A stretch of 64,000 nucleotides of DNA from Kordia aestuariivivens (lineage in GTDB: Bacteria; Bacteroidota; Bacteroidia; Flavobacteriales; Flavobacteriaceae): the NCBI RefSeq assembly GCF_014397005.1, contig NZ_JACGWS010000008.1, positions 186,001 through 250,000 on the forward strand, in the 5' to 3' direction. This document shows, piece after piece, positions 1 to 64,000 of the stretch. Made by a program: the position numbers and the translations under genes. Positions within the stretch are counted from its first letter, which is position 1. The number at the start of each line of letters is the position of its first letter. Below the pieces are notes generated by a model that searched no databases, was not told the DNA's origin, and was given only the letters and a program-made list of their open reading frames with translations.

Positions 1-936
1 TGGGGATTAGGACAACTAGGAGTTCCGCCTGAAGCATTTACAGTAGGGAAAGGTTTAGATTTCATTATTCCTTCTGTAATTATTTTAGTCACAGGAACAA
101 TTTTTGCAATGTGGTTAGGAGAGAAAATTACAGACAAAGGTATTGGTAATGGTATTTCATTACTAATCATGGTTGGAATTATCGCATACATGCCACAAGC
201 ATTTTTTCAAGAATTTGTTTCTAACTCAGGAAAACCAATGTTAATTCTGATAGAAATTGTAATATGGTTGGCCATTATTTTGGCAAGTATCATGTTGGTA
301 ATGGCAGTTCGTCAAATACCAGTACAATACGCTAGAAGAACAGCAACAGGTGGATATGAAAAAAATGTTTTTGGGGCAAGACAATTTATTCCATTAAAAT
401 TAAATGCATCTGGTGTAATGCCTATTATCTTTGCGCAAGCATTAATGTTTGTACCATCGGCAGTAGCAAAAGGACTTGGAACTAACTCATCTGTTGGACA
501 ATGGATGACCGCTAATTTCCAAGATGTATTTGGATTATGGTACAATGTGTTATTTGCATTCCTAATCATCATCTTTACCTATTTCTACACAGCTATTACA
601 GTGCCTACTAACAAGATGGCAGATGACTTAAAAAGAAGTGGAGGATTTATTCCAGGAATTCGCCCTGGCGGAGAAACTGGAGAATACTTAGATAAGATAA
701 TGTCACAAATTACGTTGCCTGGATCAATCTTTTTAGCATTGATCGCAGTATTCCCTGCAGTTGTTGGGAATATCATGGGAATTCAGCAAGGTTGGGCATT
801 ATTCTTCGGAGGAACATCGTTGCTAATTATGGTAGGAGTTGCCATAGATACCATGCAACAAATAAACTCATACTTGTTGAACAGACATTATGATGGTTTA
901 ATGAAAACTGGTAAAAACCGTAAAGTAGTTGCATAA
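1..936 (+). CDS. secY: Protein translocase subunit SecY (5' end outside window)
   Basis: This is the central pore subunit of the SecYEG translocon in the inner membrane. The reading frame is open from base 1 and 311 codons are present. It begins in a periplasmic/transmembrane stretch ([13 protein letters not shown]) and runs through the conserved [17 protein letters not shown] segment and the [29 protein letters not shown] loop region (residues about 115-145 of this fragment). The later [15 protein letters not shown] loop and the C-terminal helices are also present. The first in-window ATG (109) is internal, not a start. The stop at 934-936 is followed after 2 nt by infA, the standard end of the spc ribosomal operon in Bacteroidota. 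Identification is secure; only the N-terminal third is missing. Confidence 0.97.
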
Positions 937-938
937 TT

Positions 939-1154
939 ATGGCTAAACAAGCTGCAATAGAACAAGATGGAACAATCATAGAAGCATTATCAAATGCTAT
1001 GTTCCGTGTAGAATTAGAAAATGAACATATTGTAACGGCTCACATTTCAGGAAAAATGCGTATGCATTATATCAAATTATTACCTGGTGATAAAGTGAAG
1101 TTAGAAATGAGTCCGTACGATTTAACAAAAGCAAGAATTACTTATAGATACTAA
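939..1154 (+). CDS. infA: Translation initiation factor IF-1
   Basis: IF-1 binds the 30S A site and assists IF-2/IF-3 during initiation. The protein has 71 residues, the usual length, and is a single S1-type OB fold. It carries the family pattern [17 protein letters not shown] at the start, then [27 protein letters not shown], and ends in [10 protein letters not shown]. The ATG lies 2 nt after the secY stop, so the two are translationally coupled. rpmJ follows after 6 nt. Nothing about it is unusual. Confidence 0.97.
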
Positions 1155-1160
1155 TAAATC

Positions 1161-1277
1161 ATGAAAGTAAGAGCATCAGTAAAAAAGAGAAGTCCCGAGT
1201 GCAAAATTGTGCGTCGTAAGGGTAGATTATACGTAATCAATAAAAAGAATCCTAGATTTAAACAAAGACAAGGATAG
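1161..1277 (+). CDS. rpmJ: 50S ribosomal protein L36
   Basis: A 38-residue protein too short for most ORF cut-offs. It starts [21 protein letters not shown] and ends NPRFKQRQG. The pattern KVRASVKK, a single retained Cys, then [21 protein letters not shown] matches L36. Only one Cys (residue 14) is obvious, so this looks like the zinc-independent (C-) form that lacks the CxxC...C...H zinc site. It sits 6 nt after infA and its TAG is 2 nt before the rpsM ATG. This is the normal place for rpmJ in the alpha operon. Confidence 0.96.
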
Positions 1278-1279
1278 TT

Positions 1280-1654
1280 ATGGCAAGAATCGCAGGAGTA
1301 GACATTCCAAAGCATAAGAGAGGAGTTATCGCATTAACATACATCTTTGGAGTCGGTAGAAGTAGAGCTAAAGAAGTTTTAGCTACAGCAAAAGTTAGTG
1401 AAGATACTAAAGTTTCAGATTGGACTGATGATGAAATCGGGAGAATTCGTGAAGCAGTTGGTACTTTTAAAATTGAAGGTGAATTACGTACTGAAGTTCA
1501 ATTAAACATCAAACGTTTAATGGATATCGGATGTTACAGAGGAATTCGTCACAGATCTGGACTTCCATTAAGAGGTCAGAGAACTAAGAACAACTCTAGA
1601 ACAAGAAAAGGTAGAAGAAAAACTGTTGCTAACAAGAAAAAAGCAACTAAATAA
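1280..1654 (+). CDS. rpsM: 30S ribosomal protein S13
   Basis: S13 sits in the head of the small subunit and contacts the P-site tRNA and the 50S subunit. The 124-residue length is normal. It begins [26 protein letters not shown]. The helical arm carries [36 protein letters not shown], the basic tail expected to reach the tRNA. It is 2 nt downstream of rpmJ and 11 nt upstream of rpsK, inside the alpha operon. Confidence 0.97.
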
Positions 1655-1665
1655 TATTTTGTAGT

Positions 1666-2055
1666 ATGGCAAAGTCTAGCAAGAGTACAAAAAAACGTAA
1701 AGTAGTAGTTGAGTCAGTTGGAGCAGCACACGTAACAGCGTCCTTCAATAACATCATCATATCACTTACAAACAAAAAAGGAGATGTCATTTCTTGGTCG
1801 TCTGCTGGTAAGATGGGCTTTAGAGGTTCTAAAAAGAACACTCCTTATGCTGCACAAACTGCAGCTGAAGAGGCTTCTAAAGTAGCACACGAAGCAGGAT
1901 TACGTAAAGTAAAAGTTTACGTTAAAGGTCCAGGAAACGGTAGAGAATCTGCTATCAGAACAATCCACAATGCAGGAATTGAAGTAACTGAAATTATCGA
2001 CGTTACTCCATTACCACACAACGGATGTAGGCCTCCAAAGAGAAGAAGAGTATAA
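1666..2055 (+). CDS. rpsK: 30S ribosomal protein S11
   Basis: S11 lies on the platform of the small subunit near the mRNA exit and the Shine-Dalgarno helix. It has 129 residues with a basic N-terminus and the conserved core [44 protein letters not shown]. It ends with the invariant stretch [18 protein letters not shown]. It directly follows rpsM. The 84-nt gap after it is the longest in this operon and contains a possible hairpin (see the 2072-2121 entry). Confidence 0.97.
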
Positions 2056-2071
2056 TCAAATTAATTTTCAT

Positions 2072-2121
2072 TGAGAGATTAACGATTATCGAAGGACAGC
2101 CTTAATTCATAATCACTCTCA
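2072..2121 (+). promoter_or_regulatory. Possible structured leader between rpsK and rpsD
   Basis: TGAGAG at 2072-2077 can pair with CTCTCA at 2116-2121, and GATTAT at 2084-2089 with ATAATC at 2109-2114. Together they form a two-part stem with an asymmetric internal loop, 19 nt before the rpsD start. S4 is a known autoregulator of alpha-operon mRNA in other bacteria, so a leader immediately before rpsD would make sense. The stem is AT-rich and no conservation data are available here. Confidence 0.3.
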
Positions 2122-2139
2122 TAAATATAACTATTAGAA

Positions 2140-2745
2140 ATGGCAAGATATACAGGACCAAAAACTAAAATTGCCCGTAAATTCGGAGAAGCAATTTTCG
2201 GAGAAGATAAATCTTTTGAAAAAAGAAACTATCCTCCAGGTCAACATGGAAACAATAGACGTAGAGGAAAAAAATCTGAATACGCTATCCAGTTGATGGA
2301 AAAACAAAAAGCAAAATACACCTATGGAATTCTTGAACGTCAGTTCAGAAACTTGTTTGAAAAATCAAACAGTAGCAAAGGAATTACAGGTGAAGTATTA
2401 TTACAATTATGTGAATCTCGTTTAGATAACGTAGTTTACAGAATGGGAATAGCACCAACAAGAAGCGGAGCAAGACAATTAGTGTCTCACCGTCATATTA
2501 CAGTAAACGGAGAAAAAGTAAATATTCCTTCTTACAGCCTTAAAGCAGGTGATGTAGTTGGAGTAAGAGAAAAATCTAAATCTCTTGATGTAATTGAAAG
2601 ATCTCTAGCGAATGCTAGCCACGTATATGAGTGGATCACATGGAATGGAGAACAAATGGAAGGTACGTATGTAGCTATTCCAGAAAGACTTCAGATCCCT
2701 GAAAACATTAAAGAGCAATTAATCGTAGAATTATATTCTAAATAA
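2140..2745 (+). CDS. rpsD: 30S ribosomal protein S4
   Basis: S4 is a primary 16S rRNA binding protein and nucleates small-subunit assembly; in some bacteria it also represses its own operon. The 201-residue protein begins [21 protein letters not shown]. It has the S4 N-terminal domain (about 1-90) followed by an S4 RNA-binding fold (about 92-155) with [12 protein letters not shown] and [22 protein letters not shown]. The zinc-binding cysteines of some S4 proteins are absent, as is common in Bacteroidota. It is followed after 24 nt by rpoA. Confidence 0.97.
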
Positions 2746-2769
2746 TAATAATCAGAAAGTATTCTTAAT

Positions 2770-3762
2770 ATGGCATTATTAAACTTCCAAAAGCCCGACA
2801 AAGTTATCATGATTGACTCATCTGAGTTCGATGGCAAATTTGAATTTCGTCCTTTAGAACCTGGTTATGGGCTAACAATCGGGAACGCATTAAGAAGAGT
2901 ACTTCTATCATCATTGGAAGGTTTTGCGATTACTTCTGTTCGAATGGACAAAGTAGATCACGAATTTTCAACGATTTCTGGTGTTGTAGAAGATGTAACA
3001 GAGATTATTTTAAACTTGAAACAAGTGCGTTTCAAAAGACAAATAGACGATATCGATAACGAATCTGTATCTATTTCTGTTTCAGGTAAAGAACAATTAA
3101 CTGCCGGTGATTTCCAAAAATTCATCTCTGGTTTCCAAGTGTTAAATCCAGACTTAGTTATCTGTAACATGGATGCTAGTGTGAACTTAAACATGGAAAT
3201 TACGATTGAAAAAGGTAGAGGATATGTTCCAGCTGAAGAAAACAAAAAATCAAATGCTCCATTAGGAACAATTTTTACAGATTCTATTTATACACCTGTA
3301 AAAAATGTAAAATATAGCATAGAAAACTATCGTGTTGAACAAAAAACTGATTATGAAAAATTAGTTTTCGAAATCATCACTGACGGATCTATTCATCCTA
3401 AAGAAGCGTTGACTGAAGCTGCTAAAACATTAATTCACCACTTCATGTTATTCTCTGATGAGCGTATCACATTAGAAGCTGATGAAATTGCACAAACAGA
3501 AACGTATGATGAAGAATCATTACACATGCGTCAACTACTAAAAACAAAATTAGTAGACATGGACCTTTCTGTAAGAGCATTAAACTGTTTAAAAGCTGCA
3601 GAAGTAGATACACTAGGAGACTTAGTATCTTACAACAAAAATGATTTAATGAAATTCAGAAACTTCGGTAAAAAATCATTAACTGAACTAGAAGAACTAG
3701 TAAACGTTAAAGGTTTAAGTTTCGGAATGGACTTATCAAAATACAAATTAGATAAAGATTAA
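2770..3762 (+). CDS. rpoA: DNA-directed RNA polymerase subunit alpha
   Basis: The alpha subunit dimerises to scaffold RNA polymerase and contacts activators and UP elements through its C-terminal domain. It has 330 residues. The N-terminal domain (about 1-230) carries [35 protein letters not shown]. The alphaCTD (about 250-320) carries [25 protein letters not shown] and [15 protein letters not shown], the helix-hairpin-helix part. The alphaCTD matters for the class II type activator sites proposed between 52 and 62 kb. It lies between rpsD and rplQ, as expected. Confidence 0.97.
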
Positions 3763-3822
3763 TTCCTTTATAATTTGCTCCTTAAACAAGTTGAAGCAAG
3801 ATAGAGGTAAAAAACAAATGTC

Positions 3823-4293
3823 ATGAGACACGGAAAAAAAGTAAATCACTTAGGTAGAAAAACAGCGCACAGAAAAGCAATGTTAGCTAATATGGCTTGT
3901 TCATTAATTGAGCACAAACGTATTAACACAACTGTTGCAAAAGCGAAAGCGTTAAAGCTGTTTGTTGAGCCATTAGTAACAAAATCTAAAAGCGATACAA
4001 CACACAATCGTCGTTTAGTATTTAGTAAACTAAGAGACAAATATGCTGTAACTGAATTATTCAGAGATGTAGCTGTAAAAGTTGCTGACAGACCAGGTGG
4101 ATACACAAGAATCATAAAGCTAGGAAATCGTCTTGGTGATAATGCTCAAATGGCATTAATCGAATTAGTAGATTACAACGAAACGTACACTACTGAGAAG
4201 AAAGCGAAGACTACGAGACGTAGCAGAAGAGGTGGCGGAAGCAAAACTGCACCAGTAGTAGAAACTCCACAAGCTTCAACAGAAGAAGAATAG
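3823..4293 (+). CDS. rplQ: 50S ribosomal protein L17
   Basis: L17 is near the peptide exit on the large subunit. The core (about 1-118) starts [42 protein letters not shown] and includes [27 protein letters not shown]. It is followed by a roughly 35-residue C-terminal tail rich in Lys, Arg and Thr that ends in Glu. Such extensions are common in Bacteroidota, so the 156-residue length is longer than in E. coli but not aberrant. It is the last gene of the operon, followed by a strong terminator at 4317-4352. Confidence 0.96.
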
Positions 4294-4316
4294 ATGAAAA
4301 TCAATTCATTACATAT

Positions 4317-4352
4317 AAGGGATAAACTTTTTTTAAGTTTATCCCTTTTTTT
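4317..4352 (+). terminator. Intrinsic terminator of the alpha operon
   Basis: A perfect 13-bp stem, AAGGGATAAACTT at 4317-4329 paired with AAGTTTATCCCTT at 4335-4347, has a 5-nt loop and is followed by a T run to 4352. It lies 24 nt after the rplQ stop. Confidence 0.9.
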
Positions 4353-4497
4353 ATAGTAGAGAAACTCAATTCTAAGAAGTCTAAAAGGCAAACTTATAAT
4401 TGTAAGTTGATCTAATTCCACTGATAAGCGGAATCTCAAAAAAACAATACTTGAGAATTAGATTGATTTTTAAATTCAAAAACAAATCACTGTAAAA

Positions 4498-5313
4498 ATG
4501 ATTAAACTTGTAAAATCATTGGTTCCTAAAAGCCTAAAGAAGTTTATAAAAAGAGAAATTCTTCAAACTTCTTACGTTAACAAACCTACGTATAACGCTT
4601 CTTTAATAAAAGATGAATTTACATTAGATTGTACAATTGCTTACAACAAATATGGTGGATACTGTACGCCTTTTTCTGCACAGCAAGAATCGGTTGTGCA
4701 AGAAATACTCAAAGGAAACGTATACGAACCAGAAACCATTCAATACATTATAGACAATTGCGGCACGGGTGATGTTGTACAAGCTGGCGCATATTTTGGA
4801 GACTTTCTCCCTGGAATAGCAAAACATATCTCAAACAAAGCACAAGTATGGACATTTGAACCAAGTTCAGAATACTATCGGTGTGCTGAAATTACCATGC
4901 GAATTAACAATCTAAACAATGTGAATCTCTTTCAAGTTGGTTTGGGAGAAGAAAAAGCGGATGTTCAATTACAAATTGAAACAGAAGATGGAAAACGTTT
5001 AGGTGGCGCAAGTAGAATAATTAATTCAAAAAAAGGTAAATTTGTACCCATTACAATTGAAACCTTAGATAGCATGATTCCTGAAGACAGAAACATCTCC
5101 GTAGTACAACTAGACTTGGAAGGATTTGAAATTCCAGCGCTCAAAGGAGCTATCAATAGTATCAAAAGATGCAAACCAATACTTATTCTCGAAATACTAT
5201 CACACAATGACATCTTAGCAAATGATTGGTTCAAAGAAAACATCCTATCATTAGGCTATGAAATAACAGGAAAAGTACATAACAATACCATAGTAAAAAT
5301 AAAACACAACTAA
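4498..5313 (+). CDS. FkbM-family SAM-dependent methyltransferase
   Basis: The 271-residue protein has the FkbM methyltransferase signature. A glycine-rich SAM motif, VVQAGAYFGDFLPGIAKHI (about 90-108), is followed by the acidic strand WTFEPSSEYYRCAEITMRINNLNNV (about 119-143). Later comes VVQLDLEGFEIPALKGAINSI (about 201-221), the segment that characterises FkbM (usually DVEGxExxVLxG). FkbM enzymes O-methylate sugars or small molecules; the substrate here is unknown. The N-terminus is basic and has no signal peptide, so the protein is probably cytoplasmic. It stands alone between the ribosomal operon and carA, and is unrelated to both. Confidence 0.85.
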   Translation: MIKLVKSLVPKSLKKFIKREILQTSYVNKPTYNASLIKDEFTLDCTIAYNKYGGYCTPFSAQQESVVQEILKGNVYEPETIQYIIDNCGTGDVVQAGAYFGDFLPGIAKHISNKAQVWTFEPSSEYYRCAEITMRINNLNNVNLFQVGLGEEKADVQLQIETEDGKRLGGASRIINSKKGKFVPITIETLDSMIPEDRNISVVQLDLEGFEIPALKGAINSIKRCKPILILEILSHNDILANDWFKENILSLGYEITGKVHNNTIVKIKHN

Positions 5314-5353
5314 TCAATTCATAAACACAACACAACTAAATTGTATATCTGAT

Positions 5354-6466
5354 ATGAAATACCAAACTCGACAAAAGGCATTATTACTTCTTGAAGATGG
5401 AACTATCTTTTACGGAAAAGCAATCGGACAACCTGGAACAGCTTATGGTGAAGTATGTTTCAATACCGGAATGACAGGATATCAAGAAATCTTTACGGAT
5501 CCGTCGTATTATGGACAATTAATGGTGACCGCAAATGTTCACATTGGAAACTATGGAACCACGACGAATGAAATGGAATCTGACGGTGTTAAAATTGCAG
5601 GTTTAATCTGTAAAAACTTTAGTTACGATTACTCTAGAGCTGCCGCTGATAGTTCACTAAAAGAATTTTTAGACAACAACAATTTATTTGCAATATCTGA
5701 TGTTGATACGCGCGCATTAGTTGGCTACATTAGAGACAATGGAGCAATGAACGCGGTAATTTCTACGGAAGTTGATAACATTGACGACCTAAAAGCGAAA
5801 CTAGCTGAAGTACCTAGCATGGCAGGACTAGAATTAGCGTCTAAAGTATCTACAAAAGAAGCATACATTTTTGGAGACGAAAACGCGACACACAAAATAG
5901 CAGCCTTAGACATCGGATGCAAAAAGAACATTCTAAGAAACCTTGCAAAACGTGATGCATGCATCAAAGTATTCCCGTACAACGCTACATTTGAAGAAAT
6001 GAGCGCTTGGAACCCTGATGGATACTTCATATCCAACGGACCTGGAGATCCAGAACCACTAAGTGACGCAATCACATTTGCAAAAGAAGTGATCAAGCGC
6101 GACTTGCCATTATTTGGAATCTGTTTAGGACATCAAGTAATAGCATTGGCAAATGGAATCTCAACTTACAAAATGCACAACGGACATCGTGGAATCAATC
6201 ATCCTGTAAAGAACATGTTGACAGGAAAAGGTGAAATCACATCGCAAAATCACGGTTTTGCCATCAATAGAGAAGAAACGGAAGCAAATGCAGATGTAGA
6301 AATCACACACATACACTTAAACGATGATACAGTTGCTGGAATTCGTGTAAAAGACAAAAACTGTTTCTCGGTACAATACCATCCTGAAGCTAGTCCTGGA
6401 CCACACGATGGAGAATATCTATTTGATCAATTCATCGCGAATATTCAAAAAGTACAAACTGTTTAA
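5354..6466 (+). CDS. carA: Carbamoyl-phosphate synthase small subunit
   Basis: CarA is the glutamine amidotransferase subunit that supplies ammonia to CarB for carbamoyl phosphate, feeding arginine and pyrimidine synthesis. The 370-residue protein has the CPSase small-chain domain (about 1-140; GTAYGEVCFNTGMTGYQEIFTDPSY). A class I glutaminase domain follows (about 180-365). The nucleophile is Cys257 in GICLGHQ, and the triad partners are His343 and Glu345 in QYHPEAS. No carB is in the window, so the pair is split here, as in many flavobacteria. A hairpin terminator follows at 6493-6527. Confidence 0.96.
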   Translation: MKYQTRQKALLLLEDGTIFYGKAIGQPGTAYGEVCFNTGMTGYQEIFTDPSYYGQLMVTANVHIGNYGTTTNEMESDGVKIAGLICKNFSYDYSRAAADSSLKEFLDNNNLFAISDVDTRALVGYIRDNGAMNAVISTEVDNIDDLKAKLAEVPSMAGLELASKVSTKEAYIFGDENATHKIAALDIGCKKNILRNLAKRDACIKVFPYNATFEEMSAWNPDGYFISNGPGDPEPLSDAITFAKEVIKRDLPLFGICLGHQVIALANGISTYKMHNGHRGINHPVKNMLTGKGEITSQNHGFAINREETEANADVEITHIHLNDDTVAGIRVKDKNCFSVQYHPEASPGPHDGEYLFDQFIANIQKVQTV

Positions 6467-6492
6467 TAAAGCTATCTGAAAAGTATAATTTT

Positions 6493-6527
6493 CGTCATTC
6501 TGAATTTAATTCAGAATGACGTTTTTT
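6493..6527 (+). terminator. Terminator after carA
   Basis: CGTCATTCTGAATT (6493-6506) pairs with AATTCAGAATGACG (6508-6521); allowing a small loop, the stem is about 12 bp. It is followed by TTTTTT. The sequence resembles a widespread flavobacterial intergenic repeat (GTCATTCTGAA), so it may be a repeat acting as a terminator. Confidence 0.8.
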
Positions 6528-6571
6528 AAGACTTTTTAGACAATCTAATAACATAAAACAAAAACAAAAAA

Positions 6572-7216
6572 ATGTACAGAATCATCATGCTACTTGTCGT
6601 GTTCGTATTTGTAATTTCTTGTAAAGAGGAAGCAAAATCTTCAACGACAACAAAAACAACTTCAACAAAAACAACTCCAACAGAAACAACGAAGGAGAAT
6701 GAGTGGTCAGTTACGGCTGTAAAAAAAGCAGAAATGAGTTCTAACAAAGAACAACTATTGTCAACCACAATTGCATATTTCAAAAATTGCAAAGAAAATT
6801 CAACAAACAGAAATGACTGTAGAAACAGCATCACAAAAATGATTGCTGAATTTTATAAAATCTCCGATTTCAAAAATGACAAAGGAGAATATGTAGTGTA
6901 TGATAGCATTCAATCCATAGTAAAAAAGTCTGATAACTGGACAAAACTAGGCAACGCAAGCAATCAAGAATCATTAGTAAAAGCACAAGCAGCCGCAAAT
7001 AATGGAAACGCAACAATTGCTATTGATATTTCTGAATCGTATGGGCAAGTTGCCATGATCATTCCGGGAGACTTGACAAATTCTGGTTCATGGAAATTAC
7101 AAGTTCCAAACACAGCAGCACTCGTAAATTACGACGCTAAAAAGTCATTTACGAACAAACCATTATCGTACGCGTTCAAATCAACAGAAAATATTGTGCT
7201 ATTCAGTAAAAAGTAG
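6572..7216 (+). CDS. Hypothetical lipoprotein with Thr-rich linker
   Basis: The 214-residue protein starts with a short hydrophobic signal, MYRIIMLLVVFVFVISC, ending in a lipobox with the modified Cys at residue 17. A flexible stretch of Ser/Thr/Lys repeats (about 22-45) precedes a soluble domain. I do not recognise the domain. It contains two Cys (about residues 76 and 88) and ends without a sorting signal. By family behaviour it should be a membrane-anchored lipoprotein facing the periplasm or surface. It sits alone between the carA terminator and eno. Confidence 0.7.
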   Translation: MYRIIMLLVVFVFVISCKEEAKSSTTTKTTSTKTTPTETTKENEWSVTAVKKAEMSSNKEQLLSTTIAYFKNCKENSTNRNDCRNSITKMIAEFYKISDFKNDKGEYVVYDSIQSIVKKSDNWTKLGNASNQESLVKAQAAANNGNATIAIDISESYGQVAMIIPGDLTNSGSWKLQVPNTAALVNYDAKKSFTNKPLSYAFKSTENIVLFSKK

Positions 7217-7324
7217 TTAAACAATAATCAGTAGAAAACGTTTTCGCTTTTTGTAAAAAGAGACAAAAATAGCACATCGCTAACATATCCGTAAAAGCAA
7301 CGGCAAGCCTTATAAAACTGGGTA

Positions 7325-8659
<1,335 letters not shown>

Positions 8660-8684
8660 ACTACGAATCACACACTACTATGCT

Positions 8685-8718
8685 AAAAGCGAGTTTCTGT
8701 AAAGGAACTCGCTTTTTT
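8685..8718 (+). terminator. Terminator after eno
   Basis: AAAAGCGAGTT (8685-8695) pairs with AACTCGCTTTT (8706-8716) and is followed by T residues. Confidence 0.88.
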
Positions 8719-8847
8719 ATATTCAAACTTCCCTAAACGTCGCTTCAAGCGTGTTATATCAAACATAATCGTGATGTTTTTAACATTCAAAAAAAATCAG
8801 CAATTCTTCGTATTTTTAAAATTCAAAAAAGATAGTATCTTTAAACC

Positions 8848-9891
8848 ATGACAAATCAAAAAAAACCACATGGTTGTATTGTTAGCTTTCAACGACTCTT
8901 TTCGGGTTGTTTGGCACTTATAGCCACAGGTTTCTTATTGATTATCTTATTCTTCTTAGCAACTGAAGTCAAAATAGAAGGTGCATCACTACTCGTTTTC
9001 GCGGTGAGTGGTTTCTTTGTGTTGCGATATCTTTGGAAAAAAGTTGGGCGAAAATCACTCTCTAACAAAGCTGTGTTCAAAAGTGTATTCTTTGATTTTC
9101 TGCGAACAGTTGCGGTATTTGTTTTATTCTCCATTATCATGACAATTCTAATAAAAAATGCAGGATATGACATTGATGATACGGATGTTCCTAAAGAAGA
9201 AACAACCAAAACAGAAATCATCACAACGACAGAAGGCAACGACGTTATTAAATACATCATCAACAAACAATATTGGAAAGATTTTGAAGGCGATTGGTAT
9301 CGAATGGACTTTAAAATTGCTGAAAATAGCGTCAAAAAGTCTAAAACCAATCGAGAAGGGTATAGATATACAAGAGACTTTACTTGGGGGAAATTTTACA
9401 AACACATGGCAGATCATGATAAGCCATTACTAAATCACTTATATACGTCGTTCAGTAAAATTCAGAAAGACAAAAAAATGAGTAGAAAAAAGTTTGCCGA
9501 ATTCATCATTACGAGTATTCAAAACATTCAATACAACTATATCAAATCAACGCCGTGTACAGGAACTGAAGATTATCCATGTGTTGGAAATGTGCGACTT
9601 GGAATCTTTGCGCCCGCAGAATTTGGTACAAACCTCAAAGGCGATTGTGATTCGCGTACGGTATTACTATTCGTAATCTTGGCAAAATTTAATTTTGATG
9701 TTGCCATCTTAAACAGCAATCAATACAAGCATTCCGTATTAGGAATCAATGTGCCCGCACGAGGAAAATACAAAACATACAACCGTAAAAAATATTATTT
9801 CGTAGAAACTACTGCAAAAGGATGTCCTATTGGGTATTTACCAAAAGATGTTTCAACCATAAGTTATTGGGATTTTGTATTAGTCAACTAA
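8848..9891 (+). CDS. Membrane-anchored transglutaminase-like cysteine protein
   Basis: The 347-residue protein has three predicted N-terminal membrane segments (about 20-38, 43-60, 74-95), then a soluble domain of the transglutaminase-like cysteine protease fold. The putative triad is Cys in GDCDSRT (about residue 268), His in QYKHSVLGI (about 293) and Glu in YYFVETTAKG (about 319). This gives the C-H-E/D order of the fold. Substrate and partners are unknown; such proteins in Bacteroidota often act on peptides at the membrane. It is followed 12 nt later by a DUF350-type membrane protein, so the two probably form an operon. A TATCTTTA box at 8836-8843 lies so close to the ATG that the transcript may be leaderless (inference). 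Confidence 0.7.
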   Translation: MTNQKKPHGCIVSFQRLFSGCLALIATGFLLIILFFLATEVKIEGASLLVFAVSGFFVLRYLWKKVGRKSLSNKAVFKSVFFDFLRTVAVFVLFSIIMTILIKNAGYDIDDTDVPKEETTKTEIITTTEGNDVIKYIINKQYWKDFEGDWYRMDFKIAENSVKKSKTNREGYRYTRDFTWGKFYKHMADHDKPLLNHLYTSFSKIQKDKKMSRKKFAEFIITSIQNIQYNYIKSTPCTGTEDYPCVGNVRLGIFAPAEFGTNLKGDCDSRTVLLFVILAKFNFDVAILNSNQYKHSVLGINVPARGKYKTYNRKKYYFVETTAKGCPIGYLPKDVSTISYWDFVLVN

Positions 9892-9903
9892 AAAAGCAAC
9901 CAC

Positions 9904-10425
9904 ATGAACACAGAATTATTCTATCTCGCATTAAGTCAAATGGTATTATCAATCGTACTTGCCATTATTATATTTTTTATCTCGTATAAAGTACTGATCA
10001 GAATCTTCAAGCTAAAAGAAGAAAACCTAAACGACTCTAACTTAGCATTAAGTATATTCTTTTCAGGAATTATTTTTAGCACAGGTTATTTACTAAGCGG
10101 AATCATTCCATCGATTATTAGCGCAATAGAAATGCTGAAAATTCACGCAAGGGAAAATCTATTTGTTGAAGTCTTAAAATATTCGTCGCTATCACTATTC
10201 ATAGGATTCTTGTTGGCAGGATTAATTCACTTCAGTTCGTTCATGTTGGCTAAATCACTAACGAAGCATGTAGATGAAGTCGGTGAATTAAAAAAGAATA
10301 ATTTAGCTGTCGCGATATTACTCTCAACAATTCTCATCTCAATTACAATCATTTCAAGAGACAGTCTCGTATTCCTGATTGAGCTTTTCTTACCACAACC
10401 AACGGTTTTAGAATATAATTCTTAA
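9904..10425 (+). CDS. DUF350-family membrane protein
   Basis: The 173-residue protein has five or six hydrophobic segments. It is built from two similar halves, as expected of tandem DUF350 repeats. Each half carries an N-A-rich helix start (DSNLALSIFFSG around 43-55 and KNNLAVAILLS around 131-141), and each is preceded by a two-helix unit. DUF350 proteins are inner-membrane proteins of unknown function, often found near PspA-like or glutathionylspermidine-synthase-like genes. It lies 12 nt after the transglutaminase-like gene and ends at the terminator 10464-10504. Confidence 0.65.
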   Translation: MNTELFYLALSQMVLSIVLAIIIFFISYKVLIRIFKLKEENLNDSNLALSIFFSGIIFSTGYLLSGIIPSIISAIEMLKIHARENLFVEVLKYSSLSLFIGFLLAGLIHFSSFMLAKSLTKHVDEVGELKKNNLAVAILLSTILISITIISRDSLVFLIELFLPQPTVLEYNS

Positions 10426-10463
10426 AATCAATATGCGTTAGCAATCATACATCATAAAAAATA

Positions 10464-10504
10464 AAAAAGTGCCATTTCTGTAGTATGTGAAGTGGCACTT
10501 TTTT
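10464..10504 (+). terminator. Terminator after the DUF350 gene
   Basis: AAAAAGTGCCATTTC pairs with GAAGTGGCACTTTTT with one G-T pair and is followed by a T run. Confidence 0.85.
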
Positions 10505-10746
10505 ATGAATCAATCGTGATTTATAAATAACGACTAGTGTTATTGAAAAAGATTCAGAAACTTACAATTAGTTTAAGTATTTTCGCGTAGAAAGTAAAAC
10601 TCCCAGCCTCAATATTACATTCATATAATAAGCTGTTTATAAAACAATAACTTAACAAAATTAAGAAGTACTGCCGATACTAATCAGCATTATTTTGCAT
10701 CGTTTGTTGCGATATTTTTTGCATGAAAACGAATTAAACCATCACT
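10505..10746. other. Intergenic region before the LRR gene
   Basis: The stretch between the terminator and the giant LRR gene is AT-rich. TTTG-containing segments near 10700-10722 could form a promoter, but no exact TAnnTTTG box with a -33 partner was found. No ORF or clear repeat is visible. Confidence 0.4.
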
Positions 10747-13700
10747 ATGAGAAGAAAATTACTATTCGCATTCTTAATTATTACAAACATCATTTGGGCA
10801 AATACAGATCTAGCAGCACCGGCAAATGATAATTTTGCAAACGCTATTCCGTTAACTTGTGGAAACAATTACACATCAAGCACCGTAGAAGCCACTTTAG
10901 ATGAAAACAATGCTCCAGATGCTACCACCCCACAAGCGGTTGATTTGGATGCGCCAAACATTTGGTATTCATATACAGGTTCAGGAACTCCAGAAACCAT
11001 TACGTTAGATTTATGTGCTTCCGGATATGATACTTCGTATTTAGTATATACGGGAACATCTGGCAACCTTACCTTGGTTGCGGCAAATGATTTCAATGAT
11101 ACTGAATGTGGTCCAGGATATCGTTCGTATGGTACCTTTGAATCGGATGGAAATACTACATACTATATTACGATTACTGGATACAACTCATCAGATGTTG
11201 GAGATGTCGACTTAACGGTTTCCTGTTTCCCATCGGATATAATACTGATTCCAGATGCTAATTTTGAACAAGCGCTGATTGATTTAAGTTTAGATACAGG
11301 AATTGTAAATGGATATATTTCTTCGACAGGAATAGATCAAATCAATGATTTGAATATTAGCAATAGTAATATTTCAGACTTATCAGGTATTGAAAACTTT
11401 ACAGGATTGCAATTTTTGAATGTCAGCAATAACAATCTTACAAGTTTACCGCTTACCGCAATTACAAATATAACGTCGCTTAATTGCAGTTTTAACGCTA
11501 TAACACTTATAAATTTGCGGAATCAAACGAATTTAACCTCTTTACAATGCAACAATAATGACGGATTGAGTGTGCTATTTGCAAATAATGGTAACAATAC
11601 TAATATCACACTTTTTGATGCTCGCAATACTGCAAATTTAGCATGTATTGAGGTTGATAATGCAGCGTACAGTGCAGCCAATTGGACAAACAGAGACGCC
11701 AATGTTCAGTTTTCAGAAATGTGCAACCAAACAACTTATACGTATGTGCCAGATGATAACTTTGAACAAGCGTTGATTGATTTAGGATATGATACTTCAC
11801 TGGATGATTATGTGCTAACAGCAAATATCAATACAGTTGGATCTTTAACTATTTCAAGTAGAAATATTACAGACCTAACAGGAATTGAAGGATTTACGGC
11901 TTTAACATTTTTAAGTTGTAGTAATAACATGTTGACAACTATAGATATTACTAATAATTCAATGTTAGGATATTTTTATTGTAAAAATAACCAACTTACA
12001 ACTATAGATGTTAGTCAAAATCCTGTATTAGAAACCTTTTGGTGTTATGAAAACTCATTAACTAGTATAGATGTAACTCAAAACTCTATTTTAAGATCAT
12101 TTCTATGTTTTGATAATGAACTTACAAGTATAGACGTGACTCAGAATTTAAGTTTAAGATCAATCGCTTTTGGTGAAAATCCAATAGAACACCTAGATTT
12201 ATCAAACAATTCTCAATTAACTTCAATAAACGCTTCAGGTGGTTCATTATCAAGTTTAGACTTAAGAAATGGAAATAACGTAAATATTAATTTCAACTTA
12301 GCAGGTTTCGATGTTACCAATAATCCAAATCTAAGCTGTGTAGATGTTGACGATGCTGCATACAGTACTGCAAATTGGACAAGTATTGACCCAGGACTGA
12401 CGTTTAGTGAAAATTGTACAGCACCAATTCCACCGAATGATGAGTGTGCTGATACCGTCAATATTCCAATAAGTGATGCTTCTTGTAACAATATAGTCGC
12501 AGGAACACTAGCAGGCGCAACAGACTCTGGCCTATTCCAATGTTTTGGAGGTACAGACTTTTCAGATGTTTGGTTTAGTTTCGTTGCCACAGAAACAACA
12601 CACGAGGTAAAGATATTAAATACTACGGGAGCGAATTCGAGAGTATTTCATACGGTCATTGATGCACAAACGTATAACTGTACAAATATTACAGATGCCG
12701 TTTATTGTACGGATGCTCTAGAACGACAAGCAACAGGATTAACGATAGGAAACACATATTACATTCAAGTATTTACGGATCTAGCTAACTCCACAGAAAC
12801 ATTTGATATTTGTATAACTTCAAGTGTAATTCCAGGATTAACTTTTGTGCCAGATAATAACTTTGAGCAAGCACTCATTGATTTAAGTTTAGATGATGTA
12901 TTGGATGATTATGTAGTAACAAGTAATATTGATGCTGTTAATGACTTAAACATTCGAAATCTTGGTATTTTTGACCTTACAGGAATTGAAGACTTTGCAG
13001 CGTTGGAAATCTTAAACTGCGGATTAAATTTCTTAGGAGAATTAGACCTAAGTAACAATACAAGCCTAAACTATCTAATTGCTGACAATAGCGCGTTAGT
13101 TGGGCTAAATGTTCAAAACGGAAACAATACCAACGTTACAACGTTCATCACGCTTGGTAATGTTGACTTATTCTGTATTGAAGTGGATGATGCCGCGTAT
13201 AGTACTGCCAATTGGACAACCGTTGAAACAGGAACAAGCTTTAGCACGGATTGTGGTTTTCTGGCGAATGATAATTGTGTAGATGCAATCAACATTCCTA
13301 TGAGCGATGCACTGTGTCTCAATGCAGTTACAGGAACTTTAGCTCAGTCAACAGATTCAAACGAATTTAAATGCTTTGGAAACACCGCTTCTTTCTCAGA
13401 TGTTTGGTATAGTTTCGTTGCCACAGAAACAACACACAATATCACATTCTTTAATTTAACAGGGCCGCCAAACACTGTATTTCACGCAGTCATTGATGCC
13501 GAAACATACAATTGCGGAAACATTATGGCTGCGATTGCCTGTTCAGATTCATCAAATAGCCAACTAACTGGACTTACAGTCGGAAACACCTATTACATAC
13601 AAGTATTTTCAAGCTTAGCAAATGTGAGCGCAACCTTTGATCTTTGTGTATCTACAAATACAATTCCAGGACAAACTTATGTGCCAGATGATAACTTTGA

Positions 13701-16413
13701 ACAAGCACTTATTGATTTAGGATACGATACAACGCTAGACAATTACGTAACTACGGCAAATATTAACACCGTAACATCTTTAAACGTAGTAGGCAAAAAT
13801 ATTGCAAGCCTAACAGGACTTCAAAGCTTCACAGCATTACAGTCGCTCGATTTTTCAATCAACAATGTTACTACAGTAGACCTTACTCAAAACGCTCAAT
13901 TGAGAGTCTTATTACTTACCGGAAATTCACTAGCAACTATCAATGTTTCTCAAAATCCACTCTTAAGAGGGTTAACTGTTGAAGAAAATTTACTTACAAC
14001 TATCGATGTCACTCAAAATCCACTTCTAGAATCACTAAACATTTCAAAAAATTTATTTACGTCTATCGATGTTACTCAAAACGCTGGATTAACTAATCTA
14101 GATGTAGGAGAAAATTCACTAAGCCAAATAAATGTCACTCAAAATCCTGTTTTGGCCTTTTTAACACTAGATAAAAACAATTTTTCTGCTGTAGACGTTA
14201 CAAACAATCCACTACTTTCCAGTTTATCTGTTGAAGAAAATTCATTGACAACAATTGATATCACCCAAAATCCAGTATTGTTAAGGGCATATTTTGGATA
14301 CAACCAATTAACAACGATAGATGTTTCTCAAAACCTAGCATTAGAAACGCTAAGTGTTACTGCAAATAGCCAAATTTCAACAATAGATGTATCCGTAAAC
14401 GCAGCTTTAAAAAATTTAAGAATAAACAGTACGCAGATATCAGAAGTAAATGTTTCAAATAATCTAAACTTGGAAGGTTTGTCCATATCAAATTGTCCCA
14501 TAACTGGAGTTGATCTTACTGCAAATGTAGCACTACAAAGTTTAGGTGTCGTAGGAAGCCAAATAAGGACGATTGATGTATCTCAAAATCCAGCATTTGT
14601 AAGCTTATTTTGCAGTAATACAAGTACACTTACCAGTGTAAATATTCAAAATGGAAACAATACAAACGTTACAACCTTCTTTGCTTTAAACACACCAAAT
14701 CTTACCTGTGTTCAGGTAGATGACGTAGCATATAGTTCAGCCAATTGGAGTAATATAGATGCAGGTACTAACTTTAGTACGGATTGTGGTTTCCTTGAAA
14801 ATGATAATTGTGTAGATGCAATCAACATTCCTATGAGCGATGCACTGTGTCTCAATGCAGTTACAGGAACTTTAGCTCAATCAACAGATTCAAACGAATT
14901 TAAATGTTATGGAAACACCGCTTCTTTCTCAGATGTTTGGTATAGCTTCGTTGCCACAGAAACAACACACAATATCACGTTCTTCAATTTAACAGGGCCA
15001 CCAAATACTGTATTTCATGCAGTCATTGATGCCGAAACATACAATTGCGGAAACATTACGGCAGCGATTGCCTGTTCAGATTCATCAAATAGCCAACTAA
15101 CAGGACTTACAGTTGGAAACACGTATTACATACAAGTATTTTCAAGCTTAGCAAATGTGAGTGCAACCTTTGATCTTTGTGTATCTTCATTGGCAATTCC
15201 AGGACTAACCTATGTGCCAGACAATAACTTTGAGCAAGCATTGATTGATTTAAGTTTAGACGATGTATTAGATGATTATGTAGTAACAAGCAATATTAAT
15301 ACAGTAAACGACTTAAACATTCGCAATCTTGGTATTTTTGACCTAACAGGAATTGAAGACTTTGCAGCATTGGAGATCTTAAACTGCGGATTAAATTTCT
15401 TAGGAGAATTAGACTTAAGCAACAATACAAACCTAAACTATCTAATTGCTGATAACAGTGCTTTAGTTGGTTTAAATGTGAAAAACGGAAACAATACGAA
15501 CGTTACAACGTTTATCACGCTTGGTAATGTAGACTTATTCTGTATTCAAGTAGATGACGCCGCATACAGTACAGCCAATTGGACAATTATTGAACCACTA
15601 ACTACTTTCAGTGAATATTGTGGCGATCCAATTCAAGTAGCTGCAAAAATATACTTGCAAGGTGCCATGCTACAACATACTGATGGTTTCATGCGTACAG
15701 ACTTAAAAGACAATAGCTACATATCAACAACAAGTCCATACACAGATGGCATTGCTATTCTTGCATCTGATCCAGTATTCACAGCAACAGGACAAAATAA
15801 AATTGTCGATTGGGTTTGGATAGAACTGCGAGATGCTACAGATCCTACAATGATCATTGATGGAAAATCTGCACTATTACAACGCGATGGAGACATTGTG
15901 GAAGCGCTAGTTGACGATGCCACAACTCCTGTACGTTTCAGCAAAGCACCAGGCGATTATTATGTGGTTATAAAACATCGCAATCACTTAGGAATCATGT
16001 CAAGCAATGCACTTTCGCTATCTGATGTTGCCACTACTGTAGATTTTACAAACAGTAACAACCAAATTACCTATGGTGCAAATGCGCAAACCACCTTTGG
16101 AATGCCAACCAATACTGTAGGAATGTGGAGTGGAAATGTGAATGGAGATACTGTTGTGCAATACGCAGGAACTACACCTGATACACCAGCAATTCTATCA
16201 ACAATACTAAATGATGCTGGAAACTTCTTAAACTTCCCAACGTATGTATTAAATGGATATAATACAAATGATATAAACATGGACGGCACAGCGCAATATA
16301 CGGGTACAACTCCTGATACACCATTCATACTCCAAAACATATTAGCACATCCCGGAAACTTCTTAAACTTTAGTACATATCAAATTATTGAGCAATTGCC
16401 TGAAAACGAATAG
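10747..16413 (+). CDS. Giant secreted LRR/PPC repeat protein (1888 aa)
   Basis: A signal peptide (about 1-20) is followed by alternating modules. A PPC-like beta domain (about 25-163) is followed by LRR block 1 (about 168-325) and LRR block 2 (about 333-560). PPC 2 (about 562-695), LRR 3 (about 698-838), PPC 3 (about 840-972), LRR 4 (about 976-1348), PPC 4 (about 1351-1485) and LRR 5 (about 1487-1625) follow. A C-terminal region ends with two dockerin-like units containing GNVNGDTVVQYAGTTPDTP and NTNDINMDGTAQYTGTTPDTP. Every LRR block opens with a variant of VPDDNFEQALIDL. The LRRs are of the short TIDVTQNPxLxxL type. The protein is probably a surface adhesin or binding protein; no catalytic motif was found. 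PPC 3 and PPC 4 are nearly identical at DNA level, as are LRR 3 and LRR 5. Confidence 0.8.
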   Translation: MRRKLLFAFLIITNIIWANTDLAAPANDNFANAIPLTCGNNYTSSTVEATLDENNAPDATTPQAVDLDAPNIWYSYTGSGTPETITLDLCASGYDTSYLVYTGTSGNLTLVAANDFNDTECGPGYRSYGTFESDGNTTYYITITGYNSSDVGDVDLTVSCFPSDIILIPDANFEQALIDLSLDTGIVNGYISSTGIDQINDLNISNSNISDLSGIENFTGLQFLNVSNNNLTSLPLTAITNITSLNCSFNAITLINLRNQTNLTSLQCNNNDGLSVLFANNGNNTNITLFDARNTANLACIEVDNAAYSAANWTNRDANVQFSEMCNQTTYTYVPDDNFEQALIDLGYDTSLDDYVLTANINTVGSLTISSRNITDLTGIEGFTALTFLSCSNNMLTTIDITNNSMLGYFYCKNNQLTTIDVSQNPVLETFWCYENSLTSIDVTQNSILRSFLCFDNELTSIDVTQNLSLRSIAFGENPIEHLDLSNNSQLTSINASGGSLSSLDLRNGNNVNINFNLAGFDVTNNPNLSCVDVDDAAYSTANWTSIDPGLTFSENCTAPIPPNDECADTVNIPISDASCNNIVAGTLAGATDSGLFQCFGGTDFSDVWFSFVATETTHEVKILNTTGANSRVFHTVIDAQTYNCTNITDAVYCTDALERQATGLTIGNTYYIQVFTDLANSTETFDICITSSVIPGLTFVPDNNFEQALIDLSLDDVLDDYVVTSNIDAVNDLNIRNLGIFDLTGIEDFAALEILNCGLNFLGELDLSNNTSLNYLIADNSALVGLNVQNGNNTNVTTFITLGNVDLFCIEVDDAAYSTANWTTVETGTSFSTDCGFLANDNCVDAINIPMSDALCLNAVTGTLAQSTDSNEFKCFGNTASFSDVWYSFVATETTHNITFFNLTGPPNTVFHAVIDAETYNCGNIMAAIACSDSSNSQLTGLTVGNTYYIQVFSSLANVSATFDLCVSTNTIPGQTYVPDDNFEQALIDLGYDTTLDNYVTTANINTVTSLNVVGKNIASLTGLQSFTALQSLDFSINNVTTVDLTQNAQLRVLLLTGNSLATINVSQNPLLRGLTVEENLLTTIDVTQNPLLESLNISKNLFTSIDVTQNAGLTNLDVGENSLSQINVTQNPVLAFLTLDKNNFSAVDVTNNPLLSSLSVEENSLTTIDITQNPVLLRAYFGYNQLTTIDVSQNLALETLSVTANSQISTIDVSVNAALKNLRINSTQISEVNVSNNLNLEGLSISNCPITGVDLTANVALQSLGVVGSQIRTIDVSQNPAFVSLFCSNTSTLTSVNIQNGNNTNVTTFFALNTPNLTCVQVDDVAYSSANWSNIDAGTNFSTDCGFLENDNCVDAINIPMSDALCLNAVTGTLAQSTDSNEFKCYGNTASFSDVWYSFVATETTHNITFFNLTGPPNTVFHAVIDAETYNCGNITAAIACSDSSNSQLTGLTVGNTYYIQVFSSLANVSATFDLCVSSLAIPGLTYVPDNNFEQALIDLSLDDVLDDYVVTSNINTVNDLNIRNLGIFDLTGIEDFAALEILNCGLNFLGELDLSNNTNLNYLIADNSALVGLNVKNGNNTNVTTFITLGNVDLFCIQVDDAAYSTANWTIIEPLTTFSEYCGDPIQVAAKIYLQGAMLQHTDGFMRTDLKDNSYISTTSPYTDGIAILASDPVFTATGQNKIVDWVWIELRDATDPTMIIDGKSALLQRDGDIVEALVDDATTPVRFSKAPGDYYVVIKHRNHLGIMSSNALSLSDVATTVDFTNSNNQITYGANAQTTFGMPTNTVGMWSGNVNGDTVVQYAGTTPDTPAILSTILNDAGNFLNFPTYVLNGYNTNDINMDGTAQYTGTTPDTPFILQNILAHPGNFLNFSTYQIIEQLPENE
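13268..13665 (+). repeat. Intragenic repeat copy 1 (PPC module)
   Basis: This segment, encoding NDNCVDAINIPMSDALCLN onward to FDLCVS, is repeated almost base for base at 14803-15190. The few differences are mostly synonymous. Confidence 0.85.
14803..15190 (+). repeat. Intragenic repeat copy 2 (PPC module)
   Basis: Second copy of the 13268-13665 module. The adjoining LRR segment 15205-15620 similarly copies 12838-13250, which suggests segmental duplication or gene conversion inside the gene. Confidence 0.85.
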
Positions 16414-16657
16414 ACAAAAATAAAAGTGTAAAATTGTATCAAACAAAAGGACAGCTCTTAAAAAGAATCATAAAAGAATAAAAATCAAAACATAAATACA
16501 TTTTCAAAGCGATTATTAAATTCATAATAATCGCTTTTCTTTTACTATAAATTTTAGCAATATCTTAATTGTTAAATCCTTTGTTAAGTCTTTTCATAAA
16601 TCGCCACTTATTTCGTAATTTAGCAACCAAAGAAAAAAATAAAAATTCAAGAGATAT

Positions 16658-17947
16658 ATGTCAGAGAATACAGCTACGTTAGAAATCAATGGTGAAAAAT
16701 ATGAATTTCCTGTAATCAAAGGAACTGAAGATGAATTAGCTATTGATATTAAGAGTTTAAGAGGTGCAACTGGTGGAGTCATTACAATTGATCCAGGATA
16801 TAAAAATACAGGTTCTTGTGAAAGTGCAATCACTTTCTTAGATGGAGAAAAAGGAATACTTCGTTACAGAGGATATTCCATTGAAGACTTAGCTGAAAAG
16901 GCTGATTTCCTAGAAGTTGCGTATTTACTAATTTTTGGCGAATTACCATCTTCTGAACAACTAGCAAAATTCCACAAAGACATCAAAGCGCAATCTATTG
17001 TAGATGATGATATCAAAAAAATAATAGACGCGTTTCCAAAATCTGCACATCCAATGGGCGTGTTAGCGTCTTTAACAAACGCACTAACAGCATTCAACCC
17101 ATCATCAGTAAATGTTGATTCGGAAGAAGAAATGTATCATGCAATCGTAAAAATACTTGGAAAATTCCCAGTATTAGTTGCATGGACAATGCGTAAAAAA
17201 CAAGGATTACCGTTAGACTATGGCGATTCATCATTAGGATACGTAGAAAACGTATTAAAAATGATGTTCAAAAAACCACATGAAGATTACACACTAAATC
17301 CAATAGTTGTAAATGCATTAGACAAATTACTAATCTTACACGGTGATCACGAACAAAACTGTTCAACATCTACGGTTCGTATTGTAGGTTCATCACACGC
17401 TGGATTATTTGCTTCACTTGCCGCAGGAATCTCGGCACTTTGGGGACCATTACACGGAGGTGCAAACCAAGCAGTATTAGAAATGTTAGAAGGAATTCGT
17501 CAAGATGGTGGAGACACTAAAAAATACATGGCGAAAGCAAAAGATAAAAGTGATCCTTTCCGTTTAATGGGATTCGGACACAGAGTCTACAAAAACTTTG
17601 ATCCAAGAGCAACCATTATCAAAACAGCAGCCGATGAGGTATTAGCTGACTTAGGAGTGGAAGATCCAATCCTTGACATCGCAAAAGGATTAGAAAAAGA
17701 AGCACTAGAAGATCCGTACTTTGTAGATAGAAAACTATATCCAAACGTAGATTTCTACTCAGGAATCATTTACAGAGCAATGGGAATTCCAACAGAAATG
17801 TTTACGGTAATGTTTGCATTAGGACGTTTACCAGGATGGATTTCACAATGGAGAGAAATGCGTTTACGCAAAGAACCAATTGGTCGTCCACGTCAAGTTT
17901 ACACCGGAGAAAACCACAGAGAATTCAAAAATATCTCTGATAGATAA
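16658..17947 (+). CDS. gltA: Citrate synthase (type I)
   Basis: Condenses acetyl-CoA and oxaloacetate, the entry reaction of the TCA cycle. The 429-residue length is that of hexameric type I enzymes. The catalytic triad is visible: His266 in LHGGANQAVLEM, His308 in GFGHRVYKNFDPR and Asp365 in PNVDFYSG. The N-terminal beta domain (DPGYKNTGSCESAITFLDGEKG) is typical of Gram-negative NADH-sensitive forms. It is followed by a strong terminator and then the DDAH-like gene, an order often seen in flavobacteria. Confidence 0.97.
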   Translation: MSENTATLEINGEKYEFPVIKGTEDELAIDIKSLRGATGGVITIDPGYKNTGSCESAITFLDGEKGILRYRGYSIEDLAEKADFLEVAYLLIFGELPSSEQLAKFHKDIKAQSIVDDDIKKIIDAFPKSAHPMGVLASLTNALTAFNPSSVNVDSEEEMYHAIVKILGKFPVLVAWTMRKKQGLPLDYGDSSLGYVENVLKMMFKKPHEDYTLNPIVVNALDKLLILHGDHEQNCSTSTVRIVGSSHAGLFASLAAGISALWGPLHGGANQAVLEMLEGIRQDGGDTKKYMAKAKDKSDPFRLMGFGHRVYKNFDPRATIIKTAADEVLADLGVEDPILDIAKGLEKEALEDPYFVDRKLYPNVDFYSGIIYRAMGIPTEMFTVMFALGRLPGWISQWREMRLRKEPIGRPRQVYTGENHREFKNISDR

Positions 17948-17964
17948 CACATAAAACAACACTG

Positions 17965-18000
17965 AAAAGCTTCATGGACTCAAGTCTATGAAGCTTTTTT
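17965..18000 (+). terminator. Terminator after gltA
   Basis: AAAAGCTTCATGGACT (17965-17980) pairs with AGTCTATGAAGCTTTT (17983-17998) apart from one G-T pair. A T run follows. Confidence 0.87.
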
Positions 18001-18018
18001 ACTATATACCCGAATTAT

Positions 18019-18933
18019 ATGTTAGAATTATACGTAAACGATGAAACCTCTCAACTGCGGGCAGTTGTACTAGGAACAGCAGAAAGTTGCGGACCTACTC
18101 CGAAAGCTGAAGACTGTTACGATCCAAAATCAAAACAACATGTTTTGGCAGGAACGTATCCATTAGAAAAAGATATGGTTCCCGAAATGGAAGCTGTTGC
18201 TGCCATCTTTGAAAAACACAATGTCAAAGTTTTCCGCCCGAAAATCATCAAAGATTACAATCAAATATTCGCTAGAGATATCGCTTTTGTCATTGAAGAT
18301 AAATTTATCAAATCAAACATATTACCAGATCGCGATCGTGAAATAGAAGCAATTCAGCATGTCATTGATCAAATCAATCCTGAAAACATTATAACCTTAC
18401 CAGAAGAGGTTCATGTAGAAGGTGGCGATGTAATGCCTTGGGGCGATTATATTTTTGTGGGAACCTATTCAGGAGAAGACTATCCGGAGTACATTACCGC
18501 ACGTACCAATATCGATGCAGTCATTGCATTGCAAGAATTATTTCCGCACAAAACTGTAAAATCATTCGAATTACGAAAATCAAATACAGAAGCAAAAGAA
18601 AATGCATTGCATTTAGATTGCTGTTTTCAACCCATTGGAAATGACAAAGCCATTCTACACAAAAACGGTTTCTTAGTGGACGATGAATACGAATGGTTGG
18701 TAAACTTCTTTGGAAAAGAAAACATTTTTGAAATTACAAAAGACGAAATGTACAACATGAATAGCAACATATTTTCTATCTCACCAGAAGTTGTCATTTC
18801 CGAACAAAACTTCACACGCTTAAACACGTGGCTTGAAGAAAAAGGATTCACCGTAGAAAAAGTGCCATACTCAGAAATAGCCAAACAAGAAGGATTACTA
18901 CGTTGTAGTACCATGCCATTAATTAGAGGTTAA
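18019..18933 (+). CDS. DDAH-like guanidino-modifying enzyme (amidinotransferase fold)
   Basis: The 304-residue protein belongs to the arginine deiminase/dimethylarginine dimethylaminohydrolase/amidinotransferase superfamily. The expected catalytic residues are visible. Asp137 is in HVEGGDVMPWG, His198 in ENALHLDCCF and the nucleophile Cys296 in LLRCSTMPLIRG, close to the C-terminus as in the family. FARDIAFVIEDKF (about 89-101) matches the conserved substrate-binding strand. It could be a dimethylarginine hydrolase, an arginine deiminase-like enzyme or an amidinotransferase; sequence alone does not decide. A second superfamily member (CtlX) lies 1.2 kb downstream. Confidence 0.8.
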   Translation: MLELYVNDETSQLRAVVLGTAESCGPTPKAEDCYDPKSKQHVLAGTYPLEKDMVPEMEAVAAIFEKHNVKVFRPKIIKDYNQIFARDIAFVIEDKFIKSNILPDRDREIEAIQHVIDQINPENIITLPEEVHVEGGDVMPWGDYIFVGTYSGEDYPEYITARTNIDAVIALQELFPHKTVKSFELRKSNTEAKENALHLDCCFQPIGNDKAILHKNGFLVDDEYEWLVNFFGKENIFEITKDEMYNMNSNIFSISPEVVISEQNFTRLNTWLEEKGFTVEKVPYSEIAKQEGLLRCSTMPLIRG

Positions 18934-19046
18934 TTTAACTTGAGTTCGATCTAAAATTCAATAGCGATTTTTCTTCTTTTCCGCAGTATAGCAGGAATTT
19001 TTCGTTAAGAATTTTTGAAGCCTTTATAGAAGGATACTTTCTTTTT

Positions 19047-19076
19047 GTCACATTGAGCGCAGTCGAAATGCTAAAC
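19047..19076 (+). repeat. Dispersed intergenic repeat (GAGCGCAGTCGAA type)
   Basis: CATTGAGCGCAGTCGAAATG resembles the segments near 21048-21070 and, in reverse orientation, 32831-32855. Such sequences recur between genes in flavobacteria. No function is known. Confidence 0.5.
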
Positions 19077-19144
19077 AAGCAAATAAAACAGCGGCAGTAA
19101 GTAAGTTTCTTAAAACGCTATAGACTAAAAACCAAAACGAAGTT

Positions 19145-19957
19145 ATGTGGAAACATGTTCTAAAAATAAGTTGTTTCATTGGTATCTTCAGTAATTCGTT
19201 TTATGGAATTGCACAAGGTCCCATTAGTGGGTTTTACAATAAAAAAGGAGAAGCAACCGTAGTTGCTGGTTTAGGATTTGAAGATTCTAAAAACTACTAC
19301 ATCGGAACTGAAAAAAGCGATTTAAGCAGAAGCCTCTACAGCTTTACGCTATTTGGAATCTATGGAATAAACGATAAACTAAACATACAAGCTTCATTGC
19401 CTTACTTATCAAGTAACAAACAAAACGGGTTTCAAGATGCACAATTTTTTCTAAAATATAAAGCTTTAAAAAAAGAATGGAAAACTGATAAATTGGAGCT
19501 TTCATTTGCTGCAGGATTTTCCTTTAATATCACTGATTATAATTTGGGAGGTTTAAACGATTTAGGACAGCAAGCTAAAGTTTTAGATACACGCGCATTA
19601 CTTCATTATCAAAAACAATCCGGTTGGTTTGTAAATGTACAAAGTGGATTTTCTTTTAAATTTGAAAATGTACCGAATAGCTTTCCCATGACGCTTAAAT
19701 TTGGAAAAGCAAGCGCGAAAAACTATGTTGACTTTTGGTACGACTTTCAATATGCTTTTGGCGGGATAGACTATCTGGAAACACCAACACCACAAGACTT
19801 TCAACGTTTTGGTACAAGCTATCATAAAATTGGCGGAACCTATCATTTTTCACTTTCCAAAAAATCAGGAATATACATAGCATCATCGTACGTGATTTCA
19901 GGTAGAAATGTATTTCAAGGATTTGCATATTATATTGGTTGGACCTATAAAATATAA
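19145..19957 (+). CDS. Predicted outer-membrane beta-barrel protein
   Basis: The 270-residue protein has an N-terminal signal peptide (about 1-23, ending near YGIAQ). Alternating hydrophobic/aromatic strands throughout (LYSFTLFGIYGINDKLNIQASLPYL, LELSFAAGFSFNI, GWFVNVQSGFSFKF, GIYIASSYVISG) end in an aromatic C-terminal strand (AYYIGWTYKI). This is the look of a 10- to 12-strand outer-membrane channel similar to the 'transporter/MetA phenol-degradation-like' barrels. No specific family is certain. It lies between the two guanidino enzymes and may handle the same substrates, which is inference only. Confidence 0.6.
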   Translation: MWKHVLKISCFIGIFSNSFYGIAQGPISGFYNKKGEATVVAGLGFEDSKNYYIGTEKSDLSRSLYSFTLFGIYGINDKLNIQASLPYLSSNKQNGFQDAQFFLKYKALKKEWKTDKLELSFAAGFSFNITDYNLGGLNDLGQQAKVLDTRALLHYQKQSGWFVNVQSGFSFKFENVPNSFPMTLKFGKASAKNYVDFWYDFQYAFGGIDYLETPTPQDFQRFGTSYHKIGGTYHFSLSKKSGIYIASSYVISGRNVFQGFAYYIGWTYKI

Positions 19958-20101
19958 AAAGCAACTCTAAATCAGCACTTTATTTATAGGCTTCGTAAAA
20001 TTTTTAAGTTTTATTGAAAAAAACGAAATTAAACAGGCATTATTTTAGTTTTTATGTAATTTTACCTCATCATAAAGCAATAACAAAAAGGTAGGTATAC
20101 T

Positions 20102-21037
20102 ATGCAACAAATTACCAATACTATACTCATGATTCGTCCTGTAGCATTTCGCATGAACGAACAAACGGCGGTAAATAACTATTACCAACAAGAATTAGAT
20201 GGCTCGTTGCCAAATACGGTACAAGTCAAAGCGCTACAAGAATTTGATGCGTATGTCGAAAAGCTAAGAGGAATTGGCATACACGTAATCGTAATTGAAG
20301 ATACGAAAGAGCCAGACACACCAGATTCAATCTTTCCAAACAACTGGATTTCTTTTCATGAAAACGGAAACGTGGGATTATATCCAATGTTTGCAGAAAA
20401 TCGCCGTCTCGAACGGAGAGAAGATATATTATTGGAATTAGAAAAACAAGGATACGTTATTGAAAACATTGTTGATTATACATCTGCCGAAGAAGAAGAA
20501 ATTTTCTTAGAAGGTACTGGAAGTATGGCACTCGACAGAGTCAACAGAAAAGCGTATTGCGCGTTATCACCACGAGCTGACGAAGAATTATTCATAGAAT
20601 TTTGTGAAGATTTTGAATTCACACCAGTAATCTTTACAGCCAATCAAACGGTAAACGGAGAACGCAAAGCCATCTATCATACGAATGTAATGATGTGTTT
20701 GGCGGAAAAATTTGCAGTTATCTGTTTAGAATGTATTGATGATAAAAAAGAACGTGAAAACGTAAAAAAACATCTCAAAGGAGATGGAAAAGAAATCATT
20801 GCCATCACAGAAGCACAAGTAAGAAACTTTGCAGGAAACATGTTGCAAGTAAAAGGAGCAAATGATGAAAACTTTTTAATCATGAGTGCTGCTGCACATA
20901 AATCATTAACAAAAGGTCAAATACAAGCGATTGAAAAGCATTGTAAAATACTATCAAGTTCATTAGAAACTATTGAAACTTGCGGCGGCGGAAGCGCACG
21001 TTGCATGATGGCTGAGGTTTTCTTACCGAAGCAATAA
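20102..21037 (+). CDS. ctlX: CtlX-like citrulline/guanidino hydrolase
   Basis: The 311-residue protein is a second member of the guanidino-modifying superfamily. It begins QITNTILMIRPVAFRMNEQTAVNNYYQ, the characteristic start of the CtlX citrulline-utilisation hydrolase family. FPNNWISFHENG (about 77-88), His193 in YHTNVMM and Cys301 in GGGSARCMMAEVFLP form the active site. CtlX is reported to hydrolyse citrulline to ornithine. Together with the upstream DDAH-like enzyme this could process methylarginine or arginine to ornithine; that pathway is inferred. A bidirectional terminator at 21228-21262 separates it from the convergent gene. Confidence 0.82.
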   Translation: MQQITNTILMIRPVAFRMNEQTAVNNYYQQELDGSLPNTVQVKALQEFDAYVEKLRGIGIHVIVIEDTKEPDTPDSIFPNNWISFHENGNVGLYPMFAENRRLERREDILLELEKQGYVIENIVDYTSAEEEEIFLEGTGSMALDRVNRKAYCALSPRADEELFIEFCEDFEFTPVIFTANQTVNGERKAIYHTNVMMCLAEKFAVICLECIDDKKERENVKKHLKGDGKEIIAITEAQVRNFAGNMLQVKGANDENFLIMSAAAHKSLTKGQIQAIEKHCKILSSSLETIETCGGGSARCMMAEVFLPKQ

Positions 21038-21047
21038 ATTTTCGTGT

Positions 21048-21170
21048 GCTTGCTGAGCGGAGTCGAAGTAAGGCAGGAATCTCATTCATAAGGAATTGCA
21101 TAACGTCATTTCGAGTGATTTTTCAGAATGAAATGGAGAAAAATAGTATCGAGAAGTAGTCCAAAATTTG
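21048..21170. repeat. Degenerate intergenic repeat block
   Basis: CTGAGCGGAGTCGAAG is followed by GGCAGGAATCTC and a stretch containing CATTTCGAGTGATTTTTCAGAATGAAATG. This is a mosaic of REP-like segments similar to those near 19047 and 32831. No ORF is present. Confidence 0.4.
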
Positions 21171-21227
21171 AATCAATTTAAAATAGAGTTGGCGCGCGTT
21201 TGTAACGCGTGCAAAATAGAAACATAA

Positions 21228-21262
21228 AAAAAGCCTGAGAATTTCAATTTCTCAGGCTTTTT
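21228..21262. terminator. Bidirectional terminator between ctlX and the convergent gene
   Basis: AAAAAGCCTGAGAA (21228-21241) pairs with TTCTCAGGCTTTTT (21249-21262). A and T runs on either side allow function on both strands. Confidence 0.9.
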
Positions 21263-21284
21263 CATTTTATATCAAATGGCAGTT

Positions 21285-22733
21285 TTACTTTCCACAATCA
21301 GTATACTCTTGTAAAATCTGCTTCAAGTTTTCTTCGTTCTTTACATCAAACTCACCAGCTTTCAAATCGCTCGCGACTTGCTTACATTTAGATAAGTATT
21401 TTGCCATTGCTTTTGAAATCTTTTCGTTCTTACGATCGTCAATCATAAAACCGGATTTCTCACCTTTCACTTTAATCACGTATGTTCCTTCTTCGCCTGG
21501 TTTCACCAATAACAAATTTCCGTTTTCTTCATAAATCTTCTCATAGAAATACGAATTATTAAACCCGAAGTTTGAAGCATTTGATAATTTCTTCAATGCA
21601 TTTCCTTTCGTTTTCATTCCGTAAAATGTTTTCTCAACACCTTCATCCATGGCAGTAAACGAAATTCCGTCTTTCGCAGAAAACTTCTTAATACGCGTAC
21701 GTCCTTTATCATTTTCATAACGAATACTAATCGACTTTCCGTAGTTATCAATCGAATTCATATCATGCAAGCCAGCAACTTGTTCTCCCGGTTCAAGCTC
21801 TAATTTCTCAAAAACAACATAAACAGTTCCGCTATATTTCTTTCCTTTGGCATCGGTAATGCTTCCTGGAACTCCATACAAATTCACGCTATTCTCTTTC
21901 GCAATTTTCACTTTCTCTTTATGTAAATCACTTTGATATTTCTTCGCTTGACGCCCAAAAAGATACCCACGACCTACCATTTCTTCCACAAAAAACTGTC
22001 CAAAATTTCTTGAAAAACGATTGGTAAACATCGTTTGTGAACCTTTATCAAATTCAAAAGTTTCATCGGTATATGTTTTTACAACGGCAGCTGTAGAGCC
22101 CATTTTAGAAGTTTCTTTGGCAGTTGCCACTCTAATTCCATCCAAATCTGTAATCGCATACGCTTTTTCGGAAGCTGAATAATATACCTTACCGACAATC
22201 TTAGTTCCTCGCGTTCCACCAAAAGAAATCGTTCCATTTGTTTTTACATACGGTTTGTAGCGACCAACAGTTTGCTGACGTTTATCGGCTTCCAACTTAG
22301 CAGAAGCAGCAGCTTTCAAATACTTTTCACTAATTGATTCGCGTTCTTCTGCAAAAAAGGCTGCAACACCTTCTTTATTAATTCCGTTCGCGTCAATCAT
22401 ATTATACTTTTCGCTTAACAAACGAATAATAATTTTCTTTGAGTTGAATGACGTTTGTAAAATTTCATACGGAATCTCCGTTTTTGTTCCATCTACGGAA
22501 GTCAATTCTAAATACTGATGATCTTGAATTGCGGAAATAGAAATTGCCTTGTAAGCTGCATCAAACGCTTTTTCGCCTGACAAATACTTAAACGTATACT
22601 TGTTTCTTTCGCCTCCATCTTCTAGGATAGCAACTTCTTTCTTATCAAAAAGAATTTTATTTTTCTTAATCTTAATTTTCTGGCTTATTGCTAAAGCAGG
22701 TAGTAACAGCAATACAAATAGGATTTTTTTCAT
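21285..22733 (-). CDS. Secreted protein of unknown function (482 aa)
   Basis: The open frame extends to 22793, but the sensible start is the ATG at 22733. It gives MKKILFVLLLLPALAIS, a clean signal peptide, and leaves 482 residues. The mature protein is Lys-rich with repeated short beta segments (KKYSGTVYVVFEKLELEPGEQVAGLHDMNSID and similar). A Cys pair near the C-terminus (LSKCKQVASDL and YTDCGK) may form a disulfide. I recognise no catalytic motif. The two halves contain similar 'GTVYxVF/GKVYYS' strands, which suggests repeated beta domains. It is monocistronic and convergent with ctlX. Confidence 0.65.
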   Translation of the reverse strand: MKKILFVLLLLPALAISQKIKIKKNKILFDKKEVAILEDGGERNKYTFKYLSGEKAFDAAYKAISISAIQDHQYLELTSVDGTKTEIPYEILQTSFNSKKIIIRLLSEKYNMIDANGINKEGVAAFFAEERESISEKYLKAAASAKLEADKRQQTVGRYKPYVKTNGTISFGGTRGTKIVGKVYYSASEKAYAITDLDGIRVATAKETSKMGSTAAVVKTYTDETFEFDKGSQTMFTNRFSRNFGQFFVEEMVGRGYLFGRQAKKYQSDLHKEKVKIAKENSVNLYGVPGSITDAKGKKYSGTVYVVFEKLELEPGEQVAGLHDMNSIDNYGKSISIRYENDKGRTRIKKFSAKDGISFTAMDEGVEKTFYGMKTKGNALKKLSNASNFGFNNSYFYEKIYEENGNLLLVKPGEEGTYVIKVKGEKSGFMIDDRKNEKISKAMAKYLSKCKQVASDLKAGEFDVKNEENLKQILQEYTDCGK

Positions 22734-22931
22734 GTAATGTAATGTGTAAAGGTTTATACAATCGGCGGCTAAAATACTAAAATAAAACCACACAGTATCA
22801 GAATGTTACGGATAAGTAGTATACTATTTGTAGCTACTTTGCTTTATTAGAAAGGAAATAATATGCTAAAAAGGTGCTAAATGCTTTAAAATTTAGGAAT
22901 ATCTCAGCAAAATAGATAGATAATTAGAGAA

Positions 22932-22939
22932 TACCTTTG
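22932..22939 (+). promoter_or_regulatory. Possible -7 box for the Rrf2-like gene
   Basis: TACCTTTG matches TAnnTTTG exactly, 80 nt before the ATG at 23020. That implies a leader of about 75 nt. No clear -33 element is seen. Confidence 0.35.
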
Positions 22940-23019
22940 TTATTAACTAACAACCGTTTATTTTTATACACTAGATTGAAACGCCTCGAAAACGTTATTA
23001 CTATCTGAAATTTACCAAC

Positions 23020-23433
23020 ATGCTTTCTAAAAAAACAAAATACGGACTCAAAGCATTAACCTACATAGCACGTAAAGACAACAACCTACCTGTGTTAATC
23101 TCAGAAATCGCTACGGAAGAAAAAATATCTAAAAAATTCTTAGAAGCAATTTTATTACAACTAAAGAACAATGGTCTTTTAGGTTCCAAAAAAGGAAAAG
23201 GTGGCGGTTACTATCTAATTAAATCGCCTAGTGAAATCAAAGTAGCTTCGCTCATCCGAATTTTAGAAGGCCCAATAGCAATGCTTCCCTGCGTAAGTTT
23301 AAACTTTTATGAAAAGTGCGATGATTGTGTGGATGAAACCAAATGCGGGTTGCATCATCTCATGTTAGAAGTTCGTGATAATATGCTCGCTGTTTTAGAT
23401 AACAAAACACTTGAAGACCTTACTACTTTATAA
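23020..23433 (+). CDS. Rrf2-family transcriptional regulator
   Basis: The 137-residue protein has a winged-helix domain (about 1-75) starting MLSKKTKYGLKALTYIARK and carrying the wing GSKKGKGGGYYLIKSP. The C-terminal part contains Cys91, Cys100, Cys103 and Cys109 (LPCVSL, EKCDDCVDETKCGL). Rrf2 regulators such as IscR, NsrR and RsrR sense Fe-S status, NO or redox through three Cys in this region, so a cluster is plausible. The spacing here (C-X8-C-X2-C-X5-C) is close to NsrR/IscR-like arrangements. Targets are unknown; it stands alone upstream of argS. Confidence 0.82.
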   Translation: MLSKKTKYGLKALTYIARKDNNLPVLISEIATEEKISKKFLEAILLQLKNNGLLGSKKGKGGGYYLIKSPSEIKVASLIRILEGPIAMLPCVSLNFYEKCDDCVDETKCGLHHLMLEVRDNMLAVLDNKTLEDLTTL

Positions 23434-23610
23434 ATCTGAATATAAGTTTTACAGATACAAGATCGCTGCGCTACTAGATTATAGAATAAAGACTAAAATA
23501 GTAACGTACTCAAAATCTTCTCAAAGATTTTTAAATATTCTTTTCTTAAGTAATATAAACTCACGTTAAATTATCTATTAGAACTTTCGTCATTCATTCC
23601 CAATAATTGA

Positions 23611-23618
23611 TATCTTTG
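23611..23618 (+). promoter_or_regulatory. Likely -7 promoter box for argS
   Basis: TATCTTTG is an exact TAnnTTTG match, 20 nt before the argS ATG at 23639. The leader would be about 16 nt. Confidence 0.5.
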
Positions 23619-23638
23619 CACCTCAAATTTTAGGAGCA

Positions 23639-25738
23639 ATGAATATTCAAGAAGTCTTAACGGTAAAAGTCAAAGAAGCATTTGAAACCTTGTATGGAGT
23701 TACATTAGACAATGTAGAATTCCAAGCAACACGAAAAGATTTTGAAGGTGATATCACGGTTGTGGTATTTCCGATGTTACGCGTTAAAAAAATGAATCCA
23801 GCTCAATTAGGAGAAGAATTAGGAACGTATTTAGCAGAACACGTAGCCGAAATTAGTAGTTTCAACGTGGTAAAAGGGTTTTTAAATCTAGTGATTGATG
23901 ATGCTGTCTATCTAAATTTCTTCGCGAGTATTGTAAAAAATGATACGTTCGGACACGAAACGCCACAAGAAGGTGAAACGGCTGTAATGGTTGAATATTC
24001 TTCACCAAACACAAACAAGCCTTTGCATTTAGGACACGTTCGTAACAACTTATTAGGATACAGCGTTGCGGAAATCATTAAAGCTTCTGGAAAAAAAGTA
24101 TACAAAACACAAATCATTAACGATCGAGGAATTCACATCTGTAAATCCATGTTGGCTTGGCAACGTTTCGGAAACGGAGAAACGCCACAATCAACAGGTT
24201 TAAAAGGTGATAAATTGGTTGGAAACTATTACGTACTATTCGAAATGAAATTACGTGAACAAGCTACACTAATTTTTGAAAATTATAGAAATAATCATAT
24301 TGATCCTCCTACAGCTTTAGAAGTTCAAATTAAAGAGCACAACGAATTGATTGAAAAATTAAATTTAAAGTCTGAGGAAGAGGTAAAGAAGTTAGATTAT
24401 GAAGCGATTGCTAAGTTGGGAGCTAATTTTGATTTTAGATTAAAAGAAGCAATCGATAATAATTTATTTATTTCTAGTATTTCAAACTTCATATTACATA
24501 TTACTCCAGAAAGTGAAAAAGATGTTATTGAAAAGAAAACGAAACAGTTTGATAAGCTTGTCAAAAATGTTACTAATTTAGAAAGTAAAATTATAGTAGA
24601 AGAAGGAAAAATTTCTAAAATTGCAAGAGATAGTTCAGAAATCATGAAGGCAGCACAACAAATGTTACTCAAATGGGAAGCTGGAGATGAAGAAGTGGTT
24701 GCACTTTGGAAAAAAATGAATCAATGGGTGTATGACGGTTTTGCAACGACTTATACAAACTTAGGTGTTGATTTTGATGCGTTGTATTATGAAAGTGACA
24801 CCTATCTTTTAGGAAAAGATGTGGTGCAAACTGGAATAGAAAAAGGTGTTTTCTATGCAAAAGAAGATGGTTCTGTTTGGTGCGATTTGACAGATGATGG
24901 TTTGGACGAGAAAATTGTATTGCGTTCGGACGGAACTGCGGTGTATATGACACAAGACATCGGAACGGCAATTCAGCGTGTAAAAGACTATCCAGATATT
25001 GGAGGAATGATTTACACGGTTGGAAACGAACAAGATTATCACTTTACAGTACTATTCTTAATCTTAAAGAAACTCGGATTCGATTGGTCTAAAAACTTAG
25101 CGCATCTATCTTACGGAATGGTCGATTTGCCAAGTGGTAAAATGAAAAGTCGTGAAGGAACTGTGGTTGATGCAGATGATTTAATGATTGAAATGTCAAC
25201 GACTGCCAAAGAAATTTCTCAAGAACTAGGAAAGCTTGAAGATTACACAGACGAAGAAAAAGAAGTGTTATATAAAATCATCGGAATGGGCGCGTTAAAG
25301 TATTTCATTCTAAAAGTTGATCCTAAAAAACGAATCTTATTTGATCCGAAAGAATCGATTGACTTTGCAGGAAATACAGGACCTTTCATTCAATATACCT
25401 ATGCGCGTATTCAATCCATCTTGCGTAAAGCAGATTTTGACTATTCAGCGGAAATTACAGGAATTGAGATTGATATTCGTGAAAAAGAAATCGTAAAGCA
25501 ATTACAAGAATATCCTGCGGCGATTCAATTAGCAGCCAACAAGCAAAGTCCGGCTGTCATTGCAAACTATACCTACGATTTGGTAAAACTGTACAATTCG
25601 TTCTTCCAAAATATTTACATTTTAGGAGAAGAAGACGAAGCTAAAAAAGTATTCAGAGTACAACTATCCAAAAAAGTTGGAGACACAATCAAAGCAGCAT
25701 TTGCATTACTAGGAATTGAAGTTCCTGAGCGAATGTGA
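23639..25738 (+). CDS. argS: Arginyl-tRNA synthetase with internal insertion
   Basis: Class I synthetase charging tRNA-Arg. The N-terminal Add-1 domain (about 1-110) is followed by the catalytic domain with the HIGH-type motif HLGHVRNN (about 133-140). The KMSKS-type SGKMKSREGT (about 500-509) and the DALR anticodon domain (about 580-699, ending IEVPERM) are present. At 699 residues it is about 100 residues longer than usual Bacteroidota ArgS (near 590). The excess is a charged, helical, Lys/Glu-rich insertion at about residues 205-337 (nt 24250-24650), between NYYVLFEMKL and MLLKWEAGDEEV. The catalytic motifs are intact, so the enzyme is probably active. Confidence 0.95.
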   Translation: MNIQEVLTVKVKEAFETLYGVTLDNVEFQATRKDFEGDITVVVFPMLRVKKMNPAQLGEELGTYLAEHVAEISSFNVVKGFLNLVIDDAVYLNFFASIVKNDTFGHETPQEGETAVMVEYSSPNTNKPLHLGHVRNNLLGYSVAEIIKASGKKVYKTQIINDRGIHICKSMLAWQRFGNGETPQSTGLKGDKLVGNYYVLFEMKLREQATLIFENYRNNHIDPPTALEVQIKEHNELIEKLNLKSEEEVKKLDYEAIAKLGANFDFRLKEAIDNNLFISSISNFILHITPESEKDVIEKKTKQFDKLVKNVTNLESKIIVEEGKISKIARDSSEIMKAAQQMLLKWEAGDEEVVALWKKMNQWVYDGFATTYTNLGVDFDALYYESDTYLLGKDVVQTGIEKGVFYAKEDGSVWCDLTDDGLDEKIVLRSDGTAVYMTQDIGTAIQRVKDYPDIGGMIYTVGNEQDYHFTVLFLILKKLGFDWSKNLAHLSYGMVDLPSGKMKSREGTVVDADDLMIEMSTTAKEISQELGKLEDYTDEEKEVLYKIIGMGALKYFILKVDPKKRILFDPKESIDFAGNTGPFIQYTYARIQSILRKADFDYSAEITGIEIDIREKEIVKQLQEYPAAIQLAANKQSPAVIANYTYDLVKLYNSFFQNIYILGEEDEAKKVFRVQLSKKVGDTIKAAFALLGIEVPERM

Positions 25739-25748
25739 CGAAGTCATG

Positions 25749-25799
25749 CTGAACTCGTTTCAGTATCAAAAAGAAAATCACCCTGAACTTGTTTCAGGG
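25749..25799. repeat. Two CTGAACT-yGTTTCAG palindromic units
   Basis: CTGAACTCGTTTCAG at 25749-25763 and CCCTGAACTTGTTTCAGGG at 25781-25799 are two imperfect palindromes 34 bp apart, immediately after argS. They look like REP-type hairpins and may help terminate argS. Confidence 0.65.
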
Positions 25800-25816
25800 T
25801 CTCACTTCTATGATTT

Positions 25817-25898
25817 CGTCTTTGCGAAAGTTTTGAAAAAACTTGTGGCAATCTGTTTGTTCAATAAACAGATTACTTCACTATCGCTCGTGATGACG
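25817..25898 (-). repeat. REP-like palindromic repeat, copy 1
   Basis: On the minus strand this segment reads CGTCATCACGAGCGATAGTG, then a centre with AAACAGATT pairing to AATCTGTTT, then CAGATTGCCACAAG. The element at 32982-33066 is the same family on the plus strand. Both have the order GAnCGA-GAAGTAAT, CAGATTGCCAC and TCGCAA. Confidence 0.65.
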
Positions 25899-25910
25899 TT
25901 TCACAGAAAG

Positions 25911-28211
25911 TTAGAAATCCACTCGAAAACTCAAATTTGGCGTAATGCCTAACGATTGATTCTGAATTTCAGAAATTACGGTATTATCTAAATTGTAGTA
26001 TTCATTCAAAATATTTTTCTGATCGAACACATTCCAAACGGAGATTCCAATTTTAGACTTGATCTTTTTCGAAAGCATCAAACGATACGTTGCTGAAAAA
26101 TCGGTTCTAAAATAATCTGACAAATTCTCGGCGTTTGGTGCGTTGTAATTAATATCTCCATTGACAATTTGTGGTTGTCCAATTGTTGTGGTGGGTCTTC
26201 CAGTGCGATAATACGTTCCGAGTGAGAATTCATACGCTTTCCAAGTATACGTTCCGCCAAGTGTGAGATTGTGTGTAATATCTAAATTATTCGGAAACGA
26301 TTCGCCATTATTCAAGGACATAAAATCGTAATCATTCTTGCTAAAAGAATAACTCATCCAGGTATTAAAATCGTGCCATTTCTTATTAAATAACACATCA
26401 ATTCCTTGTGCTGTATAACTTCCGACAGCATTTACAAACTGAAACTGATTCTGAAAACCTTGACTTCGCGTGGTAATTCCGTCTACTTTTTTAATATACG
26501 CTTCCGCGCTAATTAACAAATTATTCTTTGTGTATTGCACGCCAATAGAAGCTTGTTTGCTCTCAATCAAAGGAACAGAAGTTCCGTTTGCCAGCGTCCA
26601 ACGACGTTTTTCAATCCCTAAAAAATCATTCTGTAAATCAATGACTTGCGAAATGGATTGACTCTTATATTCGCCCAAAACCAATACGCTAAAATGATTG
26701 GAGAATTGCTGCCTAAAATTCAAACGCGGCTCAAAACGAAACTGATCAATCTTTCCGTATTGATTTGCGCGAAAACCAATATTTACAAGTGTTCGGTAAC
26801 TATCTGAAACAAAATTAAGTTCAGAATACACCGCGTGATTTCGCATCACATCTTTACGATCGCTGCGAAATTGTGGATTGCTCACATCTTGAATATTCGT
26901 GATGCCAATCTCAGCAAATTGATAACCATTCTGGATGGTAAAATTTTCATTGATGCGATATTTTGTATGTAATTTTATAGAACTATCCGCGAGATCATTC
27001 TCTTGAAACAATCGCTGATTATCCGTAATATTAAAATTTGTTGCTTCTAAATTATAGGTAGATGCATACAATTGTACTTGTGTAGAAAATGAAGGTGTCC
27101 ATTCACGATTATACGTCAAGCCTGCGGCTAAATTGCGTTGTGTAATGCCACTATTAACAGCTTGTCGTTGATTGTTGAGTGTTGCTTCTTCCGTATAGCT
27201 TAAATCGTTATAAATATTCAAAAAACTAAACTGTAAATTGTCTGTTTTAGAAATATCATAGATAAATTTCGTGCTCATGTCATAGAAATAAAAATCTCTA
27301 TTCGTCGTGGTTGTATTGTTTGTATCCTGATTGTTATTGGTAATATCAGTATCCTGAAAAATTCGATCAAAATAAATAGCGTAGGTGGGCGTTTCTACCA
27401 AGTCGGTAATGGAACGACGCGCCGAAACTTGGACTTCCATTTTTTTGTTGAGTTGAATCTTGGCAAAACCATCTGCATGAATCAAGTTTAATCCTGCGCC
27501 AGCAATCAACGTATCGTTTGGATGTTCGTCCAATTGCATCTGAATCATTCCAGAAACTCCATCGCCAAATTTAGCACTTGTTCCGTTTTTAGTCACAGTT
27601 ACTTTATTTAAAAAGTATGGATTAAACGCAGAAATCAACCCGAAGAAATGTCCAGATTGATACATTTTAATATCGTCCCACAATAAAATATTTTGGTCAT
27701 TGGTACCACCGCGAATGTTTATATTAGAAACCGTTTCGTTAATACTAGAAATTCCCGGTAAGGCTTGAATGGTGAGTAAAACATCAGGTTCGGTAACGCC
27801 GGGCAGAATGCCAAAGTTCTTGGGTTTCACGGTAATTTGTCCGGTTCTATTAGTGGAAATTCCTGAAGCAATATATTCGGTTAAGTAAATCTCGTCCAAC
27901 TCCTGAATCTGATCTATAAAAACAGTAATGGCAATATAGCGTCCGTTAATTAAGGTAAACCGAAGATTGGTTTCGAGTTCAAAACCATCTAATAATGCTT
28001 CCAGAGAAATCGTTTTTGCTTGCGGAGTGACTAAAACATTCACTAAAACTTTATCTACATACGAAAAAACAACATCGTATTGTTTTTGAATTTTAGGTAA
28101 TAATTTAGACAGCAAGACTTTATTCTCTTGATTTTCTTGTGCTATAACACATTGAAAACTAAGAAAGAAGCAAAAAAAAGTGAGAAAAGTGAGTACGCGT
28201 TTTTTAATCAC
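25911..28211 (-). CDS. TonB-dependent receptor with N-terminal STN signalling domain
   Basis: The 766-residue outer-membrane receptor has a signal peptide (about 1-24) and an STN domain (about 32-95; LLPKIQKQYDVVFSYVDKVLVN). The TonB plug (about 125-235) carries VLLTIQALPGISSINETVSNINIRGGTNDQNILLWDDIKMY, and a 22-strand barrel ends in an aromatic strand (NLSFRVDF). The STN domain marks it as a transducer that activates an anti-sigma factor. This fits the adjoining FecR (overlap of 8 nt) and ECF sigma genes. The ligand is unknown; no SusD-like partner is present, which argues against a polysaccharide locus. Confidence 0.88.
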   Translation of the reverse strand: MIKKRVLTFLTFFCFFLSFQCVIAQENQENKVLLSKLLPKIQKQYDVVFSYVDKVLVNVLVTPQAKTISLEALLDGFELETNLRFTLINGRYIAITVFIDQIQELDEIYLTEYIASGISTNRTGQITVKPKNFGILPGVTEPDVLLTIQALPGISSINETVSNINIRGGTNDQNILLWDDIKMYQSGHFFGLISAFNPYFLNKVTVTKNGTSAKFGDGVSGMIQMQLDEHPNDTLIAGAGLNLIHADGFAKIQLNKKMEVQVSARRSITDLVETPTYAIYFDRIFQDTDITNNNQDTNNTTTTNRDFYFYDMSTKFIYDISKTDNLQFSFLNIYNDLSYTEEATLNNQRQAVNSGITQRNLAAGLTYNREWTPSFSTQVQLYASTYNLEATNFNITDNQRLFQENDLADSSIKLHTKYRINENFTIQNGYQFAEIGITNIQDVSNPQFRSDRKDVMRNHAVYSELNFVSDSYRTLVNIGFRANQYGKIDQFRFEPRLNFRQQFSNHFSVLVLGEYKSQSISQVIDLQNDFLGIEKRRWTLANGTSVPLIESKQASIGVQYTKNNLLISAEAYIKKVDGITTRSQGFQNQFQFVNAVGSYTAQGIDVLFNKKWHDFNTWMSYSFSKNDYDFMSLNNGESFPNNLDITHNLTLGGTYTWKAYEFSLGTYYRTGRPTTTIGQPQIVNGDINYNAPNAENLSDYFRTDFSATYRLMLSKKIKSKIGISVWNVFDQKNILNEYYNLDNTVISEIQNQSLGITPNLSFRVDF

Positions 28212-29100
28212 GTTTTAGAATAATCGATTTTTGTTTCTTTTGATACTTCAATTGTGACGGTATGGTAATCGATTTCAATGCCATGTCTATATCTGTGTGC
28301 GTAAAACTTCCCGTGAAAACTTGGGAAAGATCTACATTTTTGGCGTCAACCGTTACATCGTACTGTCGTTCAAATTCTTGAATAACTTCTCGTAAAGGTA
28401 AACTTTTAAAAGAACTTTCATTGCGAATCCACGTAGGTTCTTTTAGCATTTCTTCTTCATTGCGAATTTGTTTCCCATCAAGTATCAAATAGCGTTGCCC
28501 AGGAGTTAACACTACTTTTTCACTGTTGTGCGTAACACTTACTGAACCTTCATAGCAGAAAACTTCAAATAAGTCGTTGCGTTGTTTTACATTAAATTGA
28601 GTTCCTAAAACGGTTACAATTCCGTCTTCGGTAACTACATTAAATGTAGCGCCTTTGGCTACTTTAAAATACGCTTCACCTTTCAAATTGATTTCGCGTT
28701 GCTCGTTCCAAGTGTCTTCGTTAAATGATACACTCGATACGGCATTCAATGTTACTTCGGAAGCATCGGGTAATTTGAGTAATTCTTTATTCGCAACAAC
28801 TGTTTCAACCGTAGTAAGGCTGGGCAAGGTTGCATACATATATGCGCCAAATCCAATCACTAAAATTGCGGCAATTCGTAGTAATGGCTTGAGCCATGAA
28901 GTAGGTTTTGATGTGTCTTTTCTCTTAGATGTAACAGTCTCGTACGCCGTTTCAACGTCTGCGATTGGTGCTTTAAAAGACTGTAAGGCATTGTGCATCT
29001 TCGTTAATTCCTCATAATCGTCAAGCTGTTTAAAAGCTTCCAATTCCTGAGGTGTCAACGCGTGATCTAGCCATTTTTGTATTAATTCTTCTCGTGTCAT
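28204..29100 (-). CDS. FecR-type anti-sigma factor
   Basis: The 298-residue protein has a cytoplasmic N-terminal domain (about 1-70; REELIQKWLDHALTPQELEAFKQL) and one transmembrane helix (about 72-90; LLRIAAILVIGFGAYMY). A periplasmic FecR beta domain (about 95-195) and a C-terminal STN-like DUF4974 domain (about 222-295; LREVIQEFERQYDVTVDAKNVDLSQVFTGSF) follow. It should hold the adjacent ECF sigma factor inactive until the receptor's STN domain signals. It overlaps the receptor gene by 8 nt and lies 159 nt downstream of the sigma gene. Confidence 0.88.
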   Translation of the reverse strand: MTREELIQKWLDHALTPQELEAFKQLDDYEELTKMHNALQSFKAPIADVETAYETVTSKRKDTSKPTSWLKPLLRIAAILVIGFGAYMYATLPSLTTVETVVANKELLKLPDASEVTLNAVSSVSFNEDTWNEQREINLKGEAYFKVAKGATFNVVTEDGIVTVLGTQFNVKQRNDLFEVFCYEGSVSVTHNSEKVVLTPGQRYLILDGKQIRNEEEMLKEPTWIRNESSFKSLPLREVIQEFERQYDVTVDAKNVDLSQVFTGSFTHTDIDMALKSITIPSQLKYQKKQKSIILKRD

Positions 29101-29139
29101 AATCGTTACTTATCTATATAACAACTTACTATCTAAAAT

Positions 29140-29250
29140 TCCCCCTGTTTCCAGTTCTCAGTTTCAGTGTTCAGTTTGCAGTCGCGGTTTTCAGTCGAGT
29201 GCTCACTTTTACATTTTACATTTAGAGTTTTACATTTTAAATTTATTTTT
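29140..29250. repeat. Low-complexity CAGTTTTCAGT / ACATTTTACAT repeat tract
   Basis: Between the sigma and fecR genes lies a run of short degenerate repeats: TTCAGTTTGCAGTC-type units (about 29150-29200) followed by TTTTACATTTTACATTT units (about 29210-29240). It is not coding and may be a hypervariable tract. Confidence 0.5.
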
Positions 29251-29259
29251 CTCATAAAC

Positions 29260-29775
29260 TCACAACTCCTCAATCTCTACCCGCAGCTTACTCAACGCTC
29301 TATAAATTCGTTTCTCTACAGCTTTTGCCGAAATGTCAAGCAAGGCTGCAATCTCTTTATGTTTTTTTCCTTCCACACGATTCATTAAAAAAGCGGTGCG
29401 TTCGGATTCTGTCAAATTGCCAATAGCACGTTGTAATTTTTGCAAATATTCTTGCTCCTGCATTAAAAACTCAGGATTTTCGTTCGTATGCGATCTTGGT
29501 TTTGTTTGTTGATGTTGTAATACTACTTTATGATGTTTTACTTCGTTTAGCATCATATTATTTCCAACCGTAAACACATAGCTTTTGGCTTTTTCGGGCG
29601 TTACTTTGCCGCAATTTTGCCATAATTTGGTAAATGCTTCTTGTGCTTTATCTTCCGGATTCAAATAATCGCCAAACTTATAATACAAATACGAATATAG
29701 GTTTTGGTAATGTTTTTTAAACAATTTAGAAAACATTACCTCGTTACATATATTATCGTTTAATGATTTTGGCAT
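29260..29775 (-). CDS. ECF-type RNA polymerase sigma factor
   Basis: The 171-residue protein is in the usual ECF size range. Region 2 (about 12-75; FKKHYQNLYSYLYYKFGDYLNPEDKAQEAFTKLW) and region 4 (about 118-165; IGNLTESERTAFLMNRVEGKKHKEIAALLDISAKAVEKRIYRALSKLR) are clear. Region 4 includes the helix-turn-helix KEIAALLDISAKAVEKRI. With FecR and the STN receptor it forms a trans-envelope signalling cassette. Its promoter targets may include the receptor gene. Confidence 0.92.
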   Translation of the reverse strand: MPKSLNDNICNEVMFSKLFKKHYQNLYSYLYYKFGDYLNPEDKAQEAFTKLWQNCGKVTPEKAKSYVFTVGNNMMLNEVKHHKVVLQHQQTKPRSHTNENPEFLMQEQEYLQKLQRAIGNLTESERTAFLMNRVEGKKHKEIAALLDISAKAVEKRIYRALSKLRVEIEEL

Positions 29776-29904
29776 GAAGGCTGGTTAAAATGTTCGTTAA
29801 AAGTAAACATAAATTTTTTAATTTATAAAGGTGGGAATTTTGCCTTCGAAGTTGTTTTACTAATAGCATACTAAAAAACTAGAGTATGCAAACCCAATGA
29901 AACT

Positions 29905-31914
29905 ATGAATAAAACGCTCCAACTAAAATCTTTAAAAATATTCTTTTCGCTTCTCGCGATATGTCTCTGCTTCAGTGCTTGTCAAGAAGAAAATGATCAA
30001 GTTTCGGAGCCAAACTCGGAAGCAACATTGGTTGCAAACACCACATTGCCAAGACTCATGGAACGCATGACATTGCTTGATGGTTCTGCGGATAACATCA
30101 TTGACAATGCAAATTGTTTCTTAGTCGATTTACCTGTGACGGTTGCCGTAAGCGGAACAACGGTTGTGGTAAACAGTACGAATGATTACGGCGCAATTCT
30201 CGAATTATTAAATCAATCCAATGATGAAACGGTTGCAATCACATATCCAATCACAATAATATTAAGCGATTACACAGAAGTTATTATAGAAAATCAAGCG
30301 CAGTTACTAGCGCAAATTACAAACTGTGCTGGACCAAATCAGCCAGATATTGACATTGAATGTATTGACTTTCAATATCCGTTTAGCATTGCAGTATATG
30401 ATATCAATTTTGAAGTAATTGAAACGGTAAACATCACACACGATGAAGTATTGTATTATTTCCTCGAAACACTTTCGGATGGAATTTTGGCAAGTATCAA
30501 CTATCCAATCAATTTGATACAAGCAGATGGAACTATTATTTCTGTGAACACTAATGAAGCCTTAGAAGCGGCAATCGCTGCGGCGGAAGATACTTGCGAT
30601 GAAGACGATGATAACAATTACAATGATGGCGACTGTACACAAGCACAAGTAACCGAAAACTTGATGGATTGTTTTTGGCGAATTACCGACTTGGACGGAA
30701 ATACACAATTAATTTATGAATTCTACTTTAATGCAGATGGTTCGTTTACATTTTCGACAGAACCAACAAGCAGTACCGTATATGAAGGAAATTGGGAAGT
30801 AACAACTTCGCAAGGAAACTTAGTCTTAAACATTAGCAATGTAAGTGCAAATATTACCAGCTTTAATGGTTCGTGGATTATTGACGAATGCAGCGAAAAT
30901 CAATTGTTATTACATAGCGGAAACCAAGAAGTTACACTGCAAAAATCGTGTGAAAACTTTACGCCATTTGAGTGTTTTGATAACATTACAACAACGATTT
31001 GCGATGAAGGAAATCCGTATGACGGTTTTGTTGAAATGAACTTAGAAGAGCTATTTATTTTAAATGTTGTGTGTACGCAAAATTATACTTTCGGGTTCTA
31101 CGAAACACAAGCTGATGCGAATAATGAAGTAAACACAATCATTCCAACTGCGTATACAAATTTAACGCAGCAACAAACACTGTATTTGCGTATTGAAGAT
31201 ATAAACGGAACTTTTCAAATATATACAATTACGATTACCGTAGAAGATTGCTGTACAAATACGACCATACTAACAGACGACCTAATTTTATACATGCCAT
31301 TTTCCAACGAAGTAAAAGACTTAGTTAGCAATTGGGAATCCAACGAAAGTTATAATTATGTTTCTGACAGAGCAGGAAACGCAACCTGCGCCATTGCTTT
31401 TAACGGAAATGAAGCTGTGGAAATTCCTGTGACAACAGCAAATCAAATTGTACAAGGCGATGCATTTACGGTAAGTCTTTGGTTTAAAATGCAAAATACA
31501 GATCCTGCTAATTATGAAATCTTATTTCAAAAAGGAGCTGCGGTTAGTGAAGGTTTTCAACTCAGTGTCTTCGATTTGAATACGCCCGTATTTAGTGACG
31601 CCGATTCTGGATATGGTTTGTGGGACGATCCTTGGAATATGGACGCCAACTTACCAACAGACACCACCAATTGGCATCATTTAGTAGTTACCGTAGACGC
31701 AAGCAATACAGTCCGTTTATACCGCGACGGCATTCAACGAAATGTAGACCTAAATGCTACCATTAATATTGGAAATACACCATTAATGAATTACATATTA
31801 GGAAATGGCTTTGAAGGTCATTTAGACGATATAAGAGTATACAAAGTTGCCTTAAACCCAAATGATGTTTCTACACTATATACGTTAGAAGCAGATTGCA
31901 ACAATTGTTTATAG
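29905..31914 (+). CDS. LamG-domain lipoprotein (669 aa)
   Basis: A lipoprotein signal is followed by the lipobox Cys at residue 26 (LCFSAC). The middle consists of beta-rich domains. One is a lipocalin-like block (about 245-350; MDCFWRITDLDGNTQLIYEFYFNADGSFTFS). Another (about 355-445) resembles 'gliding motility/CHU-type' beta domains with the CFDNITTTICDEGNPYDGF stretch. The C-terminal LamG/concanavalin-like domain (about 465-665) has LILYMPFSNEVKDLVSNWESN, WHHLVVTVDASNTVRLYRDG and GHLDDIRVYKVALNPNDV. It is probably a surface lipoprotein in carbohydrate or protein binding. It is transcribed away from the sigma cassette and ends at a terminator. Confidence 0.75.
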   Translation: MNKTLQLKSLKIFFSLLAICLCFSACQEENDQVSEPNSEATLVANTTLPRLMERMTLLDGSADNIIDNANCFLVDLPVTVAVSGTTVVVNSTNDYGAILELLNQSNDETVAITYPITIILSDYTEVIIENQAQLLAQITNCAGPNQPDIDIECIDFQYPFSIAVYDINFEVIETVNITHDEVLYYFLETLSDGILASINYPINLIQADGTIISVNTNEALEAAIAAAEDTCDEDDDNNYNDGDCTQAQVTENLMDCFWRITDLDGNTQLIYEFYFNADGSFTFSTEPTSSTVYEGNWEVTTSQGNLVLNISNVSANITSFNGSWIIDECSENQLLLHSGNQEVTLQKSCENFTPFECFDNITTTICDEGNPYDGFVEMNLEELFILNVVCTQNYTFGFYETQADANNEVNTIIPTAYTNLTQQQTLYLRIEDINGTFQIYTITITVEDCCTNTTILTDDLILYMPFSNEVKDLVSNWESNESYNYVSDRAGNATCAIAFNGNEAVEIPVTTANQIVQGDAFTVSLWFKMQNTDPANYEILFQKGAAVSEGFQLSVFDLNTPVFSDADSGYGLWDDPWNMDANLPTDTTNWHHLVVTVDASNTVRLYRDGIQRNVDLNATINIGNTPLMNYILGNGFEGHLDDIRVYKVALNPNDVSTLYTLEADCNNCL

Positions 31915-31950
31915 TTAAGTGTTTATTAAGTTAGTTTAGTGACTTAGTTT

Positions 31951-31987
31951 AAAAGCTGCCTTTAGTTGAATTAGGGCAGCTTTTTTT
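31951..31987 (+). terminator. Terminator after the LamG lipoprotein gene
   Basis: AAAAGCTGCC (31951-31960) pairs with GGCAGCTTTT (31975-31984) and is followed by T residues. Confidence 0.85.
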
Positions 31988-32016
31988 AGTAAAACTCAAT
32001 GTCTTGAGTTTTACCA

Positions 32017-32036
32017 ATCCCGTTGAAAAACGGGAT
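32017..32036. repeat. Short hairpin repeat (ATCCCGTT-gaaa-AACGGGAT)
   Basis: A perfect 8-bp stem with a 4-nt loop, followed by TCTC. It resembles the flavobacterial CAGGAATCTC-type intergenic repeats. A related arrangement is seen near 4413-4436. Confidence 0.5.
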
Positions 32037-32098
32037 CTCTGATTTAATCAATTTTAGATGAATCGTATTGTCATTCCTGCAAAAACAGAAATCTAAAA

Positions 32099-32764
32099 CT
32101 ACACAGAACCCTTTTCCAATAATTCCTTTGCTTCTTGTATGGCTAGAATCTTTTGATCGATTTCTGCCATTAAATTCTTTTCAGCTGTCGGATCAATCTT
32201 TTTTCGTTTAGAACCGGCTTTGCCCATTTCGTTTTTGAATGCGGCTACGTTTTCTAGTGTTACATCTTGTTTTTCTAAATGTTCTGCAACTCTGATATTG
32301 AAACGTGCAATTTCGGGTGTCATTTTTAAAAATGTAGGTATAAAGAACTTGTCCTTTACAGCGTCCCAATACACTTCGGGATCTTCTTCCCGATTGGGGA
32401 ATTCTATTTTTTCAGAACGTAATTTTTTCAAACGCTTATTTTCAAAATAATACATTAACAACACCATAAGGCTAATAAATCCAATGAAAATTGCAAAAGT
32501 AACACCAATTCCTGTCCATTCATATCTTCCGTAGGTCATGATAAATGGTAATGGAATACTGAGTAACCACATTGGAATAAAGAATATACGACCAACGGTT
32601 CCTGAGGCTTTCCCAATAAACGAAGCAACTAAAATCATCCAACTAATACAGATAATTAAAATATCTTCATTCATGCCTCCAAAATAGTAGATACCAAAAA
32701 ATGGAAGTGAAAGTATACCAGCCAATAAAGTGATTAGAATTGCATCAAGGTTAAAAATAATCAT
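32099..32764 (-). CDS. Membrane protein of unknown function (221 aa)
   Basis: Four hydrophobic segments in the first 110 residues (about 8-28, 33-50, 58-78, 84-106) are followed by a soluble C-terminal half with a basic/charged helix (KLRSEKIEFPNREEDPEVYWDAVKDKFFIPTFLKMTPE). A coiled-coil-like end (EKNLMAEIDQKILAIQEAKELLEKG) closes the protein. I do not recognise the family. It is monocistronic, and the gene ends 111 nt beyond the LamG gene terminator. Confidence 0.6.
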   Translation of the reverse strand: MIIFNLDAILITLLAGILSLPFFGIYYFGGMNEDILIICISWMILVASFIGKASGTVGRIFFIPMWLLSIPLPFIMTYGRYEWTGIGVTFAIFIGFISLMVLLMYYFENKRLKKLRSEKIEFPNREEDPEVYWDAVKDKFFIPTFLKMTPEIARFNIRVAEHLEKQDVTLENVAAFKNEMGKAGSKRKKIDPTAEKNLMAEIDQKILAIQEAKELLEKGSV

Positions 32765-32860
32765 AGAGAATATAGCTTTAAGTTTTAAATGTAATGGATA
32801 TTAATGAATTGTACAATTTTGCGTTAAGAATGTTTCGACTCTGCTAAACACAATGTATCT

Positions 32861-32933
32861 TATACCATTTACCATTTGAATTTACCGTAATAAAACGCCC
32901 TTTTCCCCTTTATTCAAACTACAAATGGTATTA
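32861..32933. repeat. Imperfect fold-back sequence
   Basis: ATACCATTT (about 32863-32870) pairs with AAATGGTAT (about 32923-32931), and inside it ATTTGAAT with ATTCAAA. The loop contains a CCCTTTTCCCC stretch. Immediately after it comes AAGGAT-aggagcggc-ATCCTT (about 32946-32966), another hairpin. It lies just outside the presumed left side of the accessory region. Confidence 0.45.
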
Positions 32934-32981
32934 TCTATTCGCGTTAAGGATAGGAGCGGCATCCTTTTTTTAATTTTGAAG

Positions 32982-33066
32982 CGTTATTACGAGAAGGAAC
33001 GACGAAGTAATTTGTTCATTTAAAGCGCAGATTGCCACGAATTTTCTAAAAATTCTCGCAATGACA
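32982..33066 (+). repeat. REP-like palindromic repeat, copy 2
   Basis: CGTTATTACGAGAAGGAACG, then GAAGTAAT, CAGATTGCCACG and TTCTCGCAATGAC. This is the same family as 25817-25898 in inverse orientation. The long reading frame that precedes the integrase start in-frame runs through this repeat, which is one reason for choosing the later start. Confidence 0.7.
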
Positions 33067-33183
33067 AATTTAAAAAAAGATACAGCGGATAGCTGTACCT
33101 ATCGATCTTTATTAGAAATATACCTAAAAAGCGACAAAGCTAGTATTCATCTGTGTTTTCTCTGTTTTGAAAACACCAATTTT

Positions 33184-34497
33184 ATGCCTACATTTAACGA
33201 CTTATTACAAAACGAATACGTTACCGAATACAGTTTGAACGCAAAAAAAGAGTACTCAGATCCAAAGATTTATGACGCAGATGGTGATTTAAGCAAACGT
33301 TGGTATGTTTATTACTCATTTCGCGATCCCAATACAGAGAAGTTAAAACGGCAACCTCCTATCTATAAAGGAGCAAATCGGTTTAAAACGAAGGCAGAAC
33401 GTTTAGAAATATTAATGGCTTACAAGTCAGCACTTAAAAAGCTTTTATCAGAGGGATATAGCCCCTACGAAAATTATAAGGTCACTCAAGCTAAAATTGA
33501 GAAACTTGAAAAAGTAAAAAAAGCGCAACTTGATACACAGATACAACCTAACAATTATAACGCCGTAGAAGCATTAGATTTTGCATTTAAACAAAAATTA
33601 CCGTATTTGTCAGATCGTGCGAAAGTATCTATTAAAAGTCATCTTAAACGTTTCAAAGCTTGGCTAGAACAACAAAAACTAGACAAGATTGACATTAAAA
33701 CACTTAAAAGACGTGAAATTTCAATCTTTTTGAATTCATTAAAAAAGATTGATAAACAACATAAGCTAACAGATGAGGCAATTGGTGCTAAAACTCGTAA
33801 TGGTTATAGAACTTCTTTATCCTTAATTTTTGGTCAATTAGTAAGTGATGATATTGTAGAGTACAATATCATTACTGCAATTAAAAAATTAAAAGAAAAC
33901 CCTAAGAAACATAAATCATATTCAGACTCGCAAATTAAAGTAATGCGCGAGTATATGGACAAGAATGATCCATACCTTAGAAAGTTTACGCAATTTATTG
34001 CCTATGCCTTTTTAAGAAATGTGGAAGTATGCCGACTTAAAGTTGGTGACATTGATTTAGAAAATAGACGCTTGTATGTGCAAACTAAGACTGAAGCAAA
34101 GGAAGTAGTTCCTATTATTGGTAGTCTAGCCAAAGTTATTGAGCAAATGGAACTCCATAAGTACAAGTCAACTGATTTTATATTTTCAGATAGCGAAACT
34201 TGTGGACAATGGAATGTTTCGGAAAAAACTAAAACCAATCATTTTTATGATCGTTTCGCCATCATGAAAAAAGAATTAGAACTCGATGAAGATCAAACCT
34301 TATATTCTTTTAAACATACCGCTGCTTCAAATTTATATAATTCTTTAGCTTCTGAAGGCAAAGCAAACGAACAAGTGCTTATGGAACTTATGGGATTCAC
34401 AAGACATAAAACCAAGTCACAATTAAAAAAATATCTTAGAGGCATTGGTGCTTCACTTGCAAAAGATTATTCAAATAAATATACCATAGACTTCTAA
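33184..34497 (+). CDS. Tyrosine recombinase / integrase (accessory element)
   Basis: The frame is open from 33061, but the first 41 codons fall partly in a repeat. The ATG at 33184 gives a typical start MPTFNDLLQNEYVTEYSL and 437 residues. An Arm/SAM-like N-terminal domain (about 125-225) precedes the catalytic domain. The first Arg is R278 in AFLRNVEVCRLKVGDI. H378 in YSFKHTAASNLYN lacks the usual HxxR arginine. H408 in TRHKTKSQ and the nucleophile Y417 in KKYLRGIG complete the site. Similar HTxx variants occur in Bacteroidota element integrases. It marks the left part of the mobile region. Confidence 0.88.
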   Translation: MPTFNDLLQNEYVTEYSLNAKKEYSDPKIYDADGDLSKRWYVYYSFRDPNTEKLKRQPPIYKGANRFKTKAERLEILMAYKSALKKLLSEGYSPYENYKVTQAKIEKLEKVKKAQLDTQIQPNNYNAVEALDFAFKQKLPYLSDRAKVSIKSHLKRFKAWLEQQKLDKIDIKTLKRREISIFLNSLKKIDKQHKLTDEAIGAKTRNGYRTSLSLIFGQLVSDDIVEYNIITAIKKLKENPKKHKSYSDSQIKVMREYMDKNDPYLRKFTQFIAYAFLRNVEVCRLKVGDIDLENRRLYVQTKTEAKEVVPIIGSLAKVIEQMELHKYKSTDFIFSDSETCGQWNVSEKTKTNHFYDRFAIMKKELELDEDQTLYSFKHTAASNLYNSLASEGKANEQVLMELMGFTRHKTKSQLKKYLRGIGASLAKDYSNKYTIDF

Positions 34498-34513
34498 ACC
34501 AAAATAAGGTTAT

Positions 34514-34581
34514 AAAAAGAGCGCGCACAAAAATTATACATACGTGTATCATTATTGATTAAAAGTACAGCGCTCTTTTTT
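34514..34581 (+). terminator. Possible terminator after the integrase
   Basis: AAAAAGAGCGC (34514-34524) pairs with GCGCTCTTTTT (about 34569-34580) around a 45-nt loop. The loop has its own small hairpin, ATACA-TACG-TGTAT. A T run follows. The large loop lowers confidence. Confidence 0.5.
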
Positions 34582-34596
34582 TATGGACAGCTACTG

Positions 34597-34615
34597 ATCG
34601 TTAAGTAATAAGTTG
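34597..34615 (+). repeat. 19-bp direct repeat, copy 1
   Basis: ATCGTTAAGTAATAAGTTG; the second copy at 37886-37904 differs at one base. The pair brackets the tandem-repeat array and the replication-like gene. Confidence 0.6.
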
Positions 34616-35546
34616 TAAAACATCAATTCATTGCTTAGTGATGAGTTGCTGTTTTTATATCGAATAGACTTTAGTACATCCTTCACTTTTACAAGCTAAT
34701 TTTCCAAAACTCGCGTTTTGCACTTTTTTAGTATCAAAATTTACGCTGACAAACGTATGAAAAAGATTATTTTTTCTATGTTTTGATGAAATTTTTAAAA
34801 GAAATTTTCAAAATTATTGAAATTAAACATTTTATTTTTTCCTTTTCGGACATCTCCGCTTCTGTAAAAACACATTTTTATCAAGTTTTACATGAATATT
34901 ATTTCTTTTTAAATAGAAAAAAAATAGTATTTAACTGAACATCAACCGTTTATGTCTTTTGAGTAAAAATAAAAACTAAACGTTGATATAAATTGAAGCA
35001 AAAGTTGCGACAAACTTTAGCAAATCTTTGACAAACTTTGCGTAAAACTTGAGCAAACTTTAGATAAAACTAAAGTAAAACTTCAGCAAAATTTAAGCTA
35101 ACTTTCATAAAATAAACAAGTTACAATTTTTAATTTTCAACTTTTCTTGAATTTACCTATGGTTTTTAACCAAAAAATTAATTAGATTTACTACAAGCCG
35201 AAAGGGGTCGGTTATTACTAGTATGAGTACCTAATTTAGAGATTAACTGCTCATATATCAGAACCCATTTTATAAATCCTTTAAAAATAAAAAATACTAA
35301 AGAAACAAAATTGTAAAACCCGTACAATCATATTGATTGTAAAAAAACATGTAGCACTTACATAGATAAAATAAAGAAGTTACCAATATCAAATTATCTA
35401 CATCTGGTTATTTAATTATTGATGTAGCTATTCAACAAATTATATGAAAAATATAAAATCGCCCAAGTAAGCGATCAGGATTTCTTTTGTCCAAAATTAC
35501 AGGAATCACTTATACATAATTCAACATTAATAGCATCAAAATTTAA
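34616..35546. other. Noncoding AT-rich region with tandem 11-bp repeats
   Basis: No convincing gene was found on either strand. The region contains a CAAAAC-tcgc-GTTTTG palindrome near 34715, the 11-bp repeat array at 34990-35109 and a structured-looking AGCCGAAAGGGGTCGG segment near 35200. A replication origin is the best guess, given the adjoining winged-helix gene. Confidence 0.5.
34990..35109 (+). repeat. Tandem array of about eleven degenerate 11-bp repeats (iteron-like)
   Basis: Consecutive 10-11 nt units start at about 34990, 35001, 35012, 35022, 35033, 35044, 35055, 35066, 35077, 35088 and 35099. The consensus is AAAACTTTAGC (for example AAACTTTAGC, AAACTTTGCGT, AAAACTTGAGC, AAACTTTAGAT, AAAACTTCAGC). 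The period equals one DNA helical turn, so all units face the same side. The array lies 440 bp before a small basic-protein gene and 630 bp before a winged-helix protein, the layout of an iteron origin. Confidence 0.75.
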
Positions 35547-35726
35547 TTGAAAGCAGAAACCGTATATAACGTCATTCAAGCATTAAACTCAGATGAGAAA
35601 CTGAGATTATATGCCATGCTTGATTTGCATAAGGTTTCGGCTAAAAGAATTAAGAGAAAAAAACAAAAACTAATTTCTGTGGCTTCTGCTATGGATGATT
35701 TGTTAGCGAAGACATTTAATAAATAG
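35547..35726 (+). CDS. Small basic protein of the accessory element (59 aa)
   Basis: This short gene uses a TTG start, because the codon just upstream in frame is TAA. It encodes 59 residues beginning (M)KAETVYNVIQALNSDEKL, with a basic centre (KRIKRKKQK) and ending DDLLAKTFNK. It is rich in helix-forming residues and could be a DNA-binding accessory or regulator. I do not recognise a family. It lies 15 nt before the winged-helix gene, so the two form an operon. Confidence 0.55.
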   Translation: MKAETVYNVIQALNSDEKLRLYAMLDLHKVSAKRIKRKKQKLISVASAMDDLLAKTFNK

Positions 35727-35741
35727 CATACTAAATAATCA

Positions 35742-37085
35742 ATGAGCATCATCCATTTTTCAACTGCTTTTAAAGCACTTGATACTTTTGTAGCACAATA
35801 CAATGCTACTTCTGATAACCTTTCAAGCCGTTTGCGTCAACCTGTGATTGCGACCGCTAGAGAGGTTATTAGAATTTATGGTGCTTCCTTATTAAAAGCG
35901 AGTAAAGAGCCTTCTTTTGACGCTTTAAACATTCCTTCTTTAAAAACCAATAACGTACAGTTAGCTACCATTGCACACACAAGTACTAGAACCATTCAAA
36001 GACATCTTAAAAAGCTTTTAGAAGCAAATATTTTGACAAAGAAAATTTGGCATGGTTCTAATGCTAGTTATGAGCTTTATTTCAACCCAAAAATCCTGTT
36101 GATAAACGGTCAACAACCTGTTGATAAACCCTCAATTCAAGAAAAAACCGAAAAAACAAAAACCACTGATAATCAGTTTTTTAAAAACGATATGCGGACA
36201 ACTTGTCCACATACAGACTCTAGTAACAATAGTTACATAAATAATATACTAATAGCAGTTGATAAAAAGTTGGATGCAGAAAACCGAAGGAGTTCACTCT
36301 CGCTAACAGCTAACAATTTAATTGGCAACGATACTGGAAGCACAGAAAAGAAAAAGCAACAGACTCATTTTTCAAGATACGCAGAGAAGGAAGGCGTTAT
36401 AAAAAAGACTGAGCCACATACGCAAGGCACACCAGGCGCGCGAAATTTTCGTCAAAGAGAACATATAAATCATCAAAAACACACACAGAATCAATGTGAT
36501 ACTGATGCAGAGAAGGAAGGTAAAAGCTTAGAAGCCATAGAACAAGCCAAAGACACAGTTTCAAGGCTTGAGGCTTCTGGCTTTGCCTCCTTTAATTTGT
36601 ATGTGGATGCATTGTGGAAACTTGCAAAGAATAATCTTTATGAACATGTGTTTTTAACCAAACATCAAGAAAAACGAGCAAAAGAGTTGTTGCATTTATG
36701 GTATAAACCTGTGAAAGAACAACACTTGGATAAAGTTCATAAAGTCTATCTAGAACGGATCGAATTGGTATGTAAATACATCGCTAAAGATCCTCAGAAT
36801 CGATTTGTTCAGTTACCAAACAGTTATTTTGATCCAACTAATAAATTTGGCTTTACAGGGACAAAAGTTTGGTATGAAAATCAAATGCGAAGTAAACGAA
36901 AAACACACTTAAAATTAATTCTACATGCACAAATTAGACGCTTTGTAAACAATGAAGAAAAGCAAACTGCCAAACAAAAACCGCGTTTGTCATTGTTTAA
37001 AGATTGCGAAAAAAAGATACAGAAACTTGGAAATCCAGAATTATTAGAGCAATTCTACAAAGCTGTTTTGAATCATACTTCTTGA
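35742..37085 (+). CDS. Winged-helix, replication-initiator-like protein
   Basis: The 447-residue protein has an N-terminal winged-helix domain (about 55-125; TNNVQLATIAHTSTRTIQRHLKKLLEANILTKKIWHGSNASYELYFNP). A long hydrophilic linker (about 130-265) is rich in Gln, Asn, Lys and Thr, and a basic C-terminal helical region (about 275-447) closes the protein. The first half resembles plasmid/element replication initiators or helicase-loader-like proteins. With the iteron-like array upstream it is plausibly the element's replication initiator, but I cannot name a family. There is no Rep-type catalytic tyrosine motif. Confidence 0.5.
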   Translation: MSIIHFSTAFKALDTFVAQYNATSDNLSSRLRQPVIATAREVIRIYGASLLKASKEPSFDALNIPSLKTNNVQLATIAHTSTRTIQRHLKKLLEANILTKKIWHGSNASYELYFNPKILLINGQQPVDKPSIQEKTEKTKTTDNQFFKNDMRTTCPHTDSSNNSYINNILIAVDKKLDAENRRSSLSLTANNLIGNDTGSTEKKKQQTHFSRYAEKEGVIKKTEPHTQGTPGARNFRQREHINHQKHTQNQCDTDAEKEGKSLEAIEQAKDTVSRLEASGFASFNLYVDALWKLAKNNLYEHVFLTKHQEKRAKELLHLWYKPVKEQHLDKVHKVYLERIELVCKYIAKDPQNRFVQLPNSYFDPTNKFGFTGTKVWYENQMRSKRKTHLKLILHAQIRRFVNNEEKQTAKQKPRLSLFKDCEKKIQKLGNPELLEQFYKAVLNHTS

Positions 37086-37240
37086 TTATTTTTTTTAATC
37101 ACTTTTTAAAATTAAATATACCATTGCTATTTTTCTTCTTCCACAGCAATGTTCATTTTTGAAATTCGGCTTACAAAATCTGTGAAAGCATATTTTACAC
37201 TGGTATGCAGATCACACAAAATATTCAGAATTACGATGCC

Positions 37241-37257
37241 TGAAAAGTGACTTTTCA
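37241..37257. repeat. Palindrome TGAAAAGT-g-ACTTTTCA
   Basis: A perfect 8-bp inverted repeat around one base. It shares the AAAAGT/ACTTTT core with the palindromes at 37559, 37589 and 37707. Confidence 0.75.
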
Positions 37258-37342
37258 ATTCCCTTCCTTTTACTTTTATCTTCCCTTTTTAATTACTCTT
37301 ATTTTACTGTTTAATTTCTTGACAACTCATTATTAAATAAAT

Positions 37343-37364
37343 AACCCGAAAAATCGGGTTTTAC
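37343..37364 (+). terminator. Small hairpin with T run (AACCCGA-aaaa-TCGGGTT)
   Basis: A 7-bp stem with an AAAA loop followed by TTTT. It lies 258 nt after the winged-helix gene and may terminate its transcript. Confidence 0.5.
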
Positions 37365-37475
37365 CGAAGGCTTACAAAAAATCAAGATCATTTAAAATTT
37401 TACTTTCATTTTTTGTTTTTTATTTTGGAAAATAAAACTGAGTTATTTTTTTCAAAAGAAAAGCTGATAAAACGG

Positions 37476-37494
37476 CTGTTTTTCCGAAAAACAG
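37476..37494. repeat. Palindrome CTGTTTTTC-c-GAAAAACAG
   Basis: A perfect 9-bp inverted repeat around a single base. Its right half is also the left arm of the longer 14-bp inverted repeat. Confidence 0.75.
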
Positions 37495-37558
37495 GTGTTT
37501 TTTCTCATATTTGACGTAAAAATTTCAAAAATGGATGTTTTTTAAATTCAAATTATAA

Positions 37559-37582
37559 AAAAGTCAATGTGGATTGACTTTT
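37559..37582. repeat. Palindrome AAAAGTCAAT-N4-ATTGACTTTT
   Basis: Perfect 10-bp arms and a 4-nt spacer (GTGG). Its centre is exactly 30 bp from that of the next palindrome. Confidence 0.85.
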
Positions 37583-37588
37583 ATGCTA

Positions 37589-37612
37589 AAAGGTCAATAC
37601 GCATTGACTTTT
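37589..37612. repeat. Palindrome AAAGGTCAAT-N4-ATTGACTTTT
   Basis: Second copy with one mismatch between its arms and a different 4-nt spacer (ACGC). Confidence 0.85.
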
Positions 37613-37706
37613 GAAAAATCAAACACCTGTTTTTCAGTTACTTAATCACTAAAAATTTCAATTCTATTTTTGAAATTAAAAAACTAGCATATTTTTGAAT
37701 TTCATA

Positions 37707-37730
37707 AAAAGTAAAACCACTTTTACTTTT
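37707..37730. repeat. Palindrome AAAAGTAAAA-N4-TTTTACTTTT
   Basis: Perfect 10-bp arms with a 4-nt spacer (CCAC). It has the same architecture as the pair at 37559-37612 but a different inner half. Confidence 0.8.
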
Positions 37731-37885
37731 GAAAAGTTAACTAATTGTATTTCAGTTACTTATATGTTTAAAATATCAATTATTTTTTTTGGAATAAAAA
37801 ATAAAATTTGAAAAAACACCTTTATTTCGTAGAAACAAGGAAAGTTTTGCAATTTAGCTTCAGTTTTGATTAAAAAATAAAACTT

Positions 37886-37904
37886 ATCGTTTAGTAATAA
37901 GTTG
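37886..37904 (+). repeat. 19-bp direct repeat, copy 2
   Basis: ATCGTTTAGTAATAAGTTG; copy 1 is at 34597-34615 with one mismatch. Confidence 0.6.
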
Positions 37905-38021
37905 AAGAAAAAAAATGAAAGAATATTTATTTACTGTTGCGCATGGAATGATACTTTAAAAAAACACTTAGTATGCACCAAGTTTAACTATGAAAAATAA
38001 ACCCTAATTTTTGATTTACTT

Positions 38022-38042
38022 AAAGTATTACTTTAAGGTTTT
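38022..38042 (+). repeat. 21-bp direct repeat with palindromic core, copy 1
   Basis: The sequence begins AAAGTATTACTTTAAGG and continues TTTT. The copy at 44610-44630 differs by one base in the palindrome centre. The pair flanks the cargo genes from the micro-proteins to the small lipoprotein. Confidence 0.65.
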
Positions 38043-38222
38043 GATCTGCTTATTCTACGCTTTTGCTGGACTTGTAAAAGCGGTACGCAATGCGCAACAT
38101 AATTTGAGAAGGCAGCTTCTTTCTAAATTTTATATTTTAATGAACTTTATCCTTTAGGATTTGGCTATTCCATTATGGATTTATTTAAAATCAAAAACCT
38201 CGAACCAATGTTCGAGGTTTTC
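38043..38222 (+). ncRNA. Candidate small structured RNA
   Basis: Between the direct repeat and a strong terminator lie nested hairpins: CGCTTTT (38058-38064) with AAAAGCG (38076-38082), and ATCCT-tt-AGGAT near 38149-38160. The terminator stem at 38194-38213 closes the segment. No ORF is present. No promoter box was confirmed, so the call rests on structure only. Confidence 0.3.
38194..38222. terminator. Strong bidirectional terminator
   Basis: AAAACCTCGAAC (38194-38205) pairs with GTTCGAGGTTTT (38210-38221) around CAAT. T runs are present on both strands, so it can serve the micro-protein gene on the minus strand and any plus-strand RNA. Confidence 0.88.
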
Positions 38223-38278
38223 TTACTCAGAATAATTTTAGTTTTACGATTATTAGGGTTTCTAGGTAACTATTCTGT

Positions 38279-38389
38279 TTATTTTAAATACAAATAAAGT
38301 GATATGATTAGAAATAGCGTTTCAATAATCATAGCAGTAAGAAAACCTACTATAAACCATTTGAAACGTTCTAACTTTTGTATGCTCAT
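38279..38389 (-). CDS. Micro-protein, single transmembrane helix (36 aa)
   Basis: The 36-residue protein begins MSIQKLERFKWFIVGFLTAM and continues with a hydrophobic helix ending SLYLYLK. It resembles the neighbouring 34-residue protein at 38628-38732. Both have M-(S/N)-I, then ER(F/C)KWF and then G-rich hydrophobic residues. The shared pattern across two separate genes argues for real coding. It is followed by a terminator at 38194-38222. The function is unknown; membrane toxin-like or regulatory peptides are possibilities. Confidence 0.6.
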   Translation of the reverse strand: MSIQKLERFKWFIVGFLTAMIIETLFLIISLYLYLK

Positions 38390-38447
38390 ATTTATTTCCC
38401 GCGAAGGCGTGAATCTTTTAGATAAATCCTTATTTTTGTTTAAGTAG

Positions 38448-38488
38448 CAAGACGGTTTTATTTGCCTTTTACAAAATACCGTCTTGCC
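38448..38488. repeat. Hairpin GCAAGACGGT / ACCGTCTTGC
   Basis: Ten-base perfect arms separated by 21 nt, located between the two micro-protein genes. It could be a terminator or a riboregulator of the upstream gene. Confidence 0.7.
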
Positions 38489-38524
38489 CTAAACAGCAGA
38501 ATTCGACTAAAATTCTGCAATCAA

Positions 38525-38615
38525 TAACACGTCTTGAATGTCAGCACTTGTATTCGGAAAAGTGCTTTCTAGTAGTAACTTAAAGTGAAAAAATGATACT
38601 ATTCTCGACGTGTTT
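38525..38615. repeat. Nested stem (AACACGTC/GACGTGTT with inner AGCACTT/AAGTGCT)
   Basis: The outer arms lie at about 38526-38533 and 38606-38613, and the inner stem at about 38543-38576. The structure lies just downstream of the 34-residue micro-protein gene on its strand. Confidence 0.55.
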
Positions 38616-38627
38616 TTTCTTCTTATC

Positions 38628-38732
38628 TCATAAAAAATAAAAGACTACGGTACAAGTTATTAATGATATGATTAGCCCTATACATACTCCTGCTGTAAAC
38701 CATTTGCATCGCTCAGCATTATCAATATTCAT
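38628..38732 (-). CDS. Micro-protein, single transmembrane helix (34 aa)
   Basis: The 34-residue protein begins MNIDNAERCKWFTAGVCIGL, continues with a hydrophobic helix and ends VVFYFL. It is a paralogue in pattern of the 36-residue protein at 38279-38389: ERCKWFTAG corresponds to ERFKWFIVG. A single helix with a short polar N-terminus is predicted. It is separated from its paralogue by about 240 nt of hairpin-rich sequence. The function is unknown. Confidence 0.6.
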   Translation of the reverse strand: MNIDNAERCKWFTAGVCIGLIISLITCTVVFYFL

Positions 38733-38869
38733 AATCGTTAATTGTTTAGAAATACCGTTTCATAACACCTATACTTATGGTGTTTAATCAACTATTTTAT
38801 CTTCTACTAACCCGATTTTCAACTTGAATTAAGCACCCTAAAGAATCATTTTCTTAAGAACGACCTAAC

Positions 38870-39274
38870 TTAACATCCCGGGCAAATTATAGGCTTTATT
38901 ACCGACATGGGCTTAGGAATATAATTTTTACTGTTAAGATTCCAGCCACTCTCTTTTGTCCAAAGATGTTTTCTGTTCTTGATGTTCTCCATTCTTTTTT
39001 CTGATTCGTGCTTCCAAAAAGAGTTTGGATATTTTTCAATAAGCTTGGTATAATTTAATATGATTGTATCTGGTGATGTTTTTAACTCATTAAGAACATT
39101 TTCTTCATATAATTTGAAAGGCTCTAAATAATTTTCCTTAATGTAATTTAGTTCATTGACCAATTCAGTGTGATCTTTTTTAAGAATTTCCAATTCTTTT
39201 CTTAATGAATCTTCTTGATCGTTTTTAGCACAGCTAAAAAATAAAATGAATACTAAGAAGGTTAAATTTTTCAT
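38870..39274 (-). CDS. Small coiled-coil lipoprotein (134 aa)
   Basis: A lipoprotein signal, MKNLTFLVFILFFSC, ends with the lipobox Cys at 15. It is followed by a charged helical segment likely to form a coiled coil (about 20-75; EDSLRKELEILKKDHTELVNELNYIKENYLEPF). A C-terminal half rich in Asn, Lys and Trp ends IICPGC. I do not recognise a domain. It is one of three similar small secreted or lipoproteins in tandem on the minus strand. Confidence 0.6.
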   Translation of the reverse strand: MKNLTFLVFILFFSCAKNDQEDSLRKELEILKKDHTELVNELNYIKENYLEPFKLYEENVLNELKTSPDTIILNYTKLIEKYPNSFWKHESEKRMENIKNRKHLWTKESGWNLNSKNYIPKPMSVIKPIICPGC

Positions 39275-39308
39275 GTTATACAGATTTGATTTTGATATTC
39301 ATTAATAT

Positions 39309-39728
39309 TTATTCAATATAATATTCCCATCTGACTTTGTATTTGACAATTGTTGAATCATTAATCTTTTCAATTAAAAATAAATTTGGATAAACTTTAT
39401 ATGGATATAATGGGTTTATTTTGTCAACGTCTTTTTTAAGGTCTTCAATATTTGATATTTTGATATTTTTTAAATAAATAACAGAACAAGTATCAGCTTG
39501 CTTTTTATTAGAGAGAAACATTTCTTTATCAATGTAAAAGGTAATTTCCCCGTCTTTCTTTATTCCTTTAGTATAAAATTTTTCTTTGATATTTTTTCCA
39601 TTTACTTCAACCAAATAAGTTTTTTTACTATTTGAGTCAAAATGTAAATACACGTTTTGCTTTTTTACTTCTTGAGCTAAACAAAAAAAGCAGGAAAATA
39701 ATAAGAGTATCGAAGTTAAATTTTTCAT
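39309..39728 (-). CDS. Small secreted protein (139 aa)
   Basis: The frame extends to a TTG at 39737, but the ATG at 39728 gives MKNLTSILLLFSCFFCLAQ, a proper signal peptide. The mature part has beta-type strands (NVYLHFDSNSKKTYLVEVNGKNIKEKFYTKG) and ends VKYKVRWEYYIE. No known family was recognised. It begins MKNLT like the neighbouring lipoprotein, which suggests a recent duplication of the signal region. Confidence 0.55.
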   Translation of the reverse strand: MKNLTSILLLFSCFFCLAQEVKKQNVYLHFDSNSKKTYLVEVNGKNIKEKFYTKGIKKDGEITFYIDKEMFLSNKKQADTCSVIYLKNIKISNIEDLKKDVDKINPLYPYKVYPNLFLIEKINDSTIVKYKVRWEYYIE

Positions 39729-39775
39729 GACATACAAGTTTCGTTAATATTGATTAGCAGAAATCTATATACATT

Positions 39776-40378
39776 TTATTTTTTCTTGTAGAATTGTAAT
39801 TGTTCACAGTCCATACATAAATTATCATCTAGGGTTGCTATTTTTGGATGTGTTGCATCACTCAAACTTATCCTATAATTATTTATTATAATTTTTCCGT
39901 TTATGTATTTATTGGAAGAATTTTTGAATTTAAGTTTTTCAGCTTTGAGTAATTTTTTGTTTTTATATATGAAACAACTATCTTCTTGAATTCTAATTGA
40001 TGTAACTTTAGCGTCTTTTGCATTATGATTAGGTTTCAAGATATATATTCCCGTAAATCTTTCTATTATATTATTTTTATTAGTATTGGTATTTATAGTA
40101 TGTATTCTATCCCAAATATATAAGTCAACTAATTCATCTTTTCCGATAAGGCTCGTATACTCTTTAATCAAAGATGTATCAATACTTTCTCCTTTTTCTT
40201 TACTGAGAATATTGTAAAACTTATACATTGCCGAATTCTCAAAATCAGCATGTAAAGCTGTAAGACTATCTATTTTTCCTTGTAAATCTTCACACGAATT
40301 ATCATTCTGCTTTTGCTGACAAGCAAAACAAAATAAAAGAATAATGAAGCTGCTAATGGCTATTGTTTTTGTTTTCAT
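39776..40378 (-). CDS. Lipoprotein of unknown function (200 aa)
   Basis: A signal peptide ends in the lipobox CFAC, with Cys at about residue 20. The mature protein has a helical N-terminal part (SCEDLQGKIDSLTALHADFENSAMYKFYNILSKEKGES) followed by beta-rich sequence. It contains Cys near residue 135 and a C-terminal CMDCEQLQFYKKK with a CxxC. I do not recognise the domain. It probably belongs to the same minus-strand group as the lipoproteins before it and the zincin gene after it. Confidence 0.55.
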   Translation of the reverse strand: MKTKTIAISSFIILLFCFACQQKQNDNSCEDLQGKIDSLTALHADFENSAMYKFYNILSKEKGESIDTSLIKEYTSLIGKDELVDLYIWDRIHTINTNTNKNNIIERFTGIYILKPNHNAKDAKVTSIRIQEDSCFIYKNKKLLKAEKLKFKNSSNKYINGKIIINNYRISLSDATHPKIATLDDNLCMDCEQLQFYKKK

Positions 40379-40390
40379 TTTAATTACGAT

Positions 40391-42250
40391 TTAATTACAA
40401 TTTACACCTGTACTATTATACTCTTGGTTCATTATATTTTCATATCTATTATATTTTCTTTGACCTTCAGGGATATTCGCTTCGTCAATATCAACTTGTT
40501 CCTTAAATTTTTTCCACGCATCTGTATATTGACTATTATTACCATTAATACTGGAAGTCTGTCTTAAACCAGCCCAAGATATTGCTTCATAAAATTCTTC
40601 AGGGTTAATTCTTGTGATACCTTTTGCTGTATCATAATCTTTCATAGCTTGAATAAGAGTTTCTCTGTAAAATGAAGCCATTTGGTTGTGATGGGCTAAT
40701 GAATAATCTGGATATAATGCCCATGTAATTAGATTCCCTGCTGAATTTTGTGAAGACTCTACATTGCCATAAGCCATAGTATAATGTGCTATACCTTGAT
40801 AATTGTTTCGTAATGCGTCATATTCAGTTATAGATATAATATTATAATTTTCTACTAATTCTTTTAATTTCCTGTAAAGCTCAGCATGTATTATTTCGTG
40901 GACAATTGTTTTAACCATTATAATATTACTTACATGTGACAATGATTGACTATTAAAGTTAAGAAAGGCAGTATCTTGCTGTTGATTTAAGCTAGTCTGC
41001 CCTGTATTACTCCATTGAGAACTACTAAAAATTCCCCATTCTAAATGTAATACAGGATACGTTGGTTCAAATTTTTTAATTATTTTACTTATCTGTTTTG
41101 TTGCTATGACATCGTCTTTAATTGATTTAAGACAAGTTTGGTTTTGGAATTCAACGGTCTCGTTAATTTCAATAATCAATTCTAAATCAAAATCTATTAT
41201 TGCATTCTCTGAAGCAGTAAGGACATTTATAGCAAACTCTTGCGACACTTCACTACAACCATTTTCATCTAAATAATTAATAATGGCAGTCCATTGTCTA
41301 AGTGTTAAACTAACTTGCTCCAAAATTTCAGGGTCAATAGTAGTGGTATCTACGGTATCAAAAGAAAAGGTATTAATACATTCCAAAATAGATTGCTTTA
41401 CTATATCTTCTTCTGAAATTGGTGAAGTCAAAACATCCGTAGTATTGTCATTTGTTGCATCTCCATCAGTTGTATCACCGCTTCCACCCGTAGTTGAAGG
41501 AGTTGAAGGGTCAGTGGTATTATCGTCAGTTCCATTACCAGTTCCACTACCACTTGGCGGACAATAAATAACGATATTGGTGTACGTGGTACAAGGAACA
41601 TCATTTGCGCCTTCATGCTCACAACCGTTCTGTATATGCCCATTAGTTGAATATAAATATGAAGTTCTTGAACCGTCTGGCACATGATATTCTGCATACG
41701 TAATAGTACATGGTAACGAGTCTTCGCCTAGTATGTCTGATAAGTTTACGGCAAGTGGCTCGTATGTTATTTCGTAAGGGGAGTTTACGTGTCGTGTTGC
41801 TAAAAACTCTTGTCTTTGTGACTCAGTAAAATGATACGTTATCAAACTAGCATCATAATCATCCATAGTTTCATTGTATGAAAAAACAGCATTCTCTAAT
41901 ACACTGCTTGTATCGTTTGCACGACTGATGCTAAACGTGTATGAATGTGCATTCGTTTCCACATTTTCAACAAACTTTACAATACTTGCGTCAATAGTGA
42001 AATTATATAGTTCACTATACGTACTTTCTGCAAGGCTGCCTTGTTGTAGTGTTGCTAAACTTCTCATTTTATCACTAAGCTTGTTGTTACTATCTACGTC
42101 TTGTTTTGACATTAGAGTTGATCTAAAAGGAGATTCTTTTTGTAAAGTTTCCTCTTGTTGTACTTCTGTAACGATATCATTTTGACAATTAGTAAACAAA
42201 AACAATACCAAGATACACAAAGTGCGCATTAAATTTCTTACGATTTTCAT
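40391..42250 (-). CDS. Zincin-motif lipoprotein (619 aa)
   Basis: A lipoprotein signal, MKIVRNLMRTLCILVLFLFTNC, is followed by a beta-rich region (about 50-240). A low-complexity Thr/Asp/Gly/Ser linker (about 240-285) and a C-terminal domain follow. H451-E452-I-I-H455 in TIVHEIIHAELYRKL forms an HExxH zinc motif. A later ligand may be His in GIAHYTMAYGN (about 486) or Glu in that helix. This HEIIHAE context resembles SprT-like/mobile-element metallopeptidase domains of flavobacteria. Activity and substrate are unproven. It is the largest gene of the cargo module and is transcribed toward the small lipoproteins. Confidence 0.65.
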   Translation of the reverse strand: MKIVRNLMRTLCILVLFLFTNCQNDIVTEVQQEETLQKESPFRSTLMSKQDVDSNNKLSDKMRSLATLQQGSLAESTYSELYNFTIDASIVKFVENVETNAHSYTFSISRANDTSSVLENAVFSYNETMDDYDASLITYHFTESQRQEFLATRHVNSPYEITYEPLAVNLSDILGEDSLPCTITYAEYHVPDGSRTSYLYSTNGHIQNGCEHEGANDVPCTTYTNIVIYCPPSGSGTGNGTDDNTTDPSTPSTTGGSGDTTDGDATNDNTTDVLTSPISEEDIVKQSILECINTFSFDTVDTTTIDPEILEQVSLTLRQWTAIINYLDENGCSEVSQEFAINVLTASENAIIDFDLELIIEINETVEFQNQTCLKSIKDDVIATKQISKIIKKFEPTYPVLHLEWGIFSSSQWSNTGQTSLNQQQDTAFLNFNSQSLSHVSNIIMVKTIVHEIIHAELYRKLKELVENYNIISITEYDALRNNYQGIAHYTMAYGNVESSQNSAGNLITWALYPDYSLAHHNQMASFYRETLIQAMKDYDTAKGITRINPEEFYEAISWAGLRQTSSINGNNSQYTDAWKKFKEQVDIDEANIPEGQRKYNRYENIMNQEYNSTGVNCN

Positions 42251-42595
42251 TTTTTTAGTTCTTTAGATTTACGCCTACTCTTAGAGGTTTTCGGCTACGC
42301 CCATTCTTAAAAATTATATGCAACATAATTTTAGGGAATAGGGAAATTTCTATACAGTAACTTAACCACAAATAACATGAAAAAAAGTAAGGATTGTAAG
42401 AGGAAACTTCCCCTTATTTTAGGGAAAGTTCCTTTTTTAACCTCATTACTATTTTTACATCATGAAAAAAATAAGGGTAGAAAACAAATGAAGTAAAAAT
42501 TAGGAGCGATTTCATTACATTTGTTTAAGACCAAGACAAATAAATGACATTTTTCCTGATAAAACAAATAAAAAGACAAATATCACTATAAATTT
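42251..42595. promoter_or_regulatory. Divergent intergenic region with repeated ACAAAT motifs
   Basis: The region lies between the zincin gene and the HTH gene. It holds an imperfect hairpin followed by T (42401-42438) and two TTTTAGGGAA segments (near 42329 and 42418). ACAAAT occurs at 42484, 42536, 42564 and 42576, with its complement ATTTGT at 42519. The repeated hexamers just before the HTH gene look like an operator, perhaps for the HTH protein itself. Confidence 0.4.
42401..42438 (+). terminator. Possible terminator hairpin in the divergent region
   Basis: AGGAAACTTCCCCT pairs imperfectly with AGGGAAAGTTCCT around TATTTT and is followed by TTTTTT. No gene is known upstream on this strand, so it may terminate a small RNA. 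Confidence 0.45.
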
Positions 42596-42988
42596 ATGAA
42601 TGAACGATTCGATATAGCTTTGAAAGAAGGAGGTTTATCCACAAAAGTAGTTGCGGAATCTATTGGTTTAAAAGCAAATACGCTTCGCAAGGCTATCAAT
42701 AGAGAAAGCCTTAACGATGGATATTTGATATTGATACAACAAAACTGTGGTATTTCAAGAAAATGGCTAAAAGATGGTATAAAACCTATATTGATTGACA
42801 AAGTAGAAACACTAAAATCATTCTTTGACAAAGATTTACTGAAAGCTTTGGAAAGTGTAGACAAAGACAAGATAGTGGCGTATTTGCTTTTAAGAGAAGA
42901 AGAGTTTTTAAAATTATCTTCATTTAATTCATTTGTAGACAAACTAAAAGTTTCTCAAAAAATAAGTGATATTGTGAACAAGAAATAA
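42596..42988 (+). CDS. Phage-repressor-like helix-turn-helix protein (130 aa)
   Basis: The N-terminal part (about 1-65) reads MNERFDIALKEGGLSTKVVAESIGLKANTLRKAINRESLND and contains a Cro/CI-type HTH (about 15-36). GISRKWLKDG is typical of Bacteroidota mobile-element repressors. The C-terminal half (about 66-130) is helical and Lys/Asp-rich, without a clear peptidase domain. Its gene is preceded by several ACAAAT motifs, which suggests autoregulation. It is the likely regulator of the accessory cargo. Confidence 0.68.
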   Translation: MNERFDIALKEGGLSTKVVAESIGLKANTLRKAINRESLNDGYLILIQQNCGISRKWLKDGIKPILIDKVETLKSFFDKDLLKALESVDKDKIVAYLLLREEEFLKLSSFNSFVDKLKVSQKISDIVNKK

Positions 42989-42989
42989 A

Positions 42990-43232
42990 CTATTCTTTGA
43001 CGTAGCTTTTAGCAAGTTGATTATAAAATGATTCTTCTAAATAAGACAAATTTCCTCCGTTAATTTTTCTTTTATGCAATCTTTCAAATTCATCTAACAA
43101 CTTCATTTCATCATCTAAAAGGAAGTTTACGACATCAGTTAATGTAACTGTTAGGTTATGGGTAACAGCATCATTGACGATGAATCCTAAACTTTTAAGG
43201 CGGTCTAATATCTTCTTATTATTACTCTCCAT
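42990..43232 (-). CDS. Small acidic/basic protein, convergent to the HTH gene (80 aa)
   Basis: The 80-residue protein begins MESNNKKILDRLKSLGFIVND and contains VTLTDVVNFLLDDEMKLLDEFERLHKRKINGGNL, a probable helical region. It has no signal or membrane segment and I do not recognise it. It overlaps the upstream gene (43222-44034) by 11 nt and ends 2 nt from the HTH gene stop. This makes a compact unit in which it could be a partner or antitoxin-like protein, which is inference. Confidence 0.5.
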   Translation of the reverse strand: MESNNKKILDRLKSLGFIVNDAVTHNLTVTLTDVVNFLLDDEMKLLDEFERLHKRKINGGNLSYLEESFYNQLAKSYVKE

Positions 43233-44031
43233 CTGCTACTTTCTCTAACGTTGAAAAAATCTTTTTATCCATAACTTCAGAGTCTTTTGAAATTATTTCC
43301 TTGTTTTCTTTGGTCATGGCTTTTGCTGCCATTTTAAAGTAATGATCTACTCTAATTTCTCCTATAAGTTCAATAAGATTAACAATGGAAGCTTTGTAAC
43401 TTTTTAAAGTATGTGCTTTTCTATTGATTAAATATTTGATAGAAAAAAAGATGGAAAAACCAAGAACCAAACAAATACAAAACATAACACTAGCATATAT
43501 TGGCGTTGGTAAATCTGCGTTTGTAATAAAGATTGAATGAATAACCCAAAACAGCGAAACTGCTATCCATGCAGATGCTTCTAAGACAAGTGATTTTTTT
43601 AGGTATTTATTTTTATGATCGTAAATGATACGTAATGTATAACGTATGGATAATGCAAAAAAGGAAAATGACAAGCCAAAAACAAATAACCAATATTGAA
43701 AGCTATTTCTTCCGTTAAAGGAATGTGCTAATGCCAAATCTCTTTTTACATAGTTATAGTTGTTTATTTTAGTTTTTGATAATTTGGTTTGTTCTTTGTA
43801 CAATCTTAAAAAATCTGATTTTGTAATCTCATTTTTTTCAAATTTATTAAATAAAGATTGTTGATTTTCATTCCTTTCTTTGATTATTGGTACATAGGTT
43901 TTTTTATGTTCAATCTGCTCATTTGATAAAAAATTAAATGAAACATGATAAAGAGACATCGTTATACATAAATATAAAACAATGCCTCTTAATATTTCTT
44001 TAATCTTGAACTGGTTCTTCCTCTGGCTCAT
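43222..44031 (-). CDS. Four-helix membrane protein of unknown function (269 aa)
   Basis: Adjacent Met codons at 44034 and 44031 are possible starts; the coordinates use the second. A first hydrophobic helix (about 14-32), then a periplasmic-looking charged segment, are followed by helices at about 115-133, 150-170 and 177-200. A cytoplasmic C-terminal tail (about 205-269) contains KSYKASIVNLIELIGEIRVDHYFKMAAKAMTKENKE. No family was recognised. It overlaps the next gene by 11 nt and the upstream lipoprotein by about 32 nt. The order lipoprotein-membrane protein-small protein looks like an operon. Confidence 0.55.
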   Translation of the reverse strand: MSQRKNQFKIKEILRGIVLYLCITMSLYHVSFNFLSNEQIEHKKTYVPIIKERNENQQSLFNKFEKNEITKSDFLRLYKEQTKLSKTKINNYNYVKRDLALAHSFNGRNSFQYWLFVFGLSFSFFALSIRYTLRIIYDHKNKYLKKSLVLEASAWIAVSLFWVIHSIFITNADLPTPIYASVMFCICLVLGFSIFFSIKYLINRKAHTLKSYKASIVNLIELIGEIRVDHYFKMAAKAMTKENKEIISKDSEVMDKKIFSTLEKVADGE

Positions 44032-44170
44032 CATCTACTTGTCCGTCATTTGCGGGATCAACCACTGTAATATCTGGTTCATCCTCGTTAGTTAATGTTT
44101 CGGGTGTACAGCTTGTGTACATTACTGAAAATAAAAATGTAAATACTGCTGTTAAAAATACTTTTTTCAT
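44000..44170 (-). CDS. Small acidic lipoprotein (56 aa)
   Basis: A 56-residue protein too short for the ORF threshold. The signal MKKVFLTAVFTFLFSVMYTSC ends in a lipobox with Cys at 21. The mature part is a short, strongly acidic tail (TPETLTNEDEPDITVVDP and then Asp/Glu-rich). Its 3' end overlaps the start of the four-helix membrane protein gene, so the two are translationally coupled. The function is unknown. Confidence 0.65.
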   Translation of the reverse strand: MKKVFLTAVFTFLFSVMYTSCTPETLTNEDEPDITVVDPANDGQVDDEPEEEPVQD

Positions 44171-44336
44171 AATACTTTAGGTTTAAATTAGAATTCCATA
44201 AAGAGGTAAATTACTAATAAAACAGAAAGCAAAACAGTAAGTAATAACTATATTTTCGTTACATATTACCTTTTTCCTTATTTGATATAATTAAGGAAAA
44301 ATGTCTTACAAAGATAAAAGTTAGGAGTCTAGTCAC

Positions 44337-44353
44337 TTACGGAAATACCGTAA
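44337..44353. repeat. Palindrome TTACGG-N5-CCGTAA (site 1)
   Basis: A perfect 6-bp inverted repeat 167 bp upstream of the small lipoprotein start. It may be an operator. Confidence 0.6.
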
Positions 44354-44412
44354 AATAAGTACAGTTTTACAGTATTGAAATCTTCACCTTACAATTATAA
44401 TACTAGCAATCC

Positions 44413-44428
44413 TTACGGGTTTCCGTAA
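44413..44428. repeat. Palindrome TTACGG-N4-CCGTAA (site 2)
   Basis: A second copy with a 4-nt spacer, 76 bp from site 1 (start to start). Confidence 0.6.
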
Positions 44429-44609
44429 TGTAACAATGTATTCAAAATGCTGGATTTTATTTATTTAATTTGAAATTCAATTTGTTTTTCTCTTTTTCGG
44501 CTAAATTTTCTCTACTAAACACCTTTTTTAATTATTCCGATTTTATTCTCTTGTTAGTATTTATTTTTCTTTTTTGAAATTCATAAGTCATTCATGTATC
44601 GCTTTGATT

Positions 44610-44630
44610 CAAAGTAATACTTTAAGGTTT
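44610..44630 (+). repeat. 21-bp direct repeat with palindromic core, copy 2
   Basis: Begins AAAGTAATACTTTAAGG; copy 1 is at 38022-38042. Confidence 0.65.
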
Positions 44631-45086
44631 TTTACGACCCATAAATTTTTCTATTTGTTCGATTTTGTACCGAATGATAAAAGTGAATAAATCATATTTT
44701 AAGTGTTTCTTTTCATATTTGTTTTAGATATGAAGTTTAAAGACTTTGAGTAGTTTAAAACAAATAGTAATCTAAGTAAGAAAAGAAGTTATTATCATTT
44801 GAAATTTATAGTATAATACAAACTGAAAAAGATCCATAACGGATCAATTAGATATAAAATCAATTCGCAAAGAAGCAAAACCCAATATGGAGATCAATAG
44901 GGTTTTAAAGGATCAGATCACAGTAGTTATTATGAGTAACGTTGCAATTTTCAGGGTACTTTTTATTTCCAAATATTTTATTAAAGGATATCTTCAACTC
45001 GTTAAAGTAACTCATAATTTGAAAAACACATGATTTTTAGTTGAAAACTGTTGGGTATCGTCCTAAAGTTTGTCTACATATTATTA

Positions 45087-45272
45087 TTAATCTGTTATTC
45101 CAAACTTCTCTAGAATGGTTTCCAATAAGCACCATTTGGTTAATGAAGACTGAAAAAGGTTTACTCCAACAAAGGCGGTAAACCAAAGCCAGTTCATATT
45201 TACATATATAGCTAATAATAGACTTATAAGTATAAAACTTCCTGCTACACCTCTAACAACTCGATTTTTCAT
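45087..45272 (-). CDS. DUF2892 (YgaP-like) small membrane protein
   Basis: The 61-residue protein matches the DUF2892 two-helix pattern. It has MKNRVVRGVAGSFILISLLLAIYVN, then WLWFTAFVGVNLFQSSLTKWCLLETILEKFG. The family is often attached to rhodanese domains or found beside efflux and sulfur-related genes. The single Cys before LLETIL is the usual position. It is downstream of the RND gene on the same strand with a 103-nt gap. Confidence 0.82.
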   Translation of the reverse strand: MKNRVVRGVAGSFILISLLLAIYVNMNWLWFTAFVGVNLFQSSLTKWCLLETILEKFGITD

Positions 45273-45375
45273 AACGCTTCATTTTTTAAATGTATTACTT
45301 AATATTTTCATCTTTATAGGAATTGTATTATATCTTATTGATATTGCTCTACAACAGTTACAATCAATAACTTTA

Positions 45376-48300
45376 TTATTCATATTTTTTTCGTTCAATT
45401 AAATAGTAAATTAACGGTACAACAAGCAATGTTAATATGGTAGACACAATAGTACCCCCCATTAGGGATATTGCTAATCCTTGGAAAATAGGATCAAATA
45501 AAATGACAAAGGCTCCAATGACAACGGTTCCAGCTGTTAGTAAAATGGGCGTTGTTCTAACGGCTCCAGCTTCAATGACTGCTTTTTTTAAGGGGACTTT
45601 CTCAGCCAAGCGAAGGTTTATAAAGTCAATCAGTAAAACTGAGTTACGCACCATAATACCAGCTAAGGCAATCATACCAATAAATGATGTTGCAGTAAAG
45701 AAAGCTCCCATCAACCAATGTCCAAGGACAATACCTATTAATGAAAGTGGAATAGCTACCATCATTACTATAGGAGCTTTAAAGTTTTGAAACCAACCCA
45801 CGATAAGTATATAGATTATGATGATTACCCCTAGAAAAGCGATTCCTAGATCTCTAAATACTTCTAAGGTTATTTGCCATTCACCATCCCATTTCACGGT
45901 ATAATCATCTTCTAAGTCAGGTTGACTGAAATACAACTCATCAAGTGTATAACCATTAGGTAGGTTTATTTCTTTAAGCTTATCTTCCATACCAAGAATG
46001 GCATATACTGGACTTTCCAATGCACCTGCCATATCTGCAAGTACATATACTAATCGTTTCTGATTTTTTCTATAGATGCTTTTCGCCTTAATTCGTTCTT
46101 GAATGTCAACCAGATCACCGATGGTTGTCATGGTATTATTTTTAGATCTAATGCTTAGTTGGGAAATATCATTTAGAGTGGATTTTTCTTTTTCGTCTAG
46201 CACTAAAACCAACCCTATTTGCGAGGTTGAATTCTCATCATACAAAGTTGTAATAGGTCTGTTCGATAATGCCATATTCATAGTATATACAATTTGTTGT
46301 GGTGTGATACCGTACAACATTGCTTTTTCTTTATCTATTATGAACTCATATTCGATTTGATCTGCTTCTGTCATTCCGTCTACATCAACCACATCATTTG
46401 TAGTGCTTAGTATTTTCTCTATTTGATCTGCAATATGAATTTGTGTTTTATGATTTGGTCCATATATTTCAGCCACAATAGTTGATAATACTGGAGGTCC
46501 TGGTGGTACTTCTACAATTTTCACATTGGCATTGTATTTTTTACCTATGGTTTGAATGTCGGTTCGCATCGCACTGGCAATAGTGTGACTTTGAGTACTA
46601 CGTTCTGTTTTATCTGTAAGATTTACTTGAATATCAGACATATTACTTCCACCTCGAAGATCATAATGACGTACGAGTCCGTTGAATGTAATGGGAGCAG
46701 ATGTTCCAGTATATGCCTGATAGTTTACTACTTCAGGACGACCCGATAAGTATTGTGAAATTTCTTTAGTTACGGCTGCCGTACGCTCAAGTGTTGTTCC
46801 TTCAGGCATATCGATAACGACTTGAAATTCGTTTTTATTGTCAAAAGGTAACATTTTTACAGCGACAGACTTGGTAAAGAAAAGCCCTACTGAGCCTAAT
46901 AATAGTAGAAATGTAATCCCTAAAAACAACCATCTTTTTTTCTTATTCTCAATTAAAGGTGTTTCTATTTTTGAGTAAATTCTGTAGATGAAAGTTTCTT
47001 CTAGTGGCTTTATCTCTTTATCATTTTTATTTTTTTCTCTAAGAAAAATATAACCCAAATACGGTGTTATGGTTAATGCTATAAATAAGGATAGTAACAT
47101 TGCAATAGATGCGCCTATGGGCATAGGAGACATATATGGACCCATTAAACCAGAAACAAAAGCCATAGGCAATACAGAGGCAATTACTGTGAAAGTTGCA
47201 AGTATGGTTGGGTTTCCTACTTCATTAATTGCAAATAGTGCTGCTTGCTTAAAGGGAAGCTTCTTCATCTTGAAATGCCTATGCATATTTTCGGCAATAA
47301 TAATAGAATCATCCACCACAATTCCAGTAACAAATACCAACGCAAATAACGTAATTCGGTTAAGCGTATAATCTAACATATAATAACTCAGTAATGTAAG
47401 TGCAAACGTAATAGGCACAGATAAGAATACCACAAGACCGCCACGCCATCCCATAGCCAACATAACAACAAGTGTTACGGCAATGATTGCTCCAATAAGA
47501 TGCATTAATAATTCTGATACTTTATGAGATGCGGTTTTTCCATAATTTCGGGTTACTGTAACGTGGACATCATCTGGGATAAGGGTGCGTTTTAAGTGAG
47601 TTACTTTGCCTAGTATTTTTTCGGAAAGTTTCATAGCATCAGCTCCTTTGCGTTTCGCAATAGATATAGTTACTGCTGGATATTCAGATGGATATGAAAT
47701 GTCCATATTACTCGCTTGACCGTAACCGAAAGAGACATAATTTGTTGGTATTTCTGGTCCGTCATGAACCGTGGCAATTTGTTTTAAATAGATGGGCTGC
47801 TGCTGCTGTACACCAACAATTAGATTTTCAATATCCTCTTTATTTTCTAAAAAACGCCCCGTTGTTACTAAAAACTCGATATCATTTTTATTAAAGCTGC
47901 CCGAACTCAACTGATGATTATTTGTCTTTATCATTTCAGAAACTGATAAAAAATCTAGTCCACTTGCAGATAGCTTGTCTTTATCTAGAACAACGCGTAC
48001 TTGCCGATTTCTACCACCTATTTTGTGGGTAGCAGAAACGTCGGTAATTTTTTCAATCTCATTTGTTAGCTCATTAGCCATCTGTTTTAATTGATAATCA
48101 TCATAACGCTCGCTCCAAAGCGTAAGACCTAGCACTGGAACATCATCTATAGCCCTTGTTTTTACTAAAGGAAATGTAACACCTTCTGGCATCTGATCCA
48201 TGTGCTTGTTAATCTCATTGTATAATTTCACAAAGGAACGTTCAATGTCCTCTCCTACATAGAATTGTACAATCACCATTCCTTGTTCTTGCATCGAAGT

Positions 48301-48561
48301 AGAATACACATATTCAATACCTTTTATATTAGAAATGAGCTTTTCTAAAGGCTTAATAACTCTCGATTCCACTTCGGTAGGGCTTGCCCCTGGATAGCCG
48401 ATGAATATATCTGCAATAGGAACATTTATCTGAGGTTCTTCTTCTCTTGGAATTAAGAATGAACTATAAACACCAATAACCATAAAAACGATCATTAAAA
48501 GCACCGTAAGTTTTGAACTTATGAAGCCTTTGGCAATTTTTCCTGCTAATCCTTCTTTCAT
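45376..48561 (-). CDS. RND efflux transporter (AcrB/HAE1-like)
   Basis: The 1061-residue inner-membrane pump has two copies of the RND layout. One helix begins MKEGLAGKIAKGFISSKLTVLLMIVF, and the large periplasmic loops begin YPGASPTEVESRVIKPLE. The TM4 motif GIVVDDSIIIAENMHRH (about 410-426) carries the paired acidic residues of the proton relay. The second-half TM10 region includes GAVRTTPILLTAGTVVIGAFVI. It is HAE1-like rather than CusA-like in the loop region. It is the last gene of a minus-strand operon 51884-45376 (outer-membrane protein, TolC, MFP, RND). The substrate is unknown. Confidence 0.9.
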   Translation of the reverse strand: MKEGLAGKIAKGFISSKLTVLLMIVFMVIGVYSSFLIPREEEPQINVPIADIFIGYPGASPTEVESRVIKPLEKLISNIKGIEYVYSTSMQEQGMVIVQFYVGEDIERSFVKLYNEINKHMDQMPEGVTFPLVKTRAIDDVPVLGLTLWSERYDDYQLKQMANELTNEIEKITDVSATHKIGGRNRQVRVVLDKDKLSASGLDFLSVSEMIKTNNHQLSSGSFNKNDIEFLVTTGRFLENKEDIENLIVGVQQQQPIYLKQIATVHDGPEIPTNYVSFGYGQASNMDISYPSEYPAVTISIAKRKGADAMKLSEKILGKVTHLKRTLIPDDVHVTVTRNYGKTASHKVSELLMHLIGAIIAVTLVVMLAMGWRGGLVVFLSVPITFALTLLSYYMLDYTLNRITLFALVFVTGIVVDDSIIIAENMHRHFKMKKLPFKQAALFAINEVGNPTILATFTVIASVLPMAFVSGLMGPYMSPMPIGASIAMLLSLFIALTITPYLGYIFLREKNKNDKEIKPLEETFIYRIYSKIETPLIENKKKRWLFLGITFLLLLGSVGLFFTKSVAVKMLPFDNKNEFQVVIDMPEGTTLERTAAVTKEISQYLSGRPEVVNYQAYTGTSAPITFNGLVRHYDLRGGSNMSDIQVNLTDKTERSTQSHTIASAMRTDIQTIGKKYNANVKIVEVPPGPPVLSTIVAEIYGPNHKTQIHIADQIEKILSTTNDVVDVDGMTEADQIEYEFIIDKEKAMLYGITPQQIVYTMNMALSNRPITTLYDENSTSQIGLVLVLDEKEKSTLNDISQLSIRSKNNTMTTIGDLVDIQERIKAKSIYRKNQKRLVYVLADMAGALESPVYAILGMEDKLKEINLPNGYTLDELYFSQPDLEDDYTVKWDGEWQITLEVFRDLGIAFLGVIIIIYILIVGWFQNFKAPIVMMVAIPLSLIGIVLGHWLMGAFFTATSFIGMIALAGIMVRNSVLLIDFINLRLAEKVPLKKAVIEAGAVRTTPILLTAGTVVIGAFVILFDPIFQGLAISLMGGTIVSTILTLLVVPLIYYLIERKKYE

Positions 48562-48603
48562 TATGATTCTATTTTACGAGGTGTATTAATTTTATTTTTT
48601 TAC

Positions 48604-49683
48604 TTATTTAACGGAGACTTTTGCTCCATTAAAGAGCTTTTCTTCCGCAGAAATGATATAATTTTCTCCAGCTTTAAGCCCAGATAGTACTTCCACATTT
48701 TCTCCAATATCTTTTCCTAAACGCAACCAACGAAGTAGTGCTTTATTACTTTTACTCACTGTATACACTCCAGATAATTCTCCTTTTTTTATGATTACTT
48801 TTTGCGGTATGACAATGTTTAGAGAAGATATAGTGCGCTTTATTGGAAAATGAACCGTCGCATACATTCCTGACAAAACAGTTGTATTACTAGCTTCTAA
48901 AATGACTTTAACTAAATATTGCCCTCCAGTTTCTTTTGCTGATGGACTTATGTGTGTAACACTTCCTTTTAATGTTTGATCGATCGATTTTACATGTACT
49001 TCCACAACCATTCCTGTTCGTATCTTAGAAATCTCATTTTCAGGGATCATTGCACTTACTTCTAATTTACCAGGAGCTTCAATGGTGAGTAACGGTATTC
49101 CCATGGCTGCCATAGCTCCAGTCTCAATAGATTTACTAATGACCACACCATTAAAAGGAGCTCTAATATCTGTGTATGAAAATTGTGTTTGGAGTTCATT
49201 TTTCATTTGTTTCGCAGTTTCTAATCGTGCTTTGGTCATTTCAAAGCTTGTACTCATATTGTCAAGTTCCTTTTGTGTAGCACTTGATTCTGAAAACAAA
49301 TTTTTATAGCGATCATAATCTTTTTCAGCGTTTATATAAGCAGCTCTTGCTTCGGAAATCTTGGCATTTATTTGGGCTTTTTTTGCTCTTAGATCGTCAC
49401 TATTGATAGATATAAGCAACTGTCCTTTTTTTACCTTATCACCAATATTTACATATACCTTATTTACAGAACCTATTATACGAGTACTTAATGTTGCACT
49501 ATTTATAGCCTGTACTTTGCCACTCACACTAAGCGTAGGAACACTTTTGTCGAGTTGTACAGATGCTACTTTTACAGCAATGACAGGCACATTGTCAATA
49601 CTATCCTTTTTATCATCGTTGCTACAACTCCAAAATAAAAGTATGGTTATACTAAGTGTAATTATGTATCTAAATGTTTTCAT
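48604..49683 (-). CDS. RND membrane-fusion (adaptor) protein, lipoprotein
   Basis: The 359-residue protein has a lipoprotein signal with a lipobox Cys at about residue 20 (LFWSCSNDD). A lipoyl-like half-motif, SGKVQAINSATLSTRIIGSVNKVYVNIGDKVKKGQLL (about 55-90), is followed by a coiled-coil hairpin (about 95-155). The second lipoyl half, FSYTDIRAPFNGVVISKSIETG, and a beta-barrel domain follow. It bridges the RND pump to TolC. It is 42 nt before the RND gene and 3 nt after the TolC gene in the same operon. Confidence 0.9.
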   Translation of the reverse strand: MKTFRYIITLSITILLFWSCSNDDKKDSIDNVPVIAVKVASVQLDKSVPTLSVSGKVQAINSATLSTRIIGSVNKVYVNIGDKVKKGQLLISINSDDLRAKKAQINAKISEARAAYINAEKDYDRYKNLFSESSATQKELDNMSTSFEMTKARLETAKQMKNELQTQFSYTDIRAPFNGVVISKSIETGAMAAMGIPLLTIEAPGKLEVSAMIPENEISKIRTGMVVEVHVKSIDQTLKGSVTHISPSAKETGGQYLVKVILEASNTTVLSGMYATVHFPIKRTISSLNIVIPQKVIIKKGELSGVYTVSKSNKALLRWLRLGKDIGENVEVLSGLKAGENYIISAEEKLFNGAKVSVK

Positions 49684-49686
49684 TCT

Positions 49687-50991
49687 TTATTCTTCTTTTG
49701 TTAAATATTGGATATAAGCTTGCGCAAAATTGTACTCAAAAACAGTTTGATAATACTCTAACTGTTTTTGTGCATATAACGATTCAGAAGCTAACAAGTC
49801 ATTTGTTTTTTCTAATCCTTGTTTAAATCTATTCGTTCTTATTCTAAGGGCTTCTTTAGATTGTATTACTGCCAAATCTGTTAAAACAAGTTTGTTCTTT
49901 ATATCTTGGAAATGGCGTATTACTTTATTTAATTCTAGTTGACTTTGTGTTATATATTCGTCATACTGAATTTTTGCTTTTTCAAGTAATGCCTTGCTTT
50001 TTTGAGTCTTTCCAAAGCGTTTGTAACCGTCTAGTATATCCCAACTTAGATCAACTCCTATTATATAACCATTTGCATTTCCTTGAAACAATGAGTTGTC
50101 ATATAATTGATAACTCCCAAAAGCATTAAGTCTTGGTAAAAAACTCATTTTATCTGCTTTATTCATGGCTGTGTATGCTTTTATTGAAAAATCCATTGCT
50201 AGAATATCTGCTCTGGATTTTGGAATAAATCCTGGAAACTCTTTCATTGGATTAATTTGTAAAGAATCTAAAGGCTTTATTAGTTTAGCTATGTTTTCAT
50301 TCAGCAATACAGATAAATAATTTGAAGTATTAAGAATAATACTTTTTGCGTATTGTAATTGGTTTTCAATTTCCGTACTTCTAATATCCATTTCCAGAAT
50401 ATCTGTCTTTTGTACCATACCTTGTTTATATAGATTTTTTACAAGACGTTTATTTTCGTCTACCGTCTTCTTTGTTAATTCAAGTACGGAAATCATCTTA
50501 TAAGCCAATTGCAATTGCATATATGTTTTTTCTACTTCTAATGATATTTTATTGGTTGCGTTTTCTGACTGAAGTTCTAATGCGCTTACAATCTGTTTAG
50601 CAGCTTTTCGCTGGTAGATACCATCTAAATTGAGAATAGGTTGTACTATTTCAATTTTTGTGCTATAGTTGTCTATTCTAGATGGGTTATTTAAAAAAGC
50701 AGGATTGAAATCACTCGCTGTTAAAATCTCTTGATTTAATTTTGAACCGAAAGCCATTAGGGGATTCGTAGTAGATATAGCATTATGAGATGCTGTAATT
50801 TTGGGTAAAAAAATAGCATTTGTTTGATTAAAATCACCTCTTGCAACTAACACCTCTTGTTCTGAGATTTTAATAGTGTTATTAGATGCTATTTTTGACA
50901 ATACCTCTTCCTTAGTAATAAATAGCGTATCGCTCTGGCTAATAGCAAGTATTGGAAAAGTGCAAAATAAGATGAAGACTATATGTTTCAT
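49687..50991 (-). CDS. TolC-family outer-membrane efflux protein
   Basis: The 434-residue protein has a signal peptide (MKHIVFILFCTFPILAISQ). Two internally similar helical hairpins carry repeated coiled coils (ISLEVEKTYMQLQLAYKMISVLELTKKTVDENKRLVKNLYKQGMVQKTDILEMDI and the second copy near 340-425). GIDLSWDILDGYKRFGKTQKSKALLEKAK is the typical second-repeat strand. It forms the outer-membrane exit duct of the efflux system. Its start overlaps the previous gene by 4 nt and it precedes the MFP by 3 nt. Confidence 0.88.
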   Translation of the reverse strand: MKHIVFILFCTFPILAISQSDTLFITKEEVLSKIASNNTIKISEQEVLVARGDFNQTNAIFLPKITASHNAISTTNPLMAFGSKLNQEILTASDFNPAFLNNPSRIDNYSTKIEIVQPILNLDGIYQRKAAKQIVSALELQSENATNKISLEVEKTYMQLQLAYKMISVLELTKKTVDENKRLVKNLYKQGMVQKTDILEMDIRSTEIENQLQYAKSIILNTSNYLSVLLNENIAKLIKPLDSLQINPMKEFPGFIPKSRADILAMDFSIKAYTAMNKADKMSFLPRLNAFGSYQLYDNSLFQGNANGYIIGVDLSWDILDGYKRFGKTQKSKALLEKAKIQYDEYITQSQLELNKVIRHFQDIKNKLVLTDLAVIQSKEALRIRTNRFKQGLEKTNDLLASESLYAQKQLEYYQTVFEYNFAQAYIQYLTKEE

Positions 50992-51884
50992 TGTTGCTTC
51001 TTTTTTGTTTTGAACCAGTAACTAACACCAACAGTCCAATAGAATACAGAATCAAGATCTTCTTCAAAAACTGTATCTTCCGTAACTATAGTTGCGCTAG
51101 ATTGTGGTAATGCTAGTGAAGGTGTAAATGAAAATATGAATGATTTATAATGATATTCTATAGGAGTCGATAATTCAATATTCAAGATATTAAAGGAAGA
51201 ACTCTTTTCAAATGTTACGGTATTAGATGCTAATTGAGCTGAGTTACCCGCTCCTTGTCCTTTTCTATTTCCCAAACGATTGGATTGGTAATATGCTTCA
51301 TAAAAATTTTGAGTACCAGCATTTATGCCAATAGATGGCTTGAATACTAATGTTTCCTTCTCATTTATGAAAGATTTCTCTATGAAAAAACTTGTGAAAA
51401 AGTCATTCGTACTTCCAGAATTAAAAAAACTACCAATACTTGCCGAAAGTTCTACATAATCTAGATCGTATGATAGAAGTCCATTTATGCTGACAGCCAT
51501 TTCAGATTGAACAGCATAGCTATCGTCATTATAAAAATAACCAGTGGCTAGAATACCTCCACTCCATTTTTTTGAATTAAATAAGTAACCTCCGCTCAGT
51601 AAAAATAGATCTACTCGCTGTTCTTCAGAAGCAGTTAAATATGATACTGTGGCATCTGCAAAAAATCCAGAAGCATCATAATACCCTATGGATGGAAAAA
51701 TATATGGAGCAGCAATAGAGTCACGTCGACCCATAAAAACAGCATCATTTATATAACTTACATCTGCGAGAATATATGAGTCGTCATCGGATAGATTTTT
51801 AATAACATCTTCCCGTTGTTGCGAGAATATATACGAGATAGAAAGCATTGCAATACAAAGACTGAGAATAATATTTTTTTTCAT
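50988..51884 (-). CDS. Outer-membrane beta-barrel protein in the efflux operon
   Basis: The 298-residue protein has a signal peptide (MKKNIILSLCIAMLSISYIFSQ) and about 12 alternating amphipathic strands. Examples are ADVSYINDAVFMGRRDSIAAPYIFPSIGYYDASGFFADATVSY and YHYKSFIFSFTPSLALPQSSATI. It ends with an aromatic strand and a basic tail (FYWTVGVSYWFKTKKK). No family was assigned. It overlaps the TolC start by 4 nt, so it is the first gene of the efflux operon. It may be a substrate entry or accessory porin, which is inferred from context. Confidence 0.65.
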   Translation of the reverse strand: MKKNIILSLCIAMLSISYIFSQQREDVIKNLSDDDSYILADVSYINDAVFMGRRDSIAAPYIFPSIGYYDASGFFADATVSYLTASEEQRVDLFLLSGGYLFNSKKWSGGILATGYFYNDDSYAVQSEMAVSINGLLSYDLDYVELSASIGSFFNSGSTNDFFTSFFIEKSFINEKETLVFKPSIGINAGTQNFYEAYYQSNRLGNRKGQGAGNSAQLASNTVTFEKSSSFNILNIELSTPIEYHYKSFIFSFTPSLALPQSSATIVTEDTVFEEDLDSVFYWTVGVSYWFKTKKKQQ

Positions 51885-51909
51885 TAGAATCTTATTTTAT
51901 GTGATAAAA

Positions 51910-51949
51910 ATGGGCTTTGCTTTACATTAAATATTAAAACAAAGCCCAT
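51910..51949 (-). terminator. Hairpin between the DUF6799-like gene and the efflux operon
   Basis: ATGGGCTTTG (51910-51919) pairs with CAAAGCCCAT (51940-51949); on the minus strand it is followed by TTTTTATC. It could attenuate rather than stop transcription into the efflux genes, since no other promoter was found in the 80-nt gap. Confidence 0.6.
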
Positions 51950-51964
51950 GATTACGTGATTATT

Positions 51965-52615
51965 TTAATTAGACCCTCCAACTTTTTTCTTATTCTTATT
52001 AGGTTTAACCTTCTTCTTAGTTTTAAGCATCTTTTTTTGTAAGATCATTTTACGGTGCTGTAATATATTTCTATAAACACTGCCTTGCATATTAATACAT
52101 TCACCATCTCTTAATTGATTTTGTTTGCGATCTCTTGAGCGCATATACGTACCATCAGTATTTACAGTTGTACCATCGGCTAAACGTATCTGCTTTTCTA
52201 TTCTGTTTTGCGATTGATTACGGACTTTCATAACCTGTCCATCCATATATACATAATGCACTCTCTTTTGACTTCTTGTGCGTATTTGAGTTCGTGTGAG
52301 CCCTTGGTTCTCTTTGTGCATTTTAAAACGATAATGATATTCATTACGATAGCGAACACCATCTGAATCTATACATTCTCCATCGTTTAAACGCAATCGA
52401 TCTTGATCTCTAACTTGTATATAACCGTCAGGATTTAAAATAGTTCCATCAGAAAGGGTAACCTTATCTTTCAATCTAATTTGATCACGGTCTCTTATTT
52501 GTAATACATCACCGTCAACGAGCATAAGGCGATCTCTATCACGATCTTGATCTTGAGCAAATGTGGATGTCATTACAACTAAGGACATAACCACTAATAC
52601 ATATAATTTTTTCAT
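51965..52615 (-). CDS. Secreted Asp/Arg-rich repeat protein (DUF6799-like, 216 aa)
   Basis: After a signal peptide (MKKLYVLVVMSLVVMTSTFAQ) the protein is built from four or so short repeats of an (I/L)-DGTxxxxDG-x-x(R/K)xRDxDRLRL-DGE type. Examples are VLQIRDRDQIRLKDKVTLSDG, YIQVRDQDRLRLNDGECIDSDG and MRSRDRKQNQLRDGECINMQG. This matches DUF6799-style 'DGxVxxxxDG' repeats. The C-terminus is strongly basic. The function is unknown; it may bind metal or acidic polymers. It is the first gene after the Crp/Fnr-type promoter A and is separated from the efflux operon by a hairpin. Confidence 0.65.
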   Translation of the reverse strand: MKKLYVLVVMSLVVMTSTFAQDQDRDRDRLMLVDGDVLQIRDRDQIRLKDKVTLSDGTILNPDGYIQVRDQDRLRLNDGECIDSDGVRYRNEYHYRFKMHKENQGLTRTQIRTRSQKRVHYVYMDGQVMKVRNQSQNRIEKQIRLADGTTVNTDGTYMRSRDRKQNQLRDGECINMQGSVYRNILQHRKMILQKKMLKTKKKVKPNKNKKKVGGSN

Positions 52616-52644
52616 TTATAAGAATTTAATATTGATTTATACTT

Positions 52645-52652
52645 CAAAATTA
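52645..52652 (-). promoter_or_regulatory. -7 box of promoter A
   Basis: The minus strand reads TAATTTTG, an exact TAnnTTTG match. Its first base (52652) is exactly 29.5 bp from the centre of the palindrome at 52673-52690. The start codon at 52615 is 29 nt further on. Confidence 0.75.
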
Positions 52653-52672
52653 TGTAACACTTACACCATTTG

Positions 52673-52690
52673 AAATGACCTGAATCAGTT
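52673..52690 (-). promoter_or_regulatory. Crp/Fnr-type activator site A (AAATGA-CCTGAA-TCAGTT)
   Basis: A TGA-N6-TCA palindrome with one mismatch in the outer arm. The centre (52681.5) would lie at about -41.5 if the TSS is 12 nt after the first T of the -7 box. It shares its consensus with sites B, C and D. Confidence 0.75.
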
Positions 52691-52815
52691 GTGAGAATTA
52701 TATTAGAACTCGAAGGAAAAAGCTATCCCTAAATCATAGGTCTAATGATGCGATTCATTTTATAACTATTTCATAGTCAGTTTTTTTGGGTATTAAATCA
52801 AAAACATCTAATAGT

Positions 52816-53190
52816 ATAAAAACAATAAGTTTACTTTTTTTGGGACTCTTTTTAAGCTTGGCTTTTTGGTCAGTTTAAAAGTGGAGAAGATATCGTGATT
52901 TCAGACCAGCAAAAAGATGATATCTATCTAGCGGAAGAAACGATCAAAATAAATGCAGCAGATGGAACAATTATTATCAATGATAGTATTTATGATGATC
53001 TTTCTGCGGTTAGTGTTGATTTGTCCATCAATAAGTGTATTGCTGATGATGTCAGGAGATAAAAATTACTATTGATACGGAAATTGGCGATGACCTAGTG
53101 ATTTTCGGTGGAGAGGTTTTTATCACAAAAAAACTAAAGTGAATGGTAATTTGATTTGCTCCGCAGAAGCTATTGAGATGAATGGCAGTT
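52816..53190 (+). pseudogene. Degraded bactofilin-like/polymer-forming secreted protein
   Basis: Conceptual translation gives a hydrophobic signal-like stretch (IKTISLLFLGLFLSLAFWS). A frameshift leads to FKSGEDIVISDQQKDDIYLA and NAADGTIIINDSIYDD. A stop near 53060 is followed by KITIDTEIGDDLVIFGGEVF and, in another frame, KVNGNLICSAEAIEMNGSF. The GDDLVIFGGEVFI...VNGNLICSAE pattern is typical of bactofilin-like beta-helix proteins. The start codon position holds ATA instead of ATG, and at least three frameshifts or stops are present. Confidence 0.6.
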
Positions 53191-53356
53191 TTTTATTATT
53201 ATTTTATAGTTTAAAATTAATTTTTTCATCATTAAATGTTATAGTCAATAAATCGTTTCTGAAGTATACAACAATATTCCCTTTTTTATCTACAGAAATC
53301 CATTTAACCATCTTTTATAATAACAGTTAAGTCTTTAACCTTATAATAATCCTTTA

Positions 53357-53374
53357 TAGTGACGTAGGTCATTC
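53357..53374 (+). promoter_or_regulatory. Crp/Fnr-type activator site B (TAGTGA-CGTAGG-TCATTC)
   Basis: A TGA-N6-TCA site with divergent outer bases; read on the minus strand it is GAATGA-CCTACG-TCACTA. Its centre (53365.5) is exactly 29.5 bp before the first base of the -7 box at 53395. Confidence 0.7.
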
Positions 53375-53394
53375 TTTACGACGAAAGACTGCCT

Positions 53395-53402
53395 TAATTT
53401 AG
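53395..53402 (+). promoter_or_regulatory. -7 box of promoter B (hsp20)
   Basis: TAATTTAG, a near match to TAnnTTTG, positioned 29.5 bp from the site B centre. The hsp20 ATG at 53441 is about 34 nt after the predicted TSS. Confidence 0.65.
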
Positions 53403-53440
53403 CCTTATAAAATATTGTTAAATTTAAAACCTTAAAAATC

Positions 53441-53908
53441 ATGTCACTAATAAAATTTAGAAAAAAAAGACCCTTCGGAAACCTCATTGCTTCAGATTTT
53501 TTTGATTCTGATCCTTTCTTTGGAAATCGCCTATGGAATACAAGTTTCTTCAACGGAGATTTCTGGAATGGAAAATCGCAAGAACCAGCATTAAACGTTA
53601 AAGAAACAGATGAAGCCTATGAAGTAGAATTGGCTGCTCCTGGGTTTTCGAAGAAAGATTTTGAAGTCACCATAGATGATGGCTATCTTAATATTTCAGC
53701 AGAAAAATCAGAATCCAAAGAGGAAGATGATGATAATTACACAAGAAAAGAGTTTAGTTATAATTCTTTTGAAAAACGGTTACAGCTTCCCAATTCTGTA
53801 AAGGATGAAGATGTCAAAGCAACATATAAAGACGGCATCCTTAGTTTTGATCTTATCAAAAAAGAAGAAGCTAATGTAAGAAAGCCAAAAAGAATTGAAA
53901 TTGCCTAA
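53441..53908 (+). CDS. Small heat-shock protein Hsp20 (alpha-crystallin family)
   Basis: ATP-independent holdase chaperone. The 155-residue protein has a Phe/Asp/Asn-rich N-terminal arm (DFFDSDPFFGNRLWNTSFFNGDFW). The alpha-crystallin domain (about 48-140) starts PALNVKETDEAYEVELAAPGFSKKDFEVTIDDGYLNISAEK and includes SFEKRLQLPNSVKDEDVKATYKDGILSFDLIKKE. A C-terminal extension carries the (I/V)x(I/V) anchor as KRIEIA. It follows promoter B and precedes the P-type ATPase, with a hairpin terminator in between. Confidence 0.95.
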   Translation: MSLIKFRKKRPFGNLIASDFFDSDPFFGNRLWNTSFFNGDFWNGKSQEPALNVKETDEAYEVELAAPGFSKKDFEVTIDDGYLNISAEKSESKEEDDDNYTRKEFSYNSFEKRLQLPNSVKDEDVKATYKDGILSFDLIKKEEANVRKPKRIEIA

Positions 53909-53941
53909 TGCATTATTTTCAGAAAATCATCTTCAATAATG

Positions 53942-53989
53942 ACCCTTTTACCAAAACTCTACGTACAAAAGATTTGGCAAAAGGGTTTT
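53942..53989 (+). terminator. Terminator after hsp20
   Basis: ACCCTTTTACCAAA (53942-53955) pairs with TTTGGCAAAAGGGT (53973-53986) with one mismatch and is followed by TTT. Readthrough into the ATPase gene 30 nt on is possible. Confidence 0.75.
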
Positions 53990-54017
53990 AAAATAATATA
54001 TCTTCAAACTAACTCAA

Positions 54018-56678
54018 ATGCTAAGAATGATTTTAGAGCCTTTTGCAATACATGCAAAAACTGTGGCACAGAAGCTAAGCAGCTCCATTCAATTTGGTTT
54101 AACCAATGAGGAAACGCAACATCGTATTAAAGAATTTGGGACCAATGACATCCCAGAAAAAAAGAAAAAAAGCAGATGGAAAATCCTTATTGATCAATTT
54201 ATAGATCCCATTATTCTCATTCTTGCATTAGCAACATTTTTCACATTTCTTTTTAGCCCCGATTTGCTTGAAACAATTGCCATATTAATGGTTATCCTAA
54301 TTACGGTTGGTATTGGTTTTATCATGGAATTACAAGGTATTCGCTCTCTTGAAGCGCTTCGCAAAATGGGATATACTGCATCCACTGTTTTGCGTGATGG
54401 AAAAATCCAAATGATACCATCAACATTATTAGTGCCTGGCGATATTATTTTTATTGAAACAGGTGATATTATTTCAGCTGATGCTCGTTTAATTTCTGTT
54501 GAAAATTTATCCATCAAAGAAGCTTTATTAACAGGTGAAAGTACAGCCGTAAATAAAGATTTAAGTAGACTAGCCAAAAATACACCACTCACAGAAAGAA
54601 GCAACATGGTATTTAAGGGTACATCTGTCATTCAGGGTTCGGCAAAAGCTATTGTTACCCATACAGGATTCCATACGCAATTGGGTAAAATTCAGAAAAT
54701 GAGTGCCGTCATTGGAGAACAGCGAACTCCATTAGAAAAAAAACTGAACGAATTGAGTAAATGGCTTATTTGGCTCACATTGATATTCGCCATACTTATC
54801 TTTTTTACGGGATACTTAAGAGGTATGGATATCATAGAAATCCTTAAAACAACCGTAGCACTTGCAGTTGCAGCGATACCAGAAGGACTTCCCATAGTAG
54901 CTACGATTGCTTTAGCTAGAGGAATGCTTAAATTATCTAAACAAAAGGTTATTATTAAAAAAATGGAGGCGGTAGAAACATTGGGAGCCACAAATATTAT
55001 TTGCACTGATAAAACAGGAACACTCACTGAGGATAGAATGCAAGTACATACAATGGCTTTTGAGGATGAACTATTGAGTAAAATTCAAAACAAAGAATAT
55101 CATTTTTTTGATCATTTACTTAAAAAAAAATCTTTCAACACAATGATGAAGGCTAGTATTTTGTGTAATAATGTAGCGCTAGGTGCTATGAATAAGAGAG
55201 GAGATAGTATTGAATTAGCACTTATTGAATTCGCTGAAAAATTAAAATTAGACCTAAAAAAGATTAAAAAAAATAATCCAGAGGTATTAGAAATACCATT
55301 TGATACTAACAGTAAACTGATGGTTACATTGAATCAAAATGTAGTCATTGGTGCTACTATATATGTTAAAGGAGCATTTGAGAGTCTAGTTAACTACTGC
55401 GACACAATATTGAGGAAAGATAAGATTCAAGAATTTACAAATAAAAAAGAATGGTTTACCAAAGTGAATAAATTAGCATCTCAAGGATTAAGAATATTAG
55501 GGTTTGCTTATAGAGATGTTGCAGCGCCACCAATAAAAGAGGACTTATTATCAAATTTAACTTTTATAGGAGTCATTGCATTCTTAGATCCAGCAAGAGA
55601 TGATGTAAAATCTACTATAAAAATATATAAAGACGCAGGAATTAAGGTCGTAATGTTAACAGGGGATCATCCTGGAACTGCTAAAAAGATTGCTGAAGAA
55701 GTCGGATTACTAGGAAAAGACTCTACTACTGATGGAGTAATCCACGGTAAAGATCTAGAACTTACAGAAGAGCTAGACACTACTAATAAAGAGAAGCTAT
55801 TGAATGCCTCGGTTTTTGCAAGAGTAACTCCTGAACAAAAGCTAAAAGTAATAGCGCTTTATCAAAAGAACAATAATATCGTAGGTATGTTTGGTGATGG
55901 TGTAAATGACATTCCTGCATTGCGAAAAGCAGATATTGGTATTGCTATGGGAATACGCGGAACCCAAGCTGCAAGAGAGTCGGCAGATATCATTCTTAAA
56001 AATGACCGATTTACTGCTATGGAGTTAGCTATAAAACAAGGTCGTGCTGTTTTTGATCATATCAGGCAATTTGTGGTGTATCTTTTGTCATGTAATTTAG
56101 CCGAAGTAGTATCTGTTGGATTAGCGGCTTTGCTTAATTTACCTGCACCATTATTGCCTTTACAGATATTATTTCTAAACCTTATTACAGATATTTTCCC
56201 TGCACTTGCCCTAGGCATGGGGAAAGGAGAAGTTGATATCATGAAACGCCCACCTAGGAAAGCAAATGAACCCATTATGACACCAAAGCTTTGGTCATCT
56301 ACTATTATTTATGGGTTGTGTATTACCGCTGCAGTAGTTGGGATTACCGCATATTCTCACTTCGCATTAAAAGCGTCCCCAAGTGAAATAAATAACATGG
56401 CTTTCTTTACGTTATTACTCGCGCAATTATTCAATGTATTTAATATGTCTAAAACCGAAGTTCCCTTTTTTAGTAATGAAGTGATTAAAAATCCTTGGGT
56501 ATGGGGAGCATTTATAGTATCAATAATCATAACAGTAGGTGCCTATTCTATTACTCCTGTTGCTGATGCGCTTCATTTAACTAGTTTATCAATAAAACAA
56601 TTTGGGTGGGTAATTGTATTTACATTTGGTTCATTGGTTTTGTCACAACTTATGAAGCGATTGGGGTTTACATTTTAG
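54018..56678 (+). CDS. PII-type cation-transporting ATPase
   Basis: The 886-residue P-type ATPase has cation-transporter N-terminal and E1-E2 domains, and the actuator motif TGEST (about 175-179). The TM4 motif PEGLPIV (about 290-296) is typical of Ca/Mn-type pumps. The phosphorylated Asp331 is in CTDKTGTLTED, and the hinge GDGVNDIPALRKADIGIAMG is present. The C-terminal six-helix cation-ATPase domain (about 680-880) is intact. PII-type pumps transport Ca2+, Mn2+ or monovalent ions; the ion here is unknown. It lies 110 nt after hsp20 and is probably co-transcribed. It ends at the terminator 56724-56760. Confidence 0.92.
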   Translation: MLRMILEPFAIHAKTVAQKLSSSIQFGLTNEETQHRIKEFGTNDIPEKKKKSRWKILIDQFIDPIILILALATFFTFLFSPDLLETIAILMVILITVGIGFIMELQGIRSLEALRKMGYTASTVLRDGKIQMIPSTLLVPGDIIFIETGDIISADARLISVENLSIKEALLTGESTAVNKDLSRLAKNTPLTERSNMVFKGTSVIQGSAKAIVTHTGFHTQLGKIQKMSAVIGEQRTPLEKKLNELSKWLIWLTLIFAILIFFTGYLRGMDIIEILKTTVALAVAAIPEGLPIVATIALARGMLKLSKQKVIIKKMEAVETLGATNIICTDKTGTLTEDRMQVHTMAFEDELLSKIQNKEYHFFDHLLKKKSFNTMMKASILCNNVALGAMNKRGDSIELALIEFAEKLKLDLKKIKKNNPEVLEIPFDTNSKLMVTLNQNVVIGATIYVKGAFESLVNYCDTILRKDKIQEFTNKKEWFTKVNKLASQGLRILGFAYRDVAAPPIKEDLLSNLTFIGVIAFLDPARDDVKSTIKIYKDAGIKVVMLTGDHPGTAKKIAEEVGLLGKDSTTDGVIHGKDLELTEELDTTNKEKLLNASVFARVTPEQKLKVIALYQKNNNIVGMFGDGVNDIPALRKADIGIAMGIRGTQAARESADIILKNDRFTAMELAIKQGRAVFDHIRQFVVYLLSCNLAEVVSVGLAALLNLPAPLLPLQILFLNLITDIFPALALGMGKGEVDIMKRPPRKANEPIMTPKLWSSTIIYGLCITAAVVGITAYSHFALKASPSEINNMAFFTLLLAQLFNVFNMSKTEVPFFSNEVIKNPWVWGAFIVSIIITVGAYSITPVADALHLTSLSIKQFGWVIVFTFGSLVLSQLMKRLGFTF

Positions 56679-56723
56679 ATATGGCTTATAGTGTATCTGA
56701 AATTCCACAATAAAGCATAAAAA

Positions 56724-56760
56724 AAGAACATTGAATTTATTCCCGTTCAATGCTCTTTTA
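56724..56760. terminator. Bidirectional terminator between the ATPase and PepSY-like genes
   Basis: AAAAGAACATTGAA pairs with TTCAATGCTCTTTT with one mismatch around ATTTATTCCCG. It serves the converging genes on both strands. Confidence 0.8.
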
Positions 56761-56830
56761 TATAATCACTTTTGTGTAGTAATTGGTAGTATCGTAAATT
56801 ATTATAAGTTCATAAAAATGTATTATAACT

Positions 56831-57331
56831 TTATAAAAAATTACCATATTGATCCGTTTTAACTCTAATGGTTTTCTCTCCATTAGTCAATTTCAACTTG
56901 TAGATTTTTTTAGATTCCCATTTTGGCTCAGAATAACTCACTTTATAGATGTCTTTATCTACTATCCAATTAGGAAACCGTTCTAATAATGCTTGACTTA
57001 CGGCAAACGGTAGTTTTACATTTTTATAGCGTTCAATAGTTCTAAGCAACTTGCCATCCTTGTCATAAGTAGCTACAGCATACCCTTTTGGAATATAAAA
57101 AGAAACAGTATAACTATCATATTCATCGTTGTAATACTCTTCTTTTGTAACATCAAACTTTCCAAGTTTTATTTGTAAATCTTTAACGTTTTGATCGATA
57201 TCATCATCCACCACTTCATAAATATATTTGTATTTGATAGGACGAATTACAACAGTGTCGAGTTCAATTACTTGAGCAAATAAAGGTGTAGTTAGACCAC
57301 AAACCAATAAAAAAAGAAATAATTTTTTCAT
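56831..57331 (-). CDS. Secreted PepSY-like protein (166 aa)
   Basis: A signal peptide (MKKLFLFLLVCGLTTPLFAQ) is followed by a mature domain whose C-terminal half resembles a PepSY-like/BLIP fold. It includes LPFAVSQALLERFPNWIVDKDIYKVSYSEPKWESKKIYKLKLTNGEKTIRVKTDQYGNFL. The N-terminal part contains VIELDTVVIRPIKYKYIYEVVDDDID. No catalytic residues are evident; it may be a periplasmic binding or inhibitor protein. It starts at the predicted divergent promoter C and is transcribed away from the esterase fusion gene. Confidence 0.7.
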   Translation of the reverse strand: MKKLFLFLLVCGLTTPLFAQVIELDTVVIRPIKYKYIYEVVDDDIDQNVKDLQIKLGKFDVTKEEYYNDEYDSYTVSFYIPKGYAVATYDKDGKLLRTIERYKNVKLPFAVSQALLERFPNWIVDKDIYKVSYSEPKWESKKIYKLKLTNGEKTIRVKTDQYGNFL

Positions 57332-57358
57332 AATAATAAAGTTTAGTTTTTTATTAAA

Positions 57359-57366
57359 TAAAGTTA
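57359..57366 (-). promoter_or_regulatory. -7 box of promoter C (leftward)
   Basis: The minus strand reads TAACTTTA. Its first base (57366) is exactly 29.5 bp from the centre of the palindrome 57387-57404, the same as for the rightward box. Confidence 0.7.
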
Positions 57367-57386
57367 GCTAGTACTTAGAGCATACA

Positions 57387-57404
57387 AAATGACCTGCATC
57401 ATTT
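57387..57404. promoter_or_regulatory. Crp/Fnr-type activator site C (AAATGA-CCTGCA-TCATTT)
   Basis: Perfect 6-bp outer arms around a 6-bp centre, the best match to the consensus. -7 boxes at the same 29.5-bp distance lie on both sides, so one site probably drives two divergent transcripts. Confidence 0.85.
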
Positions 57405-57424
57405 CATAATTGATTAATCAATGA

Positions 57425-57432
57425 TACTTTTA
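57425..57432 (+). promoter_or_regulatory. -7 box of promoter C (rightward)
   Basis: TACTTTTA, a near match to TAnnTTTG. Its first base is exactly 29.5 bp from the site C centre. The esterase-fusion ATG at 57459 is about 22 nt after the predicted TSS. Confidence 0.7.
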
Positions 57433-57458
57433 TGTAGCTATTTTAAATACATATAAAA

Positions 57459-59402
57459 ATGAAAGGCATTAATATTGAAGAACAATTAAAGGATAAAGGC
57501 ATTAGCAATACATTACTTTTAGAGGCTTTTCAAGATATTCCTGAAGCTTTTTTTTTATCGGAAAACTTACACCCTTATTTTTATGAGGATGTACGGATTG
57601 AAAAATCTATCAAAAAAACAGAGCCTAGAGTTATTGTGGTTGCCAGAATGTTGGAGCAACTAGAAGTAAAAGAGGAAGAGAAAATTCTAATTACTGGAGT
57701 AGATTCTGTTTATATATTGGCAGTACTTTCTAAAATATATAAAGAGGTATATGCTGTTGAAACTACTAAAACCTACTCAAATTGGGCTTTAGAAGTCTTA
57801 AAAAATATAGATATTAGCAACGTACACATAAAAACTGGAAAACTGGAAAACGGTTGGAAAGCAAAAGCACCATTTAATGCTATTTTAAGCGCTTCAGAAT
57901 TCAAAGAAATTCCAGAGACCATAAAAGAACAATTAAAAATCGGAGCTAAATTATTGGCGCCCGTTGGTCCAGATTGGGCACACGTTATGTTGGAAACTAT
58001 AGAACGTATTTCTGAAACTGAATATATTACAAAAGCATTGCGAGATAATTATTTTATTCCAAGACCAAAGCTAATTCCTAAAATAGGAAAAGAAATATAT
58101 CCTGAAAATGAAATTATAGACGAAATAGGTATTAGTTCTATTCCTTTTAAAACAATTAAAAAATTTCCAACAGATGGGTTGCTAGAACGAATTGGTGATG
58201 CTAAAGTTGTACTGTTGGGTGAGGCATCGCACGGCACTTCAGAGTTTTATACCATGAGGCAAGAAATAACAAAAGCACTTATAGAAAAAAAAGGGTTTAA
58301 CCTTGTTTGTGCAGAAGCGGATTGGTCTGATGCGGAGCAAATTAATAATTATGTGAGAAACCAATACCAATTGCAAGATTGGATGCCTTTTGCACGTTTC
58401 CCAGAATGGATGTGGAAAAATAAAGAAGTACTTGATTTTGTGGAATGGCTTAAAAAAAAGAACACCAATCATAATACTACTATTGGGTTTTATGGACTCG
58501 ATTTATACGGATTAGAAAACTCTATTGATTTAGTCATTAATTATCTGCAAGATATTGACGTAGATTTAGCGATACTTGCAAAAGTCCGCTATTCTTGTAT
58601 GATGCCATATATGTCTAATCCTTCTTTATATGGAAAATTAGTAAATACTAAAAAATTGGAGAGTTGTGAGAAAGACGTGCTAAAAATGTTATTTGATTTG
58701 TTGAAAAACAAAAACAAACTCAATCATTCCCAAGCTTATTTTTATGCTTACCAAAATGCGACGGTTGTGGTGGATGCAGAACGCTATTACAAGGCGATGT
58801 ATTATGGCAGTGCAGAATCTTGGAACTTACGCGATTTTCACATGTTTTATACTTTAAAATCTTTACTATCTTATTACGGTAAAGACTCAAAAGCTGTTGT
58901 TTGGGCGCATAATTCTCATATAGGGAATGCTTTGGCAACCGAAATGTATGCGAGAGGCGAAATAAATATTGGTCATTTGTGTAAGGAGCATTTTGGGTCT
59001 AAATCTTATCATATTGGTTTTGGAACACACACAGGAACAGTTGCTGCCACTAAAAATTGGGGAGAAACCATGAAAGTTATGAATGTGAATGATTCTGTTG
59101 CAGAAAGCTATGAACAGCTTTGTCATAAAACAAACGTTACTAATTTTACATTACCCTTAAGAGAAGAACATTCAGAAAAAAAATTGAGAGAATTTTTAAA
59201 TACACCAAGATTAGAACGCGCTATTGGTGTTGTTTATAGACCAGAAACCGAATTGAGGAATCATTATTTTAAAACCGTATTGCCATCTCAATTTGATGAG
59301 TATATATGGTTTAATAAAACAAAAGCCATTACGCCACTTGAAATAAAAATAGAAAAAACTAAACTTCCGAATGTGCATCCGTTTGGGTTAATAGACAAAT
59401 AA
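57459..59402 (+). CDS. PCMT-like / erythromycin esterase-like fusion protein (647 aa)
   Basis: The N-terminal part (about 1-215) resembles protein-L-isoaspartate methyltransferase (LHPYFYEDVRIEKSIKKTEPRVIVVARMLEQL, then EEKILITGVDSVYILAVLSKIYKEVYAVE). The SAM motif I is degenerate: TGVDSVY stands where G-x-G-S/T-G-Y is expected. From about 235 to 635 it is an erythromycin esterase-type domain, with LLGEASHGTSEFYTMRQEIT (catalytic His) and AEADWSDAEQINNYV. WAHNSHIGNALATEMYARGE follows later. The family is not limited to antibiotic hydrolysis, and stress-related roles are known. It is alone at promoter C and convergent with the PRT-hydrolase-SOD operon. Confidence 0.85.
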   Translation: MKGINIEEQLKDKGISNTLLLEAFQDIPEAFFLSENLHPYFYEDVRIEKSIKKTEPRVIVVARMLEQLEVKEEEKILITGVDSVYILAVLSKIYKEVYAVETTKTYSNWALEVLKNIDISNVHIKTGKLENGWKAKAPFNAILSASEFKEIPETIKEQLKIGAKLLAPVGPDWAHVMLETIERISETEYITKALRDNYFIPRPKLIPKIGKEIYPENEIIDEIGISSIPFKTIKKFPTDGLLERIGDAKVVLLGEASHGTSEFYTMRQEITKALIEKKGFNLVCAEADWSDAEQINNYVRNQYQLQDWMPFARFPEWMWKNKEVLDFVEWLKKKNTNHNTTIGFYGLDLYGLENSIDLVINYLQDIDVDLAILAKVRYSCMMPYMSNPSLYGKLVNTKKLESCEKDVLKMLFDLLKNKNKLNHSQAYFYAYQNATVVVDAERYYKAMYYGSAESWNLRDFHMFYTLKSLLSYYGKDSKAVVWAHNSHIGNALATEMYARGEINIGHLCKEHFGSKSYHIGFGTHTGTVAATKNWGETMKVMNVNDSVAESYEQLCHKTNVTNFTLPLREEHSEKKLREFLNTPRLERAIGVVYRPETELRNHYFKTVLPSQFDEYIWFNKTKAITPLEIKIEKTKLPNVHPFGLIDK

Positions 59403-59408
59403 TGAACA

Positions 59409-60041
59409 TTAATTTATTTTAACCTTATTTAAAAAGGTTTTAACTTGGTTATCATCAACTTGGTCAAAGTTTTTGTAAAACTGACCTACAGCTCTAAAAT
59501 TTACAGGTGTTGACAGACAGATAACTTCGTCAACAAAAGGCGTGTTTTTTAGTTTCTGTAAGGCACTTTGAGATGACACAGGAATGGCAATCACGATTCT
59601 TTTTGGTTGTTCATCGTGCAACATTTCTATCGTAGATAGAATAGTATTACCAGTAGCAATGCCATCATCTACAATAATTAAGATTTTATCTTTTAGATCT
59701 TGAGGTTCTTTATTTCCATAATAATCCTGATACCGGTTGGTAAGCAACGTTCTAATTTTTTTAGTTTCTTCTTCAATATAAATTTTAGAAATTTCTTTAG
59801 CTGCATCACTTAAAACTTGACTTTTTAAGGTAACTGCACCAATGGCATATTCCTTATGGAATGGATGCCCTATTTTTTTAGAAAGTACTACCTCTAAAGG
59901 TAAATGTAATTGTTTCGCTATGATATACCCCAAAGGCACACCACCTCTTGGGATAGCCAAAATTACAGCGTTTTTTCCCTTATAAGTTTCTAGTTTGTCT
60001 GCTAACAAATTGGCAGCTTCTATTCTATCTTTAAATACCAT
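59409..60041 (-). CDS. Phosphoribosyltransferase-domain protein
   Basis: The 210-residue protein has a type I PRT fold. It shows VILAIPRGGVPLGYIIAKQL near the N-terminus, then KKIGHPFHKEYAIGAVT. The PRPP loop is ILIIVDDGIATGNTILSTI (about 122-140). FRAVGQFYKNFDQVDD is a characteristic C-terminal motif of stress-associated PRT proteins (often fused to dienelactone hydrolase). The nucleobase substrate is unknown. It starts 4 nt after the alpha/beta hydrolase stop, so it is the last gene of the minus-strand operon. Confidence 0.88.
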   Translation of the reverse strand: MVFKDRIEAANLLADKLETYKGKNAVILAIPRGGVPLGYIIAKQLHLPLEVVLSKKIGHPFHKEYAIGAVTLKSQVLSDAAKEISKIYIEEETKKIRTLLTNRYQDYYGNKEPQDLKDKILIIVDDGIATGNTILSTIEMLHDEQPKRIVIAIPVSSQSALQKLKNTPFVDEVICLSTPVNFRAVGQFYKNFDQVDDNQVKTFLNKVKIN

Positions 60042-60045
60042 CTCT

Positions 60046-60681
60046 TTAGCTTTTTAAATATTTAGTAAACCAATTACAGGTTGATTTTGCTACAGCTTCT
60101 AACTTTCCTGGTTCGGAAAATAAATGTGTGGCACCTTCAATAATCTCTATTTCTTTGATGCCAGAAAGTTTAGCGTAGGCATTTTTGTTTAAATCAATAA
60201 CAACGCCGTCATTACCACCAACAATTAAAAGAGTTGGGCTTTTTATTTTATCTAAAATAGGTGCAGCTAAATCTGGTCTGCCACCTCTAGAAACGATGGC
60301 TTTTATGCTTGTTCCTAAAAATGGTACTGCCTTTAATGCAGAAGCGGCACCAGTACTTGCACCAAAAAAACCAATAGGTGCATTTTGCATGTCTTTTCGT
60401 TTGCTTATCCATTGGGTAACTTTTACCAATCGTTCAGCAAGCAAATCGATGTTAAACCTGTTTTCATATATAGTGTCTTCAGCTTCCGTCAATAAATCAA
60501 ACAATAATGAAGAGAAACCTTCTTTTAAGAGTAAATCTGCAACATAATTGTTTCTGCTACTCATTCTACTGCTACCACTTCCATGTGAAAAAACAACCAA
60601 GCCTTTTTGGTTTTCTGCTATACGCAATCGCCCCTTTAAGCTTATATTTTTTATTGGAATATTTACTTCTTTGTAGTTCAT
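60046..60681 (-). CDS. Alpha/beta hydrolase (dienelactone-hydrolase-like)
   Basis: The 211-residue alpha/beta hydrolase has an oxyanion region VVFSHGSGSSRMSSRNNYVADLLLKEG. The nucleophile Ser is in FGASTGAASAL (about 108-118), Asp in LLIVGGNDGVV (about 163-173) and His in EGATHLFSEP (about 189-198). This is the Ser-Asp-His triad of the family. In many bacteria this protein is fused to, or beside, the PRT protein, as here. Its gene starts 4 nt inside the end of the SOD gene and is probably translationally coupled. Confidence 0.87.
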   Translation of the reverse strand: MNYKEVNIPIKNISLKGRLRIAENQKGLVVFSHGSGSSRMSSRNNYVADLLLKEGFSSLLFDLLTEAEDTIYENRFNIDLLAERLVKVTQWISKRKDMQNAPIGFFGASTGAASALKAVPFLGTSIKAIVSRGGRPDLAAPILDKIKSPTLLIVGGNDGVVIDLNKNAYAKLSGIKEIEIIEGATHLFSEPGKLEAVAKSTCNWFTKYLKS

Positions 60682-61403
60682 GACATTCTGGATTCAACTT
60701 TATTCCAATTAATGATTTTTAGAATTTTTTGGAGATATTCTGTTCGTCTATTTTGATATTTGAGATAATAGGCGTGTTCCCAAACGTCAATACCTAAAAT
60801 TGGCGTCCCGCTCATTTCTGTTATTTTCATTAACGAATTATCCTGATTAGGAGTAGAAAAAATACGTAGCTTTTTGTCATTAGTCTGTATAACCCATGCC
60901 CAGCCAGATCCAAAACGTTTTGCTCCTACATCTGATAATTCATTCATAAAAGCTTCCTCTGATCCAAAGTCTTCAATGATTTTTGCTTTAAAGGTATTGC
61001 TCATCGTACCACCAGGAGTTAAGATATCCCAATATAGATTATGATTATAATAACCGCCACCATTATTGCGTATAGCATTGGGGAGATTATCCATACTTAA
61101 AATTTCTTCTATCGTTTTCCCAGAAATATTGTCTTTTTTCAAAGCTGCGTTAAGCTTATCTGCATAACCTTGATGGTGTTTCGTATAATGTATTTCCATA
61201 GTTAAAGGATCAATAACATCTGGAAAAGCGTTATATCCATAAGGTAGTTTAGGTAATTTGAAGATGTTTGAAGTTGATTCCATAATTTTTTCTTTTTTAG
61301 GTTCTGATTCACAAGCTAAAAACAGCAATGAAGGTGCGATATACGCGCCTGCTGATAGCGTTATTGCTTGTTTTAAAAATTTCCGTTTGTTCATCGTTTC
61401 CAT
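60678..61403 (-). CDS. Fe/Mn superoxide dismutase, predicted lipoprotein
   Basis: The 241-residue protein carries a signal sequence with lipobox Cys31 (LLFLAC; Cys28 if the second Met is the start) before the SOD domain. Metal ligands are visible: His in EIHYTKHHQGY, His in YYNHNLYWDIL, and Asp/His in DVWEHAYYLKYQN. SODs of this family are usually cytoplasmic, so a membrane-anchored periplasmic or surface form is notable. Metal preference (Fe or Mn) cannot be decided from the sequence here. It overlaps the hydrolase gene by 4 nt and probably follows the HMA gene in one transcript. Confidence 0.9.
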   Translation of the reverse strand: METMNKRKFLKQAITLSAGAYIAPSLLFLACESEPKKEKIMESTSNIFKLPKLPYGYNAFPDVIDPLTMEIHYTKHHQGYADKLNAALKKDNISGKTIEEILSMDNLPNAIRNNGGGYYNHNLYWDILTPGGTMSNTFKAKIIEDFGSEEAFMNELSDVGAKRFGSGWAWVIQTNDKKLRIFSTPNQDNSLMKITEMSGTPILGIDVWEHAYYLKYQNRRTEYLQKILKIINWNKVESRMS

Positions 61404-61446
61404 TTTTTATTGTGTAAAAAAGTGTTATTTATTCTTTATTTGTATG

Positions 61447-61671
61447 CTAATGATTTAAAATATTATCATGTCCAAGTATGGGATAACCCAAAGCTTCCAA
61501 GGCATGTTTGGCATGTTCAAAATCACGTTTTGCAAAAAAGTCAAAGCTTACAGTTTCCTTTTCTAAGTTAACATCTACATTGCTAATATTACGTAATTCT
61601 GTAAGTCTGTTTGTTATGATTTTTACGCAAGTATCACAAACGAGGTTTTGTATGTGTACTGTTTTTCTCAT
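61447..61671 (-). CDS. HMA-domain heavy-metal-binding protein (74 aa)
   Basis: A small ferredoxin-like HMA domain with the metal motif C12-D-T-C15 in QNLVCDTCVKIITNRLTEL. VDVNLEKETVSFDFFAKRDFEHAKHALEALGYPIL follows, with the family's characteristic GYP end. It resembles copper or other soft-metal chaperones such as CopZ/Atx1. It lies 43 nt upstream of the SOD gene and is the first gene after promoter D. Confidence 0.9.
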   Translation of the reverse strand: MRKTVHIQNLVCDTCVKIITNRLTELRNISNVDVNLEKETVSFDFFAKRDFEHAKHALEALGYPILGHDNILNH

Positions 61672-61737
61672 AGTTGTATTATTGAAAGTCTCTGCTTTTT
61701 ACTATTTAACGTATTACTGCTTGAGGCTAATAACCTT

Positions 61738-61745
61738 TAAAATTA
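61738..61745 (-). promoter_or_regulatory. -7 box of promoter D (HMA-SOD-hydrolase-PRT)
   Basis: The minus strand reads TAATTTTA. Its first base (61745) is exactly 29.5 bp from the site D centre. The HMA start at 61671 is about 60 nt downstream of the predicted TSS. Confidence 0.72.
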
Positions 61746-61765
61746 TGGTTTAAGAAATGATCTTG

Positions 61766-61783
61766 AAATGACTAGGATCATTT
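61766..61783 (-). promoter_or_regulatory. Crp/Fnr-type activator site D (AAATGA-CTAGGA-TCATTT)
   Basis: The core lies within a palindrome whose 9-bp arms are TTGAAATGA (61763-61771) and TCATTTCAA (61778-61786). The extended arms make this the most symmetric of the four sites. A further GAAATGA half-site begins at 61754. Confidence 0.85.
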
Positions 61784-61786
61784 CAA

Positions 61787-61984
61787 TAAAAAGTAGGGCT
61801 AATCCATTTTAAATTTTTACAAATCAAGATGATTTCATATGACAATGAAGTCGTTTGATATTTTTAATTAAAGTAATAATTGTAATAAAATTTATCTATA
61901 AACTTATCTAGGTATTAGACTTATTTCAATATTAAATTATACATAACATTTTTGAGATTAATAGGAGCTCGTCACATTTATTAT
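61787..61984. other. Noncoding region between promoter D and the glycosyltransferase
   Basis: No gene or clear repeat was seen. It is AT-rich and contains the region upstream of promoter D and the 3' side of the glycosyltransferase gene. Confidence 0.4.
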
Positions 61985-64000
61985 TCATTTGCCATTATTT
62001 GTTAATCTTAAAAATGCAGCTTCTTTTAGTTTAACGAGTTGAAACAATTTTCCTGATGAAACAGCCTTATGTTTTTCCATTATTATACGAGCAATTAAAT
62101 AACAAATGGTAGATTCTGCACCTTGGTTTATGTTTACATTCTCTTTTTCTAACCCATCATAACAACCACCAGTTGCAGGATTATACATAATCTGATTCAG
62201 ATGATTTTTACCTAAAAACCAATTGAATGCTATTTGCTGCATCGTTTTATACATTGGATCTTTAAAAGTTTTATAAAAAACATCCAATGCTTGTATAGTA
62301 TAAGCAACATCAATAGGTTGTTCTCCATACGGATGCGGTGTAGTATTTTTATAGTACCAACTTTTGTTTGATATTACTTTAAAATGATTATTCACAAACA
62401 TTTTTGACAATAAAAAATCAAAAGATTCTATAGCTATTCTTTTGTAAGGTTCCTTACCCGTAACTTTATAGGTATATAACATTGCCTCTGGGAGTATGCT
62501 GTTTGCATAGGTCATATAATTTTCAAACCATTTCCAGTGAGTTTTCGCATTAATATCGTAACTGGTAATTAGATTTTTTGAAAGGTTTTCAATGAGATGT
62601 GCAACTGATTTATCTTTCTCAACAGAATAGTAAAGAAATAAACCTTTTATAGCAAAACCAATTGCTCTGGGCGATAAGATATGTTTTAACCATTGAGAAC
62701 ATTTTAGAAGACAAATCGTTGCTCTTTGCACGATAGTATTTGGAAGGTATTTCTTCATTGAAATTACTGTTCCCAAAGCCCAAACAGCGCGAGTATTAGA
62801 ATCTTCAAGATTTACATAATCATTTTTTATATGCACATTATTTTGTTCATCAACATAATTTATGAACGTTCCTATTTTTTTTTGACAACGTTCAATAAAA
62901 GTCAAGTATGTATTAATGTATGACAAATCGCTGCTTTTTTGAAACGAACTATAGTGTAAGCACATAGCTATTAATGCTCTGGCATTATCATCTAAAGTAT
63001 AGCCAGAAGAACTATCTGGATCAGAAACTTTACAAAATTGTAATATTCCTAAATCCGTTGTCATATTCTTTATGTGATCGAGTTTAATGGAAGGATATTT
63101 ATAATCAAATTCAAAATTTTCTGGTATGCATTTTTTATAAATGTTTACTTGTTTTAAAGCCACATTTTTCCAAGATGAGGTTCTCGTTTTTTCAAAAGCA
63201 GCTAGCGCCATCGATTCACACAATTCACTGCTGGACAATATCTTTATAGTGGCATCAGCAAGTTGTTTAGAATCTCCAATATTCACAAGAATTCCTGCAT
63301 TAGAAGTAAGCATTTCTTTTGTATGAGGAATTGCTGTTGCTACAATTGGGCAAGCACAGCTCATAGCGTAAGAAAACGTACCACTCACAGCCTGATTTGC
63401 GTCTTTTGATGTGAATAAATAAATATCTGTAGCTTTCAAATAGGATAATAGCTCTTCAATTTCTATATAATCATTGATAAAGCGTACATGATTTTCGATT
63501 TGTAAGTCTCTAACCAATGTTTCTAAGTATGTTCGATAATCATCCTTATTATTAACAATTGTATTAGGATGCGTTTTTCCAATAACCAAATACAATACAT
63601 CAGGTTGATGTTTAATGATTTCTGGCAACGCTTTAAGAGCTGTTTCTATACTCTTACCTGAACTTAAAAGCCCAAAAGTAGATAGAACGGTTCGCTGCTC
63701 TAAATTGAATCTTTCCTTAATTTTGTTTGGTGCTTCATAAGTAACCATGTGCGTACCATGTGGCACATATTCTATGTTATTTTTATCGATATTATATTGT
63801 TCTATTAAAATCCTTTTAGACGCTTCTGTCATTACGATTACAGCCTTGCAATATGAGATTAAAATTGAAACAAAAGCCATCAATTTTTTATCAGGATTTG
63901 GTATGACACTATGAAAAGTAACTACAATAGGTTTTTCTATCGTAGTTAAAAAATCTAGTAAGTAATTTCCAAATTCTCCTCCAAATAAACCGAATTCATG
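61985..64000 (-). CDS. GT4-type glycosyltransferase with C-terminal helical domain (truncated by window edge)
   Basis: The frame stays open to base 64000, so 671 residues are visible and the N-terminus is outside the window. The visible start HEFGLFGGEFGNYLLDFLTT belongs to the N-terminal Rossmann domain. The GT4 nucleotide-sugar domain includes LSTFGLLSSGKSIETAL and FTSKDANQAVSGTFSYAMSCACPIVAT (the usual E-x7-E region is modified). From about residue 325 a helical region with DPDSSSGYTLDDNARALIAM and a six-hairpin-like repeat suggests a second domain. The sugar donor and acceptor are unknown. Confidence 0.8.
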   Translation of the reverse strand, partial: HEFGLFGGEFGNYLLDFLTTIEKPIVVTFHSVIPNPDKKLMAFVSILISYCKAVIVMTEASKRILIEQYNIDKNNIEYVPHGTHMVTYEAPNKIKERFNLEQRTVLSTFGLLSSGKSIETALKALPEIIKHQPDVLYLVIGKTHPNTIVNNKDDYRTYLETLVRDLQIENHVRFINDYIEIEELLSYLKATDIYLFTSKDANQAVSGTFSYAMSCACPIVATAIPHTKEMLTSNAGILVNIGDSKQLADATIKILSSSELCESMALAAFEKTRTSSWKNVALKQVNIYKKCIPENFEFDYKYPSIKLDHIKNMTTDLGILQFCKVSDPDSSSGYTLDDNARALIAMCLHYSSFQKSSDLSYINTYLTFIERCQKKIGTFINYVDEQNNVHIKNDYVNLEDSNTRAVWALGTVISMKKYLPNTIVQRATICLLKCSQWLKHILSPRAIGFAIKGLFLYYSVEKDKSVAHLIENLSKNLITSYDINAKTHWKWFENYMTYANSILPEAMLYTYKVTGKEPYKRIAIESFDFLLSKMFVNNHFKVISNKSWYYKNTTPHPYGEQPIDVAYTIQALDVFYKTFKDPMYKTMQQIAFNWFLGKNHLNQIMYNPATGGCYDGLEKENVNINQGAESTICYLIARIIMEKHKAVSSGKLFQLVKLKEAAFLRLTNNGK

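Follow-up and report, generated by a model that had tools for sequence, protein, structure and literature searches.

Four palindromic sites in the stretch of the Kordia aestuariivivens genome that we analyzed (the window, 64,000 nucleotides on contig C45) are very probably operators of a class II activator of the Crp superfamily. Judging from sequence, this activator is most likely a receiver-Crp fusion protein encoded on contig C17, and it would control a stress island and a structured RNA of ~400 nt. The four palindromes share an identical spacing to their promoters; the most likely reason is that a stress regulator, with its gene elsewhere in the genome, uses them as switches.

Table. Operator dyads, -7 boxes, genes behind the sites, and candidate regulator (window positions unless a contig is named)
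Feature	Position	Strand	Sequence	Details
Operator dyad 1	52673..52690		AAATGACCTGAATCAGTT	Matrix score 21.4
Operator dyad 2	53357..53374		TAGTGACGTAGGTCATTC	Matrix score 19.8
Operator dyad 3	57387..57404		AAATGACCTGCATCATTT	Matrix score 22.3; serves both directions
Operator dyad 4	61766..61783		AAATGACTAGGATCATTT	Matrix score 18.4
-7 box	52645..52652	-	TAATTTTG	First base 52652, 29.5 bp from dyad 1 center; predicted TSS ~52640
-7 box	53395..53402	+	TAATTTAG	First base 53395, 29.5 bp from dyad 2 center; predicted TSS ~53407
-7 box	57359..57366	-	TAACTTTA	First base 57366, 29.5 bp from dyad 3 center; predicted TSS ~57354
-7 box	57425..57432	+	TACTTTTA	First base 57425, 29.5 bp from dyad 3 center; predicted TSS ~57437
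-7 box	61738..61745	-	TAATTTTA	First base 61745, 29.5 bp from dyad 4 center; predicted TSS ~61733
DUF6799 protein	51965..52615	-		First gene behind site 1; PF20606
Hsp20 small heat-shock protein	53441..53908	+		Behind site 2; PF00011
P-type cation ATPase	54018..56678	+		After hsp20; PF00122 and others
PepSY-like secreted protein	56831..57331	-		Behind dyad 3; no Pfam match; name from first-pass annotation
PCMT-erythromycin-esterase fusion protein	57459..59402	+		Behind dyad 3; PF01135 + PF05139
Phosphoribosyltransferase (PRT)	59409..60041	-		PF00156; resembles ORF L002:7872-8510
Alpha/beta hydrolase	60046..60681	-		Resembles ORF L002:7220-7885
Fe/Mn superoxide dismutase (SOD)	60678..61403	-		PF00081, PF02777
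HMA-domain protein	61447..61671	-		First gene behind site 4; PF00403
Receiver-cNMP-HTH_Crp fusion	C17:10214-11284			PF00072 3.7e-32, PF00027 7e-21, PF13545 3.9e-16, PF00325 6.8e-7

On re-reading the window, we found the four TGA-N6-TCA sites and the first bases of the five boxes to be correct in both position and letters. The first-pass annotation had described all of the boxes as TAnnTTT type; four of the five fit, but the box at 53395 is TAnnTTA, and the full TAnnTTTG is present at 52652 only. There are 22 TGA-N6-TCA dyads in the window. Four of these have a TAnnTTW box exactly 29.5 bp from the center, in five directions, and the remaining 18 do not have even TAnnTT at that distance. The nearest other dyad (52743-52760) was rejected as a fifth site because it has no box, the letters at 29.5 bp being TTTTTTTG. 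The ideal operator core is TGACCTAGGTCA. Contig C17 and the end of contig C12, both outside the window, show the same geometry.

The earlier claim that chance is an unlikely source of the repeated spacing was borne out. The probability of at least five TAnnTTW boxes in 8 directions is 1.3e-8 at the local intergenic frequency; when all 44 directions are taken with the frequency of the window, it is 1.1e-5. We then scored other genomes with a matrix of 13 different sites from the K. aestuariivivens genome that had been chosen for a box at 29.5 bp; the matrix does not include L001:1352 or the two L006 sites. Because the sites were selected for having a box, a box count in this genome is circular, a flaw that does not apply to counts elsewhere. 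When applied to 30 loci from other organisms (12 named genera, with some close relatives, such as L110/L111 and L115/L116), the matrix found 146 sites with 103 boxes at 29.5 bp; the other 47 distances had 3.4 boxes on average. The largest of these other counts was 17, at 13.5 bp; the excess at 13.5 bp was 17 to 20 boxes, depending on the threshold.

The motif was also kept at orthologous promoters, as the regulon proposed in the first-pass annotation had implied. We scored 50 loci for a site (score of at least 9) with TAnnTT at 29.5 bp, at most 450 nt upstream of the gene. All 14 hsp20 copies found, from 13 genomes (L082 and L107 belong to one genome), had this arrangement, as did 14/18 BON genes, 24/27 members of the L002:9643 family, and 3/3 PepSY-like genes. 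Paralogues of hsp20 (L004:1157-1624) and of the PepSY-like gene (L004:429-929) likewise stand behind sites, and in a Polaribacter locus (L095) a site precedes the gene for a Usp-family protein. For the PCMT-esterase fusion, the single relative found (88%, in genome G071) carries the site; the single HMA relative found, in the same genome, is without it. Sites were absent at pta genes (0/4) and present at a minority of DnaJ (1/4) and sigma-like (7/21) genes, and the neighbor genes exoIII-like (0/9), small116 (0/15), and L001_5473 (0/15) had none. Given a -7 box that is short and rich in A and T, and the TAnnTTA variant allowed by the earlier annotation, coincidence in AT-rich intergenic DNA might be suspected. 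The local probability and the 29.5-bp count in other organisms led us to reject it; with the unbroken hsp20 series added, we consider its probability negligible.

A transcription start site study of Flavobacterium psychrophilum, the main text of which does not mention Crp or Fnr, places the sigma-A -7 box at -12 to -5 (PMC9723704). With a dyad center 29.5 bp from a box of the type that stands at -12 in that other species, the center would be at -41.5. G is at -5 in 74% of the 103 aligned promoters, and the predicted +1 is A in 59%; neither base was used as a selection criterion. None of the promoters has TTG at -33 (G at -32 in 8%, at -33 in 15%), and hence the promoters look weak without help. 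This bears on whether the dyads could instead be repressor operators, where a dimer over -50 to -33 would block RNA polymerase. The dyad does overlap the -33 region, and the sign of regulation does not follow from position alone. However, promoters that look weak unaided, a center predicted at -41.5, which is the class II activator position, and a distance more exact than a repressor should need make repression very unlikely.

In the K. aestuariivivens genome, all 14 matches (12 sites) to the strict pattern ANTGACCTRNRTCA are confined to an island on C45 and another on C17, and the C17 island also holds the candidate regulator gene. Good matches scattered at random over the genome would have spoken against the earlier proposal; the strict pattern has none outside the two islands, but isolated matrix matches do occur there, one in L007 and one at L002:109. 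With one mismatch at most, AAATGAYNNNNRTCATTT has 42 sites in the genome, compared with 13 for the control. We inspected all 34 of these sites that lie outside C45 and C17: 28 have no TAnnTT at 29.5 bp, the C12 end accounts for two of the six that do, and the other four have an AT-rich core (L011, L022, L026, and L035). These four perhaps belong to a C8-type or Fnr regulon.

The window has no HTH_Crp_2 gene (E up to 0.001), in agreement with the earlier statement that the window lacks a regulator gene. The five such genes found are all on other contigs (C17, C10, C8, C9, and C5), and we therefore rejected a Crp-type regulator inside the window. The C17 protein has the cNMP-binding-like and HTH_Crp domains of the Crp/Fnr superfamily, together with a two-component receiver domain (PF00072) and an adjacent kinase: a PAS histidine kinase is encoded just upstream, and a kinase lies at most 300 bp upstream of the regulator in 29/29 testable loci. 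A site directly precedes the kinase in just 2/19 copies and the regulator in 0/41 receiver-Crp copies. The recognition helix reads ET[ATSV]IR in the C17-type rows listed and ET[LF]IR in those C8-type rows in which it was identified. Its E and R align with RETVGR of a solved CRP, in which these two residues read the GA of TGA. In the same protein alignment, CRP residues that contact cAMP (E and RS) are not kept (GEL to GQL, RS to YT). The C17 protein also has no CxxC of the Fnr FeS cysteine cluster; an Fnr-like protein with CxxC is encoded on C10. In NCBIfam, the best 25 of 114 families listed for the regulator were all below the cutoff. We found no paper in the open-licence literature on a receiver-Crp regulator of this kind, its regulon, or the RNA. 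Spacing, orthologous sites, and island clustering thus support the Crp/Fnr-type class II stress regulon of the first-pass annotation, with the amendment that its likely regulator is a receiver-Crp fusion rather than a free-standing protein.

Occurrence across genomes links the motif to the C17-type protein. A close regulator (56 to 64%) was found in 7 of 148 relatives, which have a mean of 6.1 motif matches, compared with 0.98 in the 141 without it (Mann-Whitney p 2.8e-5, own genome excluded; p 6.3e-5 against 82 same-family genomes). In G071, 10 of 12 matches lie within ~41 kb around the regulator. Among genomes that depart from this trend, G021 has the regulator but one match, G064 has three, and G035, G091, and G102 have five each without a close regulator. 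The regulator tree (110 rows; L118 and some others are absent) contains a C17-type clade (38 rows, support 100/99), which pairs with the core CCTAGG, and a C8-type clade (36 rows, support 100/99), the loci of which pair with an AT-rich core at unchanged spacing. Of the 50 more distant loci, all but L167 entered this comparison (49 loci); L169 was counted as C8-like, and its genome, G021, also has a C17-type regulator.

Another Crp-superfamily protein might run the same class II regulon, the candidates being the receiver-Crp paralogue on C8 and the Fnr-like protein with CxxC on C10. The genome does have five HTH_Crp_2 genes, C8-type loci have dyads at the same 29.5-bp spacing, and G042 has nine motif matches, an hsp20 site, and a match to the RNA model, the only receiver-Crp protein found there being C8-type. 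On the other hand, the C8-linked core is AT-rich rather than CCTAGG, the strict-pattern matches are concentrated on C45 and near the C17 gene, and the ten same-genus genomes, in which the best match to the C17 protein is 40 to 43%, have 0 to 2 motif matches each (the five placed in the tree are C8-type). Fnr in particular was rejected on the core-to-regulator link and on the lack of an Fnr gene near these sites. We consider control by another such protein rather unlikely and retain the C17 fusion as the candidate.

In several related bacteria, a covarying RNA of ~400 nt also seems to be under the control of this regulon. This RNA is present in 3 of 8 regulator-bearing genomes; most strong matches to its model (R1) are the model's own training sequences, and one of the sequence searches covered 72 loci. 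It appears not to have been described before. The Rfam 15 covariance models did not match L001 and L002 at E values up to 0.5, nor L094, L096, and L099 at values up to 0.1.

Beside the observed sites, spacing, conservation, gene neighborhood, and RNA covariation, we infer the following steps of binding, activation, and phosphorylation. The C17 fusion would be switched by phosphorylation from the PAS kinase, and its dimer would bind TGACCTAGGTCA-like DNA centered at -41.5 and contact RNA polymerase at the sigma-A -7 box, whose first base would be -12. It would thereby turn on a stress/persistence island on C45 and C17 that includes Hsp20, the P-type ATPase, the PCMT-esterase fusion, HMA-SOD-hydrolase-PRT, BON, FtsH, and the secreted PepSY-like protein, and would also activate the structured RNA. 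Our guess at the signal is low oxygen or a related respiratory or stasis stress. With slightly more doubt than conviction, we suggest a self-contained, horizontally moving persistence module of Flavobacteriaceae. It would carry the receiver-Crp protein (a one-protein equivalent of FixJ-FixK) and the partner kinase together with the operators, the stress genes, and, in some of the genomes, the RNA, which would be a new class and the riboregulatory arm of the response; two sister clades of the regulator would share the geometry but read different cores. Transcription control in this family is little known, and the analysis provides a candidate regulator, operator, promoter geometry, and target list for a stress island. 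The two clades are also a natural pair for the question of how Crp-type helices change DNA specificity.

The likeness to class II Crp/Fnr promoters lies in the dyad center, which would be at -41.5, and in the helix E and R, as in CRP; the C17 protein differs from CRP in its changed cAMP-contact letters and its added receiver domain. In mycobacteria, DosR/DevR places Hsp20, a cation ATPase, and an erythromycin-esterase-type protein under two-component control, as appears to be the case in Kordia. However, DosR is a NarL/LuxR-type regulator, whereas the Kordia candidate has a Crp fold, and the binding sites are unrelated. Our analysis suggests that two-component control of persistence-type gene sets (Hsp20, BON, P-type ATPase, esterase fusion) arose by unrelated routes in different phyla. 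In FixLJ-FixK of rhizobia, a sensor kinase and a receiver are followed by a Crp-type output that acts on dyads; the Kordia candidate would combine the two steps of such a cascade in a single fused protein, its receiver resembling FixJ and its output FixK. The low-oxygen-activated (lxa) locus of Burkholderia cenocepacia is described as encoding a heat-shock protein, a BON-domain protein, and universal stress proteins; its candidate regulator, BCAM0049, belongs to the CRP family, and the Burkholderia dolosa homologue, FixK, is under FixLJ (PMC6127331). As far as that account goes, both systems are stress loci with heat-shock and BON proteins under a CRP-family candidate, and the Polaribacter locus adds a Usp gene here. 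Compared with lxa as described there, Kordia has receiver and Crp output in one protein, a TAnnTTTG-like -7 box, the core CCTAGG, and a likely RNA target.

The first-pass annotation had claimed four TGAN6TCA dyads in the window, with centers 29.5 bp from the first base of each of five -7 boxes, and the sequence bears this out. The window holds 22 such dyads, but a TAnnTT precisely 29.5 bp from the center is limited to the four named; one of the five boxes, at 53395, reads TAnnTTA. The probability of at least five boxes was 1.3e-8 for eight directions (local intergenic TAnnTTW frequency) and 1.1e-5 across all 44 directions (window TAnnTTW frequency). TSSs were predicted 12 nt downstream of each box's first base, and leaders were measured from there to the ORF start. 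Crp/Fnr activators at class II promoters are positioned at -41.5. In a Flavobacterium psychrophilum TSS study (PMC9723704), the sigma-A box TAnnTTTG lies at -12 to -5, which would place the dyad centers at -41.5.

Promoters, regulatory genes, and RNAs of the predicted regulon (box positions are first bases; L001 to L007 are loci of the Kordia aestuariivivens genome, L092 to L121 are loci of other organisms)
Feature	Location	Strand	Remark
DUF6799 gene promoter	window, box 52652	-	dyad 52673-52690; predicted leader, 25 nt
hsp20 promoter	window, box 53395	+	dyad 53357-53374; predicted leader, 34 nt
PepSY-like gene promoter	window, box 57366	-	dyad 57387-57404; predicted leader, 23 nt
Esterase fusion promoter	window, box 57425	+	dyad 57387-57404; predicted leader, 22 nt
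HMA gene promoter	window, box 61745	-	dyad 61766-61783; predicted leader, 62 nt
Same geometry	L001: 2146, 5388, 9547, 11211		within the 12.7 kb that follow the window
Same geometry	L002: 4268, 7075, 9129, 10189; L004: 354, 1689		contig C17
Same geometry	L006: 9861, 11278		end of contig C12
Receiver-cNMP-HTH_Crp fusion	C17:10214-11284		inside C17 island
PAS histidine kinase	L002:11295-13907		directly upstream of receiver-Crp gene
Structured RNA, ~400 nt	L001:1711-2125	-	behind regulon promoter geometry
Structured RNA, ~400 nt	L002:9167-9581	+	behind regulon promoter geometry
Relatives of ~400-nt RNA	L094, L096, L099, L101, L103, L104, L075, L079

The window spans C45:186001-250000. Genes behind sites elsewhere in the 5.46-Mb genome (46 contigs) include those for a BON-domain protein and FtsH; C17 carries a second hsp20 and a second PepSY-like gene, each with its own site. 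The ideal dyad is TGACCTAGGTCA. The pattern ANTGACCTRNRTCA had 14 matches (12 sites) in the genome, all within C45:238674-261227 and C17:7076-15703; a reversed control pattern had 2. Because ANTGACCTRNRTCA was derived from these sites, matches at them are no test, and its absence elsewhere is the test. A matrix of 13 own sites (threshold score, at least 13) found four sites in window positions 52601-62000, none in 1-52600, none in the 20 kb of L003, one in the 20 kb of L007, and one at L002:109. Reading of ORF lists and sequence comparison showed that the C17 (L002, L004) and C45 (window, L001) islands carry sets of similar genes (hsp20, PepSY-like, hydrolase-PRT, lipoprotein, RNA), which suggests either duplication or two gains. 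Beside the C17 island, L004:7750-19844 holds very large ORFs, by appearance putative nonribosomal peptide synthetases, and a tryptophan-halogenase-family protein (PF04820).

The genome has five HTH_Crp_2 genes. The receiver-Crp protein of the C17 island, the likely regulator, is a Crp/Fnr superfamily member by domain tests, and both the cAMP-Crp and Fnr signatures are absent from it. A kinase gene lies within 300 bp upstream of the receiver-Crp gene in 29 of 29 loci with a long enough flank (of 30; L118 is truncated). Aligned with solved CRPs, the C17 protein retains the recognition-helix E and R but has different letters at the cAMP-contact positions, and its input is therefore likely to be phosphorylation rather than cAMP.

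Only own sites, chosen for having the box, went into the matrix, and box positions were not part of it. Applied to 30 loci around regulator relatives (L092-L121; 51 to 75% identity among the matches listed, lowest used 55%) from Formosa, Winogradskyella, Aquimarina, Polaribacter, Bizionia, Gelidibacter, Maribacter, Lacinutrix, Olleya, Arenibacter, Flavobacterium, Oceanihabitans, and others, it found 146 sites scoring at least 13. TAnnTTW boxes numbered 103 at 29.5 bp, against a mean of 3.4 at the other 47 distances; 28.5 and 30.5 bp had a single box apiece. The largest other count was 17, at 13.5 bp, a small excess of 17 to 20 depending on threshold. Fifty loci with more distant regulators gave 22 sites and 8 boxes. 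Among the 103 promoters, 74% carried G at -5 and 59% carried A at +1, features that had played no part in their selection; the alignment shows no TTG at -33, as expected for activator-dependent promoters. An A-rich tract upstream of the dyads (-62 to -58; A, 48 to 63%) is perhaps an UP-like element.

The motif also recurs at orthologous promoters, a check that the first-pass annotation had set. Relatives of own genes were sought in 50 loci, under criteria looser than in the matrix test. The arrangement preceded hsp20 in 14/14 copies (13 genomes), the L002:9643 family in 24/27, BON in 14/18, PepSY-like genes in 3/3, the esterase fusion in 1/1, a sigma-factor-like gene in 7/21, and DnaJ in 1/4, counts that are not independent events because some genomes are closely related. 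It was absent before HMA (0/1), pta (0/4), and such neighbor genes as small116 and L001_5473 (0/15 each) in these loci. Usp-family and ferritin-like (Dps-like) proteins also lie behind sites in other organisms.

Close relatives of the C17 regulator (56 to 64%) occurred in 7 of 148 relatives' genomes and in none of 10 same-genus genomes, whose matches reach 40 to 43%. Motif counts averaged 6.1 in the seven versus 0.98 in the 141 without it (P = 2.8e-5); with the own genome included, the mean was 7.1 (P = 5.9e-6). In genome G071, 10 of 12 matches fell in C1:519925-561341, with the regulator at C1:551583. Against the assignment, G042 has nine matches, an hsp20 site, and an RNA-model match, and the receiver-Crp protein found there is of the type encoded by a paralogue on contig C8; G035, G091, and G102 have five matches each and lack a close regulator. 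The regulator is present in G021 with one match and in G064 with three. A site directly preceded the receiver-Crp gene in 0/41 copies and the kinase gene in 2/19.

In a tree of 110 regulators, the C17 protein fell in a clade of 38 (100/99) beside Polaribacter, Formosa, Winogradskyella, Bizionia, and Aquimarina, and the C8 paralogue in a separate clade of 36 (100/99) with same-genus proteins. Both this tree and the patchy distribution suggest that the island was acquired horizontally. In 14 C8-type loci, 11 of 154 dyads (12 directions) had TAnnTTTG at 29.5 bp and an AT-rich core; 30 C17-type loci had 363 dyads and 76 such boxes, the core here being CCTAGG. Core sequence therefore appears tied to the regulator clade. 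The AT-rich-core dyads with these boxes (L041:1456-1473; L151, L159-L161, L164, L165, L169) likely mark a sister regulon. Several AT-rich-core dyads lie just downstream of C8-type receiver-Crp genes.

Behind own sites L001:2146 and L002:9129 there is no ORF of at least 70 codons. The two predicted ~400-nt RNAs there are 89% alike, and for one of them the fold is much more stable than those of shuffled sequences (z, -6.5). Relatives begin at such a site near the regulator in Aquimarina muelleri, Polaribacter filamentus, Gelidibacter, Maribacter, and others; Gelidibacter (L099) has three consecutive RNA-model matches. Ten sequences were aligned, and 23 of the 44 predicted pairs showed changes on both sides. 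Covariation was strong, with a score of 0.488 versus 0.271 (SD, 0.019) for shuffles and 0.11 to 0.18 for slid versions; the comparison with slid versions favors the structure, which had been derived from that very alignment. The one weak measure was the number of further pair types, which 11/500 shuffles reached. At the 3' end, a hairpin with T-rich sequence after it resembles a terminator. Rfam contains nothing matching this putative new RNA. Matches to a model of its central hairpins (E, 0.001) came from 6 of 149 genomes. Two of these, the own genome and G071, were part of the training set; the others were G066 and G042 and, at the margin, G012 and G121. Only 3 of 8 regulator-bearing genomes matched; at this threshold there was none in G011, G021, G047, G064, or G073. 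We conclude that the RNA belongs to some islands, not all. In four Flavobacterium loci (L113, L115, L116, L117; near 11329-11364, minus strand), ~500 nt behind a site is 70 to 96% conserved and has no ORF (ATG start, 50 amino acids); it is perhaps a second RNA or has an unusual start codon.

Most likely, the kinase would sense a stress tied to respiration or stasis and phosphorylate the receiver-Crp protein, whose dimer would activate the island promoters from -41.5. Island gene content resembles that of the mycobacterial DosR regulon, and the regulator would act as a FixJ-FixK cascade fused in one protein. Similar genes also make up the Burkholderia cenocepacia lxa locus, for which a CRP-family protein is the candidate regulator (PMC6127331).
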